Shown piece after piece: positions 1-56,741 of a stretch of DNA of 56,741 nt. The stretch lies in the NCBI GenBank assembly GCA_025057275.1, contig JANWXQ010000068.1, positions 1-56,741 on the forward strand, in the 5' to 3' direction. The notes under the pieces are model-generated. The model made no database searches, was not told where the DNA came from, and worked only from the letters and a program-made list of their open reading frames with translations. A program made the position numbers and the translations under genes. The stretch comes from Chitinophagales bacterium (GTDB lineage: Bacteria; Bacteroidota; Bacteroidia; Chitinophagales; UBA10324). Positions within the stretch are counted from its first letter, which is position 1; the number at the start of each line of letters is the position of its first letter.

Positions 1-762
1 GGGAGTCAGTTCGGGCTCAATGACTTTCCATTGATCAAAGCGCAGGTTATCAATGACAATCAGAAATGCCGGCACTCCCGGTTGCAGGTGGGGCAATACC
101 TTGCGGGCCAGCACCTGGTGCGACAGAACCGGCGTTTGGTCATCGGGGCGCTGGATCCATTGTTTGTAGTTGCGAACGACAAACTTGCAGAACTCCGTAT
201 TGGCCTCCGCTTTTTGCAGGGCCAATACTTCTCGCATGCTGTCGGTGCGGGCATGATCCAATTCCAGCTCCCAGAAAATGAGCTGCCGGTAGAGTTCAGC
301 CCATTCCTGCGCATTCAAACCCATGTTGATGCGGGCCAGAAATTGCTGAAAGCGCTTCTGGTACTCCGACGACGTCTTTTCGCTGACCAGCCGCCGGTTT
401 TCCAGCAGTTTTTTTAATGTGAGCAATACCTGCTGCGGCTTCACCGGCTTGATCAGGTAATCGCTGATCTGCGAGCCGATGGCTTCTTCCATCAGATGTT
501 CCTCCTCGCTTTTGGTGATCATCACCACCGGCACATGTGGACGGATGGCTTTGATGTCGGCCAAAGTTTCCAGACCGCTGCGCCCAGGCATCTGTTCATC
601 CAGAAAAACGATGTCGGGATATTTCGTACGGCACAGCTCCAGTGCATCGTGTCCGTTGCTGGCCTGAATGATGCTGTATCCCTTTTCCTGCAAAAACAAA
701 ATCTGGGGCTTAAGCAGCTCAATCTCGTCATCCACCCAAAGAATGGTCACTTCATTATTCAT
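1..762 (-). CDS. porX: PorX-like T9SS response regulator with PglZ domain (3' end outside window)
   Basis: Translating the reverse strand from the ATG at 762 gives an open frame to the left edge (254 residues, no stop), so the C-terminus is missing. Residues 1-120 form a receiver domain with the acidic pair D11/D12, phospho-acceptor D55 in FLDEQMPG, T82 in MITKSEE and K104 in YLIKPV. A helical linker follows, and near residue 240 the start of a PglZ (alkaline phosphatase superfamily) domain appears as VIDNLRFDQW. This layout is that of PorX, which with the kinase PorY controls type IX secretion genes in Porphyromonas and is widespread in Bacteroidota. The many T9SS cargo genes in this window fit that role. 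It diverges from the HD gene across about 150 bp. The identification is firm; regulation of the local cargo genes is inference. Confidence 0.9.
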   Translation of the reverse strand, partial: MNNEVTILWVDDEIELLKPQILFLQEKGYSIIQASNGHDALELCRTKYPDIVFLDEQMPGRSGLETLADIKAIRPHVPVVMITKSEEEHLMEEAIGSQISDYLIKPVKPQQVLLTLKKLLENRRLVSEKTSSEYQKRFQQFLARINMGLNAQEWAELYRQLIFWELELDHARTDSMREVLALQKAEANTEFCKFVVRNYKQWIQRPDDQTPVLSHQVLARKVLPHLQPGVPAFLIVIDNLRFDQWKVIEPELTP

Positions 763-911
763 ATGAACGGAAGGGTAAGCAATTGGTTTTTGATGTCCGC
801 GCAAAGTTCGCTCACCGGCAGCAACAGGCCGGCCTGTATCTTTACCCGGCGCCGTAGCCGGCAATACCTGAAGAGAAAGATGGGTGAGCTTTTGCAAAAT
901 CTGTGTACCGG

Positions 912-2144
912 ATGAACAAACGCAAGATCATTAACGATCCGGTACATGGACTTATTTCCATTCCTACCGATTTAATTTTTGACCTGATTGCGCATCCCTG
1001 GTTTCAGCGCCTGAGTCGCATTCGGCAGTTGGGGCTGACCTATCTGGTGTATCCCGGTGCCCTCCACTCGCGGCTTTCGCATGCGCTCGGGGCCATGCAC
1101 CTGATGCAAGAGGCCTTGGCCTCGCTGCAGGGCAAAGGCGTTTCCATCCAGCCTCATGAAGCGGAGGCGGCAACAGCGGCTATCCTGCTGCACGACATCG
1201 GTCACGGCCCGTTTTCCCACACCCTGGAAGAACTGATCGTACCGCTGCAACATGAGCAGTTGACGCTGCTGATTATGGAAGAATTAAACCGTCAGTTTGA
1301 TGGTCGCCTGGAATTAGCGCTTCAGATTTTCACCGGAACCTATCCCCGTCCGTTTCTGCACCAACTGGTGTCCAGCCAACTGGATATTGACCGGCTGGAT
1401 TATTTGATCCGCGACAGTTTTTTTACCGGTGTGGCCGAGGGGGTTATCGGCTACGACCGTATCATCAAAATGCTGGCCGTGCATCAGGACCAGCTGGTGG
1501 TGGAAGAAAAAGGGATTTACTCCATTGAAAAATTTCTGGTATCGCGCCGGCTGATGTACTGGCAGGTGTACTTGCACAAAACGGTATTGGCTGCCGATTG
1601 CATGCTGACCCACATCATGCACCGGGCCAAAGAACTGGCACAACAACAAGCGCTTGCGGCTCCTTCCGAAGCGCTTCTGATGCTGTTGCAGATTTCCTCG
1701 CCGAACAGCCTTTCTCCATCAGCATGGCTTGAGTGGTTTATGCAACTGGACGATTGCGACGTGCTCACGGCCCTGAAGCAATGGCAAAAGCACGGCGACC
1801 GGCTTCTGTCCATGCTGTGTACTGATTTGCTGCAACGTCGTTTGTTTCGCATTGAATTGCAGCGGCAACCCATTGATACCCGCTACCTGGAGCGGCTGCG
1901 GCAGGCCTGCTGCGAACAACTGCTGCTTACGCGTCCGCAAGCCGAAAGGCTGGTGGCTGCGGCCAGCACCAGCGATCATGCCTACGACCCCACATCGGAT
2001 CTGATCCGCATCCGGTTTCGTGATGGCCGCGTCCACGATATTTCCGAAGTATCGCAACTAATTAACATCGCCGCTCTGCGGCAACCCGATGTGAAATATT
2101 ATGTATGTTATCCCCGACAGCTGCGTTTAGACAGGCTGTGTTGA
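912..2144 (+). CDS. HD-domain phosphohydrolase
   Basis: This 410-residue protein has the HD superfamily metal-binding pattern: H57 in RLSHALG, H94-D95 in LLHDIGHGPFSH, and a later D in QLDIDRLDYL. The opening NDPVHG and the spacing match the COG1078/dNTPase-like (SAMHD1-related) branch, whose members hydrolyse nucleotides or other phosphate esters; the substrate cannot be told from sequence. The frame can also start at a GTG at 903, but ATG 912 fits the family start (MNKRKIINDPVHG). No Shine-Dalgarno is visible, as is usual in this phylum. It is divergent from porX. From memory, HD, porX and lpxD are often neighbours in Bacteroidota, but here they are separated by several genes. Confidence 0.85.
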   Translation: MNKRKIINDPVHGLISIPTDLIFDLIAHPWFQRLSRIRQLGLTYLVYPGALHSRLSHALGAMHLMQEALASLQGKGVSIQPHEAEAATAAILLHDIGHGPFSHTLEELIVPLQHEQLTLLIMEELNRQFDGRLELALQIFTGTYPRPFLHQLVSSQLDIDRLDYLIRDSFFTGVAEGVIGYDRIIKMLAVHQDQLVVEEKGIYSIEKFLVSRRLMYWQVYLHKTVLAADCMLTHIMHRAKELAQQQALAAPSEALLMLLQISSPNSLSPSAWLEWFMQLDDCDVLTALKQWQKHGDRLLSMLCTDLLQRRLFRIELQRQPIDTRYLERLRQACCEQLLLTRPQAERLVAAASTSDHAYDPTSDLIRIRFRDGRVHDISEVSQLINIAALRQPDVKYYVCYPRQLRLDRLC

Positions 2145-2241
2145 CTTGACTTCACGCCAGGCGCTACCCTGCGTTGAATCACGAGAGTACCCGTGCGCTT
2201 TCCGCTGGCGCCGGATAAAAACAAAACCAGATGCCCATGGG

Positions 2242-4107
2242 CTACTGCACCACCAGGCGAATGAGGTGCTGCATGCCGTTGTGCATTTCCACGGTAACGA
2301 GGTAAATGCCTGCCGGATAATTTTCCAGCACCAGGGGCAAAGTTTCCTCACCCTGTCCGGCAAATGCAGCCACCAGACGCCCGCTGAGGTCGCCTATGGC
2401 GACCCGAGCCACTCCGGAAGCGTTTTTCAGCACGAACCATTGGCTTCCCGGATTGGGATAAACATAAGGAAGCGGGGCTTCCTCCTCACCCCTTCGCGCA
2501 GGAAGTGTGGTGAACTTATCCGAATATTTAAATTTTACTGATGTATTCGGACAACTGTTCTTGATCGTGTATTTGTACTTCGTATTGGGCAGTAAGCCGG
2601 TAAGGGTTAAGGAGGTGTTTGAGGTCTTGATTTTGGTCTTAGGGCCATTAGGAGTAACGTTATAAGTCACTGTGAACGACGTGGCGCCGAACGGGGTCCA
2701 GCTGATGGTAACCGAAGTGGAGGTCAGCCCGCTTTCCACGACGTTGGTCACTGCACCGCAACTGTTGGCCACAGTAGCTGAACCGGTCCGAACGCAACCG
2801 TTGGCATCTGTGACGGTAACGGTATACACCCCGTCGGGCAGGCCGCTGAGGTCTTCAGTGGTTGCCCCTGTGGACCACAGAAACGATAACGGCCCTGTAG
2901 CATTGGAAACGGTAAGGTCAATGGCTCCGTTGTTGACCCCTTCGGCAGAAGCAGGCGTAACGGAAAAGCTCAGGGCGATTCGGTCACAGGCATTGTAGAG
3001 TCGGTAAATGGTTCCCGAGCTCAAGTGCGTGGCGTAAAGTTCACCATCAGCCCCTTCGCCAAAGGAGCTGATGCCCGCCATCAGGTCGGCGATGAAGGTG
3101 CTGTTAAAACCTCCGGAACCGTTGGGATAAAGCATCCAGAAGTTTCCGGTGATGTAATCAGCCGCAATGTAGTAGCCATACATGGCGGGGTTCAATGTGC
3201 CGCGGTACACAAAGCCTCCTGTGACAGAAAATCCGCCGCTACTGTAGCTGTGATCGTAAGCCAATACAGGAAAGGTGTAGGAAGCGCTGCTGCTGCATAA
3301 GGAAAAATTGTACACGGCGTTGCCTTCGTAACAACGCCAGCCGTAGTTGCGGCCGCCCGGTGTTCCTGCCGGTTCAAAGTTGATTTCTTCCCACGAATAC
3401 TGTCCTACATCCGCTATCCACATATCACCGGTTAGCCGGTCAAAGCTGAACCTCCAAGGGTTCCGCCATCCGTAACTCCAGATTTCATCGGCACCGGCAA
3501 CGCCAACAAAGGGATTGCTGGCCGGAATGCCGTAGGGAGAGCCGCTGTTTACGTCAATGCGTAAAATCTTTCCCAGCAGACTGTTGATGTCCTGTGCCCG
3601 GTTACCCGGATCACCCACACTGCCGCCATCTCCCAAAGCGCAATACAGATAGCCATCGGGACCAAACTGCAGATCGCCTCCGTTGTGGTTATTGTAGGGC
3701 TGCGTTATGGTGAGCAGCACTACTTCACTGGAAGGGTTGGCCTGGTTGGGGTTACTGGTACTCACCGAATAGCGGGCAATGACCGTGTTGTTGCTGTTGT
3801 TGATGTAATTGACGTAGAAGTAACCATTGCTGGCATAGTTGGGATGAAAAGCCAGGCCTAAAAGACCCTGCTCGTTTCCCGTTGATTTTACCTTGGCATC
3901 TATGTCCAGAAACTGCGATACGGTTCCGTCAGGCTGGCGAACATAGATGTAACCATGTTGCGTGACGATAAACAGCCTGTCGTCGCCGCAATGAACCACC
4001 TGAACAGGCCGGACAAAGCCACTGGCAATGGACTCCAGTTGAAGCACGATCTGGCCTTGAGCTGAATAAGCAAACAGCAGCAGGAAGGAAAACAGAAACG
4101 GTTTCAT
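2242..4107 (-). CDS. Secreted PQQ-dependent sugar dehydrogenase-like protein with SprB repeat, FN3 and T9SS type A tail
   Basis: This 621-residue protein has a signal peptide at 1-18 (ending YSAQG). Residues about 25-370 are a glucose/sorbosone dehydrogenase beta-propeller: GLLGLAFHPNY, HNGGDLQFGPDGYLYCALGDGG and YGWRNPWRFSFD are hallmark stretches of PQQ soluble aldose dehydrogenases. Residues about 375-450 resemble an SprB repeat (GAIDLTVSNATGPLSFLWSTGAT, GVYTVTVTDANGC). An FN3-like domain follows to about 535. The C-terminus YVYPNPGSQWF ... GIYLVTVEM is a type A T9SS sorting domain. It is expected to be exported to the cell surface or medium and to oxidise sugars or bind glycans if PQQ is available; the activity is inferred. 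The gene appears monocistronic, and a promoter candidate is listed separately. Confidence 0.85.
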   Translation of the reverse strand: MKPFLFSFLLLFAYSAQGQIVLQLESIASGFVRPVQVVHCGDDRLFIVTQHGYIYVRQPDGTVSQFLDIDAKVKSTGNEQGLLGLAFHPNYASNGYFYVNYINNSNNTVIARYSVSTSNPNQANPSSEVVLLTITQPYNNHNGGDLQFGPDGYLYCALGDGGSVGDPGNRAQDINSLLGKILRIDVNSGSPYGIPASNPFVGVAGADEIWSYGWRNPWRFSFDRLTGDMWIADVGQYSWEEINFEPAGTPGGRNYGWRCYEGNAVYNFSLCSSSASYTFPVLAYDHSYSSGGFSVTGGFVYRGTLNPAMYGYYIAADYITGNFWMLYPNGSGGFNSTFIADLMAGISSFGEGADGELYATHLSSGTIYRLYNACDRIALSFSVTPASAEGVNNGAIDLTVSNATGPLSFLWSTGATTEDLSGLPDGVYTVTVTDANGCVRTGSATVANSCGAVTNVVESGLTSTSVTISWTPFGATSFTVTYNVTPNGPKTKIKTSNTSLTLTGLLPNTKYKYTIKNSCPNTSVKFKYSDKFTTLPARRGEEEAPLPYVYPNPGSQWFVLKNASGVARVAIGDLSGRLVAAFAGQGEETLPLVLENYPAGIYLVTVEMHNGMQHLIRLVVQ

Positions 4108-4125
4108 GATTGTTAACTAGCCCTT

Positions 4126-4158
4126 CAAAGCTAATCAAAAATAGGTAGAAACCCACAA
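4126..4158 (-). promoter_or_regulatory. Bacteroidota-type promoter before the PQQ dehydrogenase-like gene
   Basis: On the reverse strand TTG (4156-4158), 22 bases of spacer, then TAGCTTTG (4126-4133) fits the -33 TTTG / -7 TAnnTTTG pattern, ending 18 bases before the ATG at 4107. A second overlapping -7-like octamer, TATTTTTG, lies at 4136-4143. Pattern match only. Confidence 0.45.
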
Positions 4159-4230
4159 CGGAATTGCCTGATTTTTACAGATGCATGACCGTGGGTCGCT
4201 TGCCGCGAAACCCATCGGACCTTCCGGCCC

Positions 4231-6423
4231 TTAGCGAACAAACAACAGCTCGCGGTATTTGGGCAAGGGCCAAAGGGCATCTTCCACAATCAGCTCGAGC
4301 TTGTCAGCATGATAGCGGATCTGGTCAAAGTACGGTTTGACCTGTTCGCAATAGGCCAGCGCCCGCTGGCGCACATCGTCAACCGCATTGGCAGCCTTAC
4401 GGGCCTCCGTCATTTCCTCCACTTTGCTGATGATGATTTCCACGTGGCGGCTGATTTCTTCGGCCAGGGCTTTGCGGCTGTCTGCGGAAATGCCCAGGGC
4501 CTGTAACGGCTCCAGTCCGCTCACCAGCTTGTTCAGATACGCCAGAGCTGCCGGTACGATCTGGGTCATGGCCATTTCGCCAATAACCCTTCCTTCAATC
4601 TGTAATTTCTTTATGTATTTCTCCAGCTCTATTTCATGGCGTGCATGCATTTCGTCGTGCTTGAACACGTGATGCCGTTCAAACAGAGCGATATTTTCCT
4701 TCTTGGTCAGGGCATCCAGCGCCAGGGGAGTGGTAGGTAGATTGGGCAAGCCGCGCCGTTCGGCTTCCTGATGCCATTCGGGCGAATAGTTATTGCCTTC
4801 AAACAATATTTTTTTTGATTGGGAAATGTAAACACGCAACACTTCCATAATGGCCACTTCGCGGTTCTTCCCCTCGCCCATCAGGTGATCAACCCGCTGG
4901 CGAAAGTCACGCAGCGTGTCGGCCACGATGGTGTTGAGCACAGTCATGATGGCTGCCGTGTTTTGCGAAGCACCTACGGCACGCACTTCGAACTTATTTC
5001 CAGTGAAAGCGAATGGTGAGGTGCGGTTGCGGTCGGTATTGTCGCGCATCAGAGCGGGGATCCTGTTGTGAATCTCCAGCCTGAGCTGTGACTCGCCTTC
5101 CTCGGTGAACTTGCCAGGCTCGACGCGCGCTTCAATTTCCTGCAGCACACCGGTCATGTATTCGCCGATGAATACACTGATGATGGCCGGGGGGGCTTCA
5201 TTGGCGCCCAGGCGATGGTCGTTTCCTGCCGATGCAATAGCGGCCCGAATGAGATCGGCATGGTCGTGCACGGCCTTGATGACATTAACAAAAAAAGTCA
5301 GGAACTGCAGATTGGTTTTAGGGGTCTTGCCCGGCGACAGCAGGTTTTTGCCCGTGTCGGTGGCCATGCTCCAGTTGCAGTGCTTGCCGCTGCCGTTAAT
5401 GCCACTGAAAGGCTTTTCGTGCAGCAGCACGCGCAGCTTATGGCGTTGGGCCACCCGTTGCATCACGTCCATGAGCAACTGATTGTGATCAACGGCCACA
5501 TTCACTTCCTCAAAGTATGGGGCACATTCAAACTGGGCCGGAGCTACTTCGTTGTGCCGGGTTTTGATGGGTATGCCCAGGCGATAACATTCCGTTTCAA
5601 AGTCCAGCATAAAAGCATAGACTCGCTCCGGAATGCTGGCAAAGTAGTGATCCTCCAATTGCTGCCCTTTGGCCGGAGCATGTCCGAACAAGGTGCGTCC
5701 ACTCATCATCAGATCAGGCCGGGCCTCATAAAGGGCTTCGTCTACAACAAAATATTCCTGCTCCCAACCTAAGGTGGGAATTACTTTAGTGACGTTTTTA
5801 TCAAAATAGTGGCAAACAGCGACGGCGGCTTCTTCTAGGGCATGCAGCGACTTGAGCAGCGGTGCCTTGTAGTCGAGCGATTCGCCATTGTAGGAGATAA
5901 ACACAGTAGGAATGCATAGCGTTTTTCCCTGACCGATTTCCATAATGAAGGCTGGCGAAGTGGGGTCCCATGCCGTATAGCCCCGGGCTTCAAAGGTGTT
6001 GCGCAGCCCTCCGCTGGGAAAACTGGAGGCATCCGGCTCCTGCTGCACCAGGGCCTGGCTGTCAAAAGCCTCAATACCCACACCGGTTTGCTGCAATTGA
6101 AAGAAGGCATCGTGCTTTTCTGCCGTGCTTCCCGTCAACGGCTGAAACCAATGCGTAAAATGCGTAGCGCCCTTGCTTATGGCCCATGATTTCATGGCGC
6201 TGGCCACCTGGTCGGCAACCTTTCTGTCTATTTTCTGGCCGGTGCGGATGGCCTGCATCACCGTGTTAAACGCGTCCTCGCTCAAATAGGCCTTCATGGC
6301 CTTTTCGGTAAACACATTTTCTGCAAAAAACTCAGAAATGCGGCGGTTGTTGCCATGTGCACCGTTGAGCTTTTCCTGATGGACCGTCAATTTGTCAGTC
6401 GCTTTGACTCTGGAAACGTACAT
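4231..6423 (-). CDS. glnN: Type III glutamine synthetase
   Basis: This 730-residue ATP-dependent glutamate-ammonia ligase is of the GSIII class, typical of Bacteroidota and much longer than GSI or GSII. An N-terminal GSIII domain (RISEFFAENVFTEKAM, then HWFQPLTGSTAEKHDAF) precedes the catalytic core with PTLGWEQEYF, TRHNEVAPAQFECAP, SGINGSGKHCNWSM and NRTSPFAFTGNKFE. The C-terminal region is helical. I chose ATG 6423 because it gives the usual family length; the frame extends 12 codons further to 6459. It is the ammonium-assimilating enzyme and acts as a cytoplasmic oligomer. Flanking genes are unrelated, so it looks monocistronic. The 256 bp upstream is AT-rich with no convincing promoter match and no gene. 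Confidence 0.95.
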   Translation of the reverse strand: MYVSRVKATDKLTVHQEKLNGAHGNNRRISEFFAENVFTEKAMKAYLSEDAFNTVMQAIRTGQKIDRKVADQVASAMKSWAISKGATHFTHWFQPLTGSTAEKHDAFFQLQQTGVGIEAFDSQALVQQEPDASSFPSGGLRNTFEARGYTAWDPTSPAFIMEIGQGKTLCIPTVFISYNGESLDYKAPLLKSLHALEEAAVAVCHYFDKNVTKVIPTLGWEQEYFVVDEALYEARPDLMMSGRTLFGHAPAKGQQLEDHYFASIPERVYAFMLDFETECYRLGIPIKTRHNEVAPAQFECAPYFEEVNVAVDHNQLLMDVMQRVAQRHKLRVLLHEKPFSGINGSGKHCNWSMATDTGKNLLSPGKTPKTNLQFLTFFVNVIKAVHDHADLIRAAIASAGNDHRLGANEAPPAIISVFIGEYMTGVLQEIEARVEPGKFTEEGESQLRLEIHNRIPALMRDNTDRNRTSPFAFTGNKFEVRAVGASQNTAAIMTVLNTIVADTLRDFRQRVDHLMGEGKNREVAIMEVLRVYISQSKKILFEGNNYSPEWHQEAERRGLPNLPTTPLALDALTKKENIALFERHHVFKHDEMHARHEIELEKYIKKLQIEGRVIGEMAMTQIVPAALAYLNKLVSGLEPLQALGISADSRKALAEEISRHVEIIISKVEEMTEARKAANAVDDVRQRALAYCEQVKPYFDQIRYHADKLELIVEDALWPLPKYRELLFVR

Positions 6424-6679
6424 GAGGTAAAAAATTACTTTTTCTAAAGAATGAGGCAAAAATCAGGTATCCCAACGGAAAAAAGTGAGTTTTTTTTGAA
6501 CAGGAAGCAAAAAAATGTGGATTTCAGCATAAAAAAGTCAAATTTTCGAAGGAGACAGCCAAATCTTGCGGGGAGAAGAAAGGCCTCGGCAAGACAATGA
6601 AGAATGAAAAAAATACCGTCGCGCCGTCTGAATTAGGCCGGCTTAATAACGCGAATCAAGAAATGAAACGAGGAAAGCC

Positions 6680-7588
6680 CTACCGCTTAACCAACCGGGT
6701 TGATTTGTGGGCAGTGGGGGTTTGCACGTGAATCAGATACATGCCTCCGGGAAGGTGCGAAAGGTCAAGCGGAAGTGATCGGCCGGATATGCCGGATACC
6801 TCAAGCACTTTTTTACCCTGGGCGTTCACCATAAGTACTTCGGCCTGCTCCCCCTCTGAATGCGGCAGTTCGACCAAGGCGTGGGCAAATGCGGGATTGG
6901 GAAATACCCTTACTTCGTCCTTAGAGCCGGGCGACGCTTCCTGCGGATCCAGTCCGACAAATACGTTGCAGGCCGTTCCGGTATCGCAAACGAAAATATG
7001 CTGAGCCGTCGTTAACTCATAGGCAAATTGTTTAATCACCAGGTTTGGCAAATTGCCTTTGGTATTGACATCCAGCCGCACCCAGCCGTAATGTATGCCC
7101 GCACTGCTTTTGAATCGAACCCCGATGTACTTATCAACCACATTATTCCAATTCAGTGCTGAGACGTTCCCCACACGGTAAGCAAACAAAGCGAAGCTGA
7201 TGCCATAGAAGTAATTGAGCAAGGGCACTTTGTTACCGCAATTCAATTTCAGTGCCCAGGGAACGTAATTGATGGAATAGCTGAAAATGCCGTTGTAAAT
7301 CGGATTGGCCGCTGCTTTAACCTGAACGCCAAAATCATAGCCGCCGTTTGGATTGACATTAAACATTTGGACCATAAACTCAAAATCATAGACGTTGTCG
7401 TTGTTCAAGTCCAAATTGTAAAGGAAGTCATACGGAAGTGCAGGAGGTATCTTGCCGCCCACTTCCACATCGGGAATGATGTCGGTGCAGATCACCTGGG
7501 CATCTGCTGCTGAACCGGTTGCCAGCAGGGCACCTGCCATTAAGGAATAACCGCGAAGGCGCCGGGAAAGATTGCGGGAAGGATGCAT
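6680..7588 (-). CDS. Secreted protein of unknown function with T9SS type A tail
   Basis: This 302-residue protein has an N-terminal signal sequence (hydrophobic YSLMAGALLATGSAADAQ, cleavage likely after residue 30). The middle part, about residues 35-205, contains DLNNDNVYDFEFMVQM and GVRFKSSAGIHYGWVRLDV. Such 'DxNxDxxxDF' plus 'HYGWVRLD' pieces recur in secreted Bacteroidota proteins, but I assign no function. Residues about 228-302 are a type A sorting domain (VFPNPAFAHALVELP ... HLPGGMYLIHVQT). It ends the reverse-strand run that starts with lpxD, 50 bp after the alginate-export-like gene. It may be surface-attached or released. Confidence 0.75.
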   Translation of the reverse strand: MHPSRNLSRRLRGYSLMAGALLATGSAADAQVICTDIIPDVEVGGKIPPALPYDFLYNLDLNNDNVYDFEFMVQMFNVNPNGGYDFGVQVKAAANPIYNGIFSYSINYVPWALKLNCGNKVPLLNYFYGISFALFAYRVGNVSALNWNNVVDKYIGVRFKSSAGIHYGWVRLDVNTKGNLPNLVIKQFAYELTTAQHIFVCDTGTACNVFVGLDPQEASPGSKDEVRVFPNPAFAHALVELPHSEGEQAEVLMVNAQGKKVLEVSGISGRSLPLDLSHLPGGMYLIHVQTPTAHKSTRLVKR

Positions 7589-7638
7589 GAGTACAAAGGT
7601 TTAAAAGATCATCAACTGCCGATTGGGAGCAAGTTACT

Positions 7639-8961
7639 TTACTTTTTGGAAGTGAAGAACGTAGGCTGAACGGTGAGCATCAGGTAATAGTAGAAGGCCG
7701 TAACCGTAGGGCCTCCCAACTGCGAAAACTGCGATGATTTGACAAATTCCATAGACCGCGTAGGGAAATACACACAAAAGCCTGAGTTCAGGTTGATTTC
7801 CGGTGTGATGTTTTTGGTAACCCACAAATCCACTTCTGAGCCCAGTGGCTTATCCAGTGGCTGACCGCGGAATTCGGCATCCTCCACAATACCGTTCAGG
7901 GAAAAATAATGATAGGCAAGCATGATGTTCCAGCCTCTGTAGTGATGCGACAACTGGGCATAGGCATCAATGAGGCCGCCATTGCGGGTGTCGGCTGGAA
8001 GATTAAAGAATAAATCAATCTTTCCGTAAAACGGATGATTGTTGCCGAACTGATTATTGAACATGCGGGTGATGCCGCGCTGGGTACTGTCCAGGGCATT
8101 GCTTCCCGATAGCCAGTCAATGCCTGCAGTGAAGACCAGATTTTTGGCCATCGAAAACGACGGGTTGATGGAAAACATGTAAGCCTTTACCACTTCAAAA
8201 GAATCCTTGACCAGGTTACCGCTCTGGCTGATGGCCCGGGTTTTACCCCGCTGCAGATAAGCCTCCAACACTATCGTGAACTTTCCCTGGTTGTAGCGCA
8301 GGTAGGTTCCCGGCGTCCATCGCATATACACACCGGTAGTATCCGGTGTTTGCCAGCCATCGCCAAGAACCAGAACCGACCAACTGTAGTTGCGCAGCGA
8401 ATCGCGATAGGAGCGGTTGACCCACAACAAGTCCATTGTTTTGGGGTTGGCTGTTTCGTAGAAATTTCCAAAAAGCCGTTGTCGGTCCTGATTATAGGAA
8501 CCCACCAAATCTACAGTCCACGTGGGAGCCGGATTCCATCGCAACTTAAGCGCGTCAAAAGTTCGTGCCTGCATGTTCCAATCGGTATGTCCGATAAGCC
8601 GGTTGTTGTCGTAGAGCAACTCCTGGCGTCCACTTTTAATCATAAAGTTTTTCTTAATATTAAACTGCACCCATCCCTCATGCAGGCCAAAGGTGGCTTT
8701 TTGGGATTGCAGTACCTGGTCTCCCCAGGTGCGCACATCCTGCAAGCTGACATAAGCCTGCCATCGGTCGCTGACGAAACCGCCGTTGAGCCTCGTTCGT
8801 TGCTGCATAAGCACCTGGGGCACGCTGTTGGTATCCGGTGGCACCCGGTAACCGTACTGCACTTCAAAACGGTTTCGCAGCATGCCGGAAACAAAGCCGT
8901 ACTGTGCTGCCGTTTCTCGGCCTGAAGCCAGCAAAAGGGTAAGCATTAAAACTCGTCGCAT
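7639..8961 (-). CDS. Alginate-export-domain-like outer-membrane beta-barrel protein
   Basis: This 440-residue protein starts at ATG 8961 (MRRVLMLTLLLASG) with a signal peptide ending near ETAAQ; the longer frame to 9024 has no signal at its start. After cleavage, alternating hydrophobic/aromatic strands run the whole length: RNRFEVQYGYRV, QVLMQQRTRLNGGFVSDRWQ, VQFNIKKNFMIKSGRQELLY, DALKLRWNPAPTWTVDLVGS. It ends with the strand FYYYLMLTVQPTFF. This matches alginate-export-family porins that many Bacteroidota encode, so a channel for an anionic or uncharged carbohydrate is possible. No alginate synthesis genes are nearby and the substrate is unknown. It lies 67 bp downstream of the polytopic membrane gene, in the same run as lpxA. 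Confidence 0.7.
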   Translation of the reverse strand: MRRVLMLTLLLASGRETAAQYGFVSGMLRNRFEVQYGYRVPPDTNSVPQVLMQQRTRLNGGFVSDRWQAYVSLQDVRTWGDQVLQSQKATFGLHEGWVQFNIKKNFMIKSGRQELLYDNNRLIGHTDWNMQARTFDALKLRWNPAPTWTVDLVGSYNQDRQRLFGNFYETANPKTMDLLWVNRSYRDSLRNYSWSVLVLGDGWQTPDTTGVYMRWTPGTYLRYNQGKFTIVLEAYLQRGKTRAISQSGNLVKDSFEVVKAYMFSINPSFSMAKNLVFTAGIDWLSGSNALDSTQRGITRMFNNQFGNNHPFYGKIDLFFNLPADTRNGGLIDAYAQLSHHYRGWNIMLAYHYFSLNGIVEDAEFRGQPLDKPLGSEVDLWVTKNITPEINLNSGFCVYFPTRSMEFVKSSQFSQLGGPTVTAFYYYLMLTVQPTFFTSKK

Positions 8962-9028
8962 AGCGGGTTTTATTTGAGCATCGAAAGTACAGAGCAATCC
9001 GCTTGCATATGAGTTGCAAGCCATCTAC

Positions 9029-10312
9029 TTATGCATCTGGCTGCGCACCCTTTGCTTGTTGGTCAGCTGGAATGAATGATGCAGCAGCAACCAACAGAAA
9101 CACGGAGGTCACCACCTTATAGCGCACGATAGCACCTGCAATGGGAACGGTATAGCCAATGAGCAATAAAAGGATGAAGGAAAAGAAAAAGGAAAACCAA
9201 AAAAGATTGAACTGCCCACCACCAGAGCGTATGCCATAATAAAGCATAAACAAAAAGCACCCGAGCACCAGAACATGGTCGGCAAAAGCCAGCAGATAAA
9301 AAGGCTTCACCTCCGCATGGGGAATGGGTTGCAGCACACTGTTCCAAAGCGCCAAAGGCATTTGCGTCAACAGATCAAGCCAGCGACCTTCCAGGTGAGG
9401 AACAACGGCCAACCGGCTTTCGGCTTTCAGCGCCAGAAATTCCGCCTGCTTGCTGCTCAGGATCTGTGGCAATGACTGACCGGTAAACCATTGAGAGGCC
9501 CCTGCAAAAAGCAAAAGAAATCCGACCATAACCATCAGGTACTTGGTCAGCGCACGGCCGGGCTTTTTTTCTACCCATTGCCAGGCAGTCCAGACGGGCA
9601 AAAGGGCGGCAAGCCAGAAATTGCGCAACAACAGCAACAGTGCTGTCCCGAGCATAACCGGCGGAAGCTGCCGCAACGAAATGCGATTCCACGGGCGCAG
9701 GACCTGATCCAGCAGCAAACCCATAGCGGCCAGAGCAGCCCCTTCCTTGAGCATCAGGCTGGTCCAGAAAAGCTGCGTGGGATAAAAAAACAAAACAAGC
9801 ACCAAAAACATTTTTGCGTGGGGCAGTAGCTGAGACAGGCTACGAAACAGATAAAGCAAACCTATTAAACAAAGAAAATTGTATATAACAATGTGGGCAG
9901 CCATCGTTTTCCATCCGATCAGCCGAATTAAGGAGTGAAAACGCACCAGCAGGTAAGCGCCGTTGTCGCTCCAATAATCTACGTTGTACGCATGGATTTT
10001 TATATCCGCTGGTGGCGGCACCACGTTGGGTTCAAAAACCATTCGCAGATACATGCCTGCCTGGCCCTCGTGCAACAGATTATACACATACAGCGATGCA
10101 TGCCAGTAGTCAAAAGCATCGCCGCCATACCACATCAAATGGATGACATGGCTCAACACACCGGCAAAGACCCTCGCTAAAAAGGCAACAAGGATCAACC
10201 TTACTGGTAATCCGAATCTTCGGAAAAAGCCAAGCCGCCAGACGAGCAGTAAGCCCATCGCCGTGTAGGCCAGCACGGCAACCAGTTCGGGAACCACATT
10301 CAGTTTCGCCAA
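9029..10312 (-). CDS. Polytopic inner-membrane protein, possibly GT-C-like
   Basis: This 427-residue, very hydrophobic protein has about ten predicted membrane helices, for example LVAVLAYTAMGLLLVW at the N-terminus and LFWFSFFFSFILLLLIGY near the end. A loop after the second helix reads HLMWYGGDAFDYWHAS, and another carries FEPNVVPPPADIK. An acidic 'GDA..YW' loop early in a polytopic protein recalls GT-C/ArnT-like transferases or polymerases of surface glycans, but no family motif proves this. The C-terminus is soluble and short. It starts 9 bp after the ABC ATPase stop, so the two are probably cotranslated. It does not look like a standard ABC permease. Confidence 0.65.
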   Translation of the reverse strand: MAKLNVVPELVAVLAYTAMGLLLVWRLGFFRRFGLPVRLILVAFLARVFAGVLSHVIHLMWYGGDAFDYWHASLYVYNLLHEGQAGMYLRMVFEPNVVPPPADIKIHAYNVDYWSDNGAYLLVRFHSLIRLIGWKTMAAHIVIYNFLCLIGLLYLFRSLSQLLPHAKMFLVLVLFFYPTQLFWTSLMLKEGAALAAMGLLLDQVLRPWNRISLRQLPPVMLGTALLLLLRNFWLAALLPVWTAWQWVEKKPGRALTKYLMVMVGFLLLFAGASQWFTGQSLPQILSSKQAEFLALKAESRLAVVPHLEGRWLDLLTQMPLALWNSVLQPIPHAEVKPFYLLAFADHVLVLGCFLFMLYYGIRSGGGQFNLFWFSFFFSFILLLLIGYTVPIAGAIVRYKVVTSVFLLVAAASFIPADQQAKGAQPDA

Positions 10313-10321
10313 TCCAACAGC

Positions 10322-10939
10322 CTACTTGAAGGTCATCACCTGAAGACGTTCGTTGCATTGAACTAAATCTGCTTCCTGATTGGAAGCAATAACCACAAGC
10401 CGGTTGTCGGCATGCTGTTGGATCAGGTGCTGATACCATGCTACCCCTTCCTGATCCAGATTGGTGGTCGGTTCATCCAAAAACAACAGCGGCGTGTCGG
10501 CCAAAACGGTCATGGCCAGCATGAGCCGTTGCCGCAGTCCGGAAGACAGGGCTCCAACCCTTTTGCCTGCATGAACCGACAGCCTGGCCACTTCCAGAGC
10601 TTCGTCACAACCGATCCCCTGGCGAAAAGGCTTGATTCGGGCATGCCAGCGAACATGCTCCTGAACGGTAAACGCATCCAGTAAATCCACGTATGGAGCA
10701 GCAAACGAGAGATAGCGGTACACTTCATCACCCGGAACATACCGGTCGGCCATCAGATAGCGGATTTGCCCCGAGGTAGGCAGCAAAAAGCCGGCCAGCA
10801 GGTGAAGCAGGGTGGTTTTGCCGCTCCCGTTGGGCCCAACCACTGCATAGCGGTTGCCCGCATGAAGCTTCAGATTCAGATGCCGAAGTACCCATTGGGT
10901 CTGGTAACGCCGGGAAACCTGCTCAATTGAAATGGTCAT
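10322..10939 (-). CDS. ABC transporter ATP-binding protein
   Basis: This 205-residue single ATPase domain has Walker A GPNGSGKTT (35-43), a signature variant LSSGLRQRL, Walker B LLFLDEP and a late H-loop region. Its compact form resembles CcmA/gliding-type ATPases. No recognisable transmembrane permease is adjacent; the next gene downstream encodes a polytopic protein of unknown family. The start overlaps the 3' end of lpxA by 17 bp, so it is translationally tied to lipid A genes. It may power export or assembly of an envelope component, or serve a permease encoded elsewhere. That role is inference. Confidence 0.85.
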   Translation of the reverse strand: MTISIEQVSRRYQTQWVLRHLNLKLHAGNRYAVVGPNGSGKTTLLHLLAGFLLPTSGQIRYLMADRYVPGDEVYRYLSFAAPYVDLLDAFTVQEHVRWHARIKPFRQGIGCDEALEVARLSVHAGKRVGALSSGLRQRLMLAMTVLADTPLLFLDEPTTNLDQEGVAWYQHLIQQHADNRLVVIASNQEADLVQCNERLQVMTFK

Positions 10940-11723
10940 ACCGGCCGTTGGTGTATCCTTTCAGGATACCGCGCTCACTTTTACGGATAAAATCAATAAT
11001 GAGATCCCGCTCCGCCGAGGGCGCAACCTCAGCTTCCACCACCGATACGGCTTTTGAAACATTATGATTTTTTATAAATATGATCCGGTAGATATCTTCA
11101 ATCTGATTGATGGTCGCTTCCGCATAGCCGCGCCGGCGCAGACCCACCGTATTGACGCCCATGTAGCTCAGCGGCTCTTTGGCGGCTTTGACAAAAGGAG
11201 GAACATCCTTTCGCACCAGAGAGCCTCCCGAAATGAAGGCATGCCGGCCGATCTTAACAAACTGATGAACGGCCGTGATGCCCCCGAGTACTGCATAGTC
11301 TTCAATCACAATATGGCCGGCCAGGGCCGCATTGTTGGCAATCACACAATTGTTTCCGATCACGCAATCGTGCGCCACGTGGGAGTACGCCATAATCAGG
11401 CATTGACTGCCGATCACCGTTTTTCCGCTCCAGGCTGTTCCCCGGTTTATGGTAACGCATTCGCGAATGGTTGTATGGTCCCCGATGAGGGCCACGGTAG
11501 GTTCGTTTTTGTATTTCAAGTCCTGAGGCTCGGCACTGATAACGGCACCGGGAAAAATTTTTACTCCTTTACCGATGCGTGCTCCGTTCATAATGGTCAC
11601 ATTGGGACCAATCCAGCAGTCATCGCCTATTTCCACATCTTCATAAATGGTTACGAACGGCCCGAACTGAACACCCGATCCTATTTTTGCCCGGGGATCA
11701 ATGCTACACAAATGCAGCGACAT
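10923..11723 (-). CDS. lpxA: Acyl-ACP--UDP-N-acetylglucosamine O-acyltransferase
   Basis: This 266-residue left-handed beta-helix protein catalyses the first step of lipid A synthesis, O-acylation of UDP-GlcNAc, in the cytoplasm. Hexapeptide repeats (IGSGVQFGPFVTI, IGDDCWIGPNVTI) fill residues 1-185. The catalytic base is H118 in YSHVAHDCVIGN, equivalent to E. coli H125. The C-terminal helical region includes GLRRRGYAEATINQIEDIYR, typical of LpxA. It lies 26 bp downstream of lpxC-fabZ and overlaps the ABC ATPase gene. Length is as expected. Confidence 0.97.
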   Translation of the reverse strand: MSLHLCSIDPRAKIGSGVQFGPFVTIYEDVEIGDDCWIGPNVTIMNGARIGKGVKIFPGAVISAEPQDLKYKNEPTVALIGDHTTIRECVTINRGTAWSGKTVIGSQCLIMAYSHVAHDCVIGNNCVIANNAALAGHIVIEDYAVLGGITAVHQFVKIGRHAFISGGSLVRKDVPPFVKAAKEPLSYMGVNTVGLRRRGYAEATINQIEDIYRIIFIKNHNVSKAVSVVEAEVAPSAERDLIIDFIRKSERGILKGYTNGRYDHFN

Positions 11724-11749
11724 ATAGGCAGGTTGTTATGCTGTTAGCG

Positions 11750-13150
11750 TTAATCCTGTTCCTTTCGAACGATTTTGGCTACCAACTGAGCTTCCGTTAC
11801 CACCTTATTTCCTACATAAACTGTTCCTTTCATTTCGCATAAGCCGCGACGGATCGGGCTGATCAATTCCAGTTTCATAATCAGGGTGTCGCCGGGAACA
11901 ACCTTGTTTTTGAACTTGGCCTGATCAATTTTCAGAAAATAGGTATCCCAGTTTTCCGGATCGCTGACGGTATTGAGTACCAGCAGGCCTCCGGTCTGGG
12001 CCATGGCTTCTATCTGCAGCACGCCGGGCATTACCGGATTTCCCGGGAAATGCCCCTGAAAAAATGCTTCGTTGAAGGTCACACACTTAACCCCCACCAC
12101 ATGCCGGTCCGACATCTCGATGATCTTGTCTACCAGCAAGAAGGGGTATTTGTGCGGCAGGTAGCGGGCAATCTTTTTAATGTCCAGCACCGGGGGCGTA
12201 TTGGGATCATAGCTGGGAATATTTTTCATTTGCTTGCATTCCTTAATATGAGCTTTGATGAGTTTGGCAAATTCCACGTTGGCGGCATGACCCGGCCGGT
12301 GCGCAACAATTTTCGCCTTGAACGGATAACCCACCAAGGCCAGGTCGCCAACGATGTCCAATAGCTTGTGTCGGGCTGGCTCGTTGCGGTAACGCAACGA
12401 CACGTTGTTCAGATAGCCCTCTTCCACCTCAATGTCCTCCCTGTTAAACAAGGCAGCAAGCCGTTTGAGCCGTCCCTGGTCAATCTTTCGGTCCACAATC
12501 ACCAGGGCATTATCCAATGAACCTCCCCGGATCAGATTTTGGTCCAGTAACGATTCTATTTCATGCAGAAAACAAAAGGTGCGCGCCTCAGCAATTTCCT
12601 GCTTAAATTCCGATATGTGATCAACGGTAGCATGCTGAAGGCCCAGCACATGGGAATCGTAATCAATCATCACGGAAAGCTGATAATCATCGGAAGGAAT
12701 AGCTACCAGCTCCACGTTGCGGCTTTCGTCGCGGTAAACAATGTTTTTGGTCAGGGTGTAGTATTCTTTGACAAAATCGGTCTGCTGAACGATACCGGCA
12801 TTGAGTATGGCTTCGGTAAAGAGCCTGGAACTGCCGTCCAGAATGGGCACTTCAGGGCCGTCAAGATCAATAAGCACATTATCAATTTCGCATCCGGCCA
12901 GAGCGGCCAGCAGGTGTTCCACGGTCATTACCCGGACGCCGTTAAAACCCAACGTGGTTCCGCGGGATACATCACTGACCAGATCAACATCGGCCCGGAT
13001 GCATGGTTGATGCAGCAAATCCACCCGCCGGAAGACGATACCGTGGTTACCCGGAGCGGGCCGAACGGTAAGGTTCACGCTTTCGCCCGTGTGAACGCCT
13101 ACACCTGCCAGGCTGAACGGTCTTTGAATGGTTTGCTGGTAGGCCTGCAT
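11750..13150 (-). CDS. lpxC-fabZ: Bifunctional LpxC deacetylase / FabZ 3-hydroxyacyl-ACP dehydratase
   Basis: This 466-residue fusion carries two enzymes. Residues about 1-300 are LpxC, which deacetylates UDP-3-O-acyl-GlcNAc: TVEHLLAALAG carries the first zinc histidine, HKLLDIVGDLALVG the second histidine and aspartate, and a later GHAANVEFAKLI the catalytic histidine. Residues about 320-466 are the FabZ hot-dog dehydratase with LPHKYPFLLVDKI, the catalytic histidine in QGHFPGNPVMPGVLQIEAM and the glutamate of that same stretch. The fusion is a known Bacteroidota arrangement and links lipid A with fatty acid elongation, which compete for hydroxyacyl-ACP. It sits 43 bp after lpxD. Confidence 0.97.
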   Translation of the reverse strand: MQAYQQTIQRPFSLAGVGVHTGESVNLTVRPAPGNHGIVFRRVDLLHQPCIRADVDLVSDVSRGTTLGFNGVRVMTVEHLLAALAGCEIDNVLIDLDGPEVPILDGSSRLFTEAILNAGIVQQTDFVKEYYTLTKNIVYRDESRNVELVAIPSDDYQLSVMIDYDSHVLGLQHATVDHISEFKQEIAEARTFCFLHEIESLLDQNLIRGGSLDNALVIVDRKIDQGRLKRLAALFNREDIEVEEGYLNNVSLRYRNEPARHKLLDIVGDLALVGYPFKAKIVAHRPGHAANVEFAKLIKAHIKECKQMKNIPSYDPNTPPVLDIKKIARYLPHKYPFLLVDKIIEMSDRHVVGVKCVTFNEAFFQGHFPGNPVMPGVLQIEAMAQTGGLLVLNTVSDPENWDTYFLKIDQAKFKNKVVPGDTLIMKLELISPIRRGLCEMKGTVYVGNKVVTEAQLVAKIVRKEQD

Positions 13151-13193
13151 GAGCTGTTGGGTTATCTGCTTGAGGCGGCGGCTGTTGTACGGG

Positions 13194-14252
13194 CTAAGTT
13201 AGTTTTTCTTCACTAAGCATGCGCTGCAGTTCGATAACCTGCTGCTCCAGCTGATGGAGCCGCTTGACCAGGTCCGGCAGGTGCCGCATCAGGCTTTGAG
13301 CCCTTAAGGAAGCCGTGTATTCATAGGCCGGTGAGCCGGTAAACGAACGGCCGGGTTCGGCAACGGACTTGGTGACTCCGCTCTGCGCATTGATCCGTGT
13401 ATTTGCTGCTATGGTCAAATGGCCAACTATACCGGCCTGCCCGCCGATCTGACACTGTTCGCCAATGCGCGTGCTGCCGGCAATACCGGCCTGGGCGGCA
13501 ATAACGGTGCGTGCGCCGATTTCCACATTGTGAGCGACGTGAATGAGATTATCCAGCTTGGCCCCCTGACGGATGATGGTAGCTCCCAACGTGGCCCGAT
13601 CAATGGTGCAATTGGCCCCGATTTCCACTTCATCCTCAATCAGCACGTGCCCCTGCTGCGGAATTTTCCGGTAACTGCCATTGGGAAGCGGAGCAAAACC
13701 GAATCCATCGCTTCCGATAACTGTTCCTGCATGAATGATACAGCGACTGCCTATTTCCACATCGCGGTACACGACAACTCCGGGATAGAGGGTCGTGTCG
13801 TCACCGATGCGACAACGTTCCCCGACATAGCAACAGCCATGAAGTTGCACCCTCTCCCCAACCACGGCATGGGCTGCTATAACCACACCAGGACCTATAC
13901 TGGCAGTGGCGCTCACGCTGGCAGAGGGGTCTACCACTGCGGTGGAGTGAATCCCCGCAGCCACGGGTTCAGGGCGGGCAAACGCTTCCAACACCTGAGC
14001 GAAGGCTACATAGGGTTGCTGTACCCGGATAAGCGCCGGCTGCACGGGCCGGTCAAACTGCATGTCAAGCGGTACGATCAGCGCTGCTGCGTGGCTTGTA
14101 TAGGCCAGATGCTGAAATTTTTTATGGGCAATGAAAGAGATTGTGCCTTCCTTGCTTTCTTCAATGGATGCCGGGCGTTCCACCCATCGGCTGCCATCGC
14201 CTTCCAAAATGCCGCCTAAATAGTCGCTCCATTGAGCAGCCGTTTTTTTCAT
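13194..14252 (-). CDS. lpxD: UDP-3-O-acylglucosamine N-acyltransferase
   Basis: This 352-residue protein adds the N-linked acyl chain in the third step of lipid A synthesis. It has a uridine-binding N-terminal domain (residues 1-100, with GTISFIAHKKF), a hexapeptide left-handed helix (about 105-310), and a C-terminal helix with heptad-like leucines (LVKRLHQLEQQVIELQRML). H241 in LIHVAHNVEIG corresponds to the catalytic histidine of E. coli LpxD. It is the first gene of the reverse-strand lpx run. A -7-like TATTTTTG lies at 14257-14264, but too close to the ATG and without a -33 element to be convincing. Confidence 0.96.
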   Translation of the reverse strand: MKKTAAQWSDYLGGILEGDGSRWVERPASIEESKEGTISFIAHKKFQHLAYTSHAAALIVPLDMQFDRPVQPALIRVQQPYVAFAQVLEAFARPEPVAAGIHSTAVVDPSASVSATASIGPGVVIAAHAVVGERVQLHGCCYVGERCRIGDDTTLYPGVVVYRDVEIGSRCIIHAGTVIGSDGFGFAPLPNGSYRKIPQQGHVLIEDEVEIGANCTIDRATLGATIIRQGAKLDNLIHVAHNVEIGARTVIAAQAGIAGSTRIGEQCQIGGQAGIVGHLTIAANTRINAQSGVTKSVAEPGRSFTGSPAYEYTASLRAQSLMRHLPDLVKRLHQLEQQVIELQRMLSEEKLT

Positions 14253-14355
14253 GAGGCAAAAATATAAGGTTTGCCACTAAATTTTTCTGACCTTGATCAG
14301 CAGGCTAAAGCTTCCAAAATTCATTGCACCATCGACTCTTTAAGAGAGCTGATCT

Positions 14356-14763
14356 TCATTCGGCTTTACTGAAAATTTCTTTCATGCGCTTGTCTAGTGC
14401 ATGAATCAATTCCTGTTCTTTTTTGCTGCTTCCGCGGGAAGCTTTGGACAATTCCTGGGCAATGTTATGGACTACTGAAGTCAGACGTTTGTCAAAAGCC
14501 GTTTTATGAGCTTCCACGTAGTTGCAGAATGAGTGAAAACAGTTCATGGGATCTGCGCTCTGATCCATCAGAATATCAAACTCGATCTCTGTATAATAAG
14601 CCGAATCGGTACCAAATGCATCAGTAGAGGTTTCCATCGGGACCAGTTCTTTTTTAACGATTTCCCGCAAACGATCGTATTCTTTTTTTTGCACATTTCC
14701 GTCAATGGCGGCTATGGCGTATAGCAATTTTCCCAGTTCGGAGTAAAAGCGTCTATAAACCAT
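14356..14763 (-). CDS. TerB-like small cytoplasmic protein
   Basis: This 135-residue, mostly helical and charged protein has no signal peptide. The N-terminal stretch LGKLLYAIAAIDGNVQKKEYDRLREIVKKEL has the 'A..DG.....E...' pattern of TerB/tellurite-resistance-like helical domains, which bind metals through acidic residues. The C-terminus is rich in Lys/Ser (SKASRGSSKKEQ). It is transcribed as a single gene between lpxD and the OmpA-type lipoprotein gene. Function unknown. The TerB relation is by pattern only. Confidence 0.65.
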   Translation of the reverse strand: MVYRRFYSELGKLLYAIAAIDGNVQKKEYDRLREIVKKELVPMETSTDAFGTDSAYYTEIEFDILMDQSADPMNCFHSFCNYVEAHKTAFDKRLTSVVHNIAQELSKASRGSSKKEQELIHALDKRMKEIFSKAE

Positions 14764-14875
14764 GATGGCAGCATTTGAGCTGCAAAGTTCCTAAGCGAAC
14801 GTCATTTTTTAAATGGCATATATGGCTATGCCGTAACTAGCCGGCTTCGGCCTTTGACCTACTTTTGCTTCTGTC

Positions 14876-16885
14876 ATGGAGAAGCCCACAGGCATTACAG
14901 GTGTAACGATCGCGCTGGGTTTGTCCCTGGCTTCCTGCCTGATTACGCAGCAACCCAAGACCGGTGAAATTTTATTTCAGGAAAAAAATTATGCCTGGGC
15001 AGCCCAAAAGCTGCAGCAGGAATTTGCTGCGGCCACGGAGCTGCCCGCTAAAGCGAATCTGGCTTTCCTGATTGCTGAGTCATACCGGTTGTCGGCGCAA
15101 TTTGAGGAAGCGGAAGCATGGTATCAGCGTGCCTTGTCGCTGGATGCCGACCAACGGACGGAGTTTCTGTATGCTTCCATGCTCAAGGCCAATGAAAAAT
15201 ACGATGAGGCTTCTGCCGCTTTTTCCCGTTACACCGACCGCTATCCCTTTGACGACCGGGGCCACAGCGAAGTAGAGGCCTGCCAGCTCGCTGCGCAGTG
15301 GAAAAAGAATCCGCTGCCGGTAACGGTGGTTCCCGTGTCCGCTCTGAACTCACCGGCTTTTGATTATGCCCCTGTCAGGTATCGCAACGGGGCACTGGTT
15401 TTCACCAGCGACCGCGACCTGGCCACAGGTGAAGAAGCCTATGGCTGGACCGGAAAAAAATTCAGTGACCTGTTCACCTCCGCTCCGGATGGCGCCGGTT
15501 CCTGGCAAACGCCGCAGCCTTTTTCAGCGCTGATCAATTCCCCGTTCAATGAGGGCGCAGCAACGTTTTCTCCCGATTTTCAGCAATGTTATTTTACGCG
15601 CTGCGGCAGCAATGCGACCACTACGGATTTCTGTCAGATTCTGACCTGCATCTGGAATGGTTCGGAATGGAGTGAACCGCAGGTGCTCCCCTTGTTAAAC
15701 GACACCTGCAACGTCATGCATCCGTTTCTTTCGGCAGATGGAAAAGAGCTGTTCGTCAGCAGCGATGCTGAAGGAGGATATGGAGGAAAAGATTTATATG
15801 TGTTCTTTCGCCAGGCTGATGGTTCCTGGGGTTCTCCGCAAAACCTCGGGCCGGCCGTGAATACCGAAGGGGATGAACTGTTTCCTCATCTGGGTCCCGA
15901 CCAGCGCTTGTACTTTGCCAGCAACGGCCATCCGGGCATGGGTGGTTTTGACTTGTTTGCCGCTGCCCGGCTGGGCCGCCAGTGGGGAAACGTGCAAAAC
16001 CTGAAAGCGCCCATCAACTCCGGAGCCGATGATCTGGCGCTCATCCTGGAGCCGCTCAACCCTCGGGAAAAAAGGCTGCTGGTGCGAAAAGGTTATTTTG
16101 CCTCCAACCGGCCGGGCGGCAAGGGCAACGACGATATTTATGCGTTTCAGGAAGAAAAACAAAAAACGTTTTTACTGGTCGCCCAGGTCGTAGAAAAGCA
16201 ATTTGCCCAGGCAGGCAACCCCAACAGCGAAGTCATCGGATTTCTTCCGCTTGCCGGTCAGCCGGTTCAGATCCAGGAGCTGTCCGTTCAGGGACAACCT
16301 TCCGGAAATCCCGTAACCCTCACTACCGATGCCGATGGAAGGGTCACCCTCATCACAGAGCCGCTGAAGCAGTTTCGCCTTGCCGCCTCACGACCTGACT
16401 ATTTTACCCGAACGGAAAACGCCGCCATGCCCGCCAGAGAGGACACCGATGAAGACACCGTTTTGGTCAGTGTACGCCTGGTGCTGGATCGTATTTTCCG
16501 AAACGTAGAAATCAACATTCCCAACATTTATTACGACTACGACAAGGCCACCATTCGAAGCGATGCCCGACCGGTGCTGGACACCCTGGCGGTTTTGCTC
16601 AACGACAACCCGCAGGTCAGCGTAGAAATCGGCTCGCACACCGATGCCCGGGGCAGCGCAACGTACAACCAGCGCCTCTCACAGGCAAGAGCGCAAAGCG
16701 TGGTGAATTACCTCATCGAAAAGGGCATCAGCCCCGAACGGCTGTCCGCAAAAGGCTATGGAGAAAGCCAGCCGGTCAACCGATGTCGCGATGGAGTAAC
16801 CTGCACGGAAGAAGAACATCAGCAGAACCGCCGTACCACCTTTAAAGTAACCGCCGTTCGCCCTGCCCCCGAAGCAGAGCAATAG
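14876..16885 (+). CDS. PorE-like OmpA-family lipoprotein (TPR, PD40 propeller, regulatory domain, OmpA_C)
   Basis: This 669-residue protein has a lipobox LASC at the end of its signal peptide (Cys about residue 22), so it should be a lipoprotein. Residues about 25-140 look like TPR repeats (EEAEAWYQRALSLDADQ). Residues 155-430 hold PD40/WD40-like propeller blades (ALVFTSDRDLA, GGYGGKDLYVFFRQADG, GNDDIYAF). A carboxypeptidase-regulatory-like fold sits about 440-530. The last 120 residues are an OmpA peptidoglycan-binding domain (NIYYDYDKATIR, IGSHTDARGSATYNQRLSQARA). This order and length match PorE of the Porphyromonas T9SS, which ties the machine to peptidoglycan. Assignment as the true PorE rather than a paralogue is uncertain. 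A TACTTTTG octamer at 14860-14867 is a possible -7 element. Confidence 0.8.
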   Translation: MEKPTGITGVTIALGLSLASCLITQQPKTGEILFQEKNYAWAAQKLQQEFAAATELPAKANLAFLIAESYRLSAQFEEAEAWYQRALSLDADQRTEFLYASMLKANEKYDEASAAFSRYTDRYPFDDRGHSEVEACQLAAQWKKNPLPVTVVPVSALNSPAFDYAPVRYRNGALVFTSDRDLATGEEAYGWTGKKFSDLFTSAPDGAGSWQTPQPFSALINSPFNEGAATFSPDFQQCYFTRCGSNATTTDFCQILTCIWNGSEWSEPQVLPLLNDTCNVMHPFLSADGKELFVSSDAEGGYGGKDLYVFFRQADGSWGSPQNLGPAVNTEGDELFPHLGPDQRLYFASNGHPGMGGFDLFAAARLGRQWGNVQNLKAPINSGADDLALILEPLNPREKRLLVRKGYFASNRPGGKGNDDIYAFQEEKQKTFLLVAQVVEKQFAQAGNPNSEVIGFLPLAGQPVQIQELSVQGQPSGNPVTLTTDADGRVTLITEPLKQFRLAASRPDYFTRTENAAMPAREDTDEDTVLVSVRLVLDRIFRNVEINIPNIYYDYDKATIRSDARPVLDTLAVLLNDNPQVSVEIGSHTDARGSATYNQRLSQARAQSVVNYLIEKGISPERLSAKGYGESQPVNRCRDGVTCTEEEHQQNRRTTFKVTAVRPAPEAEQ

Positions 16886-16948
16886 TTATTCACTCAATGT
16901 CATTCGGCATACATCTCCTGCTCTGATGTGGAAAACCTACCTGGTAAA

Positions 16949-17314
16949 ATGATCCGCCGCTCCGGGCGTTACTGCAATTTGGCCATCAGAAACAGGAACC
17001 GGCCATTGCGCATAAAACGCCTGCCCTCGCTTCCCTCCTGGCTGCGAAACCGCTACGTGCTGGTGCTGCTGGCCTTTCTGATATGGATGCTGTTTCTGGA
17101 TCGCAACAACTTGCTCAGCCAGTTCCGCTTGTACAATAAGTTGCGCTCCTACGAACAAAAGCAGGCCTACTACGAAAAAGAAATCGAGCACCTAAAAACG
17201 CAGAAAGAGGCTTTAATGACCCAACCGGGTAAACTGGAACAGGTGGCGCGCGAGCACTTTATGATGAAGCGCGAAAATGAAGACCTGTATCTGATCCGAA
17301 AAGAAGAACGCTGA
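16949..17314 (+). CDS. FtsB/DivIC-family septum formation initiator
   Basis: This 121-residue small bitopic protein has a basic cytoplasmic N-terminus (about 35 residues), one membrane helix (YVLVLLAFLIWMLFL), then a coiled coil (LRSYEQKQAYYEKEIEHLKTQKEAL) and the tail EQVAREHFMMKRENEDLYLI. This tail is the hallmark of the FtsB/DivIC family, which acts with FtsL and FtsQ at the division site. The frame opens with a GTG at 16928; the ATG at 16949 is more likely. It lies 63 bp downstream of the PorE-like gene on the same strand and ends convergently with the PaaN-like gene. Confidence 0.85.
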   Translation: MIRRSGRYCNLAIRNRNRPLRIKRLPSLPSWLRNRYVLVLLAFLIWMLFLDRNNLLSQFRLYNKLRSYEQKQAYYEKEIEHLKTQKEALMTQPGKLEQVAREHFMMKRENEDLYLIRKEER

Positions 17315-17363
17315 TAACGTACAGGAAAGATACACTTCGTTTCGTCCCCAGGCGGACATGCCC

Positions 17364-19007
17364 TCAAGAAATACAGGTTCGGTTTCCTACCCAGACAAAA
17401 CGACGGGCTACAAAGGCCGCATCGGTAAAGCAGGCGGTTCCGGCTGCATTGGCTCCGGTGCCATGCAGGTCACTGAACGCTGCATGCTGATTCACCCAGA
17501 TCGGCCCAGTCAGGTTAAACGATACAGGAACAAAAAGTTCATTCATTCGATCGGTTATCTGGCGGCACAGGTTATCATCGGTGGAATAAACCAAACAGGT
17601 GATGGCACCTTTTTCTTTGGCAAGTCGAGCCGCCTCCTCAACGGCCTGTGAAGTATCTTCTGTTTGCACCACAACCGCAACAGGCCCGAACAGTTCTTCG
17701 TGATACAGCGGCGACGATCCTGCCTGCACCTCCAGCAGCACGGGCTTTACAAGAGACGCATCAGGAAATTCTTCATTAATCGCCGGGGTTAATGGCTTGC
17801 CGGCTGCAGCAGCCACCTCATGTACCCGCTGGCGCGTGCGTGCATTTTGCAAAGCGCCCAATACGCCGGCTGCCGATTTCGGATTTCCCATAAGCTGCTC
17901 CAAAGCCGCTTGCAGCGCATCCGTCACATGTTGCCGGCTCAGTCGCTCTGACCCGCAACCCACCCATCGGGGGATGAAAATGTTCTGCGGAGCCGTGCAC
18001 ATTTGACCGCTATATAAAGACAGGGAAAAGGCCAGATTCTGTACCACAGCATCCAGATTACTTACCGAATCCAGAATCACCGCATTGACCCCTGCTTTTT
18101 CTGTAAACACCACTTTTCCGGCCAACGATTCCAGCCAGTTGCCGAATGCACTGCTACCGGTATAGTCTATGATGGCCACCTGTTCATGCAGGGCCAGATC
18201 GCGCGCTACCGGCATGGCGCTGCGGTCGCCGGTCAGCATCAGCGTGGCAGCATCAAAACCGTTGTCGCTCAAAGCCCGTTGAATGGCTGCCGTGGCAATG
18301 GCAATAGGTAGCACGGCACCTGGATGCGGCTTGACGATAACACCATTTCCTGTAACCAGACTGGCAAAAATTCCAGGAAATGAATTCCAGACCGGAAAGG
18401 TGGAACAACCGATGACCAGAGCCACGCCGCGCCCTACGGGGCGAAAAGTCTTATGCAGCCTTACGGTTGCTTTACCCACCTGTTTTTCCCACCATGCTTC
18501 ATGAGCAAACTGGGTTTGCAGCAGGTAACCCATCGCAATTGTTTCCAGGGCCCGGTCGGCGGCATGAGGGCCGGAGGCCTGAAAACTCATGAGCCAGGAC
18601 TGGCCGGATGTGTGCTGGGTGGCTATGGCCAGTTCAAAGAATTTTTCTTTCACGTATTCCAAAGCTTCCAGCAACACTCCCACCCGTTGCTCCACACCGG
18701 CTCTGCGCCAGGCGGCGGATGCCTGCTGCACGTGCCTGACCAGTTCGCCCGCTTCATACAGCGGATAACTGATACCCAGCGGTTGCTGGGTGAAAGGAGA
18801 AACTTCCTCGCCGTGCCAGGCCGAACCCTCAAGTTGCCTAAGCGCAAAGCGTTTGCCTTTCATGGATTCAAAAGCTGTTGCTGCCTGTGCGGCCGCATCT
18901 TCGGGATAATGTTTGGGCGATTCGGCGTATGCCGCAAAGTAGCTTCGGTCGTGCAGGGCCTGCACTGCCAGATCGAGTAATGCGCGATGTTTGGAGAAAA
19001 GGGTCAT
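17364..19007 (-). CDS. paaN: PaaN-type aldehyde dehydrogenase
   Basis: This 547-residue protein is close to the phenylacetic-acid-degradation ALDH family PaaN: an N-terminal segment TLFSKHRALLDLAVQALHDRSYFAAYAESPK is followed by an ALDH fold. The cofactor region GCSTFPVWNSFPGIFASLVTGN, GSSAFGNWLE, and the catalytic cysteine in YSGQMCTAPQNIFIPR are present. In the phenylacetate pathway this class oxidises the ring-opened semialdehyde CoA. No paaABCDE, paaG or paaK gene is in view, so its role here is uncertain; homologues outside paa clusters exist. I chose ATG 19007, seven codons inside the longest frame, because it matches the family N-terminus. Confidence 0.85.
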   Translation of the reverse strand: MTLFSKHRALLDLAVQALHDRSYFAAYAESPKHYPEDAAAQAATAFESMKGKRFALRQLEGSAWHGEEVSPFTQQPLGISYPLYEAGELVRHVQQASAAWRRAGVEQRVGVLLEALEYVKEKFFELAIATQHTSGQSWLMSFQASGPHAADRALETIAMGYLLQTQFAHEAWWEKQVGKATVRLHKTFRPVGRGVALVIGCSTFPVWNSFPGIFASLVTGNGVIVKPHPGAVLPIAIATAAIQRALSDNGFDAATLMLTGDRSAMPVARDLALHEQVAIIDYTGSSAFGNWLESLAGKVVFTEKAGVNAVILDSVSNLDAVVQNLAFSLSLYSGQMCTAPQNIFIPRWVGCGSERLSRQHVTDALQAALEQLMGNPKSAAGVLGALQNARTRQRVHEVAAAAGKPLTPAINEEFPDASLVKPVLLEVQAGSSPLYHEELFGPVAVVVQTEDTSQAVEEAARLAKEKGAITCLVYSTDDNLCRQITDRMNELFVPVSFNLTGPIWVNQHAAFSDLHGTGANAAGTACFTDAAFVARRFVWVGNRTCIS

Positions 19008-19091
19008 GACGGAAAAAAAGAGTCGCACAAAAATAACCGCATGCCATCAGTGAATTCGCTTGCCGGTCGAATCGCCGACTATTTTTGAACA

Positions 19092-19724
19092 GTGAACCGC
19101 TTTGCCTTTGCGCTGCTGCTTGTGTTGCTGACGATAAAGGCCGGACAGGGCCAATCCGACCTGGATGCAGTTACAGCAATCACGCGCCTGCGACACGGGT
19201 TGCTGCTGGTGCGCCTGCCCTCGCCGACCGCACGCCTGCAGGCTTTGGAACAAGCCGGACAAACCCAGAGGGCTGAACAGGTTCGCCGGCAGTACGAAGA
19301 ACAAAACCAGCTCATTGCTGATGCGTTTCGCGAGGAGTTTCACTTTTGCCGCTACCTGTTTGTTTTCAGCGATGCGATGGCCGCTTTGCTGGAAGGCCGG
19401 CGTGCCGGCATTTTCCTGAACGCTGCGCTGCAACCGGATTCTTCTCTTGCCATTGGCGATACTTTTTTTCTGATTGCCACCATTGGCCGGCCCGTGTTAT
19501 ACGGATCTCATACCGGCTCACGCAATAACGGAATGCCTCAGCCCTCGCTGTTCGGTGAAGCCCTGGTCATTCACGATGCATCCCTGAGGCAGTTAACTGA
19601 CCCTTTTCCTTTTTCCGCCCGTGAAGATTTTATTACCCATCTGTTCGGTGGCGACTGGAGAAAAAAAGTGCGCAATCTGAATCAACGCCTGTTTGCTTTT
19701 GCAGATGCGGTAGGTCAGCAGTAA
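19092..19724 (+). CDS. Exported protein of unknown function
   Basis: This 210-residue protein starts at GTG 19092 with a clear signal peptide (RFAFALLLVLLTIKAGQGQ). The mature part begins with LRHGLLLVRLPSPTARLQALEQAGQ, then a helical stretch RRQYEEQNQLIADAFREEFHFCRYLFVFS and a beta-rich remainder ending FGGDWRKKVRNLNQRLFAF. I know of similar uncharacterised Bacteroidota proteins with the 'LLVRL..........LE..G' and 'AF...F.FC' pattern but no function. It is divergent from the PaaN-like gene and its stop is 2 bp from that of the converging metalloprotease gene. Confidence 0.65.
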   Translation: MNRFAFALLLVLLTIKAGQGQSDLDAVTAITRLRHGLLLVRLPSPTARLQALEQAGQTQRAEQVRRQYEEQNQLIADAFREEFHFCRYLFVFSDAMAALLEGRRAGIFLNAALQPDSSLAIGDTFFLIATIGRPVLYGSHTGSRNNGMPQPSLFGEALVIHDASLRQLTDPFPFSAREDFITHLFGGDWRKKVRNLNQRLFAFADAVGQQ

Positions 19725-19726
19725 TC

Positions 19727-22171
19727 TTAGCGAAGCAGCAGAGGCACCAGGTGGCGGTTGCCATCAGCGCAGGTGCGAAGCACAAAATAATATCCGCGGG
19801 GCAGATGATTCACGGTCAACCGCAGTAGAGGCTCTTCGGCATTCCAACGAACCAACAGCCACTTGCGGCCGGTCAGATCATAAACCGATATGGCTGAAGG
19901 TAATACAGCCGCATCGGTCTCCAGGGTTACGTGATCGGTTGCAGGATTAGGGAACAACCGGAAGGAGGGCAGGCTTTGTTGCACAGCAGCAGGCTGTTGC
20001 GGCACCAGGTTAACGGTGTAATCCTCCACTTCACCTTCGGCGAACACTTCGCAGCTTTGAGGACTGCTTCCTGCCTTCACCGAAAGTCGGGCCCGGGTTT
20101 TGCCGGGCATCACCGTAGCGGGTACCGTGAACTTGCGAACCAGGTAACCTTCCGATTTGGATTTACGGCCGAAAATTTTTTCGCCTTCGTCTTCAAAATC
20201 ACCGTCGCGGTTAAAATCCAGCCATAGCTTCCAGTACTTCATGGTTTTGTTGGTGCTGGCACAACTATACAGCACCGTGGTTTCCGCGCCCAGCAGCACA
20301 TCCACAACTTGGTCTTCTTCCAGATGATAACCCCCGTCGGATCCGGAATGTCGGGTCACGTTATTCCATCCAAAAAAATCTATATGCGTTTGGTTCGCAT
20401 CGGTTGCGTAGGAAGAGCAGTACGACACGGGAGCGCTGAAGCTGATGGTATAATCTTCCACTTCACCGTAGTTAAAAAAATCGCAGGGCTCGGAAATTTC
20501 CTCAAACTGCATAGACAGGCGCAACCGCGTTTCGCCTGATGCTGTGGTCGGAATGGCAATCGTCCCCGACACCGGAACGGTTACCTCCAGAATATCCAGC
20601 ACCCGTTCGCCGGAATCAAAGAAATCCTTATCGCCGTTGAAGTCAATGAATACCGAGAAGTTTTCTTCCCATAAAGCTTTGGCATAGCCCGGAGCAAAGG
20701 TGTAACTCAGCGGCTGGCCGGGCGGTGCATAGATGGTCTGACTGGTAAAATCGGAATAGCCGCCACCGGGGCCGGAGTTATTATAAACATTGCCTAACTG
20801 CACCAGTTGAATCCATTCCTCTTTGGTGTTGCCCACTGAGGGGCAGTATTCCGGAATGATGGGGGCGCAATTGGTGGTCAAACAGGCGGCAGCATCAATG
20901 CTGCTGCGGATCAAAGCTGCCGGCTGGGAACCAAAGCCCTGCGCCAGATTAACGCCATAAGGCGTCAGGTGGCAAAAGCTCATGATGGTTCCTCCATTCA
21001 GCGGCGTGGGCCCTTCCGGACAATTGCCCTCATTGGGAAATCCGGCCATGGGGCCACAATTATCCAACGCCCCGCTGTCCCAATTGCAGGCATGGGTATG
21101 AAAACTGCCCATCAGATGCCCGAATTCATGCAGCAGTACCAGTGTGGTCCAGGAATAAACGGGATAGGCTTCATATTCAAATTCCACATCGCTGTAACAG
21201 TACTTGTTTTTCAGGGAGCAAAATCCATTGATGGTGGACGCTACGCCCCCCAGGTAGCCTGGCTCAATAGTCAGCAATTGACCCAGGTCGCCATGAAGTT
21301 GCGGGCGATATTCTTTAAACAGATTCAATTGACCGAAGGAATAAACGGCATTGTAGGGATCCGGAATATCCCAAACAAAAATCTGCGAAATGGCCGTCTG
21401 TATTTCGTCATTCACAAATACCATGGCCAGATTATTGTGCAAGGCCGTCATCCAGTTGGCTGTAGCTATCACATCGGAACTGCACTTCTGGAAAATCTCG
21501 TAACCCAGCTCATAATGCAATCGCACGCAATTCACAGTGCGCGTTGAGGCAGAAGAAACGGCAGGAGGCGGTGCTGCCGAATCGGATACGTGGCAATAAG
21601 CCTGATCGGGTATGGGAAACAGCTCCTGCTCCCGATACAGGACGTAGTGCCCGGAACCCGCAGGCCGGGCCAGGGTGAGTGTGGTTCCGGATTCCGGAGC
21701 AATCAGGGCAATAACTTCTCCGGAAAACACCGAAAGCGCAACAGCAGAGTGTTGCATGCCCTGAATTCGTCCGATATAGTACAAACCTCCGCTGTAAGGA
21801 ACCTGCTTCCCTGAGGCGGTCACCAAGCGAAAGTCGGGCGATAGCAGGTTTATGCGTACGAGTTCGCATGGCAGCAGTTCCTTGCCCACGGGCAAAGGCA
21901 AAACCATAGCCGGCAGGGCCTCGGTAAGCAAGCGATTCAGGAGCAGCCCGTTCAAATGCATGCGGGCCAGTTCACCTTTTCTGGTCTGGCCGGTACTCCA
22001 TTGCAGGTCAACAAACAAATCAGGGAACGGAACCAGCTGTCCTTTTCTGGCGTAGTGATCAACATGCCGATCAATGCCTTGCGGCTTCTGGGCAAACGAG
22101 TTCAGCGATAGAACCACCAGGAAAGCAGCAAATGCCTTGTCCCGGAAAATGCCCGCACTGCAATACATCAT
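19727..22171 (-). CDS. Secreted reprolysin-like zinc metalloprotease with GEVED domains and T9SS type A tail
   Basis: This 814-residue protein has a signal peptide at about 1-27 (ending NSFAQ). A propeptide-like region to about 200 precedes a metzincin catalytic domain with H348, E349, H352 and H358 in LLHEFGHLMGSFHTH, and a Met-turn at GGTIMSFCH (M397). Two GEVED-type beta domains follow (ending GEVEDYTISF and GEVEDYTVNL), with calcium-like DFNGDKDFFDSGE and DFNRDGDFEDEGE loops. The C-terminal 75 residues, LFPNPATDHVTLETD to GYYFVLRTCADG, are a type A sorting domain. It should act outside the cell on protein substrates. It lies 74 bp downstream of the M43 protease gene and may share its transcript. 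Confidence 0.9.
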   Translation of the reverse strand: MMYCSAGIFRDKAFAAFLVVLSLNSFAQKPQGIDRHVDHYARKGQLVPFPDLFVDLQWSTGQTRKGELARMHLNGLLLNRLLTEALPAMVLPLPVGKELLPCELVRINLLSPDFRLVTASGKQVPYSGGLYYIGRIQGMQHSAVALSVFSGEVIALIAPESGTTLTLARPAGSGHYVLYREQELFPIPDQAYCHVSDSAAPPPAVSSASTRTVNCVRLHYELGYEIFQKCSSDVIATANWMTALHNNLAMVFVNDEIQTAISQIFVWDIPDPYNAVYSFGQLNLFKEYRPQLHGDLGQLLTIEPGYLGGVASTINGFCSLKNKYCYSDVEFEYEAYPVYSWTTLVLLHEFGHLMGSFHTHACNWDSGALDNCGPMAGFPNEGNCPEGPTPLNGGTIMSFCHLTPYGVNLAQGFGSQPAALIRSSIDAAACLTTNCAPIIPEYCPSVGNTKEEWIQLVQLGNVYNNSGPGGGYSDFTSQTIYAPPGQPLSYTFAPGYAKALWEENFSVFIDFNGDKDFFDSGERVLDILEVTVPVSGTIAIPTTASGETRLRLSMQFEEISEPCDFFNYGEVEDYTISFSAPVSYCSSYATDANQTHIDFFGWNNVTRHSGSDGGYHLEEDQVVDVLLGAETTVLYSCASTNKTMKYWKLWLDFNRDGDFEDEGEKIFGRKSKSEGYLVRKFTVPATVMPGKTRARLSVKAGSSPQSCEVFAEGEVEDYTVNLVPQQPAAVQQSLPSFRLFPNPATDHVTLETDAAVLPSAISVYDLTGRKWLLVRWNAEEPLLRLTVNHLPRGYYFVLRTCADGNRHLVPLLLR

Positions 22172-22245
22172 TATTTCCCCTTCTTATTTGGTCTATACGT
22201 TACCTCATCCGGCAAGTTTCAGCCGATTCACCCGGCAAAACCTGC

Positions 22246-24153
22246 TCAACGCACAATCCAGAACACGGCATGGGCGTGTGATCTGCTGCTGCGCAAATCA
22301 GCCAGATAGCGTCCGGCAGGCAGTTCATGGGTGGCTATTTGCCAACGGTTGGGGCCTTCCTGTGCCGGAACCGACATGGTCAGAACTTCCCTGCCCAGCA
22401 TGTCCCAGATCCTCAGCTCAACGGTGGTTTCTTCCGTCCATTCACTCCACACGGTTATGAATTCATTGGCAGGGTTGGGAACGATAACCAGTTCTGCAGC
22501 GGAAAACGGCACCGGCAGCTCACCGCGGAAGGGTGAGCTGCTCAGATTGACCCGCAAAGTGTAGCAGGAAACGGCGTTATGGGCACCATTAAATCCATTA
22601 ACTTTTATTTTATACGTTCCGACGACCCCTGTATTGTAGTTGATGGTTTCATTACCCGTGCCACGGATTAACGAACTGGCCACCAGCGAGCCAGACGGAC
22701 CATAGAGCCGAACATCGTAATCAGCAGGCAGGCTCGTGAGCTGCACCTGAATGTTCTTGGCTGAGCTGGTGTTACTGAAGCTATACCAGTCCACATCGCC
22801 GGATGGGCTGATCAGCGCTTTGTGATCCACTCCTGTTGCTATGGATGCCGGGGAATTCTTGCTGTTGTTGTTTTCATAAGGATCCGTGCAATTGCCACTC
22901 AGTGTAGTAAACGAAGCTGTGGCGCTCCAGGAGGAAATTGCTGTGTCGCAGGTGGTTTGCAGGCGGTAATTATAGGTTGTAGCTGCCGTAAGCCCTGTTA
23001 GCGTGTAGGAAACAGCTCCGGTGGTTATGCTTTGCCAATTGCCGGAACCGGCAACTTCATACTGCAGCTGGTACGAGGTGGCACCGGTGACCGCCGACCA
23101 GCTTATTACGGCGCTGCTGGCAGTGATGGAAGAAGCCGAAAAGGTGGAGGGGGCCAGGCAGGAAAAACCGGAAGGAGGCAAACAACCCAGCGAACTGAGC
23201 AGGCTGGCCCGTGCACCCCCAGGAGCCAAAACGGCCTGCATGCGGGCTTTCTGACCCAGTGTAAAAAGATTCATGCAGGCATCATCGGTGTAATCCATGT
23301 AGTTTTCGTACTGGTCGCCATCCGGGCCGTTGCTGCAACTGATTCGGGCAGCAGGCAACGGACACCCGTACGTTTCATCGGCCTGGTTGGGTGTATCGCT
23401 TACCAGATCAGAACCGCCGCAGCTGTTACCGTCATCGCCCCAGATGTGAAACACATTCAGCCAATGCCCTACTTCGTGGGTTGCCGTTCGGCCCAGGTGA
23501 TAAGGCGGCAGGGCCGAGCCGCCGCGACCGGTGTAGGCATAATCAATGACGATGCCATCCGTTGCGGCCGGGCCTCCCGGAAACTGCGCATAGCCCAAAA
23601 GACCGCCGGTCAGGTCGCAGACCCAGATGTTCAGATAGGAATTGCGATCCCAGGCATCGCTGCCTCCGGTGGCCGATTTTTTTACGTCGTTATTGCTGTT
23701 AAAGGAGGTTTTAGTCGTGTACACCCGAACGATGCCGTTGGTGGGGTTACCGTTCGGATCGCGCTGGGCCAGGCAAAATTCGATTTCACAGTCTGCAGCA
23801 ACGGCGGCAAAGCCTGCCCGCGTGCTGCCGGCATCCGGATTGAGCCTCCGAAAGTCTTCGTTAAGCACATCCAGTTGCGACATCAGCTGGGCATCACTGA
23901 TGTTTTCTGCGGTGGTGTTGTACACCACATGAAAAACAACGGGTATGGTAACTACATTGCGAAGACCGGCAGGATTCTCCTGAATCCATTTTTGGGTAAA
24001 AAGCTCTATGGATTCGCGGTTTTTGGCATATTCAGGGTCGGTCAGGCGCAGCTGCCGATCCACCTCCATGGTACCGCATTGTCTCACCGGAGGTTGGGCA
24101 TGAGTAGAACCGGCGAGGAGCGGGATGATTACCAGAGCAATTCGTAATCGCAT
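22246..24153 (-). CDS. Secreted M43 (pappalysin/cytophagalysin-type) metalloprotease with FN3, PPC and T9SS type A tail
   Basis: This 635-residue protein has signal peptide 1-19 (GSTHAQ). The propeptide-like part includes TIPVVFHVVYN. The catalytic site is HEVGHWLNVFH with H226, E227, H230 and H236, followed by the acidic/cysteine segment SCGGSDLVSDTPNQADETYGCP typical of cytophagalysins and a Met-turn in NYMDYTDDACMNLFT (M286). An FN3 domain (about 330-417), a pre-peptidase C-terminal-like domain (about 425-535, DVDWYSFSN, DYDVRLYGPSG) and a type A sorting tail (VPNPANEFITV to LPAGRYLADL) complete it. It is an extracellular protease. The start is 291 bp from the divergent propeller gene. Confidence 0.92.
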   Translation of the reverse strand: MRLRIALVIIPLLAGSTHAQPPVRQCGTMEVDRQLRLTDPEYAKNRESIELFTQKWIQENPAGLRNVVTIPVVFHVVYNTTAENISDAQLMSQLDVLNEDFRRLNPDAGSTRAGFAAVAADCEIEFCLAQRDPNGNPTNGIVRVYTTKTSFNSNNDVKKSATGGSDAWDRNSYLNIWVCDLTGGLLGYAQFPGGPAATDGIVIDYAYTGRGGSALPPYHLGRTATHEVGHWLNVFHIWGDDGNSCGGSDLVSDTPNQADETYGCPLPAARISCSNGPDGDQYENYMDYTDDACMNLFTLGQKARMQAVLAPGGARASLLSSLGCLPPSGFSCLAPSTFSASSITASSAVISWSAVTGATSYQLQYEVAGSGNWQSITTGAVSYTLTGLTAATTYNYRLQTTCDTAISSWSATASFTTLSGNCTDPYENNNSKNSPASIATGVDHKALISPSGDVDWYSFSNTSSAKNIQVQLTSLPADYDVRLYGPSGSLVASSLIRGTGNETINYNTGVVGTYKIKVNGFNGAHNAVSCYTLRVNLSSSPFRGELPVPFSAAELVIVPNPANEFITVWSEWTEETTVELRIWDMLGREVLTMSVPAQEGPNRWQIATHELPAGRYLADLRSSRSHAHAVFWIVR

Positions 24154-24444
24154 GTTCAGGAGAATTTATCAGTGAGAAAAGGTTGGAACAAAAGAATTTG
24201 ATGAAAGGAAAACGCGCTTGGTTTTCCAAAAATAGGCCTTTTGCCCATCCTTCTGGGCTAATCTTTTAATGCAAGGTTCACACTATGATTAGTCTTAAAA
24301 AGGAGCGGCTTTCTGACCCAGCCTGAAGAAATGATTACCCATTGGCGGGGGTTGAAAAAATTACCCTCAATAGGCGTGCAATTATTTTTTTATGAAACCG
24401 AATATTAATCTGGGTTAACTTCAATTCCTGATTTTTCAAGACTC

Positions 24445-27400
24445 ATGATGCACCGTTCTTCCGTTCTCCATGCTTCATTTCTGATATTGATCCTTACGCA
24501 GGTTTTTGGTCAACAACCGGCAAAAACGCTGGATGAGCTGCGCCAACGCTTTGTCAAGCATTATGAAGAGCTGAAAAGCAAAAACCAGCAATTTGGCATG
24601 GAGGAAGGCCTGCCCGGCACCGATGGATTATGGAAAAAGTATATGCGTTGGGAGCATCTGATGCAAACCCGTTTGCTGCCTGATGGCACCCTGCCGGATC
24701 CGGGCATTCTGGCCTACGAGCGGGAACGTTTTCTGCTCAATGCCCCTGCTTCGCCCCGGTTGGCTAACTGGCAGTATGTTGGTCTTACTTCCGTTCCTAC
24801 AAATGGCGGCGGAGCCGGTCGCGCCAATGTTTTTGTCTTTCATCCAACCAACCCCAGCATTATTTACCTGGGCACGGCCAGCGGGGGCATCTGGAAAACA
24901 ACCGATGGTGGCCTCACCTGGATACCCCTGGGTGACCAGCTTCCTGTGCTTAGTATTGCCGACATCGCCATTGACCCGACCAATCCCAACAACATATATG
25001 TGGCTACCGGCGATGGTTATGGATACGAATTCGGTGTCAGCAACGACTTTTGGGGCGGGTTGTACTCGGCCGGAGTTTACCGCACTACCGATGGGGGCGC
25101 AACCTGGACAGCCACTGGCCTCACCTACAGTCAGGATCAGAAAATTGTCATTCAGCGGCTGATCATTCATCCCAGCAATCCGCAGATTCTTTTGGCCGCC
25201 ACCCGCAGCGGGATCCTGCGCACTACTGATGGCGGAAGCACCTGGACCACCGTAAAAACCACTCACTGCTACGACCTGGAGTTTCATCCCACGAATCCAG
25301 ACATCATATACTCAGGCGGCGCCGGCGCATTGATCAAATCCGCCGACGGAGGTGTGAACTGGTCCACCATGTACAGCGGCATGGGCAGTGGCCGTATATC
25401 CATTGAAGTTTCTTCTGCCAACATTCAGATAATCTATGCCATGAGTGAAGGCGGTGTCATGGTGCGTTCAGCCGATGGCGGACAAACCTGGAGCAGCAAA
25501 AGCTTTCCCTATGGGGCAGGTTTTTATGGCTATTACGATCTGGTGCTCTCCTGCTCCGATGCCAACGCCGACCATCTGCTGGCCGGCGGCGTATACACCG
25601 TCCGTTCCACCAATGGAGGTACAAGTTGGACCGACATCTCCTCAACCAACCTCCACGTAGATAACCACGATCTGGATTATCTTCCGGGCAGCACCTCCAC
25701 CCTTTTCTCTGCCAACGATGGCGGTTTCTTTAAATCCACCAATTCCGGATCCACCTGGACCGACCTCAGTCACGGCCTGGCCATAGCTCAGATCTACCGC
25801 CTGTCGAGCAGCGCCTCAAATCCCAACATCGTTTACAGCGGCTGGCAGGATAACGGTACTAACAAATGGGATGCCGGCACCAACACCTGGACCCGCGTGT
25901 ATGGTGCCGATGGCATGGAATGTATCGTGGATTACACCAATCCTCAGACAGTTTACATCAGTTATCAGTATGGAGGGCTCATGAAAAGCACGAATGGCGG
26001 CACCTCTTTTTCCTACATTGCTCCGTGCAGCGGCAATTGGATATCCCCTTACGCTATGGACCCCAATGTAAACACCACGCTTTATGCCGGTTGCGCTTCG
26101 ATGCACAAATCCACCAACGGCGGCAGCACCTGGACCAACATCGGCAGCAATCTGTTCACCGGAGGCACCAACAACGGTTGCAATTACATAGCCATCGCTC
26201 CTTCCAACACTGCAGTGATTTACGCTGCTTCGTTTACTAAAATATTTCGTACCACCACTGGCGGCTCCCCTTGGACCAACATTACCGGAACACTGCCCGT
26301 CACCAACACCGGCATAAACTACATTGCCGTCAACCCGGTCAATTCCGATCACGTTTGGATCTGCCTGGGGGGTTATTCTGCCGGAAACAAGGTTTTCGTT
26401 TCCACCAACGGCGGCACTGCCTGGACCAACATCAGTGGTAGCTTACTCAATGTGCCGGTCAACACCATCGTGTATGAAAAGAATTCACCAGACAGGTTGT
26501 ATGTCGGTACCGACATTGGCGTTTTCTACCGGGACAATAACACCAGCGATTGGGTCTTTTACAACGACGGCCTGCCAAACGTGATGGTTCATGAATTGGA
26601 AATCAACTACGGATCGGGCAAACTGCTGGCAGCCACCTACGGCCGCGGTATCTGGCAAACAGACCTGGTAGGCAGCGCAGCGCCGCTCATTACGACCAGC
26701 CCTATTACCACCTCGCCCTTATGCCCTGCAGGCACCGTAACCGTAAGTTTCACCACTTCGGGCACTTTTCAAATCGGTAATGTTTTCAAAGCCCAGCTCA
26801 GCGATGCCAACGGAAGTTTTTCAGCTCCCGTTGAAATAGGCTCTGTCAGCGGGACCACATCCGGCTCCATTCCCTGTACTCTGCCTGCTTCAGCCAACGG
26901 TTCCGGTTACCGCATCCGCGTCGTTAGCACGTTACCCGCTGTAACCGGTTCTGACAATGGCGCCAATCTAACCATAACCTGCCCAAGTCCCGGAGGCCTC
27001 ACGGCAAGTTCCCTGACTCCCACCTCTGCCGTTTTGAGCTGGTCGGCTAGCGCATGTGCACAGAGCTATCGTTTACGATACAAGCCTAAAGCTGGAGGGT
27101 CGTATGTTTCGCTGAAAGTGAGTTCCACAAGCAAATCCGTTTCCGGCCTGTTGCCTGCCACGGAATATCAATGGTCGGTTAAAAGTAAGTGTGTAAGCTC
27201 GCCCTCGGTTTGGTCAGCCTACTCCCCTCATGCCTATTTTACTACTCCTTCTGTGCGGCCTGCTGCTCTGCTGCAAACCGTTGATGAACCCTGGGTTTAT
27301 CCTAACCCGTCCACAGGACTTGTCACCCTTTATCTACCGACAGAAGCTACCTACGTAGCGCTTTACAATGTGGTGGGTGACCTGAAGCTGAAGCGTCCGG

Positions 27401-27516
27401 TGCCTGCCGGATCCAGCGAGCTATCGCTCAATCTGTCTTCTTTGCCAAAAGGAGTTTATTTCATTAAAATTCTTACCGGAAAGAAGTTGTTCACGCGTTC
27501 GGTAGTGCTTCAGTAG
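24445..27516 (+). CDS. Large secreted sortilin/BNR-type beta-propeller protein with FN3 and T9SS type A tail
   Basis: This 1023-residue protein has a signal peptide ending near VFGQ. From about residue 125 to 755 it carries many VPS10/BNR-like repeats with the core (T/S)(T/N)(D/N)GG.(T/S)W, e.g. GIWKTTDGGLTWIPLG, GVYRTTDGGATWTATG, MHKSTNGGSTWTNIG, VFVSTNGGTAWTNIS. These form beta-propeller blades; some relatives are sialidases or xyloglucanases, others only bind. I see no catalytic set proving hydrolysis. Residues about 760-850 are a beta domain, 850-945 an FN3 domain, and the last 75 a type A sorting domain (WVYPNPSTGLVTLYLP). It is divergent from two secreted metalloproteases. Confidence 0.85.
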   Translation: MMHRSSVLHASFLILILTQVFGQQPAKTLDELRQRFVKHYEELKSKNQQFGMEEGLPGTDGLWKKYMRWEHLMQTRLLPDGTLPDPGILAYERERFLLNAPASPRLANWQYVGLTSVPTNGGGAGRANVFVFHPTNPSIIYLGTASGGIWKTTDGGLTWIPLGDQLPVLSIADIAIDPTNPNNIYVATGDGYGYEFGVSNDFWGGLYSAGVYRTTDGGATWTATGLTYSQDQKIVIQRLIIHPSNPQILLAATRSGILRTTDGGSTWTTVKTTHCYDLEFHPTNPDIIYSGGAGALIKSADGGVNWSTMYSGMGSGRISIEVSSANIQIIYAMSEGGVMVRSADGGQTWSSKSFPYGAGFYGYYDLVLSCSDANADHLLAGGVYTVRSTNGGTSWTDISSTNLHVDNHDLDYLPGSTSTLFSANDGGFFKSTNSGSTWTDLSHGLAIAQIYRLSSSASNPNIVYSGWQDNGTNKWDAGTNTWTRVYGADGMECIVDYTNPQTVYISYQYGGLMKSTNGGTSFSYIAPCSGNWISPYAMDPNVNTTLYAGCASMHKSTNGGSTWTNIGSNLFTGGTNNGCNYIAIAPSNTAVIYAASFTKIFRTTTGGSPWTNITGTLPVTNTGINYIAVNPVNSDHVWICLGGYSAGNKVFVSTNGGTAWTNISGSLLNVPVNTIVYEKNSPDRLYVGTDIGVFYRDNNTSDWVFYNDGLPNVMVHELEINYGSGKLLAATYGRGIWQTDLVGSAAPLITTSPITTSPLCPAGTVTVSFTTSGTFQIGNVFKAQLSDANGSFSAPVEIGSVSGTTSGSIPCTLPASANGSGYRIRVVSTLPAVTGSDNGANLTITCPSPGGLTASSLTPTSAVLSWSASACAQSYRLRYKPKAGGSYVSLKVSSTSKSVSGLLPATEYQWSVKSKCVSSPSVWSAYSPHAYFTTPSVRPAALLQTVDEPWVYPNPSTGLVTLYLPTEATYVALYNVVGDLKLKRPVPAGSSELSLNLSSLPKGVYFIKILTGKKLFTRSVVLQ

Positions 27517-27724
27517 TCCGGCCACCTGCCTCTGTTTACCAGATCGATTGCTGCGAAAAAAATATCAAAACAAACCAAAGCTATTTTTTTACTATGTAAT
27601 TCGGGCAGCGGTGTGTGCTGATTCGGCTCTATAGTTATTATTTCAACTGATCAGACCGTTTTGGGGGGTTGCTTGCTGAAATTCTTTGAAAAAGCCGTTC
27701 TTTTGACTGATAAGCAATGGTGGC

Positions 27725-29758
27725 ATGCGCACCCCAAACCGCCTGATCAACGAAAGTAGTCCCTACCTGTTGCAGCATGCCTACAATCCCGTTGACTGGC
27801 ATCCCTGGGGAGCGGAAGCATGGACCAAAGCCCGGGAAGAAAACAAACTGGTACTTATTTCCATAGGCTATTCTGCCTGCCATTGGTGCCATGTAATGGA
27901 ACGGGAATGTTTTGAAGATGCGGAAGTGGCCGAAGTCATGAATACCCACTTCATCAACATCAAAGTGGATCGCGAAGAACGGCCGGATGTGGATCAGATC
28001 TACATGCTGGCCGTGCAGCTGATGACGGGCTCAGGAGGCTGGCCGTTGAATTGCATTACCCTTCCCGACGGACGCCCGGTATTTGGCGGCACTTATTTTC
28101 CCCGCCGCCGCTGGCTGCATGTTTTGCAGCAACTGGCCGAATACTACCGGTCTCAGCCTGATGATGCCCTGGCCTTTGCCGCCCGAATTACAGAAGCTCT
28201 CCGTAAACTGGAACAACCCGGCACTGAGGCGACTGCATCGCTTTCCTTAGACATAGCGCAAACCCTCTACCAGGCCTGGCAGCCGCATTTAGATCGCACC
28301 GAAGGAGGATTTGACCGATCGCCCAAATTTGCCCTTCCGAACAGTTTACAGTTTTTGCTCAATTACGCTGTGGCCAGCGGCCAGGCTGAGCCGGCTGAGC
28401 ATGTGCTGCTCACCCTTCGCAAAATGGCTTATGGCGGCATCTACGATCAGATTGGCGGCGGCTTCGCTCGTTATTCCACGGATGCCCGCTGGCATGTACC
28501 CCATTTTGAAAAAATGCTCTATGATAATGCCCAGCTGATCAGCCTGTATGCCCAGGCCTATCGCTACAAGGGCGATCCTTTATTCCGCTCCATTGCAGAG
28601 CAGACTTTTCAGTTCGTCGTGCGTGAACTCACCTCTGCCAACGGCGCACTGTGTGCTGCCCTGGACGCCGACAGCGAAGGGGAAGAAGGGCGCTTTTACG
28701 TCTGGACCTTGGACGAACTCAGGCACTTGTTGGATGCCGACTACGATCTCGCCGTCCATTATTTCCGGCTGGACGATGCCGCCCACTGGGAGGAAGGAAA
28801 ATACATTTTGCTGCGCCATGCCGATGAACAGGCTTTGGCAGATGCATTCAACTGCAGCCTTACGGAATTGCAACTGCGGCTGGATCGCATCCGCCAACGG
28901 CTGCTGGAGGTCCGCAATCAACGCCCGAGGCCCCAGCGCGATGATAAGGAAATCACTTCCTGGTGTGCCCTGATGATTTCCGCCTGCTGCGATGCCTATG
29001 ATGCCTGGAATGACCCGAACTGCTATGCTTTAGCGCTGGAACAGGGACAACGCAATTGGGAACATTTTTCTTCCGATCCGGATCTGGGTTTTGCCCACAG
29101 CCGCATGAATGACAAAAGAACGGCTCCCGGTTTTCTAGAGGATTACGCTTTTTCAGCTGAAGCTTATCTGAATCTGTACCGAATCACTTTTGACGAAACA
29201 TGGATTCAGCGTGCCCGGGCTCTGGTACAATTTGCTGACGAGCACTTTTACGATGCGCAAAGAGGCACCTATTACTACACGGCATCATCAGAGCAAAGCC
29301 TGATTGTGCGCATGGCTGAGCTCAGCGATGACGTCATACCAGCCTCAGGCTCTGCAATGGCTCGTCTGTTGTGGCGACTTGGCCGGCTGACTGACGACAC
29401 GTCCCTGATCAGCCGCTCCGAGCGCATGCTGCGCAGCATGCTGGATCACATGAACCGGTACCCCATGGCTTACAGCAACTGGGCCAATTTGCTGCTGGAG
29501 CATGTTGTCCCCTGGCAGGAATTGGTTGTTGCCGGCCCTGAAGCACTTGCCTTGCGCCAGGAGCTGGCTCGGCATTTTTTGCCTTTTGCTCTGCTGGCAG
29601 GCAGCACAAAAGCCAGCACCTTGCCGTTGCTTCAAAACCGATTCGTGGAAAACCAAACACTGATTTACGTCTGCCACAATCAGGTATGCCAGCAGCCAGT
29701 TCACCTCGCTGCCGAAGCGCTCCGCTTTCTAAACATTACCCCTGCATCAAAAGAATGA
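27725..29758 (+). CDS. DUF255 / SPATA20-like thioredoxin-domain protein
   Basis: This 677-residue protein opens with [25 protein letters not shown] and a thioredoxin-like domain with C52 and C55 in [12 protein letters not shown]; this is the hallmark of the YyaL/SPATA20 family. The rest is an (alpha/alpha)6-barrel-like region with family stretches [39 protein letters not shown] and [12 protein letters not shown]. The biochemical role is not established; a sugar-binding or redox function has been suggested from folds. No signal peptide is seen. Its 3' end overlaps the converging aldose-epimerase-like gene by 12 bp. The 208 bp upstream holds no gene I can support. Confidence 0.9.
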
Positions 29759-30631
29759 AACCTGCCAGCTTGCCGTAAACTGCTGATCGGGAAGCAACGT
29801 TATCATACCGGGCTTGTGCTCCAGTTGCTGATCCGTATCCACCGGATCGGCATGACCGATCCAGGGTTCCAGACACACGAAATCGGCATTCGGCGCTGAC
29901 CACAGGCCCAGAAACGGAAATCCCGGATAGGCAAGCTCCAGTCCATGAGGAAACCTATCGCTTTTCAAAGCGATACGCTGCGACCGGGGCTGAAGCACCA
30001 ATGCATCATGAAAAAAAAGTTCATACTTCAGCGGAATGCGTCTTTCCTCGTGTAAAAAGGGGTGCTGTTCGTAAAGCAGTCCTTCGGCATTGAGCCTGTG
30101 GCACTGGAGGCTTTCGGGTTGCTCCCATTCCAAATACCAATCATCGTATCGGGTTCCGGGCACCAGCGGCACACGGAATGCCGGATGCGCTCCCAATGAA
30201 AAATACATGACCTCTCTGCCGCAATTGTGCACGCAATAGGAAACCCGAAGCCTGTCTCCCGACAGACTGTAATTCAGATATAAAGCAAACTCAAATGGAT
30301 AAACCGAAATGAACCTCCCGTTGCTGTGCAGCGCAAACCCTGCAGATTCGGCATTGCCTTGTACACTGACAAAATCCTGATCGCGGGCAAAGCCATGGCG
30401 ATTTAACGTATAAGGCCGGCCCTGATAATAGTAAGTGTTGTTTTTCAGCGCGCCGACAATCGGAAACAGCACCGGCGACCGCCGGTTCCAGAAGCGGGCA
30501 TCTCCCGACCACAAATAATCCAGGTTGGTGGTATAAGAAAAAATCCGTTGCAGTTCAGCTCCGTGGTGGGAAACAACAACCCGCAGGTTGCCGTTGTCCA
30601 GTACGACTTCCTTGGCGCCGCCGGAGGCCAT
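29747..30631 (-). CDS. Aldose-1-epimerase family protein
   Basis: This 294-residue protein is of the galactose mutarotase-like fold, close to LacX/YeaD-type members. The key stretches are [25 protein letters not shown] near the N-terminus, [10 protein letters not shown], and the substrate-site histidine in [12 protein letters not shown]. It also has [11 protein letters not shown] near the C-terminus, typical of the LacX branch. It probably interconverts sugar anomers or binds sugar phosphates; the substrate is unknown. ATG 30631 is 9 bp past the rplQ stop, so it is likely the last cistron of the alpha operon; a TTG at 30640 is an alternative start. The 3' end overlaps the DUF255 gene tail to tail. 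Confidence 0.88.
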
Positions 30632-30640
30632 GGCCTGCAA

Positions 30641-31180
30641 TCAGGAGCCGCCGGTTTTCTGGGGAATGGTTTTGGGTGCCGAACCGCCGCGCCGTGCCGC
30701 CTTGGGCTTTTGGGAGGCCGTATCCGGCATGCGGCTGCCGGCCTTTTTGCCTGCCCGTCGGGTGCGCTTGCGCGGCGCTGCTTTACCGGCGCTTTGAGCT
30801 GCTGCATCCGGACTACTGATCAGACTGAAATCCACCAATTCAATCAGCGCCAGTTCTGCGTTGTCGCCCGGCCGGCTTCCGATTTTAATGATTCGGGTGT
30901 AGCCTCCGGGTCGGTTGGCAATCTTTTCTGCTACCTCTCCGAACAACGTCTTGACGGCATCCTTCTGGCGCAACAGGCTGAACACCATGCGGCGGTTATG
31001 GGTCGAGTCTTCTTTGGCACGTGTTAACAGCGGCTCCACGTATTTCCGCAGGGCTTTGGCCTTGGCCGTTGTGGTGATGATGTGTTTGTGCAAGATCAGG
31101 GAAGAGGCCATGTTGCTGAGCAATGCCTTGCGGTGCTGCGTATCGCGGCCCAAGTGGTTGATTTTTCTTGCGTGACGCAT
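30641..31180 (-). CDS. rplQ: 50S ribosomal protein L17
   Basis: This 179-residue protein has a conserved core ([46 protein letters not shown]) that ends at about residue 118. It is followed by about 60 residues of Lys/Arg/Ala/Ser-rich tail ([14 protein letters not shown]) not found in the 127-residue E. coli protein. Tails of this kind are common in Bacteroidota. It lines the peptide exit side of the large subunit and closes the alpha operon ribosomal genes. Confidence 0.97.
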
Positions 31181-31199
31181 GGCTTTCAGGTATTAACGC

Positions 31200-32192
31200 C
31201 TAATCCTCCAAACCGAATTTGCTCAGATCCATGCCAAAGTGCAGGCCTTTTTCCTGCAGCAGGGCCTCAATTTCCATGAGCGATTTGCGACCGAAGTTGC
31301 GGAACTTCAACAGTTCATTCGTGTCGTATCGAACCAGCTCCTTCAGCGTGGTGATGCGGGCTGCCTTCAAGCAGTTGTAGGCCCGAACCGACAAATCCAG
31401 GTCTTCCAGCGGAGTAAGCAACAGCTTGCGCATCTGCATCTTATATTCATCTACTTCCTCTTCCTCCACCTTTTCTCTGACATCAAAGGTGATGTTTTCA
31501 TCACTGATCAGCATAAGGTGCTGGATGAGAATGCGGGCAGCGCCTTTTATGGCCTCTTCGGGATGAATGGTGCCATCGGTTTTGATTTCCACGATCAGTT
31601 TTTCGTAGTCGGTGCGCTGTTCCACCCGCGTGTTTTCTACGGTGTAGCGCACGTTTTTGATCGGTGTGAAAATGGCATCCATAGCAATAGTGCCTATGGG
31701 AGCATCTTTTTTCTGATTTTCTTCCGAAGGAACATAGCCCCGGCCGCGCATCACAATCAGCTCCATATCCAGCTTGACGCTGCGCTCCATTCGGCAAATA
31801 ACCAGATCAGGATTGATGACCCGAAAGCTGGAGGTGGCTTTTTCTATATCGCCGGCAACAAATTCATCTTTATTCTTTATGGAAACCAGAATTTTTTCCT
31901 GTTCCAGGGGTTCTTCTGCCGTGCATTTCAGACGAACCTGCTTGAGGTTGAGTACGATTTCGGTAACGTCTTCAATGACTCCTTTGATGGTAGAAAATTC
32001 GTGTTCCACACCGCTGATCCGGATGGAAGTAATGGCATAACCTTCCAGCGAGGAGAGCAGCACCCGGCGCAGCGCATTCCCAATGGTTACGCCAAAGCCG
32101 GGCTCCAGGGGCTTGAATTCAAAAAGGCCCTCAAAGTCGGTAGCTTTTTGCAGTAAAATCTTTTCCGGTTTCTGAAAGGTGAGCAAGGCCAT
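31200..32192 (-). CDS. rpoA: DNA-directed RNA polymerase subunit alpha
   Basis: This 330-residue protein has the alpha N-terminal dimerisation domain (FEFKPLEPGFGVTIGNALRRVLLSS) at about 1-235. A linker follows, then the alpha C-terminal domain with SVRAYNCLKAARITTLKELV and FRNFGRKSLMEIEALL, which contacts promoter DNA and activators. The ATG at 32192 is chosen over a TTG two codons upstream. It lies 30 bp after rpsD and 19 bp before rplQ, the usual alpha operon order. Confidence 0.98.
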   Translation of the reverse strand: MALLTFQKPEKILLQKATDFEGLFEFKPLEPGFGVTIGNALRRVLLSSLEGYAITSIRISGVEHEFSTIKGVIEDVTEIVLNLKQVRLKCTAEEPLEQEKILVSIKNKDEFVAGDIEKATSSFRVINPDLVICRMERSVKLDMELIVMRGRGYVPSEENQKKDAPIGTIAMDAIFTPIKNVRYTVENTRVEQRTDYEKLIVEIKTDGTIHPEEAIKGAARILIQHLMLISDENITFDVREKVEEEEVDEYKMQMRKLLLTPLEDLDLSVRAYNCLKAARITTLKELVRYDTNELLKFRNFGRKSLMEIEALLQEKGLHFGMDLSKFGLED

Positions 32193-32222
32193 GTGCAATG
32201 ATTTTTATGGTGAGCTTGTGGT

Positions 32223-32828
32223 TTACTTGGAATACAATTCAACGATCAGTTGTTCTTTGATGTTTTCCGGAATCTGATCCCGTTGCGGATGGCTCAGAAA
32301 GGTGCCTTCCCACTTATCAGAGTTCCATTCAAGCCAGGCCACTTTACTGCCGTGATTGGCCAACGATTGCTTAACGACGTTCAACTCGCGCGCTGCCGGC
32401 GTGAGGCCAACCACCTGGCCCGGCTTGAGCACGACGGAAGGAACATTCACAACTTTACCGTTCACCGTAATGTGGCCATGGGATACGAGTTGGCGTGCGG
32501 CACGGCGTGTGGGGGCAATGCCAAGGCGGAAGACGGTATTGTCCAATCGGGATTCCAGCAGCCTCATGAGGTTTTCGCCGGTAACGCCTTTGGTGCGGGA
32601 GGCTTCTTGATAAAAGCGGGCAAATTGCCGTTCCAGAAGGCCATACATCAGCTTGGCCTTTTGTTTTTCCTGCAACTGAACGGCATATTGGGTAGGCTGC
32701 CGGCGCCGGCGGCTGTTGCCGTGAATACCCGGAGGATAGTTCTTTTTTTCCAGGGCTTTGGAAAAACCCATGACCGGTTCGCCGAAACGACGCGAAATTT
32801 TGGCTCGTGGTCCGGAGTATCGTGCCAT
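32223..32828 (-). CDS. rpsD: 30S ribosomal protein S4
   Basis: This 201-residue primary 16S rRNA binder begins MARYSGPRAKISRRFGEPVMG and lacks an N-terminal zinc-cysteine cluster. The S4 RNA-binding domain is at about 92-155 (RLDNTVFRLGIAPTRRAARQLV, HGHITVNGKVV). In many bacteria S4 represses the alpha operon; no such leader structure was identified here. Confidence 0.98.
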   Translation of the reverse strand: MARYSGPRAKISRRFGEPVMGFSKALEKKNYPPGIHGNSRRRRQPTQYAVQLQEKQKAKLMYGLLERQFARFYQEASRTKGVTGENLMRLLESRLDNTVFRLGIAPTRRAARQLVSHGHITVNGKVVNVPSVVLKPGQVVGLTPAARELNVVKQSLANHGSKVAWLEWNSDKWEGTFLSHPQRDQIPENIKEQLIVELYSK

Positions 32829-32861
32829 ACTACCTGTCTGCTTTATTGTTTGTTTTCTTAC

Positions 32862-33251
32862 TTAAACCCGTCTGCGCTTCGGAGGACGACAACCGTTATG
32901 CGGCAACGGGGTAATATCCCGAATGACGGTTACTTCAATGCCTTGCGTATGAATCGCACGTATGGCCGCTTCCCTGCCGGCCCCGGGTCCTTTAACAAAA
33001 ACCTCCACCCGGCGAACGCCCAGATCATGGGCCGCCTTGGCAGCTTCCTGAGCAGCCACCTGAGCAGCGTAAGGCGTATTTTTTTTGGAACCCTTGAAGC
33101 CGGCCTTTCCTGCCGACGACCACGTGAGGGTGTTGCCGTTTCGGTTGGTGAACGTAATAATCATGTTGTTGAAGCTGGCCTGGATGTAGGCATAACCCTC
33201 CGGATCAGCTTTAACCGTTTTTTTCTTGGCGGTTTTTTTTGATTCGGCCAT
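32862..33251 (-). CDS. rpsK: 30S ribosomal protein S11
   Basis: This 129-residue protein has a Lys-rich N-terminus ([13 protein letters not shown]), then [33 protein letters not shown] and the C-terminal stretch [18 protein letters not shown], both signatures of S11, a platform protein of the small subunit. The spacing to rpsM is 39 bp. Confidence 0.98.
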
Positions 33252-33290
33252 ATCAGAAGTTTTGGCTGGGGAACAACAGGCGCTGCACGA

Positions 33291-33674
33291 TTATTTCTTG
33301 GCGGGTGCCTTCTTCTTACCGGCTACCGTTTTGCGTTTGCCTTTGCGGGTGCGGGCATTGGTGCGGGTGCGCTGACCACGGGTAGGCAATCCTTTGCGGT
33401 GCCGAATACCGCGGTAACATCCGATATCCATCAGCCGCTTGATGTTCATCTGCACTTCGGAACGAAGCGCACCTTCTACCTTGTAGTCATTGGTCACAAT
33501 GGCCCGGATGCGGCTGAGTTCGTCATCTGTCCATTCATGAACTTTTTTCTGAATATCCACTCCGGCACTTTCCAGGATACGCCGACCGCTCCTGCGGCCA
33601 ATGCCATAGATGTACGACAAGCCGATGTCGCCCCTTTTGTCTTTCGGTAAGTCAATACCTGCTATGCGAGCCAT
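33291..33674 (-). CDS. rpsM: 30S ribosomal protein S13
   Basis: This 127-residue protein begins [26 protein letters not shown] and has the helix-two-turn-helix region and [21 protein letters not shown] at the C-terminus, which reaches toward P-site tRNA. It contacts the 16S head and L5 of the large subunit. It follows rpmJ by 21 bp. Confidence 0.98.
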
Positions 33675-33695
33675 GTATGTAAAACGAGTTTACGG

Positions 33696-33812
33696 TTATC
33701 CCTGACGTTGTTTGTAGCGCGGATTCTTCTTGTTGATGACATAGAGCTTGCCCTTGCGGCGCACAATTTTGCACTCCGGACTCCGGCGTTTTATGCTTGC
33801 TCTGACCTTCAT
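33696..33812 (-). CDS. rpmJ: 50S ribosomal protein L36
   Basis: The 38-residue reverse-strand translation from ATG 33812 to the TAA at 33696 begins [20 protein letters not shown] and ends NPRYKQRQG, an unmistakable L36. Only one of the four zinc ligands of the classic form remains (C14), so this is the zinc-independent type usual in Bacteroidota. It lies between infA and rpsM. Confidence 0.95.
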
Positions 33813-33821
33813 GATGCTTGT

Positions 33822-34040
33822 CTACTTATAGCGGTATGTGATGCGCCCCCGTCCCAAATCGTATGGGGACATTTCCACAGCCACCTTGTCACCGGGCAGA
33901 ATACGGATGTAGTTCATCCGCATTTTTCCTGAAATGGTAGCCACAATTTCATGTCCGTTTTCCAGGCGAACGCGAAACATGGCATTGGACAGCGCCTCTG
34001 TGATGGTGCCATCCTGCTTGATGAGCTGCTGTTTCGCCAT
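33822..34040 (-). CDS. infA: Translation initiation factor IF-1
   Basis: The product is 72 residues from ATG 34040 ([17 protein letters not shown]), an OB-fold with [30 protein letters not shown] and the end [10 protein letters not shown]. The frame extends 21 codons upstream to 34103, but those residues are not part of the family. IF-1 binds the A site of the 30S subunit during initiation. It stands between map and rpmJ, 68 bp after map. Confidence 0.97.
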
Positions 34041-34108
34041 GGAAAAAAGAGGTGCAAATATCCGAATTTCCTGATAAAAATCAACAAAAGAATTGCTCAG
34101 CAAAGGGC

Positions 34109-34888
34109 TTAAACCGGAAGCAGTTGGTCTTGCGTGATGAATTCAAAACTGGTGAGCACTTCAGGGCCCTGCTCCCCCACGGCTACGGTATGCTCAAAAT
34201 GGGCTGACGGTTGACGGTCGCGGGTGCGCACAGTCCAATCGTCGGCATCGGTGTACACTTCGCGGCGGCCCGCATTGATCATCGGTTCGATGGCAATCAC
34301 CAGTCCCGGCAACAGGCGCAGGCCGTTGCCGCGCTTACCGAAATTGGGTACTTCCGGTTCTTCGTGCAACTGACGGCCAATGCCATGACCCACCAGTTCG
34401 CGTACTACGGAAAAGCCCTGTTTTTCCACATAATGCTGAATGGCATGCGAAATGTCGCCTATGCGTCGGCCGAGCCGGGCCTGTTCAATCCCCAGGAGCA
34501 GGGACTGATGGGTTACTGTGAGCAGTCGTCGCTTTTCTGCCGTAACGGTTCCCACGGGAAAGGTGTAGGCCGAATCGCCGTAAAAACCCTGATATTCCAC
34601 GCCGCAGTCTATGGAAACAATGTCTCCCTCCTGCAAGGCGTAATTACCGGGGATGCCGTGCACCACGGCATCGTTTACGGAGGTGCAGATGGATGCCGGA
34701 AAACCCTTATAGCCGCGAAAGGCCGGCCGGCCCCCATGAGAGCGGATAAAATCGTCGGCCAGCCGATCCAATTCTTCCGTGCGTACACCCGGCCGGACGT
34801 GCTGCGCCAGCATTCCGAGTGTGCGCGATACCAACAGGCAGGCCCCGCGAATGGCCTCTATCTCGTCAGGAGTTTTGTAGTAGATCAT
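34109..34888 (-). CDS. map: Type I methionine aminopeptidase
   Basis: This 259-residue protein removes the initiator methionine. All five metal ligands are present at the expected spacing: D94 (VSIDCGVEY), D105 (YGDSAYTF), H168 (LVGHGIGR), E201 (AIEPMINAG) and E232 (HFEHTVAV), plus H77 in VVHGIPG. It overlaps the secY stop by an ATGA (34885-34888), showing translational coupling. Its length is typical of bacterial MetAP-Ia. Confidence 0.97.
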
Positions 34889-36216
34889 CCTACAGGCGCC
34901 GTGGATCTGCCCTTGATGCGACCGGACTTCATCAGTCCATCGTAATGGCGCATGAGCAAATGGCTTTCTATCTGCTGCAGGGTGTCCAGAATAACGCCAA
35001 CGGTAATCAGCAAGGATGTGCCACCGAAAAAGCCGGCAAACTGACTGTTGACGCCCAGGCCCTGGGCAAAAGCAGGCATCATGGCAATAAAGGCCAGCAG
35101 CAGGGCACCCGGCAGGGTAATGCGCGACATGACGTTGTCAATGAAGTTGGCTGTCTGCTTTCCGGGCTTCACGCCGGGGATGAAACCGCCGTTGCGTTTC
35201 ATGTCGTCCGCCATTTGCACGGGATTGATGATGATGGCTGTGTAGAAATAGGTAAACAGGATGATCAGAATGCTGTTCACAAAATTGTACCAGAACGAGG
35301 CGGGGTTGGTAAAGGCTACGGCTCCCTGCATGGCTTCGGAATCAGGGAAAAACTGGGCAATCGTTGCCGGAATGAACATAATGGCCTGAGCAAAGATGAT
35401 GGGCATAACACCCGCTGCATTGACCTTCAGCGGAATGTACTGACGTACCCCGCCGTACATCTTGTTGCCAACTACCCGTTTGGCGTATTGCACAGGAATC
35501 TTTCGTGTGCCCTGCACCAGCAGGATGACGATCACCACGGCAGCCAGAATGGCGGCTATTTCCATCAGGAAAGCAATCAGGCCACCACCTTCATTCAGGC
35601 GGCTTTGAAACTCAGTAAACAGGGCAAAGGGCAAAGTGGCTATGATGCCGACTGTAATCATGAGCGAAATGCCGTTTCCGATCCCGCGGTCGGTAATTCG
35701 TTCTCCCATCCACATGATGAACACGGTACCTGCCGTGAGTATGACCACGGAGCTAAGCCAGAACAACTGGGGAGCCACCACTACATTAGCGCCCAAACCG
35801 TTTTTGAGGTAAACCACATAGCCCGAAGCCTGGGCCGCCGTAATGGCAACAGTCAGGTAACGGGTGTAACTGTTGATTTTGCGACGTCCGCTTTCGCCTT
35901 CCCGCTGAAGCTTCTGCAGAGCCGGCAAAGCCATAGCCAGCAACTGCATGACGATAGATGCCGAGATGTAAGGCATGATGCCCAGGGCAAAAATGCTGCC
36001 GCGGGTAAAAGCGCCTCCGGCAAAAATGTCCAGCAGGCTGAATATGCCTTTAGCCCCCTGCTGCGATATGGCCTGCAGTTGTTGCGGATCCACTCCGGGC
36101 AAAACCACATAGCTGCCCAGCCGATACAGCAGGATCAGGCCCAGGGTGTACAGGATGCGCTTGCGCAGGTCCTCAATCTTCCAGATGTTGCTGAGGGTTT
36201 CAATGAATTTTTTCAT
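34885..36216 (-). CDS. secY: Protein translocase subunit SecY
   Basis: This 443-residue protein has ten membrane helices and forms the Sec channel that exports the unfolded proteins also needed upstream of T9SS. Signature parts are YTLGLILLYRLGSYVVLPGVDP near the N-terminus, FALGIMPYISASIVMQLL and the cytoplasmic LQREGESGRRKIN. The C-terminal region has FFGGTSLLITVGVILDTLQQIESHLLMRHYDGL. It follows rplO by 21 bp and overlaps map by 4 bp. Confidence 0.98.
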   Translation of the reverse strand: MKKFIETLSNIWKIEDLRKRILYTLGLILLYRLGSYVVLPGVDPQQLQAISQQGAKGIFSLLDIFAGGAFTRGSIFALGIMPYISASIVMQLLAMALPALQKLQREGESGRRKINSYTRYLTVAITAAQASGYVVYLKNGLGANVVVAPQLFWLSSVVILTAGTVFIMWMGERITDRGIGNGISLMITVGIIATLPFALFTEFQSRLNEGGGLIAFLMEIAAILAAVVIVILLVQGTRKIPVQYAKRVVGNKMYGGVRQYIPLKVNAAGVMPIIFAQAIMFIPATIAQFFPDSEAMQGAVAFTNPASFWYNFVNSILIILFTYFYTAIIINPVQMADDMKRNGGFIPGVKPGKQTANFIDNVMSRITLPGALLLAFIAMMPAFAQGLGVNSQFAGFFGGTSLLITVGVILDTLQQIESHLLMRHYDGLMKSGRIKGRSTAPVG

Positions 36217-36237
36217 GGGCTAAAGCCTGCAAACGTT

Positions 36238-36684
36238 TTACACAAGCTCTACGGTGCCACCGGCGGCCTCCACGGCCTTGCGGGCAGCTTCACTTACCGC
36301 ATGCACACGAATGGTCAGTGGACGTTTCAGCTCTCCTTTGGCCAGCACTTTTACAGCGGCGTCTTTTCGGACCACCCCGAGCCGCATCAGCGCTTCGGGA
36401 TCGATCTGCTGAATCTGATGCCGGTCGGCCAGTTGCTGCAGTCTGCTGAGATGAACCACCTGATATTGCTTGCGGAAAGGATTCTTGAAACCAAACTTAG
36501 GCACGCGCCGTTGCAACGGCATCTGGCCGCCTTCAAAACCGCGCTTCAGGGTAGTGCCGCTGCGCTGATTGGCCCCCTTGTTGCCGCGGGTTGAGGTACC
36601 GCCATGACCACTACCTTGGCCGCGTCCGATGCGTTTTTCCTTTTTTACCGAACCGGCAGCAGGTTTTAAGTTATGCAGATTCAT
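36238..36684 (-). CDS. rplO: 50S ribosomal protein L15
   Basis: This 148-residue protein starts MNLHNLKPAAGSVKKEKRIGRG, with the Gly-rich GQGSGHGGTSTRGNKGANQRSG and FEGGQMPLQRRVPKFGF characteristic of L15. The start overlaps the 3' end of rpmD by 14 bp. Confidence 0.97.
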   Translation of the reverse strand: MNLHNLKPAAGSVKKEKRIGRGQGSGHGGTSTRGNKGANQRSGTTLKRGFEGGQMPLQRRVPKFGFKNPFRKQYQVVHLSRLQQLADRHQIQQIDPEALMRLGVVRKDAAVKVLAKGELKRPLTIRVHAVSEAARKAVEAAGGTVELV

Positions 36685-36868
36685 GGGACTCCACGTTTTC
36701 TGTTTTTACCAAATGCTTCACTTTCCGGATCATCCCGCGAATGGCCGGATGGTCCGGCTTGATAACTGGCACATGCAGCCGGGTAATGCCCAAGGCACGG
36801 ATGGTGCGTTTGGTGCGCTCACGGGTATCAATGGCGCTTCGTATCTGAGTAATTTTAATTTGTCGCAT
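36671..36868 (-). CDS. rpmD: 50S ribosomal protein L30
   Basis: This 65-residue small protein has IKITQIRSAIDTRERTKRTIRALG and PAIRGMIRKVKHLV, the ferredoxin-like L30 pattern. The tail KTENVESHESA is slightly longer than in E. coli (58 residues). It is 7 bp from rpsE. Confidence 0.95.
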   Translation of the reverse strand: MRQIKITQIRSAIDTRERTKRTIRALGITRLHVPVIKPDHPAIRGMIRKVKHLVKTENVESHESA

Positions 36869-36875
36869 AACCTGT

Positions 36876-37394
36876 CTACCCCTGAAACACGCGTTTTAAA
36901 GGAATCTGGCGCAACCGGGCCACCTGAAGCGGATCTTTAAGCAAAGCCAGGGCCCGAAGGGTGGCTTTCACCACATTGTGTGGGTTGGAGGACCCCAGCG
37001 ATTTGGCCAACACATCGGTGATGCCTGCGCTTTCCAGTACAGCGCGCATGGCACCTCCTGCAATCACGCCGGTGCCGTGCGAAGCCGGTTTCAGCCACAC
37101 CTTGGCAGCCCCGTATTTGGCGATGATTTCATGCGGAATGGTGCCCTTGTACAACGGAACACGCACCAGGTTCTTTTTGGCATCGTCCATGCCTTTGGCA
37201 ATGGCTTCCTGAACTTCACGGGCTTTGCCCAAACCCTGACCAACTATCCCGTTGCCATCGCCCACCACCACCAGGGCGGAAAAACTGAATGTGCGGCCCC
37301 CTTTGGTAACCTTAGCCGTGCGTTCAATCGCTACGACCCGTTCCTTCAGGTCCAGTTCGCTGGCTTTTACGCGTATGACTTGCAGCTTTGACAT
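36876..37394 (-). CDS. rpsE: 30S ribosomal protein S5
   Basis: This 172-residue protein has the double-stranded RNA-binding-like domain ([41 protein letters not shown]) and the C-terminal domain with [21 protein letters not shown]. It takes part in decoding accuracy. It sits between rplR and rpmD. Confidence 0.98.
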
Positions 37395-37418
37395 AATTAT
37401 TACATGGGAGATTAACGA

Positions 37419-37766
37419 TTAAAACTGAACACCGGACTCTCTGATGCCTTCAGCCAAGGCTTTGATACGACCGTGATAGAGGTAGCCCCCCCGGTCGAAA
37501 ACGATTTGCTGGATGCCTTTTTCCAATAACATGCGGCCAATCGTCTTTCCTACTTCCGCCGCTTTTTGCGTTTTGGTGCCGCTAACGTTTTTCAGTTGTC
37601 GGCTGGAGAAGCTGGCCAGCGTAATGCCTTTCTCGTCATCAATGGCCTGGGCGTAAATCTCGGCATTGCTGCGAAAAACAGATAGCCGAGGGCGCACAGC
37701 TGTGCCATGAACTTTTTTGCGGATGCGCCTGTGAATGCGCAGGCGTCTTTGGGTTCTGCTCAACAT
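37419..37766 (-). CDS. rplR: 50S ribosomal protein L18
   Basis: This 115-residue 5S rRNA binder has [22 protein letters not shown] and [18 protein letters not shown], and ends [21 protein letters not shown]. It is the standard length and in the standard position after rplF. Confidence 0.97.
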
Positions 37767-37803
37767 ACCTGATCAATTTACGGATTTTGCCGTATGCAAT
37801 TTT

Positions 37804-38376
37804 TTATTTGGATCCACCTCCGGTAGCTGCCGACTTGCCGGCCTTGCGTCGGAGGATTTCACCCACAAACTTGATTCCTTTGCCCTTGTAGGGTTCCGGT
37901 TTTCGCACCGAACGGATCTTAGCCGCCATCTGACCCAGTAGCTGCTTGTCAGTACTGGTAAGTGTGATGATGGGGTTTTGCCCCTTTACCTGCTCGGCCG
38001 TTGCCTTTATTTCTTTAGGCAGCACGAAAAGTACCGGATGACTGAACCCTATGGTCAATTCCAGCAACTGGCCGGTAACTTGTGCACGATAGCCGACACC
38101 GACCAGTTCCAGTTTTTTCTCAAATCCATCGGAAACACCGCTGACCATGTTGGCCAACAGAGCACGGTAAAGACCGTGGAGGGCCTTGTGGCGCTTTTGG
38201 TCGGTGGGGCGCTCCAGTCGCACCACTCCGGAATCCACTACCACTTTGATGTCGGGATGAAAGCGCATGCGCAATTCGCCTTTCGGTCCTTTGACCAGTG
38301 TTTCGTTGGTCACGGCATCCACCTGGACGGATACCCCTTTGGGCAGCGTAATGGGAAGTTTTCCTATTCGGGACAT
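37804..38376 (-). CDS. rplF: 50S ribosomal protein L6
   Basis: This 190-residue protein has two repeated domains. It starts MSRIGKLPITLPKGVSV and has the C-terminal signature PEPYKGKGIKFVGEILRRKAGKSA followed by a short Gly/Ser/Lys tail. It binds near the sarcin-ricin region of 23S rRNA. It follows rpsH by 15 bp. Confidence 0.98.
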   Translation of the reverse strand: MSRIGKLPITLPKGVSVQVDAVTNETLVKGPKGELRMRFHPDIKVVVDSGVVRLERPTDQKRHKALHGLYRALLANMVSGVSDGFEKKLELVGVGYRAQVTGQLLELTIGFSHPVLFVLPKEIKATAEQVKGQNPIITLTSTDKQLLGQMAAKIRSVRKPEPYKGKGIKFVGEILRRKAGKSAATGGGSK

Positions 38377-38391
38377 GGCGGATTGATCGTA

Positions 38392-38793
38392 TTAAGAGTA
38401 AACGTAAAACAGCACCTCACCTCCCACGTTGAGGTTGCGGGCTTCCTTATCGGTGATCACGCCTTTGTTGGTGGACAAAACCGCGATTCCCAATCCATTC
38501 TGCACGCGAGGCAGCTTTTCGGCCGGTACGTAGCGACGCAGGCCCGGCGACGAAACGCGGCGCAAGCCTTTGATGATCGGCTCTTTCGTAGCCTGATCGT
38601 ACTTCAGGGCAATCTTGATTACACCCTGATGGTTGGGAGTCTCCTCAAACTTGTAGCGCAGGATATAGCCTTTCTCATACAGAATTTCTGTAATGCGTTT
38701 CTTGAGGTTGGATGCCGGCACTTCCACTACGCGGTGGCGGGCAGCAATCGCATTGCGGATGCGCGTCAGGTAATCGGCTATCGTGTCAGTCAT
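38392..38793 (-). CDS. rpsH: 30S ribosomal protein S8
   Basis: This 133-residue protein starts [26 protein letters not shown] and has the C-terminal [27 protein letters not shown]. In enterobacteria S8 represses the spc operon; no binding site was looked for beyond reading, and none stood out here. Confidence 0.98.
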
Positions 38794-38814
38794 AACGGCA
38801 GCGATTTAATGTTT

Positions 38815-39084
38815 TTACCAGGAAGCTTTGGTGACACCCGGAATTTTTCCAAACAAGGCCAGTTCGCGAAACTTATTACGCGACAGGCCGAAGACACGCA
38901 TGTAGCCTTTGGGCCGGCCGGTGAAGCTGCACCGGTTGTGCAAGCGCACGGGCGACGCATTACGGGGTAGCTTATCCAGAGCCGCCCAGTCGCCGGCGGC
39001 TTTGAGCTGGCGCCGTTTTTCGGCATAGCGGGCATGCAGGCGCTGGCGTTTGCGTTCACGGGCTTTAACGGATTCCTTGGCCAT
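38815..39084 (-). CDS. rpsN: 30S ribosomal protein S14 (zinc-free short type)
   Basis: This 89-residue protein reads [24 protein letters not shown], then [25 protein letters not shown] and [12 protein letters not shown]. It has the S14 core but lacks the CxxC pairs of the zinc type, and is shorter than the 101-residue E. coli protein. It lies 3 bp downstream of rplE. Confidence 0.97.
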
Positions 39085-39087
39085 GGT

Positions 39088-39648
39088 TCAGTCTTTCTCT
39101 TTTTTGAAGGGGAGGCCTAACGCCGCCAGCAAAGCCTTGGCTTCCCGGTCGGTTTTGGCCGTGGTTACAAAAGTGATGTCCATACCGGTGATCTTGTTCA
39201 CCTTATCGATATCGATTTCGGGAAAAATGATCTGCTCCTGAATGCCCAGCGTGTAGTTGCCGCGCCCATCGAAGCTGCTGTCGCTTATGCCCCTGAAATC
39301 GCGAACGCGGGGCAGTGCAGCAGTGATCAGGCGGTCCAGGAACTCATACATACGGTAGCCGCGCAGGGTTACTCGGGCCCCGATGGGCGTATTGGCGCGC
39401 AGCTTAAAGTTGGAAATGTCTTTTTTGGATCGGGTAATTACTGCGCGCTGACCAGCAATAGCCGACATCTCGGCTGCAGCCGTGTCCACCAGTTTGCGGT
39501 CGGTGGTGCCTGCACCTACACCCTGATTGAGGCAAATCTTAGTAAGCCGGGGCACCTGCATGACGTTCTTGTAGTTGAACTCCTGCATCAGTTGGGGTAT
39601 AACGCGTTCGTGGTAGAAGCGCTTGAGCCTGGGCACATATTTTTCCAT
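39088..39648 (-). CDS. rplE: 50S ribosomal protein L5
   Basis: This 186-residue 5S rRNA-binding protein starts from ATG 39648 ([21 protein letters not shown]); a TTG two codons upstream is less likely. Signature stretches are [38 protein letters not shown] and [18 protein letters not shown]. Confidence 0.97.
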
Positions 39649-39656
39649 GGTCAACC

Positions 39657-39986
39657 TTATTTGATGATTTCACCGGAACGTTTGGATACCCGAAGCACCT
39701 TGCCGTTTTCGCGACGGATGCCGATGCGGGTGGGCTTGCCGTCCTTGGGATCAATGAGACTGAGCTTGCTGATGGGCACAGGAGCTTCTTTCTTGATGAT
39801 GCCACCCTGGGTCTGACGGGCATTGGGCTTGGTGTGACGACTGATCAGGTTAATGCCTTCCACTATGGCTTTACCCTGATCGGGGTACACTTCCAGCACC
39901 CGGCCTTTTTTGCCCCGGTCATCGCCGGAACGAACGATGACCACATCGTTTTTTCGGATCTTGTATTTGGGTCGCGACGCTTTCAT
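39657..39986 (-). CDS. rplX: 50S ribosomal protein L24
   Basis: The product is 109 residues from ATG 39986. It has a KOW motif ([24 protein letters not shown]) followed by [28 protein letters not shown], which is typical of L24. It is an assembly initiator of the large subunit. The gap to rplE is 8 bp. Confidence 0.97.
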
Positions 39987-39998
39987 GGCCAACAGGGT

Positions 39999-40367
39999 TT
40001 AGAGCACTTCGGGAGCAAGGGAAACGATTTTCATGTAAAGCTTTTCACGCAATTCACGCGCTACGGGGCCGAAGATGCGTGTGCCGCGAGGTTCGTCTTG
40101 GGCAGTGAGCAACACGCAGGCGTTGTCGTCAAAACGGATGTAGCTTCCGTCTTTGCGGCGAACGCGCTGCTTGGTGCGTACGACTACCGCTTTGGAAATG
40201 GCTCCTTTTTTCAGCGGACCATTCGGCAACACATCTTTGGCCGTAACAATTATGACATCGCCAATGCCGGCATAGCGTTGCCGGCTGTGCCCGAGGATGC
40301 GGATGACAGCCACCTCACGGGCGCCGCTGTTGTCGGCTACGGTTAATCGGGATTCCTGCTGAATCAT
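39999..40367 (-). CDS. rplN: 50S ribosomal protein L14
   Basis: This 122-residue protein starts [26 protein letters not shown] and has [35 protein letters not shown]. The highly conserved length and sequence leave no doubt. It sits between rpsQ and rplX. Confidence 0.98.
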
Positions 40368-40394
40368 GGCCTGTACAGTTTTGTGGGTAACCTC

Positions 40395-40664
40395 TTATTT
40401 GGCTTTTTCGACTATTTCCACCAGACGCCAGCGCTTTCTTTTGCTGAGTGGCCGGGTTTCCATGATGCGTACAACATCGCCGACGGCGGCGGCACCGGAT
40501 TCGTCGTGAGCCATCAGCTTTTTGGTTTTTTTAATGTATTTACCATACAGCGGATGGCGCACCCTGCGCTCTATAGCCACCGTAATGGTTTTCTGCATCT
40601 TGTTGCTGACTACAACGCCGGTGCGTTGCTTTCGGAGTTTGCGGGCAGGGGTCTGTTCGGTCAT
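40395..40664 (-). CDS. rpsQ: 30S ribosomal protein S17
   Basis: This 89-residue OB-fold protein has [40 protein letters not shown] and [23 protein letters not shown]. It lies 3 bp after rpmC. Confidence 0.97.
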
Positions 40665-40667
40665 GGC

Positions 40668-40874
40668 TCAGGACTGTGCGGCTTTTTGGCGTTTGGTGAT
40701 TTCGGTATGAATCCGGGCTATGTCGCGACGCAACTGGCGCAGGCGCATCGGGTTTTCGATTGGGGAAACGGCATGATGAAAGCGCAGCTTCTGGTACTGC
40801 AGCTGATCGTCGCGCAGCTTTTCCTGCAGTTCCTGATCAGTGAGGTCAGCAAGGTTCAATTTCTTTCTGGGCAT
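40668..40874 (-). CDS. rpmC: 50S ribosomal protein L29
   Basis: This 68-residue protein is two helices with NLADLTDQELQEKLRDDQLQY and RLRQLRRDIARIHTEITKRQ. L29 lies at the tunnel exit near SRP and trigger factor docking. It is 16 bp after rplP. Confidence 0.95.
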   Translation of the reverse strand: MPRKKLNLADLTDQELQEKLRDDQLQYQKLRFHHAVSPIENPMRLRQLRRDIARIHTEITKRQKAAQS

Positions 40875-40890
40875 GACGATACCGATTGGC

Positions 40891-41313
40891 TTAGTTGGCT
40901 TTAAAATCGCGCGCTACCACAAAGCGGGTGAGAACGGGCAGTTTGTCGGCAGCCAGTTTCATGGCTTCGCGGGCAGTCTGCAGGCTGACTCCTTCGGCTT
41001 CGAAGAGAATGCGTCCGGGGCGCACCACAGCCACCCAACCTTCCGGATTGCCTTTGCCCTTGCCCATACGAACTTCCAGCGGTTTCTTGGTTATGGGCTT
41101 ATCGGGAAAAACGCGGATCCACACTTGGCCTTCGCGTTTCATGTGGCGGGTAAGGGCTACACGAGCCGCTTCCAGTTGCTTATCAGTCACCCAGGCAGAT
41201 TCCAGGGCTTTGAGACCGAAAGAGCCGAAAGCGAGCAGCGAACCCCGCCAGTCGTTGCCGCGGATACGCCCTTTCTGGCTTTTGCGGTATTTGGTTTTCT
41301 TAGGCTGCAGCAT
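40891..41313 (-). CDS. rplP: 50S ribosomal protein L16
   Basis: This 140-residue protein starts [19 protein letters not shown] and has RQIEGR-independent signatures [25 protein letters not shown] and [28 protein letters not shown]. It contributes to the peptidyl transferase environment. It is 26 bp after rpsC. Confidence 0.98.
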
Positions 41314-41339
41314 ACCAAATGCATTAAACGATTAATCCA

Positions 41340-42083
41340 TTATTCTTTTTCTTCTGCTGAACGTTGTGTCCGGCGGCTGCGACCCGGAGGCTTGCGATCG
41401 GGTCGCATGGGACGCGATTCCTGACTGCGTACCCCCACGTTGGGAGAAAGGTCGCGCTTGCCAAATACTTCGCCGCGGAAGATCCAGACCTTCACACCGA
41501 TGCGGCCATAAACCGTTTGCGCCTCATTGACGGCATAATCCACATCAGCCCGGAAGGTGTGCAGGGGCACGCGCCCTTGCTTGATTTCTTCACTGCGGGC
41601 AATTTCCGTTCCCCCCAACCTGCCGCTTACGCGCACCTTAATTCCCTCCGCACCGGCACGCATGGCAGCAGCAATAGCCGATTTCATGGCGCGGCGATGG
41701 CTGATGCGACCCTCAATCTGGCGGGCCAGGGTTTCGGCTACCAGTGTGGCTTCCAGATCAGGCTTGCGGATTTCCACTATGTTGATCTGTATATCGCGGT
41801 TGGTGAGCTGATGGAGTTCTTCCTTGATCCGATCCACTTCCCCGCCAAGCTTGCCGATGATAATGCCGGGACGCGACGTGTGAATGGTTACGGTAATACG
41901 GTTAAGCGTGCGTTCAATAACGATCTGCGAAATGCCGCCCTTAGCAATTCGGGCACGCAGGTAATTGCGGATGCGCTCATCTTCATGCAACTTGGCCGGC
42001 ATCAGCTTGCCGCCAAACCAGTTGGATTCCCAGCCACGAATGATGCCCAGGCGATTGCCGATCGGATTGGTTTTTTGTCCCAT
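41340..42083 (-). CDS. rpsC: 30S ribosomal protein S3
   Basis: This 247-residue protein starts [23 protein letters not shown]. It has a KH domain with the GxxG-like turn in [17 protein letters not shown] and a C-terminal S3 domain ([21 protein letters not shown]). After the core comes a basic, Arg-rich tail ([16 protein letters not shown]), longer than in E. coli. It lines the mRNA entry channel. Confidence 0.98.
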
Positions 42084-42088
42084 ACGAA

Positions 42089-42556
42089 TTATTCGGTTGA
42101 TGCTGTTGGGGAAGGGGTAGTTTCTTTTTTGCGCCGGCGGGCTGGCCGGGAGGTTGTTTCTTTCGCCGACTCATCGGCCGGACGGGCATCCAATACCACA
42201 CTGACGTGGTTGGAGCGCTTCCGGATCTTGTAGGCACGGCCCTGAGGAGCAGGCAGCCATCGCTTCAGAATGCTGCCGCCGTTGACGTAGATCGTTTTGA
42301 TGTACAGGGAAGCTTCATCGGCGCGCATGGGGGTTCGGTTTTCCTGACGGGCCAGGTCTTCCTCACGCACTTCCCAGTTTTTGATGGCTGAAGTAATCAG
42401 CTTTTGCAACGGACGGGCAGCTGCATGCGGCAAATGGGCCAGCACTTCAAGGGCACGGTTGACTTCCAGACCGCGAATCAGGTCGGCCACGTAGCGCATC
42501 TTGCGCGGCGAGGTGGGGTAGTTTTTCAGATGGGCAACTGCTTCTGCCATAGCCAT
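42089..42556 (-). CDS. rplV: 50S ribosomal protein L22
   Basis: This 155-residue protein has a core [30 protein letters not shown] and [21 protein letters not shown], followed by a Ser/Thr/Arg/Lys-rich extension of some 35 residues ([19 protein letters not shown]) beyond the 110-residue E. coli form. Two ATGs two codons apart (42556, 42550) could start it. The L22 hairpin lines the exit tunnel. Confidence 0.97.
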
Positions 42557-42562
42557 GCGTTT

Positions 42563-42841
42563 TTAGGTTCCGGCTTCAATTTTTCGAGAAGAGTGCCCCT
42601 TAAAGTTTCGGGTGGGGGCAAATTCACCCAGCTTGTGGCCCACCATATTTTCGGTGACATACACGGGAATAAATTTGTTACCATTGTGCACGGCAAAGGT
42701 GTTGCCGACAAAGTCAGGGGTTATGGTGGAACGACGCGACCAGGTTTTGATCACGGACTTTTTTCCTGACTGGTTCATCTTCAAAATTTTTTCCAGCAGG
42801 CTTTGCTGCACGTAAGGACCTTTTTTTATGCTGCGCGACAT
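42563..42841 (-). CDS. rpsS: 30S ribosomal protein S19
   Basis: This 92-residue protein starts [19 protein letters not shown] and has [44 protein letters not shown]. Standard S19 of the 30S head. It is 6 bp from rplV. Confidence 0.98.
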
Positions 42842-42862
42842 GGCTGATTGAAGTTTTGGCGA

Positions 42863-43690
42863 TTATTTCTTAGGTCTGCGGCTGATGATGTACTTGCTGG
42901 ATGGGTTCTTGGGATTACGGGTTTTAAGGCCTTTGGCGTAAAGCCCTTTGCGAGATCTGGGATGACCGCCGCTTGCTTTCCCTTCTCCCCCGCCCATGGG
43001 ATGGTCCACCGGGTTCATAGCCACGCCGCGGGTACGGGGCCTGATGCCTTTCCAGCGGTTGCGACCGGCCTTACCGATCATTTCGGTGTTGTGATCGGCA
43101 TTAGAAACGGCACCTACAGTGGCCATACAAGTCAGCAACACCCGGCGAATTTCTCCTGACGGCATTTTGATGACGGCATACCGTTCTTCCTTGTTCGTTA
43201 GCTGGGCGCTGCTGCCGGCAGAACGGACCAGAACGCCGCCCTGACCCGGGTGCAATTCCACATTGTGAATGATGGTTCCCAATGGAATGTCCTTGAGCGG
43301 CAAAGCATTGCCGATTTCCGGCGGTACCTCTGGGCCGCTGAGCACCGTTTGTCCAACTTTGATGCCCTGAGGAGCCAGTATGTATCGCTTTTCGCCATCC
43401 TTGTAATGAACCAGCGAAATGAAACAGGTACGATTGGGATCGTATTCTATGGACTTCACCACGCCGGGCACCTGGTGCTTGTTGCGTTTGAAGTCAATGA
43501 TCCGGTATTGCCGCTTATGCCCACCTCCGATGTAGCGCATGGCGCGGCGCCCCTGATTGTTGCGGCCACCCGTCTTACGCAGGGGAGCCAGCAATGATTT
43601 TTCGGGCTTGTCGGTAGTGATTTCCGCAAAAGCATTGGCAATGCGGAAGCGTGAGCCCGGAGTGATCGGATTGAGTTTTTTGGTTGGCAT
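42863..43690 (-). CDS. rplB: 50S ribosomal protein L2
   Basis: This 275-residue protein has the peptidyl-transferase-associated loop [16 protein letters not shown] with the conserved histidine, plus [22 protein letters not shown] near the N-terminus. The zinc-independent length is normal. It follows rplW by 24 bp. Confidence 0.98.
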
Positions 43691-43714
43691 AATCGGCTTC
43701 GTAGTGCGTTTGGA

Positions 43715-44008
43715 TTAAACCCCTGAGTAGAAATCTATGGTATCGCCTTTGGCCAGCGTCACGTACGCTTTCTTGTAAGCCGGTTTCATTCCGCGCAACA
43801 CCTGACGCCGGGTGTAGCGGCTCTTTTGTTTTCCGGGCATAACGGCCGTGTTGACCTCGGCTACCGTTACTCCATACATCTGTTCCACCGCTTTTTTTAT
43901 TTGCAGCTTGTTGGCATGCCGGTTTACGACAAAACCTACCCGATTGAGCTTTTGCCCCATCGTATTGGTTTTTTCAGAAATCAGAGGCCGGATCAGGATG
44001 TGGTTCAT
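43715..44008 (-). CDS. rplW: 50S ribosomal protein L23
   Basis: The product is 97 residues from ATG 44008 (MNHILIRPLISEKTNTM); the longer frame to 44083 adds 25 residues foreign to the family. It has YGVTVAEVNTAVMPGKQKSR and AYVTLAKGDTIDF. It binds at the tunnel exit. The start overlaps the rplD stop by 4 bp. Confidence 0.97.
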   Translation of the reverse strand: MNHILIRPLISEKTNTMGQKLNRVGFVVNRHANKLQIKKAVEQMYGVTVAEVNTAVMPGKQKSRYTRRQVLRGMKPAYKKAYVTLAKGDTIDFYSGV

Positions 44009-44649
44009 GACGGTTGGCTGTTTGAAGCTGAGCGTTGGGCCAGTTGCCGCAGGGCGGTTTCCGTGAACAACAGCTTGCGGCAATTCAAAATCTGATAGGT
44101 GTTGAGCTGGCTGGCGCGCACAACCTGGTGACCTTCAATGTTGCGGGAAGCGCGCAGCAGATGGGTGTCGGGCTGATCTACTACCAGAATACTACGGCTG
44201 CCGGCAACACCTAAGTTTGTCAGTATGGCATAGTAGGGCCTGGTTTTGTGTTGCTCCAAGGTAAAGTCCTCTACAACGGCGACGGCCTGGTCTTTTGCTT
44301 TATAGGTTAATGCCGAGCGGTAGGCCAGATCGCGCACTTTTTTATTGAGCCTGAAGCTGTAATCGCGGGGTTTAGGACCAAAGATGCGGCCACCTCCGCG
44401 GAATAATGGATTCTTGATGCTGCCCTTCCTGGAACCGCCCGTTCCCTTTTGGCGGTGTAGCTTACGGGTGGACCCTGACACTTCGGATTTTTCCTTGCTT
44501 TTGTGCGTGCCTTGCCGCTGGTTGGCCATGTAATATTTGACGGCCATGTACAAGGCATGGTCGTTGGGCTCTATGGAAAACAGCTCATCCGGCAGGGTAA
44601 CGGAGCGACCGGAGCTGGTGCCATCTGTTTTTAATACTTCAATGGTCAT
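44005..44649 (-). CDS. rplD: 50S ribosomal protein L4
   Basis: This 214-residue protein has HKSKEKSEVSGSTRKLHRQKGTGGSRKGSIKNPLFRGGGRIFGPKPRDY, the long loop that reaches the exit tunnel, and the C-terminal SQLNTYQILNCRKLLFTETAL. In E. coli L4 represses its own operon. It is 20 bp after rplC. Confidence 0.98.
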   Translation of the reverse strand: MTIEVLKTDGTSSGRSVTLPDELFSIEPNDHALYMAVKYYMANQRQGTHKSKEKSEVSGSTRKLHRQKGTGGSRKGSIKNPLFRGGGRIFGPKPRDYSFRLNKKVRDLAYRSALTYKAKDQAVAVVEDFTLEQHKTRPYYAILTNLGVAGSRSILVVDQPDTHLLRASRNIEGHQVVRASQLNTYQILNCRKLLFTETALRQLAQRSASNSQPS

Positions 44650-44669
44650 GTTGCTGCCTGTTGGTAAGG

Positions 44670-45287
44670 TTAATTTTTAACCAGCACATAGCTGCCTCTG
44701 GCGCCCGGGATGCAACCGCTGACTACGAGCAGATTTTTTTCCGGAAGCACTTTCAGCACCTTGAGGTTACGCACCTTGGCTGTGGCATTACCCATCTGGC
44801 CAGCCATGCGCATGCCTTTGAAGACGCGGGAAGCATCGGATGAGTTACCTATGGATCCAGGAGCACGCATGCGGTCGTGCTGACCGTGGGTAGCCAGGCC
44901 AACTCCACTGAAACCGTGGCGGCGCACTACCCCCTGAAAGCCTTTTCCCTTGGTTGTGCCGGTTACGTGAACCGTTTCGCCTTCGCGGAAAATGTCCACG
45001 GTAATGGTATCTCCCGGCTTGGTTTCCAGAGCATAGTCGCGGATTTCGGCCAGCTTGTGTTTGGGCGGGGTTCCGGACTTGGCAAAATGACCCTGCAGCG
45101 GCTTGGAAGTCCGTTTGGGCTTACGCACGCCAAAGCCCAGTTGCACGGCATTGTAGCCGTCTTTTTCCAGGGTTTTGACCTGGGTCACTACACAGGGGCC
45201 TGCCTCAATGAGGGTACAGGGACGATTTCGACCCTGCTCATCAAAGAAGCTGGTCATTCCGATTTTTTTTCCAATAATGCCTTTCAT
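44670..45287 (-). CDS. rplC: 50S ribosomal protein L3
   Basis: This 205-residue protein starts [20 protein letters not shown] and has [19 protein letters not shown], and the central [25 protein letters not shown] loop that extends toward the peptidyl transferase centre. It follows rpsJ by 20 bp. Confidence 0.98.
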
Positions 45288-45307
45288 GCTCAGGTGTTGG
45301 TTTGCAG

Positions 45308-45613
45308 TTATCCCTTAATGCTGATTTCAACACCGCTGGGCAGTTCCAGTTTGCTCAGCGCATCCACGGTTTTGGATGATGAGGTATAGATATCTAGCAG
45401 TCTCTTGTAGGTGCACAGCTTAAACTGTTCGCGCGATTTTTTATTGACGTGCGGCGAACGCAGGACGGTAAAGATCTTTTTCTCAGTGGGAAGCGGTACG
45501 GGTCCGGCAACGATGGCACCGGTGCCCCGAACGGTTTTAACGATCTTTTCGCAGCTTTTGTCAACCAGGTTATGGTCGTACGAAAGCAGTTTTATCCTGA
45601 TTCGCTGTGCCAT
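45308..45613 (-). CDS. rpsJ: 30S ribosomal protein S10
   Basis: This 101-residue protein has [47 protein letters not shown] and [18 protein letters not shown]. It is the first gene of the reverse-strand ribosomal super-operon; rpsL, rpsG and fusA, often directly upstream, are absent here. A promoter candidate lies about 30 bp before the ATG at 45613. Confidence 0.98.
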
Positions 45614-45642
45614 TGAGTCAAAGAGCTTTCAAAAAGGGAGGG

Positions 45643-45673
45643 CAAAGGTATCCTGAAAATTCCACTCTTACAA
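45643..45673 (-). promoter_or_regulatory. Bacteroidota-type promoter of the S10 super-operon
   Basis: On the reverse strand ATTG (its TTG at 45671-45673), 20 bases, then TACCTTTG (45643-45650) match -33 TTTG / -7 TAnnTTTG in sequence and spacing. Transcription would begin near 45637, giving a leader of roughly 25 bases before the rpsJ ATG at 45613. Position and match are good; activity is untested. Confidence 0.65.
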
Positions 45674-45762
45674 TACCAAATGACCGGAAATGCAAACAAA
45701 AAAGGCTGATGGACTTGTGGCACAGCCCGGCGAAAGGTCACTCTATTACCAAAGGGGGCGCT

Positions 45763-45855
45763 TCAGTTTACTGCCTGCAGGAGCTTAATGAAGAAAACCA
45801 CAACGAGCACCACCAACAGAATGGCTCCCCCCTCTTCAAGCCATTTTAGCCGCAT
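45763..45855 (-). CDS. Possible 30-residue single-helix membrane peptide
   Basis: A short reverse-strand frame runs from ATG 45855 to a TGA at 45763-45765. The product has a charged start (MRLKWLEEGG), one strongly hydrophobic helix (AILLVVLVVVFFIKLL) and the end QAVN. The arrangement is that of a bacterial small membrane protein. It lies in the 385-bp stretch between rpsJ and the next forward gene, upstream of and outside the rpsJ promoter. No promoter or ribosome-binding site stands out, and such a frame can arise by chance. Apart from this and the rpsJ promoter I see nothing in 45614-45998. Confidence 0.35.
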   Translation of the reverse strand: MRLKWLEEGGAILLVVLVVVFFIKLLQAVN

Positions 45856-45998
45856 GGCAAATCGGTTTAATGAAGCAAAGCAAAATCCGAGCCACAATGG
45901 ACAGAATCGATTGCTTTACAGTAGCTCTAAAATAAGTGCCTTATCGCACTATGGCTTAGTAAATTACGCACATTTGTTCCACAATCTAGGCCCACATC

Positions 45999-46223
45999 AT
46001 GCTGCTGTTTTCCCTGATTGCCGGCATTTTGCTCCTGTTGGCAGGTATTGTTGTGTTTTCCGGAAAATGGGGTAGCCGGCGTTGGACCCTGACTGCCGGA
46101 CCGCTACAACTGAACTACGAAGCCATTGGTTTCGTGCTGTTTTTTTCCGGCATTGTGCTGATGCTGGTATTTCTGATTGCCCGGGTAAAGCCTCACTTGC
46201 TGTCGCCGGGAATGGCCGGCTAA
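45999..46223 (+). CDS. Small two-helix membrane protein of unknown function
   Basis: This 74-residue protein has one helix at the N-terminus (LLFSLIAGILLLLAGIVVF), a short basic/polar loop (SGKWGSRRWTLTAGPLQLNYEAIG) and a second helix (FVLFFSGIVLMLVFLIARV) with a short tail. It is not similar to anything I recognise. It stands alone, divergent from the ribosomal operon and convergent with the OmpA-family gene. A near-match to a -7 box (CACATTTG, 45969-45976) lies upstream without a -33 element. Confidence 0.5.
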   Translation: MLLFSLIAGILLLLAGIVVFSGKWGSRRWTLTAGPLQLNYEAIGFVLFFSGIVLMLVFLIARVKPHLLSPGMAG

Positions 46224-46251
46224 GGCTTACCGGTGAGCGGGGATCTAAGCC
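46224..46251. terminator. Weak inverted repeat between convergent genes
   Basis: GGCTTA (46224-46229) pairs with TAAGCC (46246-46251) around a 16-base loop, directly after the stop of the small membrane gene and before the end of the converging OmpA-family gene. There is no T-run, so a terminator role is only a guess. Confidence 0.2.
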
Positions 46252-46263
46252 GCAACACCAGTG

Positions 46264-48354
46264 TCATTCCTCTTCCTCTTGCTGCTGTTCCTCGTAAGTA
46301 TCTATCGCATCGGGATTGAACGCAGGGTTGCCCGACTCGTAAATCAGTTCGACGTTGGGGATGATGCCAATGACCCGGAATTCGGTTCGTCGGTTCATTT
46401 GCCTGCCCTCGGGATTGTCACGGCCATCGGGCAGGTTGTTGGGGGCTATGGGTTTGGTTTCGCCATATCCTTTGGCCACCATGCGCTCCATAGGAATGCC
46501 TTTATCGGCCAGATATTTGACTACACTTTCGGCACGGCGCTGCGACAGGCGCATGTTGTAGGCATCATTGCCTTTACTGTCGGTGTGGGAGCTGATTTCT
46601 ACCTTAATCTGGGGGTTGTCGACAAGTATCTGATATAAGGAATCCAGACCCGGTTTCGACTCCGGCCTCAGGTTGGCACTGTCAAAACCATAGTAGATGT
46701 TTTGAATGCGAATGGCAGCCTTGGGTATGCGTTTCATGAACAGGTCCACACGAAGGGTGTCGTTATCATCTTTTTCCATGACCACAAAGGAGGCCGAGCC
46801 GGTAAAGTAGCCGTCGGCCGTAGATTTAAGCGAATAGGCCTGTCGGGCTTTGAGGTTAAAGAAATAGAGGCTGTCTTTTTTGGAAATGGCCGAGCCCACC
46901 TGAAGATTTTTATCGTCAATGAGCATGACCTTGGCGCCGGGTATTACCTGGCGGGTTTCCTGGTCGAATACGTTGCCACGAACGGCGTAGTAAATTTTGC
47001 GCGGATATTCCACGCGCCAGATATCGTCGCAGCAGGTTTCGCTTTTTACCGAGGTGGTACCGGGACGGTTGGACACCAGGTAGCCAGAATAGCCGTTGTC
47101 GTCCATTACAAAGTACAGATCATCCACGCTGGAGTTGACCGGATACCCAAGGTTGTTGACAGTTTCCCACCGCTTCTGGCTGCCTTTGACTTTAAAAACA
47201 TCCATGCCGCCCATGCCCACCATGCCATCGCTGGAGAAATACAGGGTTTGCGTAGCATCGTGATAAAAGGGAGTGGCTTCATTGCCGATGGTATTGATTT
47301 TGCGTCCACAGTTTTGGGCGTTTCCGAATTTGCCGCTTTTGTCGCGTACGGCAAACCAGATGTCGCTGCCGCCTTCGCCGTTTGGCCGGTTGCTGACCCA
47401 ATAGAGCACTTCACCCTGTTTGGGCACCAACCCGATGGCCGGGTGGGTGTTGTTGGTTCCTGGCATGTTGATATTGTCATCCATGCGCTCAGGGGTTGTC
47501 CACTTGCCGTCTTTGAATTCGCTGACATAAATGCTGCACACCATTTTCATGGTGTCTTTCATCAGCTCGCATTTGGTGAAGTAAAAGCGTTTGCGGTCGG
47601 GAGAAAAGCGGCCGTTACCAACGTGCATGTTGTTGTCGTTCCAAGGAGCCCATTTGAGCGGCTGTGCCTTATCGTAGCTCCAGCCGATCTTGCTGTTGCC
47701 GGAAACTCCGGAAACATAAAACTGCGCATACTTGTTGTTTTTCTTTAAATCATCCAACATGATGATGGAGTCCGACTTCAATGAAGCAAAGAGCAAAGCC
47801 GTATCGCCAAGCGGAACGGGGGCAAAGTCGGTGTAGGGATTGTTGACGGCAGCCCCGATGTTGGTAATTTTCACCGAGTCGGGCTTTTGCAACTTTTGCA
47901 TGGCAAAGTCGCAGCTTTTGGATAGCGTTTTGGCCTGCTTCTTTACTGTCTGCGATTCGGGCCCTTTGTATTCTTTCCCCAGAATGTCAAATACCTTTTT
48001 TGCTTCCTGATATTTCCCGTTGTACATGAGGCTCAGTCCATAATAGTAGGGGGCCTTGGGGTAAAGCGGATCGTTCAGGTCAACCAACTTTTTGTACCAG
48101 TCTTCAGACTGCTTGTAATCGCGCATCTTGAATTCGCTTTCGGCGATGCGGTTGATGGCGTAGGCATTGTTGGGCTGTTTTTCCAATGTGGCCTTGTAAT
48201 ACATAACGGCATTGTAAAAGCTTCCGACGCTGTACAGGTAATCCGCCATTTTGAGGCTTTTCTTGAAGCTGAGTTTCTGAATGGGAAACTCCTGAGCCCA
48301 GGCGGTGGCAGACAACAGCAACGCACCGCAAAGCAGGCCGAATATTTTTTTCAT
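46264..48354 (-). CDS. OmpA-family protein with TPR and PD40 propeller, T9SS-associated
   Basis: The product is 696 residues from ATG 48354 (MKKIFGLLCGALLLSATAWA, signal peptide without lipobox cysteine). TPR-like repeats cover about 30-110 (NAVMYYKATLEKQPNNAYAINRIAE). PD40/WD40-like blades run about 170-420 (RFSPDRKRFYFTKCE, TLYFSSDGMVGMGGMDVFKV). A carboxypeptidase-regulatory-like domain (about 440-530) and an OmpA peptidoglycan-binding domain follow (NIYYGFDSANLRPESK, ISSHTDSKGNDAYNMRLSQRRA). The tail ends in an unusual acidic run (EEQQQEEEE). It is a non-lipidated relative of the lipoprotein at 14876-16885. It lies 42 bp downstream of the PorP/SprF-like gene and may anchor that protein or its cargo to peptidoglycan. 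Confidence 0.85.
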   Translation of the reverse strand: MKKIFGLLCGALLLSATAWAQEFPIQKLSFKKSLKMADYLYSVGSFYNAVMYYKATLEKQPNNAYAINRIAESEFKMRDYKQSEDWYKKLVDLNDPLYPKAPYYYGLSLMYNGKYQEAKKVFDILGKEYKGPESQTVKKQAKTLSKSCDFAMQKLQKPDSVKITNIGAAVNNPYTDFAPVPLGDTALLFASLKSDSIIMLDDLKKNNKYAQFYVSGVSGNSKIGWSYDKAQPLKWAPWNDNNMHVGNGRFSPDRKRFYFTKCELMKDTMKMVCSIYVSEFKDGKWTTPERMDDNINMPGTNNTHPAIGLVPKQGEVLYWVSNRPNGEGGSDIWFAVRDKSGKFGNAQNCGRKINTIGNEATPFYHDATQTLYFSSDGMVGMGGMDVFKVKGSQKRWETVNNLGYPVNSSVDDLYFVMDDNGYSGYLVSNRPGTTSVKSETCCDDIWRVEYPRKIYYAVRGNVFDQETRQVIPGAKVMLIDDKNLQVGSAISKKDSLYFFNLKARQAYSLKSTADGYFTGSASFVVMEKDDNDTLRVDLFMKRIPKAAIRIQNIYYGFDSANLRPESKPGLDSLYQILVDNPQIKVEISSHTDSKGNDAYNMRLSQRRAESVVKYLADKGIPMERMVAKGYGETKPIAPNNLPDGRDNPEGRQMNRRTEFRVIGIIPNVELIYESGNPAFNPDAIDTYEEQQQEEEE

Positions 48355-48396
48355 GGTTGCAGTTTTTGATTCAAGCAGTTGCGTCATGCCTGTGAA

Positions 48397-49404
48397 TTAG
48401 TAACGGGGACAGAAGAAGATGGGCTTGTCCAGCACAAAGCCGCCCAGGCAGCCGGTGTAGCCCAGGGAGAGCTCAAAACCGCCGCGGCCTTTGCTGGCAT
48501 CGCTCAGTGAAGAAATGTTCACATCGTAGCTGATGCCCAGCCGGATCTGCTTGTAGTCAATGCCGATCATGGGAATAACGGCATCACCCACGCGATACCA
48601 GGCTCCGCCAAACAGCTTCACGTCGTTGTTGAGCGCGTATGCTACCGAGCCGCCCAGGTTTATTTCCTGTGCTTTGGTTTGCGTCATGTACAGCACCTGG
48701 GGCACGATGCTGAACTGTTCGGTCAACTTGTATCGCAGTCCGCCATGGCCAACCGTTCGCATGCCCAGTTTGTTTTTGCCGTTATTGAGGAACGATTCCT
48801 TAGGCGGAATGAGGTGAAAAACGGAAAGGCCGCCAAACAGATCGGCCTGTTGGGAAAGGAAATAAGACAGGTATAAGCCGGCATTTAAGTCAATGTAGCT
48901 GAATTTATCATTAAAGTTTTCGTTACTGCTTAAAGTGGGATCAAACCCTTCTCCATTGAACTGAGATTCCCACAGCAGCTTGCTGAAGTCCAGCTTTTTT
49001 TGCACGTAGCCTACCTGAAGGCCAAACGAACCGTTGAGTTTGCGGCTGGCGGTCAGCGGACGGGCATAGGCAGCTGAAGCCATTATGCTCAGATTGGAAA
49101 GTTCGCCGGAGCCGGCTTTATCGTTCAGCAGAAGCCCACCGGCAGAAAGCACCCCTGTTCGGATCCAACGCTGCAGGACGTTGTTGATGTCAAACGACAC
49201 CGATGGAGTTACATAGGGGTCGGTAACGCTGCGCCACTGATTGCGGTACATGCCGGCAATCCGGTAGTTGCAGTCGTTGATTCCGGTAAGGGCCGGATTG
49301 AGCGTAAGAGGCGAAGCGTAAAACTGGGAGTAATGTATATCCTGACCCAAGGCCGCAACGGACCAAACGAGCAGGAGTCCCAACGGGCGTAAAAAGTTCA
49401 GCAT
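48397..49404 (-). CDS. PorP/SprF-family type IX secretion outer-membrane protein
   Basis: The product is 335 residues from ATG 49404 with a signal peptide (LLLVWSVAALGQ) and the family hallmark DIHYSQFYASPLTLNPALTG, followed by RIAGMYRNQWRSV. Alternating beta strands form a barrel ending LGYTGCLGGFVLD. PorP/SprF proteins are outer-membrane partners of T9SS; SprF is needed for secretion of the type B cargo SprB in Flavobacterium. Here it stands between two type B cargo genes (upstream) and an OmpA-family gene (downstream), fitting a dedicated partner role. The frame extends far upstream of 49404, but those residues lack a signal sequence. Confidence 0.92.
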   Translation of the reverse strand: MLNFLRPLGLLLVWSVAALGQDIHYSQFYASPLTLNPALTGINDCNYRIAGMYRNQWRSVTDPYVTPSVSFDINNVLQRWIRTGVLSAGGLLLNDKAGSGELSNLSIMASAAYARPLTASRKLNGSFGLQVGYVQKKLDFSKLLWESQFNGEGFDPTLSSNENFNDKFSYIDLNAGLYLSYFLSQQADLFGGLSVFHLIPPKESFLNNGKNKLGMRTVGHGGLRYKLTEQFSIVPQVLYMTQTKAQEINLGGSVAYALNNDVKLFGGAWYRVGDAVIPMIGIDYKQIRLGISYDVNISSLSDASKGRGGFELSLGYTGCLGGFVLDKPIFFCPRY

Positions 49405-49454
49405 GAGGGTACCGGTTCGTTGACAAAGCACATGAACAAAAGCGATGAGCTGGC

Positions 49455-49462
49455 CAAAGGTA
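49455..49462 (-). promoter_or_regulatory. Possible -7 element before the PorP/SprF-like gene
   Basis: TACCTTTG on the reverse strand fits TAnnTTTG and would place a start site about 45 bases before ATG 49404, in the gap after the type B cargo gene. No -33 TTG lies at the right distance, so this may be chance. Confidence 0.25.
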
Positions 49463-49472
49463 ATTTTTTTCC

Positions 49473-51827
49473 TTAACGGAACAGCGTAAAGGATCCTTTG
49501 CGCAGCACGGAATTTCCATTGCCATCCAGCCCGTCGACTACATAAACATAGGTGCCGATTTCCGCACTCCTGCCGTTGTAAGAACCATCCCACCCGAAGT
49601 CGGGATCAGACGTAGCGAACAACGTGTTGCCCCAGCGGTCAAATACGGAAAACTGGTTGAGGCGGAAAGGCCCACGGTAAATGATCCGGAATTGATCATT
49701 GATGCCATCGCCGTTGGGCGTAAAGGCATTGGGCATGAGCAACAGCAAATCATGAATAATTTTTACATAGGTTGATCCGAAATAAACGCATCCTTCAGCC
49801 GTAGTGATGCGAACGGTGTAGGAAATATCTTCCGTAGGCCGCGACACGGGGTTATAGATACGGTGGTCGGTGAGAAAAGTAGGCGGGTTCCATTCGTAGC
49901 TGGAACCTACACCGCAATGGGCAAACAACTGAGCCTCTTCTCCGGCATAGATTTCATAGGGTTGGTTAACCGTAATGACCGGATCGGGAAACACTTCTAC
50001 GGTTACTTCCACACTGTCCTGGCAGCCGTATTGATTGGTAACCAGTACTTCGTAAACGGTAGTAGAGAATGGAGTACTTACGGGGCTGGCTGTGTTGGGA
50101 AAATCCAGATAATCGGTCGGCGTCCATTCGTATGTGACACCTCCCGATGCCCATAACTGAACGGGCATGCCGGAACAAACGGCCGTATCCACACCGGCCT
50201 CCGCCACGGCATGGGGCACAACGGTGATGCGCATGGTGTCGTAATCAAAACACGGTGGATAGGTGCCTTGTACGGTGACTATGTACTCGGTGGTGGTTGC
50301 AGGGAAGGCAAAAGGGTTAGCCACGTTTGTATCGCTGAGTCCGGTAGCCGGTGACCAAGAGTAGGCTGTACCTCCTGTAGCCAGAAGCTGAATGGTGTCG
50401 CCCCAGCAAATCTGCTGATCCGGGCCGGCATCGGGTTCAATGACATCTACCTGAACCGTAACGTTTTTCTCATTAGTACAGATGTCCAGACTGACGCTAA
50501 CCGTGAACACCGTAGTGCCCATAGGTGAAGCCAGCGGATCATGACAATCGGGGCAGCTGACAAAAGCTGCCGGCTCCCAATGGTAGCTGTAGAAAGGGCT
50601 GTAAGTAACGCCCAGTTGTGCTGTACCTTGCTCACAAATGGTGGTGTCGCCGCTCACTTCAAAAGGAAAATCGTCAATTACGTACATGACCATGCTATCC
50701 ACCGGCAGGCCGGAGCAGGGATCAATGGTGTACAGAATAATGGTTTCGGTACCCTCGGGAATGCCATCGGCGTAAGCCCCGATAAACACACTGCACAGGC
50801 TATCGTATGGCAGAAAAACCAGGGTGTCGTTGATGGTCAGATAATCCACGCCGTTAACGGCAGTACCTCCAATGACGATAGGAATAAACAACGTATCGGT
50901 GTGGTAGGTGTTGAGAACAAAGTTGAACACGCCCTGTTTGCATCCTTCCACTGCAGTGAGCTCACCGTTAAAGGGATTAATGAAATTGAAGGTGTCAGAA
51001 AGAATATCTATATCGTATTGTTCCAAGAAATCAGCCTCCACGAACACGCCTGAATCGTAAATGCCGTCGCCGGCATCAGCAATGGCAAACGTCAGGTGAT
51101 AGGTCTGGCCGGGTGTCACCGGGTATTTGGCCTCCAGCACCTTGGTGAGCCCGTCATATTCAATGGTGGTAGCGGCCTGACTGGTCGGACAATTGTAGGA
51201 AGGCGGACAAATGAAATTCGCGGGTTCGTTGCACACATAATACGCGCCAAAGCCAATGGTGCAATTGACGTTGCTGATGGTGACCGGGAAGGAAGTGCCG
51301 GGAACAATGGCCATGTTTTTCTGGCCTACAATGCCCGGTCCGCTGATCCAAAGTGCAAAGACGTCATTAAAGATTGTGCCGACCCATTCACTGTATTCAT
51401 CTGAGCCGAACACGTAATTGAAACGAAGGGTATCGGTGTTAAGCAGGACATCGAAATCCAGAATACAGGCATCAAACGTCGGCTGGCCGCAGAGCGCCGT
51501 AAGGTTGGCATTGCCCGGCTGCAGGTTGTTGGTGCCATCGCAGCAACCGTTATTGGGACCTATGGCGTTGGTTGCCTGACCGGAGGTAAATACAATGCCA
51601 CTATCAATGCCCAGATTGGTGTTGGTGGCAATGAACTTTGCCGATGCACCATTGCCGCAGTTCATATTGATGTTGGAAGCCACGCTGCTGCATCCCAGTA
51701 GCGTAGCAACCATCTGCTGAGCAGTTACATTGGTATTGATGATGAGCTGGCCGCTGGAAGGAACGCCGGTTAAACCTACCAGCAAGGTCGTCAGCAATCC
51801 GGAAAACAACAGTTGACGAAAGTTCAT
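49473..51827 (-). CDS. Choice-of-anchor-L surface protein with T9SS type B (gliding-motility-type) C-terminus
   Basis: The product is 784 residues from ATG 51827 (MNFRQLLFSGLLTTLLVGLTG, signal peptide). The N-terminal domain (about 25-270) has LNTDTLRFNYVFGSDEYSEWV and IFNDVFALWISGPGIVGQKNMAI, typical of choice-of-anchor-L proteins. A Calx-beta-like region and several PKD/Ig-like beta domains follow (GTAYSWSPATGLSD, GVTYEWTPTDYLDFP). The last 90 residues (LLMPNAFTPNGDGINDQF, FDRWGNTLFAT, GTYVYVVDGLD) are the type B sorting domain. It should be a large surface or secreted adhesin-like protein. It is a paralogue of the next gene upstream and precedes its likely PorP/SprF partner by 68 bp. Confidence 0.9.
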   Translation of the reverse strand: MNFRQLLFSGLLTTLLVGLTGVPSSGQLIINTNVTAQQMVATLLGCSSVASNINMNCGNGASAKFIATNTNLGIDSGIVFTSGQATNAIGPNNGCCDGTNNLQPGNANLTALCGQPTFDACILDFDVLLNTDTLRFNYVFGSDEYSEWVGTIFNDVFALWISGPGIVGQKNMAIVPGTSFPVTISNVNCTIGFGAYYVCNEPANFICPPSYNCPTSQAATTIEYDGLTKVLEAKYPVTPGQTYHLTFAIADAGDGIYDSGVFVEADFLEQYDIDILSDTFNFINPFNGELTAVEGCKQGVFNFVLNTYHTDTLFIPIVIGGTAVNGVDYLTINDTLVFLPYDSLCSVFIGAYADGIPEGTETIILYTIDPCSGLPVDSMVMYVIDDFPFEVSGDTTICEQGTAQLGVTYSPFYSYHWEPAAFVSCPDCHDPLASPMGTTVFTVSVSLDICTNEKNVTVQVDVIEPDAGPDQQICWGDTIQLLATGGTAYSWSPATGLSDTNVANPFAFPATTTEYIVTVQGTYPPCFDYDTMRITVVPHAVAEAGVDTAVCSGMPVQLWASGGVTYEWTPTDYLDFPNTASPVSTPFSTTVYEVLVTNQYGCQDSVEVTVEVFPDPVITVNQPYEIYAGEEAQLFAHCGVGSSYEWNPPTFLTDHRIYNPVSRPTEDISYTVRITTAEGCVYFGSTYVKIIHDLLLLMPNAFTPNGDGINDQFRIIYRGPFRLNQFSVFDRWGNTLFATSDPDFGWDGSYNGRSAEIGTYVYVVDGLDGNGNSVLRKGSFTLFR

Positions 51828-51916
51828 GGATGCTGCGTTTGGTGCCTGCCTGCTTGCGGCAGGATAAAAGTAAGAAAAAAAACAGGTGTTCAATCTATAG
51901 GTCATTATTCGGACAT

Positions 51917-54247
51917 CTACCTAACCAGAGTTACACTTCCGGAGCGCTGCAACACCTTGCCGGAGTGATCCCTGCCGCTGACAACGTACACGTAGGCCCC
52001 TACCGGCTGCTGTTGTCCTTTCCAGGTGCCATCCCAACCGGCAGCGGGATCGTAGCTGGTCATTTCATACAACAATTCACCCCAACGGTTGTAGATCCGG
52101 AAGTAATCCAGGTAAAAAACGCCTTTTATCAGCGGGCGGATGAGGTCGTTTCTGGAGTCGTTATTGGGTGAAAAGGCTGTGGGTACCAGAACCAGCGCAT
52201 CCCACCGTACGTTGACCCTGACCGTATCGCGAACCTTACAACCCTCCGGCGTAGTTACCACCACATAGTAAATTATGGTGTCCTGAGGATTGAGGCAGGA
52301 CGGATTGCAGCTGAACGGATCGGTCAGATAGGTGGGCGGATACCACCAGCATCCAACCCCTCCGTTGGCAAACAAATCCACGCTGTTACCCAGATAAATC
52401 GTGGTATCGTTGCTCACGGTGATTTCAGGTATATCGTACACGGTAACGACGACTTCCTCATCATCCGAGCAGCCAAACTGATTGGTGACCAAAACAGTAA
52501 ATGTGGTCGTGTACCCGGCAGTGGCCAGGGTATTTTCGGAAGCAGGATTCAAACACCAATCAGGCGGTGACCAGCTGTACTGAACGCCCCCACTGGCAAA
52601 CAGCTGAAACGTATCCCCCGGACAGACCGTCATGTCTTCTACGGCAACGGCAATCGGATTGGGATGAACTGTTACCGTTATCTCATCGGTGGTGGTCTGG
52701 CAGACATTGATTCCCGTAACGGTGTACGTGGTGGTGGTAGTGGGATTGGCCACCGGGTTAGGGCAATCCGTGCAACTCAAACCGGTGGAAGGCGACCAGC
52801 TATAGGAATTAGCATTGGAGGCCTGCAACTGAACCGATTGACCGTCGCAAATTTCCACGTCAGGTCCGGCGAAAACGGGTATGGGAATATCCACAACAAC
52901 CGTAGCGGTATCGCTGGCCGTACAATTACCTAATGTAACGCTCACCACATAGTTGGTTGTCCCCTGTGGAACGGCCTGGGTACTGGCACAGGTTGGACAT
53001 TCCAGGCCGGTGATCGGGAGCCACTGAAAAGTTCCGGCCCCTGTAGAATACAGCGTTATACTGTCTCCCACACAAATAGTGGTATCAGGCCAGGCTACCA
53101 CATTGAACTCGTCAAACAGATACATGACCGCACTGTCATAAGGTTCATTGCTGCAGGCGAGGTACAAATACAGTATTACGGTTTCAAATCCTTCAGTAAG
53201 GGCATCGGAGAAAGCGGAAACCGAAAGCGAAGTACTTTGCTGCCCCGGCAAAATCACCACACTGTCAGGCAGTTCATTGTAATCCACTCCTCCTGTGGCT
53301 GTGCCTCCGATTTCGAAGTGAATGACTACCGTATCCGTCGCTACAGTGGAGAGCGAGAAATCAAACGTGCCGGAAAAACATCCTTCCACAATACCCAGGT
53401 TGTTGCTGCCCGGATCCACGTATGGGGCATTGGACTGCACAGTGGTGCTGGTGGATGACAAGCTTCCGGCCTGAATCCAGACGCCGGAATCCAGAATTTC
53501 ATCGGACACATCGGAAACCGCCAGCTTCAGGCGATAGGTTTCGCAAGGCTGAACCACGGCAAGGGCCGTAAGTTTCTTCGTAAAACCATCGTACTCAACG
53601 GTAACGCCTTTACCTGGACCGTTACATTGGTAAGAGGGAGGGCAAGCAGAGCTGGAAGGTTCGTTGCACACGTAGTAAGTGGATCCGTTCAGGCAATTCA
53701 CCGTATTGATGGCTACCGGATTGTTGGTGCCCGGAATCAGGGCAATGTTCTTCTTTCCTGAAATTCCCGGACCCGAGATGAAAAAAGCGAATACATCATT
53801 AAAAATGGAATTCACCCATTCGGTGTATTCATCGGAGCCAAATACGTAATTAAACTTCAGTGTGTCGCCCGTAACGGTCACATCAAATTCCAGGACACAG
53901 GCATCGAAGGTTTGGAAGGAGACCAGTGTTTGCAAATCGGCATCGCCGGGCGCATTGTTGTCGCCGGTAATTCCTCCGGATGAGTTTGGCCCCACCATGT
54001 TGTTGATCGTGCCACTGGTGAGCACAATGCCGCTGTCCAAACCCACATTGGAGTTAATGCCGTTAAAATAACCCCATCCGCTGTTCGGACAATTAAGCAC
54101 GACGTTGGAAATACTCACTCCGCTACCAACCAATGACTGCGCCAGTTGCACCGGGTCACTGCCCGGAGTGACTACCAACTGTGCCGATGCGGTGGCCCAT
54201 CCTAAAAAGTTAAAAAGTAAAAGCGCTGTTTGATGACGCAAATTCAT
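51917..54247 (-). CDS. Choice-of-anchor-L surface protein with T9SS type B C-terminus (tandem paralogue)
   Basis: This 776-residue protein has a signal peptide ending near ATASAQ. The domain order is the same as in its downstream neighbour: VTGDTLKFNYVFGSDEYTEWVNS, IFNDVFAFFISGPGISGKKNIAL, then a Calx-beta-like region (GTATGGVDYNELPDSVVI), beta domains (ANSYSWSPSTGLSCTDCPNPV) and a type B tail (LVLVPTAFSPNNDSRNDLIRP, IYNRWGELLYEM, GAYVYVVSGRD). The likeness and adjacency point to a tandem duplication, with clear divergence. A -7-like TAATTTTG is at 54296-54303 but has no -33 partner. Confidence 0.9.
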   Translation of the reverse strand: MNLRHQTALLLFNFLGWATASAQLVVTPGSDPVQLAQSLVGSGVSISNVVLNCPNSGWGYFNGINSNVGLDSGIVLTSGTINNMVGPNSSGGITGDNNAPGDADLQTLVSFQTFDACVLEFDVTVTGDTLKFNYVFGSDEYTEWVNSIFNDVFAFFISGPGISGKKNIALIPGTNNPVAINTVNCLNGSTYYVCNEPSSSACPPSYQCNGPGKGVTVEYDGFTKKLTALAVVQPCETYRLKLAVSDVSDEILDSGVWIQAGSLSSTSTTVQSNAPYVDPGSNNLGIVEGCFSGTFDFSLSTVATDTVVIHFEIGGTATGGVDYNELPDSVVILPGQQSTSLSVSAFSDALTEGFETVILYLYLACSNEPYDSAVMYLFDEFNVVAWPDTTICVGDSITLYSTGAGTFQWLPITGLECPTCASTQAVPQGTTNYVVSVTLGNCTASDTATVVVDIPIPVFAGPDVEICDGQSVQLQASNANSYSWSPSTGLSCTDCPNPVANPTTTTTYTVTGINVCQTTTDEITVTVHPNPIAVAVEDMTVCPGDTFQLFASGGVQYSWSPPDWCLNPASENTLATAGYTTTFTVLVTNQFGCSDDEEVVVTVYDIPEITVSNDTTIYLGNSVDLFANGGVGCWWYPPTYLTDPFSCNPSCLNPQDTIIYYVVVTTPEGCKVRDTVRVNVRWDALVLVPTAFSPNNDSRNDLIRPLIKGVFYLDYFRIYNRWGELLYEMTSYDPAAGWDGTWKGQQQPVGAYVYVVSGRDHSGKVLQRSGSVTLVR

Positions 54248-54353
54248 GTCGGCGAAGTTACTTGAACAACTTAGAGCGAATTGTCATTAAAGTTTCAAAA
54301 TTAGCGCTAAACCCCGTTTGCAGCGCCTTAGGAAGCCATCAGCTGTGCTCACG

Positions 54354-55838
54354 CTACCTTTTGCCTTCAAAAAAGGGGTTTATAGCAGAAATCATACGGC
54401 TGATTTCTGGTGAAATACGCAAACGCCAAACCAGAAAAACAAATAAACCACCAATCAGTACGGTTCGGTAAGCGGCCGTAAGCCACTGGTTAGCGGTTTC
54501 GGGTAAAATAAAAGTCAACATAAAAACCATGAGGGTCAATAAAGCGGCCCAAGCCAAACGTTGGCTGAAAGGATGAATGCGGTATTTTTTATACAAAAAA
54601 GTCATCCGGACAGCGTTATATGCAAATAAGGAAATGGCCGTAGCTACAGCTGCGCCATAAATCCCATAAGGGGGAATCAACAAGTAGTTGGTTCCGGTGG
54701 CTATACCAATGAGCAACACATTCGTCAGCAAGTTGAAGCGTGCATGCCTGGATGAGGCCAGAATTTCCCCGTTGATCCCGCTGGCCATGTCCAGCAGCCT
54801 TCCGGCAGCAATGATAAAAATCACCCAACGCGCCTGAGCGTAATCGGGAGGCAGAAACTGGAGCAAGACATCCACATTAATCCACACCAACAAAAACAAC
54901 CCGCTGCCGACTATGAGCTGATTCAGTGCCGTTTGATGATACAGCCGGCTGATGGACGACAGGTCGTTGCGTTTCCAGGCTTCGGCTACCAGCGCTACGG
55001 CAATCATGTTCATGCTGCGGGCAGGCACATGAATAAGCGTCCCTATGGTAAAAGCTATGGAATAAACGGCCGTTTCTGCCAGATTGCGCAATGCTCCCAG
55101 CATGACCGTATCAATAAAAGCCACATAGGTTGCCGCAGCTCCGGAAGCAAACATGAGCAGGCTAAAGCGAAGCATCTGGCTACGGCTGATCACCTCGTGC
55201 AGTTTGACGGTTGAGAAATAAAAAAATTCCCCGAGCCGCATCAGATAAGCCGCCAGCATCAATGCAGTTAGTATGTAGGTGCTGGCAAAAGCCATGACAA
55301 AACCGGAAAAATTGACCCAGCCGACAATCCACAGCCCAATAGCTACCGATTGCAACAGCCGCAGCAGTACCTCGCGCAGCAACAACGCTACAGGCGTACG
55401 CAGCAACGACCGGCAATGGTTAAAAAACAATTCTGAAAGCGCCATAAACAGCGCCATCGGAAAAATCCAGTAGAAATACTGATTAAATAACGGCGCACCA
55501 TCGGCATACATCCGCTCAATGGCCTGCCGAAAAACCAAAACGAGCAGCATCACTGCCAGATAGCCGGCCATCAACAACACCAACATGAACCGCAACAGTC
55601 CGTAGTGAGCTGCAGCGCGATTGGCGAAGTAGGGAAAAAACCGCACCAGGGCATACGGCGTACCTAACAGCGAAAACTGCGACAGGATCAAACCCACTGC
55701 AATAAGCATCCGCGTGAGTCCCATTTGCTCCGGAGTCAGAAAAGCCGGATAAAGAATCACCACATTCAGATAGCCAATGGCCAAACCGGCATAGGTGGCC
55801 AACGAGCCGTAAATGCTTTGGCGCTGGACAATGCCCAT
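54354..55838 (-). CDS. Polysaccharide flippase (Wzx/MATE-like)
   Basis: This 494-residue protein has about 12-14 membrane helices and starts with the usual QRQSIYGSLATYAGLAIGYLNVVILYP, as in polysaccharide biosynthesis (MviN/Wzx-superfamily) exporters. It has basic cytoplasmic loops and ends near RISPEISRMISAINPFFEGKR. It would move lipid-linked glycan units across the inner membrane. The substrate is unknown. It follows the FkbM methyltransferase gene by about 78 bp, suggesting a glycan locus to the right of the window. Confidence 0.85.
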   Translation of the reverse strand: MGIVQRQSIYGSLATYAGLAIGYLNVVILYPAFLTPEQMGLTRMLIAVGLILSQFSLLGTPYALVRFFPYFANRAAAHYGLLRFMLVLLMAGYLAVMLLVLVFRQAIERMYADGAPLFNQYFYWIFPMALFMALSELFFNHCRSLLRTPVALLLREVLLRLLQSVAIGLWIVGWVNFSGFVMAFASTYILTALMLAAYLMRLGEFFYFSTVKLHEVISRSQMLRFSLLMFASGAAATYVAFIDTVMLGALRNLAETAVYSIAFTIGTLIHVPARSMNMIAVALVAEAWKRNDLSSISRLYHQTALNQLIVGSGLFLLVWINVDVLLQFLPPDYAQARWVIFIIAAGRLLDMASGINGEILASSRHARFNLLTNVLLIGIATGTNYLLIPPYGIYGAAVATAISLFAYNAVRMTFLYKKYRIHPFSQRLAWAALLTLMVFMLTFILPETANQWLTAAYRTVLIGGLFVFLVWRLRISPEISRMISAINPFFEGKR

Positions 55839-55915
55839 GTGGGCAACGAAGATCGCCGAAAATTATCCGCCGGGTCGGCAACACGAGCTTCTTCTATGCA
55901 CCGTTACGGCACCAG

Positions 55916-56741
55916 TCAGGCAAACAGCGCTTGCGGCAATTGATGCTGCATCGCCTCCGTGCAGGCAAATACATTATCCTCTTTTCTAAACGATTCCGGC
56001 CGGCAGGCCTTGAGGCGCGACGGGGTGGATTTGGTTTTTTCCAACTGAAAAAACCGGTATGCATTCAGGGATTCAATCAAACGGAAGACGGCCAACGGAT
56101 CGGACGCACTTCCGCGCATGCTGTCATTGTATTCCAGACACAACAGGGGGGCATCATGCCGCTGAAGCAGCCTTTGTGCACCGGTTATGACTTCGAGTTC
56201 ATATCCTTCCACGTCGATCTTAACCATGCGCACCGGCCAATCCTTTTCGGTTAACAACTCATCCAGCGGTAACACTTCCACTGTTTCCGTTTCGCCTCCG
56301 GCAGCACTGGTGACGAGCGAAGGGCAGCTTCCTGCAAGGGAAATGGGTAGGCGGGCATGACTTGCTCCTAAAGCACAATGCAGGGTACGCACCTGAGTAA
56401 ATCCATTCATCTGTACGGACTGCTGCAAAAGCCCATGCAATTCGCTGACCGGTTCCACCGCCAACACCCTGCCGGAATTTCCCACACATCGTGCTGCAAA
56501 CAGGCTCATCAGACCCACGTGCGCCCCTACATCCACAAACGTATCGCCCGGACGAAGACAGGCGCTCATCACTTCCAGCGTGCCACGCTCATAAAAACCG
56601 AGGTAGTATACGTCCGTGTGCCAGCGAGGGTGAATGAGTAAGGAAAAATCAAAAACGGTAGGCACAGCCACCGGGCTGTGTGGCCGGGGCAACAGCAAAT
56701 GCGCCAGCACACGCGCCAGCTTGCGGGATCCGGGAAAAGGA
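55916..56741 (-). CDS. FkbM-family methyltransferase (5' end probably outside window)
   Basis: The reading frame stays open to the right edge. A GTG at 56710 would give 264 residues, but the residues before it (PGSRKLARVLAHLLLPRP) look like a normal family N-terminus, so the true start is probably beyond 56741. The SAM-binding motif I is FVDVGAHVGLMSLFAA, followed by AVEPVSE and the family hallmark KIDVEGYELEVITGAQRLL. FkbM enzymes usually O-methylate glycans or natural products; its neighbour flippase favours a glycan. Confidence 0.88.
   Translation of the reverse strand, partial: PFPGSRKLARVLAHLLLPRPHSPVAVPTVFDFSLLIHPRWHTDVYYLGFYERGTLEVMSACLRPGDTFVDVGAHVGLMSLFAARCVGNSGRVLAVEPVSELHGLLQQSVQMNGFTQVRTLHCALGASHARLPISLAGSCPSLVTSAAGGETETVEVLPLDELLTEKDWPVRMVKIDVEGYELEVITGAQRLLQRHDAPLLCLEYNDSMRGSASDPLAVFRLIESLNAYRFFQLEKTKSTPSRLKACRPESFRKEDNVFACTEAMQHQLPQALFA

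Follow-up and report, generated by a model that had tools for sequence, protein, structure and literature searches.

A candidate static surface-anchoring operon with paired choice-of-anchor-L type B cargo genes in an uncultured Chitinophagales family

Introduction

Can a single gene block account for the display of T9SS type B proteins on the surface of an uncultured Chitinophagales bacterium, and would proteins displayed in this way be fixed to the cell wall or moved? The question is raised by four genes at positions 46264-54247 of the window, our term for the whole stretch of DNA analyzed, a single contig of 56,741 nucleotides. An earlier, sequence-only reading had proposed that these genes form a self-contained unit dedicated to the secretion and anchoring of its own two cargo proteins.

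Related bacteria provide points of reference. In Porphyromonas gingivalis, PorE and PorP were purified in a complex with the type B protein PG1035, and in the published model PorE bridges this complex to peptidoglycan (PMC9143113). Flavobacterium johnsoniae has five operons containing a PorE homolog, a type B cargo and its cognate shuttle; the tail of Fjoh_3952 is immobile on the surface, and a static, wall-anchored complex was proposed (PMC12618676). SprF and PorG are attached to the moving GldK track through cysteines in their tails, and the PorG of P. gingivalis functions with one tail cysteine (PMC12635249).

Results

The four-gene block and its genome

The block comprises four consecutive open reading frames on the minus strand, in the order cargo 1 (51917-54247, 776 aa), cargo 2 (49473-51827, 784 aa counted from an internal Met preceding the signal peptide), a PorP/SprF-type shuttle (48397-49404, 335 aa) and a PorE-like protein (46264-48354, 696 aa). 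Cargo 2 is the gene that adjoins the shuttle. The intergenic gaps, from cargo 1 to the PorE-like gene, are 89, 68 and 42 bp. Order, strand and spacing agree with the sequence-only reading, as do the gene types: two choice-of-anchor-L type B cargo proteins, a PorP/SprF-like protein and a TPR/PD40/OmpA protein, each matching its family profiles. The arrangement is not a product of chance, as the same gene order recurs in related genomes.

Upstream of the block, and outside the module, lies a conserved neighbor encoding a flippase-like protein (54354-55838, minus strand; Polysacc_synt/MatE, sub-threshold). Its homolog precedes cargo 1 in G001, G003, G004, G008 and G011, and adjoins the PorP gene in G007. 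A ribosomal-protein cluster occupies 41340-45613 on the same, minus strand, the block being about 650 bp upstream of it. Large minus-strand open reading frames likewise follow the block in G001; G003 and G008 have other neighbors at this position.

The source genome is small (2.48 Mb), of Chitinophagales type and 99% complete. It encodes SprA on another contig (an open frame of 2436 aa), a GldK homolog adjoining a core PorP gene, and a GldJ homolog whose score is below the family cut-off. Our scans counted six matches to the PorP family, of which five exceed the cut-off, against 16 type B sorting domains; the genome thus has about five intact shuttles for 16 type B tails. Elsewhere in this genome, we found no locus that unites cargo, shuttle and PorE-like gene as the block does. 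Because export requires the genome-wide T9SS, with SprA encoded elsewhere, the block is a client of that system and is not self-contained, contrary to the initial proposal. The number of tails per shuttle similarly argues against a dedicated unit.

A second tandem type B pair is encoded at L089:5841-11024 of the same genome, with no adjoining shuttle. By pairwise identity, one of its tails is most similar to that of window cargo 2 (53%) and the other to that of cargo 1 (52%), although the tail tree did not group them.

Cargo proteins

Both cargo proteins matched the choice-of-anchor-L profile NF038133 (E = 5e-78 and 261 bits for cargo 1, 1e-65 and 221 bits for cargo 2; cut-off 27) and the type B sorting domain profile TIGR04131 (41.6 and 57.4 bits, respectively; cut-off 35), the weaker of the two sorting domains being that of the upstream protein. 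Their N-termini are signal-peptide-like by inspection. Judged by a TIGR04131 score above the cut-off together with a Sec-type N-terminal signal, both are type B T9SS proteins. Cargo 1 comprises a signal peptide, a choice-of-anchor-L domain (53459-54148), a Calx-beta-like stretch, Ig-like repeats and the sorting domain (51920-52186). Cargo 2 comprises a choice-of-anchor-L domain (51030-51716), Ig-like repeats and the sorting domain (49476-49736). All four domains are encoded on the minus strand. Residues 388-633 of cargo 1, within the Ig-like repeats, resemble the Aureispira grappling hook protein GhpA (PDB 9flp, E = 1e-60).

The choice-of-anchor-L head was confidently predicted to be a beta-sandwich (pLDDT 89.5). 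Its structural matches were middling (best Z 8.8; CBM61, 7.5; MAM domains, about 7) and may mean nothing more than a common beta-sandwich; given such matches, lectin-like or carbohydrate binding is a lead only. Our literature search found no open-access paper naming the choice-of-anchor-L domain.

In the source genome and its relatives, a third choice-of-anchor-L protein is an OmpA fusion (L099:10291-11607, L101:8250-9629, L103:8781-10199). These fusions have an intact peptidoglycan triad and no type B tail; thus, the head also occurs in a probably periplasmic, wall-bound protein.

In the tree of choice-of-anchor-L domains, cargo 1 and cargo 2 formed separate clades across four genera, with six rows each and supports of 100/99 and 100/100, and the two are therefore old paralogs. 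The tandem copies in families f11, f13, f4 and f12 grouped mutually, which suggests separate duplications, some of these forks being weakly supported. In the tail tree, the cargo 2 tails formed a supported ortholog clade and the cargo 1 tails did not resolve. The type B tails of cargo 1 and cargo 2 share 44% identity. In the published F. johnsoniae data, three tails at more than 44% identity use one shuttle; among published tail pairs, crossing over was seen for one at 68% identity and not for one at 43%. By this measure the window pair is a border case.

The shuttle and its cysteines

The shuttle scored 210.6 bits against T9SS_PorP_fam (TIGR03519; cut-off 90.55) and 174.5 bits against PF11751 (cut-off 22.3). 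The AlphaFold2 model (pLDDT 89) predicted a 14-strand barrel with a periplasmic C-tail. Its best structural match was PorV in the RemA-CTD-bound T9SS complex (8gl6_F; Z 24.7, rmsd 3.2, 269 aligned). As modeled, the shuttle is a 14-stranded barrel of the PorV/FadL type.

Three cysteines were invariant in 12 of 12 block-type shuttles: Cys45 (codon 49270-49272), Cys319 (48448-48450) and Cys332 (48409-48411), all on the minus strand. The latter two lie 13 positions apart in the tail, CLGGFVLDKPIFFCPRY; a search of this periplasmic C-tail for an SprF-type Cys-X-Cys motif returned none. Cys45 precedes strand 1 of the model and Cys319 follows strand 14, such that the two should meet at the barrel seam. 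Among 144 shuttles, Cys319 was present in 17 of 17 that have a Cys45 equivalent versus 2 of the 127 that do not. The two residues changed jointly in all four supported independent comparisons, a number too small for significance on its own. We infer that Cys45 and Cys319 form a seam disulfide. Cys332, located after the last predicted strand (309-318) in the CPRY end, would then be the lone tail cysteine and a candidate reactive residue.

Pairing of Cys319 with Cys332 in the manner of SprF was considered and ruled out, since Cys319 tracks Cys45 more closely than it does the terminal cysteine. A disulfide joining the tail of the shuttle to the PorE-like protein was likewise set aside: five cysteines of the PorE-like protein are invariant in the block, yet they are found in approximately 40% of the other PorE-like proteins compared and thus lend it no specific support.

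Two facts make Cys332 of interest: SprF and PorG use tail cysteines to attach to GldK (PMC12635249), and the GldK homolog of the source genome retains a cysteine equivalent to Cys343. Single CPxF-type tail cysteines are common in the clade of the window shuttle, with or without PorE, and so Cys332 may have another role.

In the sampled Flavobacteriaceae (loci L153-L172, L178, L179 and L208-L212), no cysteine occurs in the tail of any of the 17 shuttles that precede a PorE-like gene, most of these tails ending in PRFF or PRYF, and seven of the nine shuttles without PorE have two or three tail cysteines, like SprF. The presence of tail cysteines is a possible sequence sign of mobile versus static carriers in that family. 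Absence of tail cysteines from PorE-adjacent shuttles was not upheld as a general rule: the association had a Fisher p of 0.006 in one tree clade and 0.78 in the other, and the independent changes were too few for significance.

The PorE-like protein

The fourth protein comprises a signal peptide, TPR, a PD40 propeller, a carboxypeptidase-regulatory-like domain and an OmpA domain (PF00691, E = 3e-22). Its domain order (PF07719/PF13432, PF07676, PF13620, PF00691) is that of PorE, with some domains scoring below the curated cut-offs. It scored 334 bits against the PorE profile NF052230 (cut-off 600) and 380 bits against the CHU_0125 profile (cut-off 620), and a search of the protein and its block orthologs for the lipobox pattern returned none. 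The closest PorE/CHU_0125-type lipoprotein of the source genome is encoded at 14876-16885 on the plus strand, outside the module and about 29 kb from the block; it scored 442 bits to PorE and 485 to CHU_0125 and has a lipobox-like signal. On these grounds of sequence, the block protein is a PorE-like paralog and not PorE.

The OmpA domain carries an intact peptidoglycan triad: DSKGNDAYNMRLSQRR fits D-x7-N-x6-R (Asp/Asn/Arg), and the peptidoglycan-binding residues are conserved as in the PorE crystal structure (PMC7192894). The earlier suggestion that the OmpA protein would link the complex to peptidoglycan is in keeping with this triad, with the direct precedent from P. gingivalis (PMC9143113) and with the F. 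johnsoniae model (PMC12618676).

Recurrence and breakage of the linkage

Within the source organism's own family, f1, the cargo-cargo-PorP-PorE block was complete in G000, G001, G002, G003 and G008. G005 has a variant whose first cargo lacks a choice-of-anchor-L domain, and contig-end fragments consistent with the block were found in G004, G009 and G011. Nine f1 genomes thus carry the full block, the variant or consistent fragments. Similar units occur in three other families: f13 (complete in G042; cargo-PorP at a contig end in G054), f20 (G047, with one gene separating cargo from PorP) and f27 (G100, with a single cargo of 1964 aa). In the flavobacterial genome G112, a choice-of-anchor-L cargo adjoins a shuttle with a Cys-X-Cys tail, and no PorE is present there.

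Across the phylum, the choice-of-anchor-L domain was found in 47 of 296 sampled genomes. Of 20 additional choice-of-anchor-L loci from outside f1, 3 had a PorP-like gene next to them, in one case with PorE as well. Because many contigs are short, such proportions should be taken as minimum estimates. A phylum-wide subsystem of choice-of-anchor-L, PorP and PorE was accordingly ruled out. The pairing, whose recurrence the sequence-only reading had left as a question, is found in f1 and the three other families, and it characterizes a minority of choice-of-anchor-L loci phylum-wide.

The linkage also breaks. In genus g6, the tandem cargo pair and the PorP plus PorE-like pair are at separate loci, the shuttle ortholog being 53-56% identical. 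In G007, rated 100% complete, the shuttle ortholog (57%) and PorE-like gene persist with no cargo between them and the flippase homolog (36%); the only choice-of-anchor-L match in that genome is a 468-aa open frame, the size of the choice-of-anchor-L/OmpA fusions. Together, g6 and G007, the latter keeping PorP-PorE without a choice-of-anchor-L type B cargo, rule out that the shuttle is strictly tied to its cargo. At many loci with different cargo, a PorP-like gene is followed by a PorE-like one. The simplest reading of these arrangements is that PorP-PorE is a stable core around which cargo genes are gained, lost or moved.

Discussion

We propose that the block is probably a static type B surface-anchoring operon of the PorE-PorP-type B kind. 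Both cargo proteins would be made with Sec signal peptides and pass the outer membrane via the T9SS translocon SprA. Their type B C-termini would be collected by the adjoining PorP/SprF-type barrel, which would remain as the membrane anchor; cargo 1 may share this shuttle with cargo 2. The PorE-like protein would bind the periplasmic side of the barrel, and its OmpA domain would bind peptidoglycan diaminopimelate, which would hold the complex at the wall. Projecting on Ig-like stalks, the choice-of-anchor-L heads, whose predicted beta-sandwich fold resembles that of carbohydrate-binding modules, may bind carbohydrate and serve as adhesins. We infer that the block proteins bind one another in this way in the source organism.

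Several features read from the sequence support static anchoring: the family assignments, a gene order conserved in f1 and three other families, the PorV-like barrel fold of the shuttle model, the intact triad, and the SprA, GldK and GldJ homologs. Work on homologs adds the PorE-PorP-PG1035 complex (PMC9143113), the F. johnsoniae operons with immobile Fjoh_3952 (PMC12618676) and the demonstration that secretion depends on the shuttle. Against it stand the OmpA protein's missing lipobox and its score below the PorE cut-off, the breaks in linkage in g6 and G007, and the conserved lone cysteine of the shuttle tail, given that SprF and PorG attach to the moving GldK track by tail cysteines (PMC12635249). 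The 44% identity of the cargo tails weighs against the two-cargo part of the model.

As far as sequence can show, the block works like the complexes of P. gingivalis and F. johnsoniae. Its gene order is that of operons such as Fjoh_3952-Fjoh_3951-Fjoh_3950, in which a type B cargo is followed directly downstream by a PorP/SprF-like shuttle and then a PorE-like gene; the window differs in having two choice-of-anchor-L cargo genes before one shuttle. Its shuttle also contains Cys319 and Cys332, unlike the cysteine-free tails of PorE-adjacent shuttles in the sampled Flavobacteriaceae. In P. gingivalis, PorP binds the type B protein, and a TPR/propeller/OmpA protein binds PorP and peptidoglycan (PMC9143113, PMC7192894); the block encodes proteins of these same kinds. 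In P. gingivalis there is, however, a single PorP and a single type B protein, and its PorE is a lipoprotein essential for the T9SS, whereas the window protein is a paralog without a lipobox. The SprB-SprF locus of F. johnsoniae similarly encodes a large type B adhesin and an adjoining PorP-like shuttle, but not the PorE-like gene present in the window block. Finally, the tail of SprF carries a Cys-X-Cys motif and is bound to the GldK track (PMC12635249), whereas the shuttle of the block has one tail cysteine of the terminal type and a predicted seam pair.

The composition of the complex could be read otherwise. It is possible, if somewhat doubtful, that the shuttle partners cargo 2 only and that cargo 1 is a linked paralog served by another shuttle, as orphan type B proteins are. 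In known cases, the cargo gene immediately precedes that of its cognate shuttle; here this gene is cargo 2, whose tails form the supported ortholog clade while those of cargo 1 do not resolve. The 44% tail identity and the excess of type B tails (16) over intact shuttles (about five) also fit. However, cargo 1 adjoins cargo 2 in every complete block across four genera, and tandem cargo pairs are kept together even in g6, where PorP is elsewhere. The OmpA/PD40 gene, for its part, might encode a CHU_0125-like protein for outer-membrane integrity that is co-transcribed with the others but stands outside the cargo complex. CHU_0125 was indeed its best-scoring family (380 bits, compared with 334 for PorE). 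We regard this as very unlikely given the stronger CHU_0125/PorE-type gene at 14876-16885, the PorE-like genes found after PorP-like genes in many loci with different cargo, and the persistence of the PorP-PorE pair even without cargo.

A further alternative, in which the complex is not only wall-anchored, centers on Cys332. If this residue formed a disulfide with the GldK track cysteine, as in SprF and PorG, the complex would be mobile or track-linked and the cargo moved or mechanically coupled. The invariance of Cys332, its place in the predicted periplasmic tail, the retained equivalent of Cys343 in GldK and the sufficiency of one tail cysteine in P. gingivalis PorG (PMC12635249) are all consistent with such a link. 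We nonetheless consider it unlikely: the PorE-like partner points to a static complex, all 17 PorE-adjacent shuttles of the sampled Flavobacteriaceae lack tail cysteines, the GldJ homolog is below its family cut-off, and CPxF-type tail cysteines are common in the clade irrespective of PorE. A hybrid, in which the shuttle is tied to the wall through the PorE-like protein and is also covalently linked by Cys332 to GldK/GldN, with the seam stapled by Cys45-Cys319 to bear load, strikes us as distinctly improbable. If true, it would define a class of type B carrier in which static anchoring and track coupling, currently regarded as alternatives, coexist.

The static anchoring that we favor is a mechanism already known from related bacteria and is not a new system. 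The block is new in its host lineage, in its pair of choice-of-anchor-L cargo genes and in the cysteines of its shuttle. The published type B/PorP/PorE model would thereby be extended to an uncultured family of the Chitinophagales. In evolutionary terms, the PorP-PorE pair appears to persist as cargo genes come and go. The cysteine pattern, in turn, yields a testable prediction that distinguishes stapled carriers from carriers whose tail thiol could reach the GldK track.
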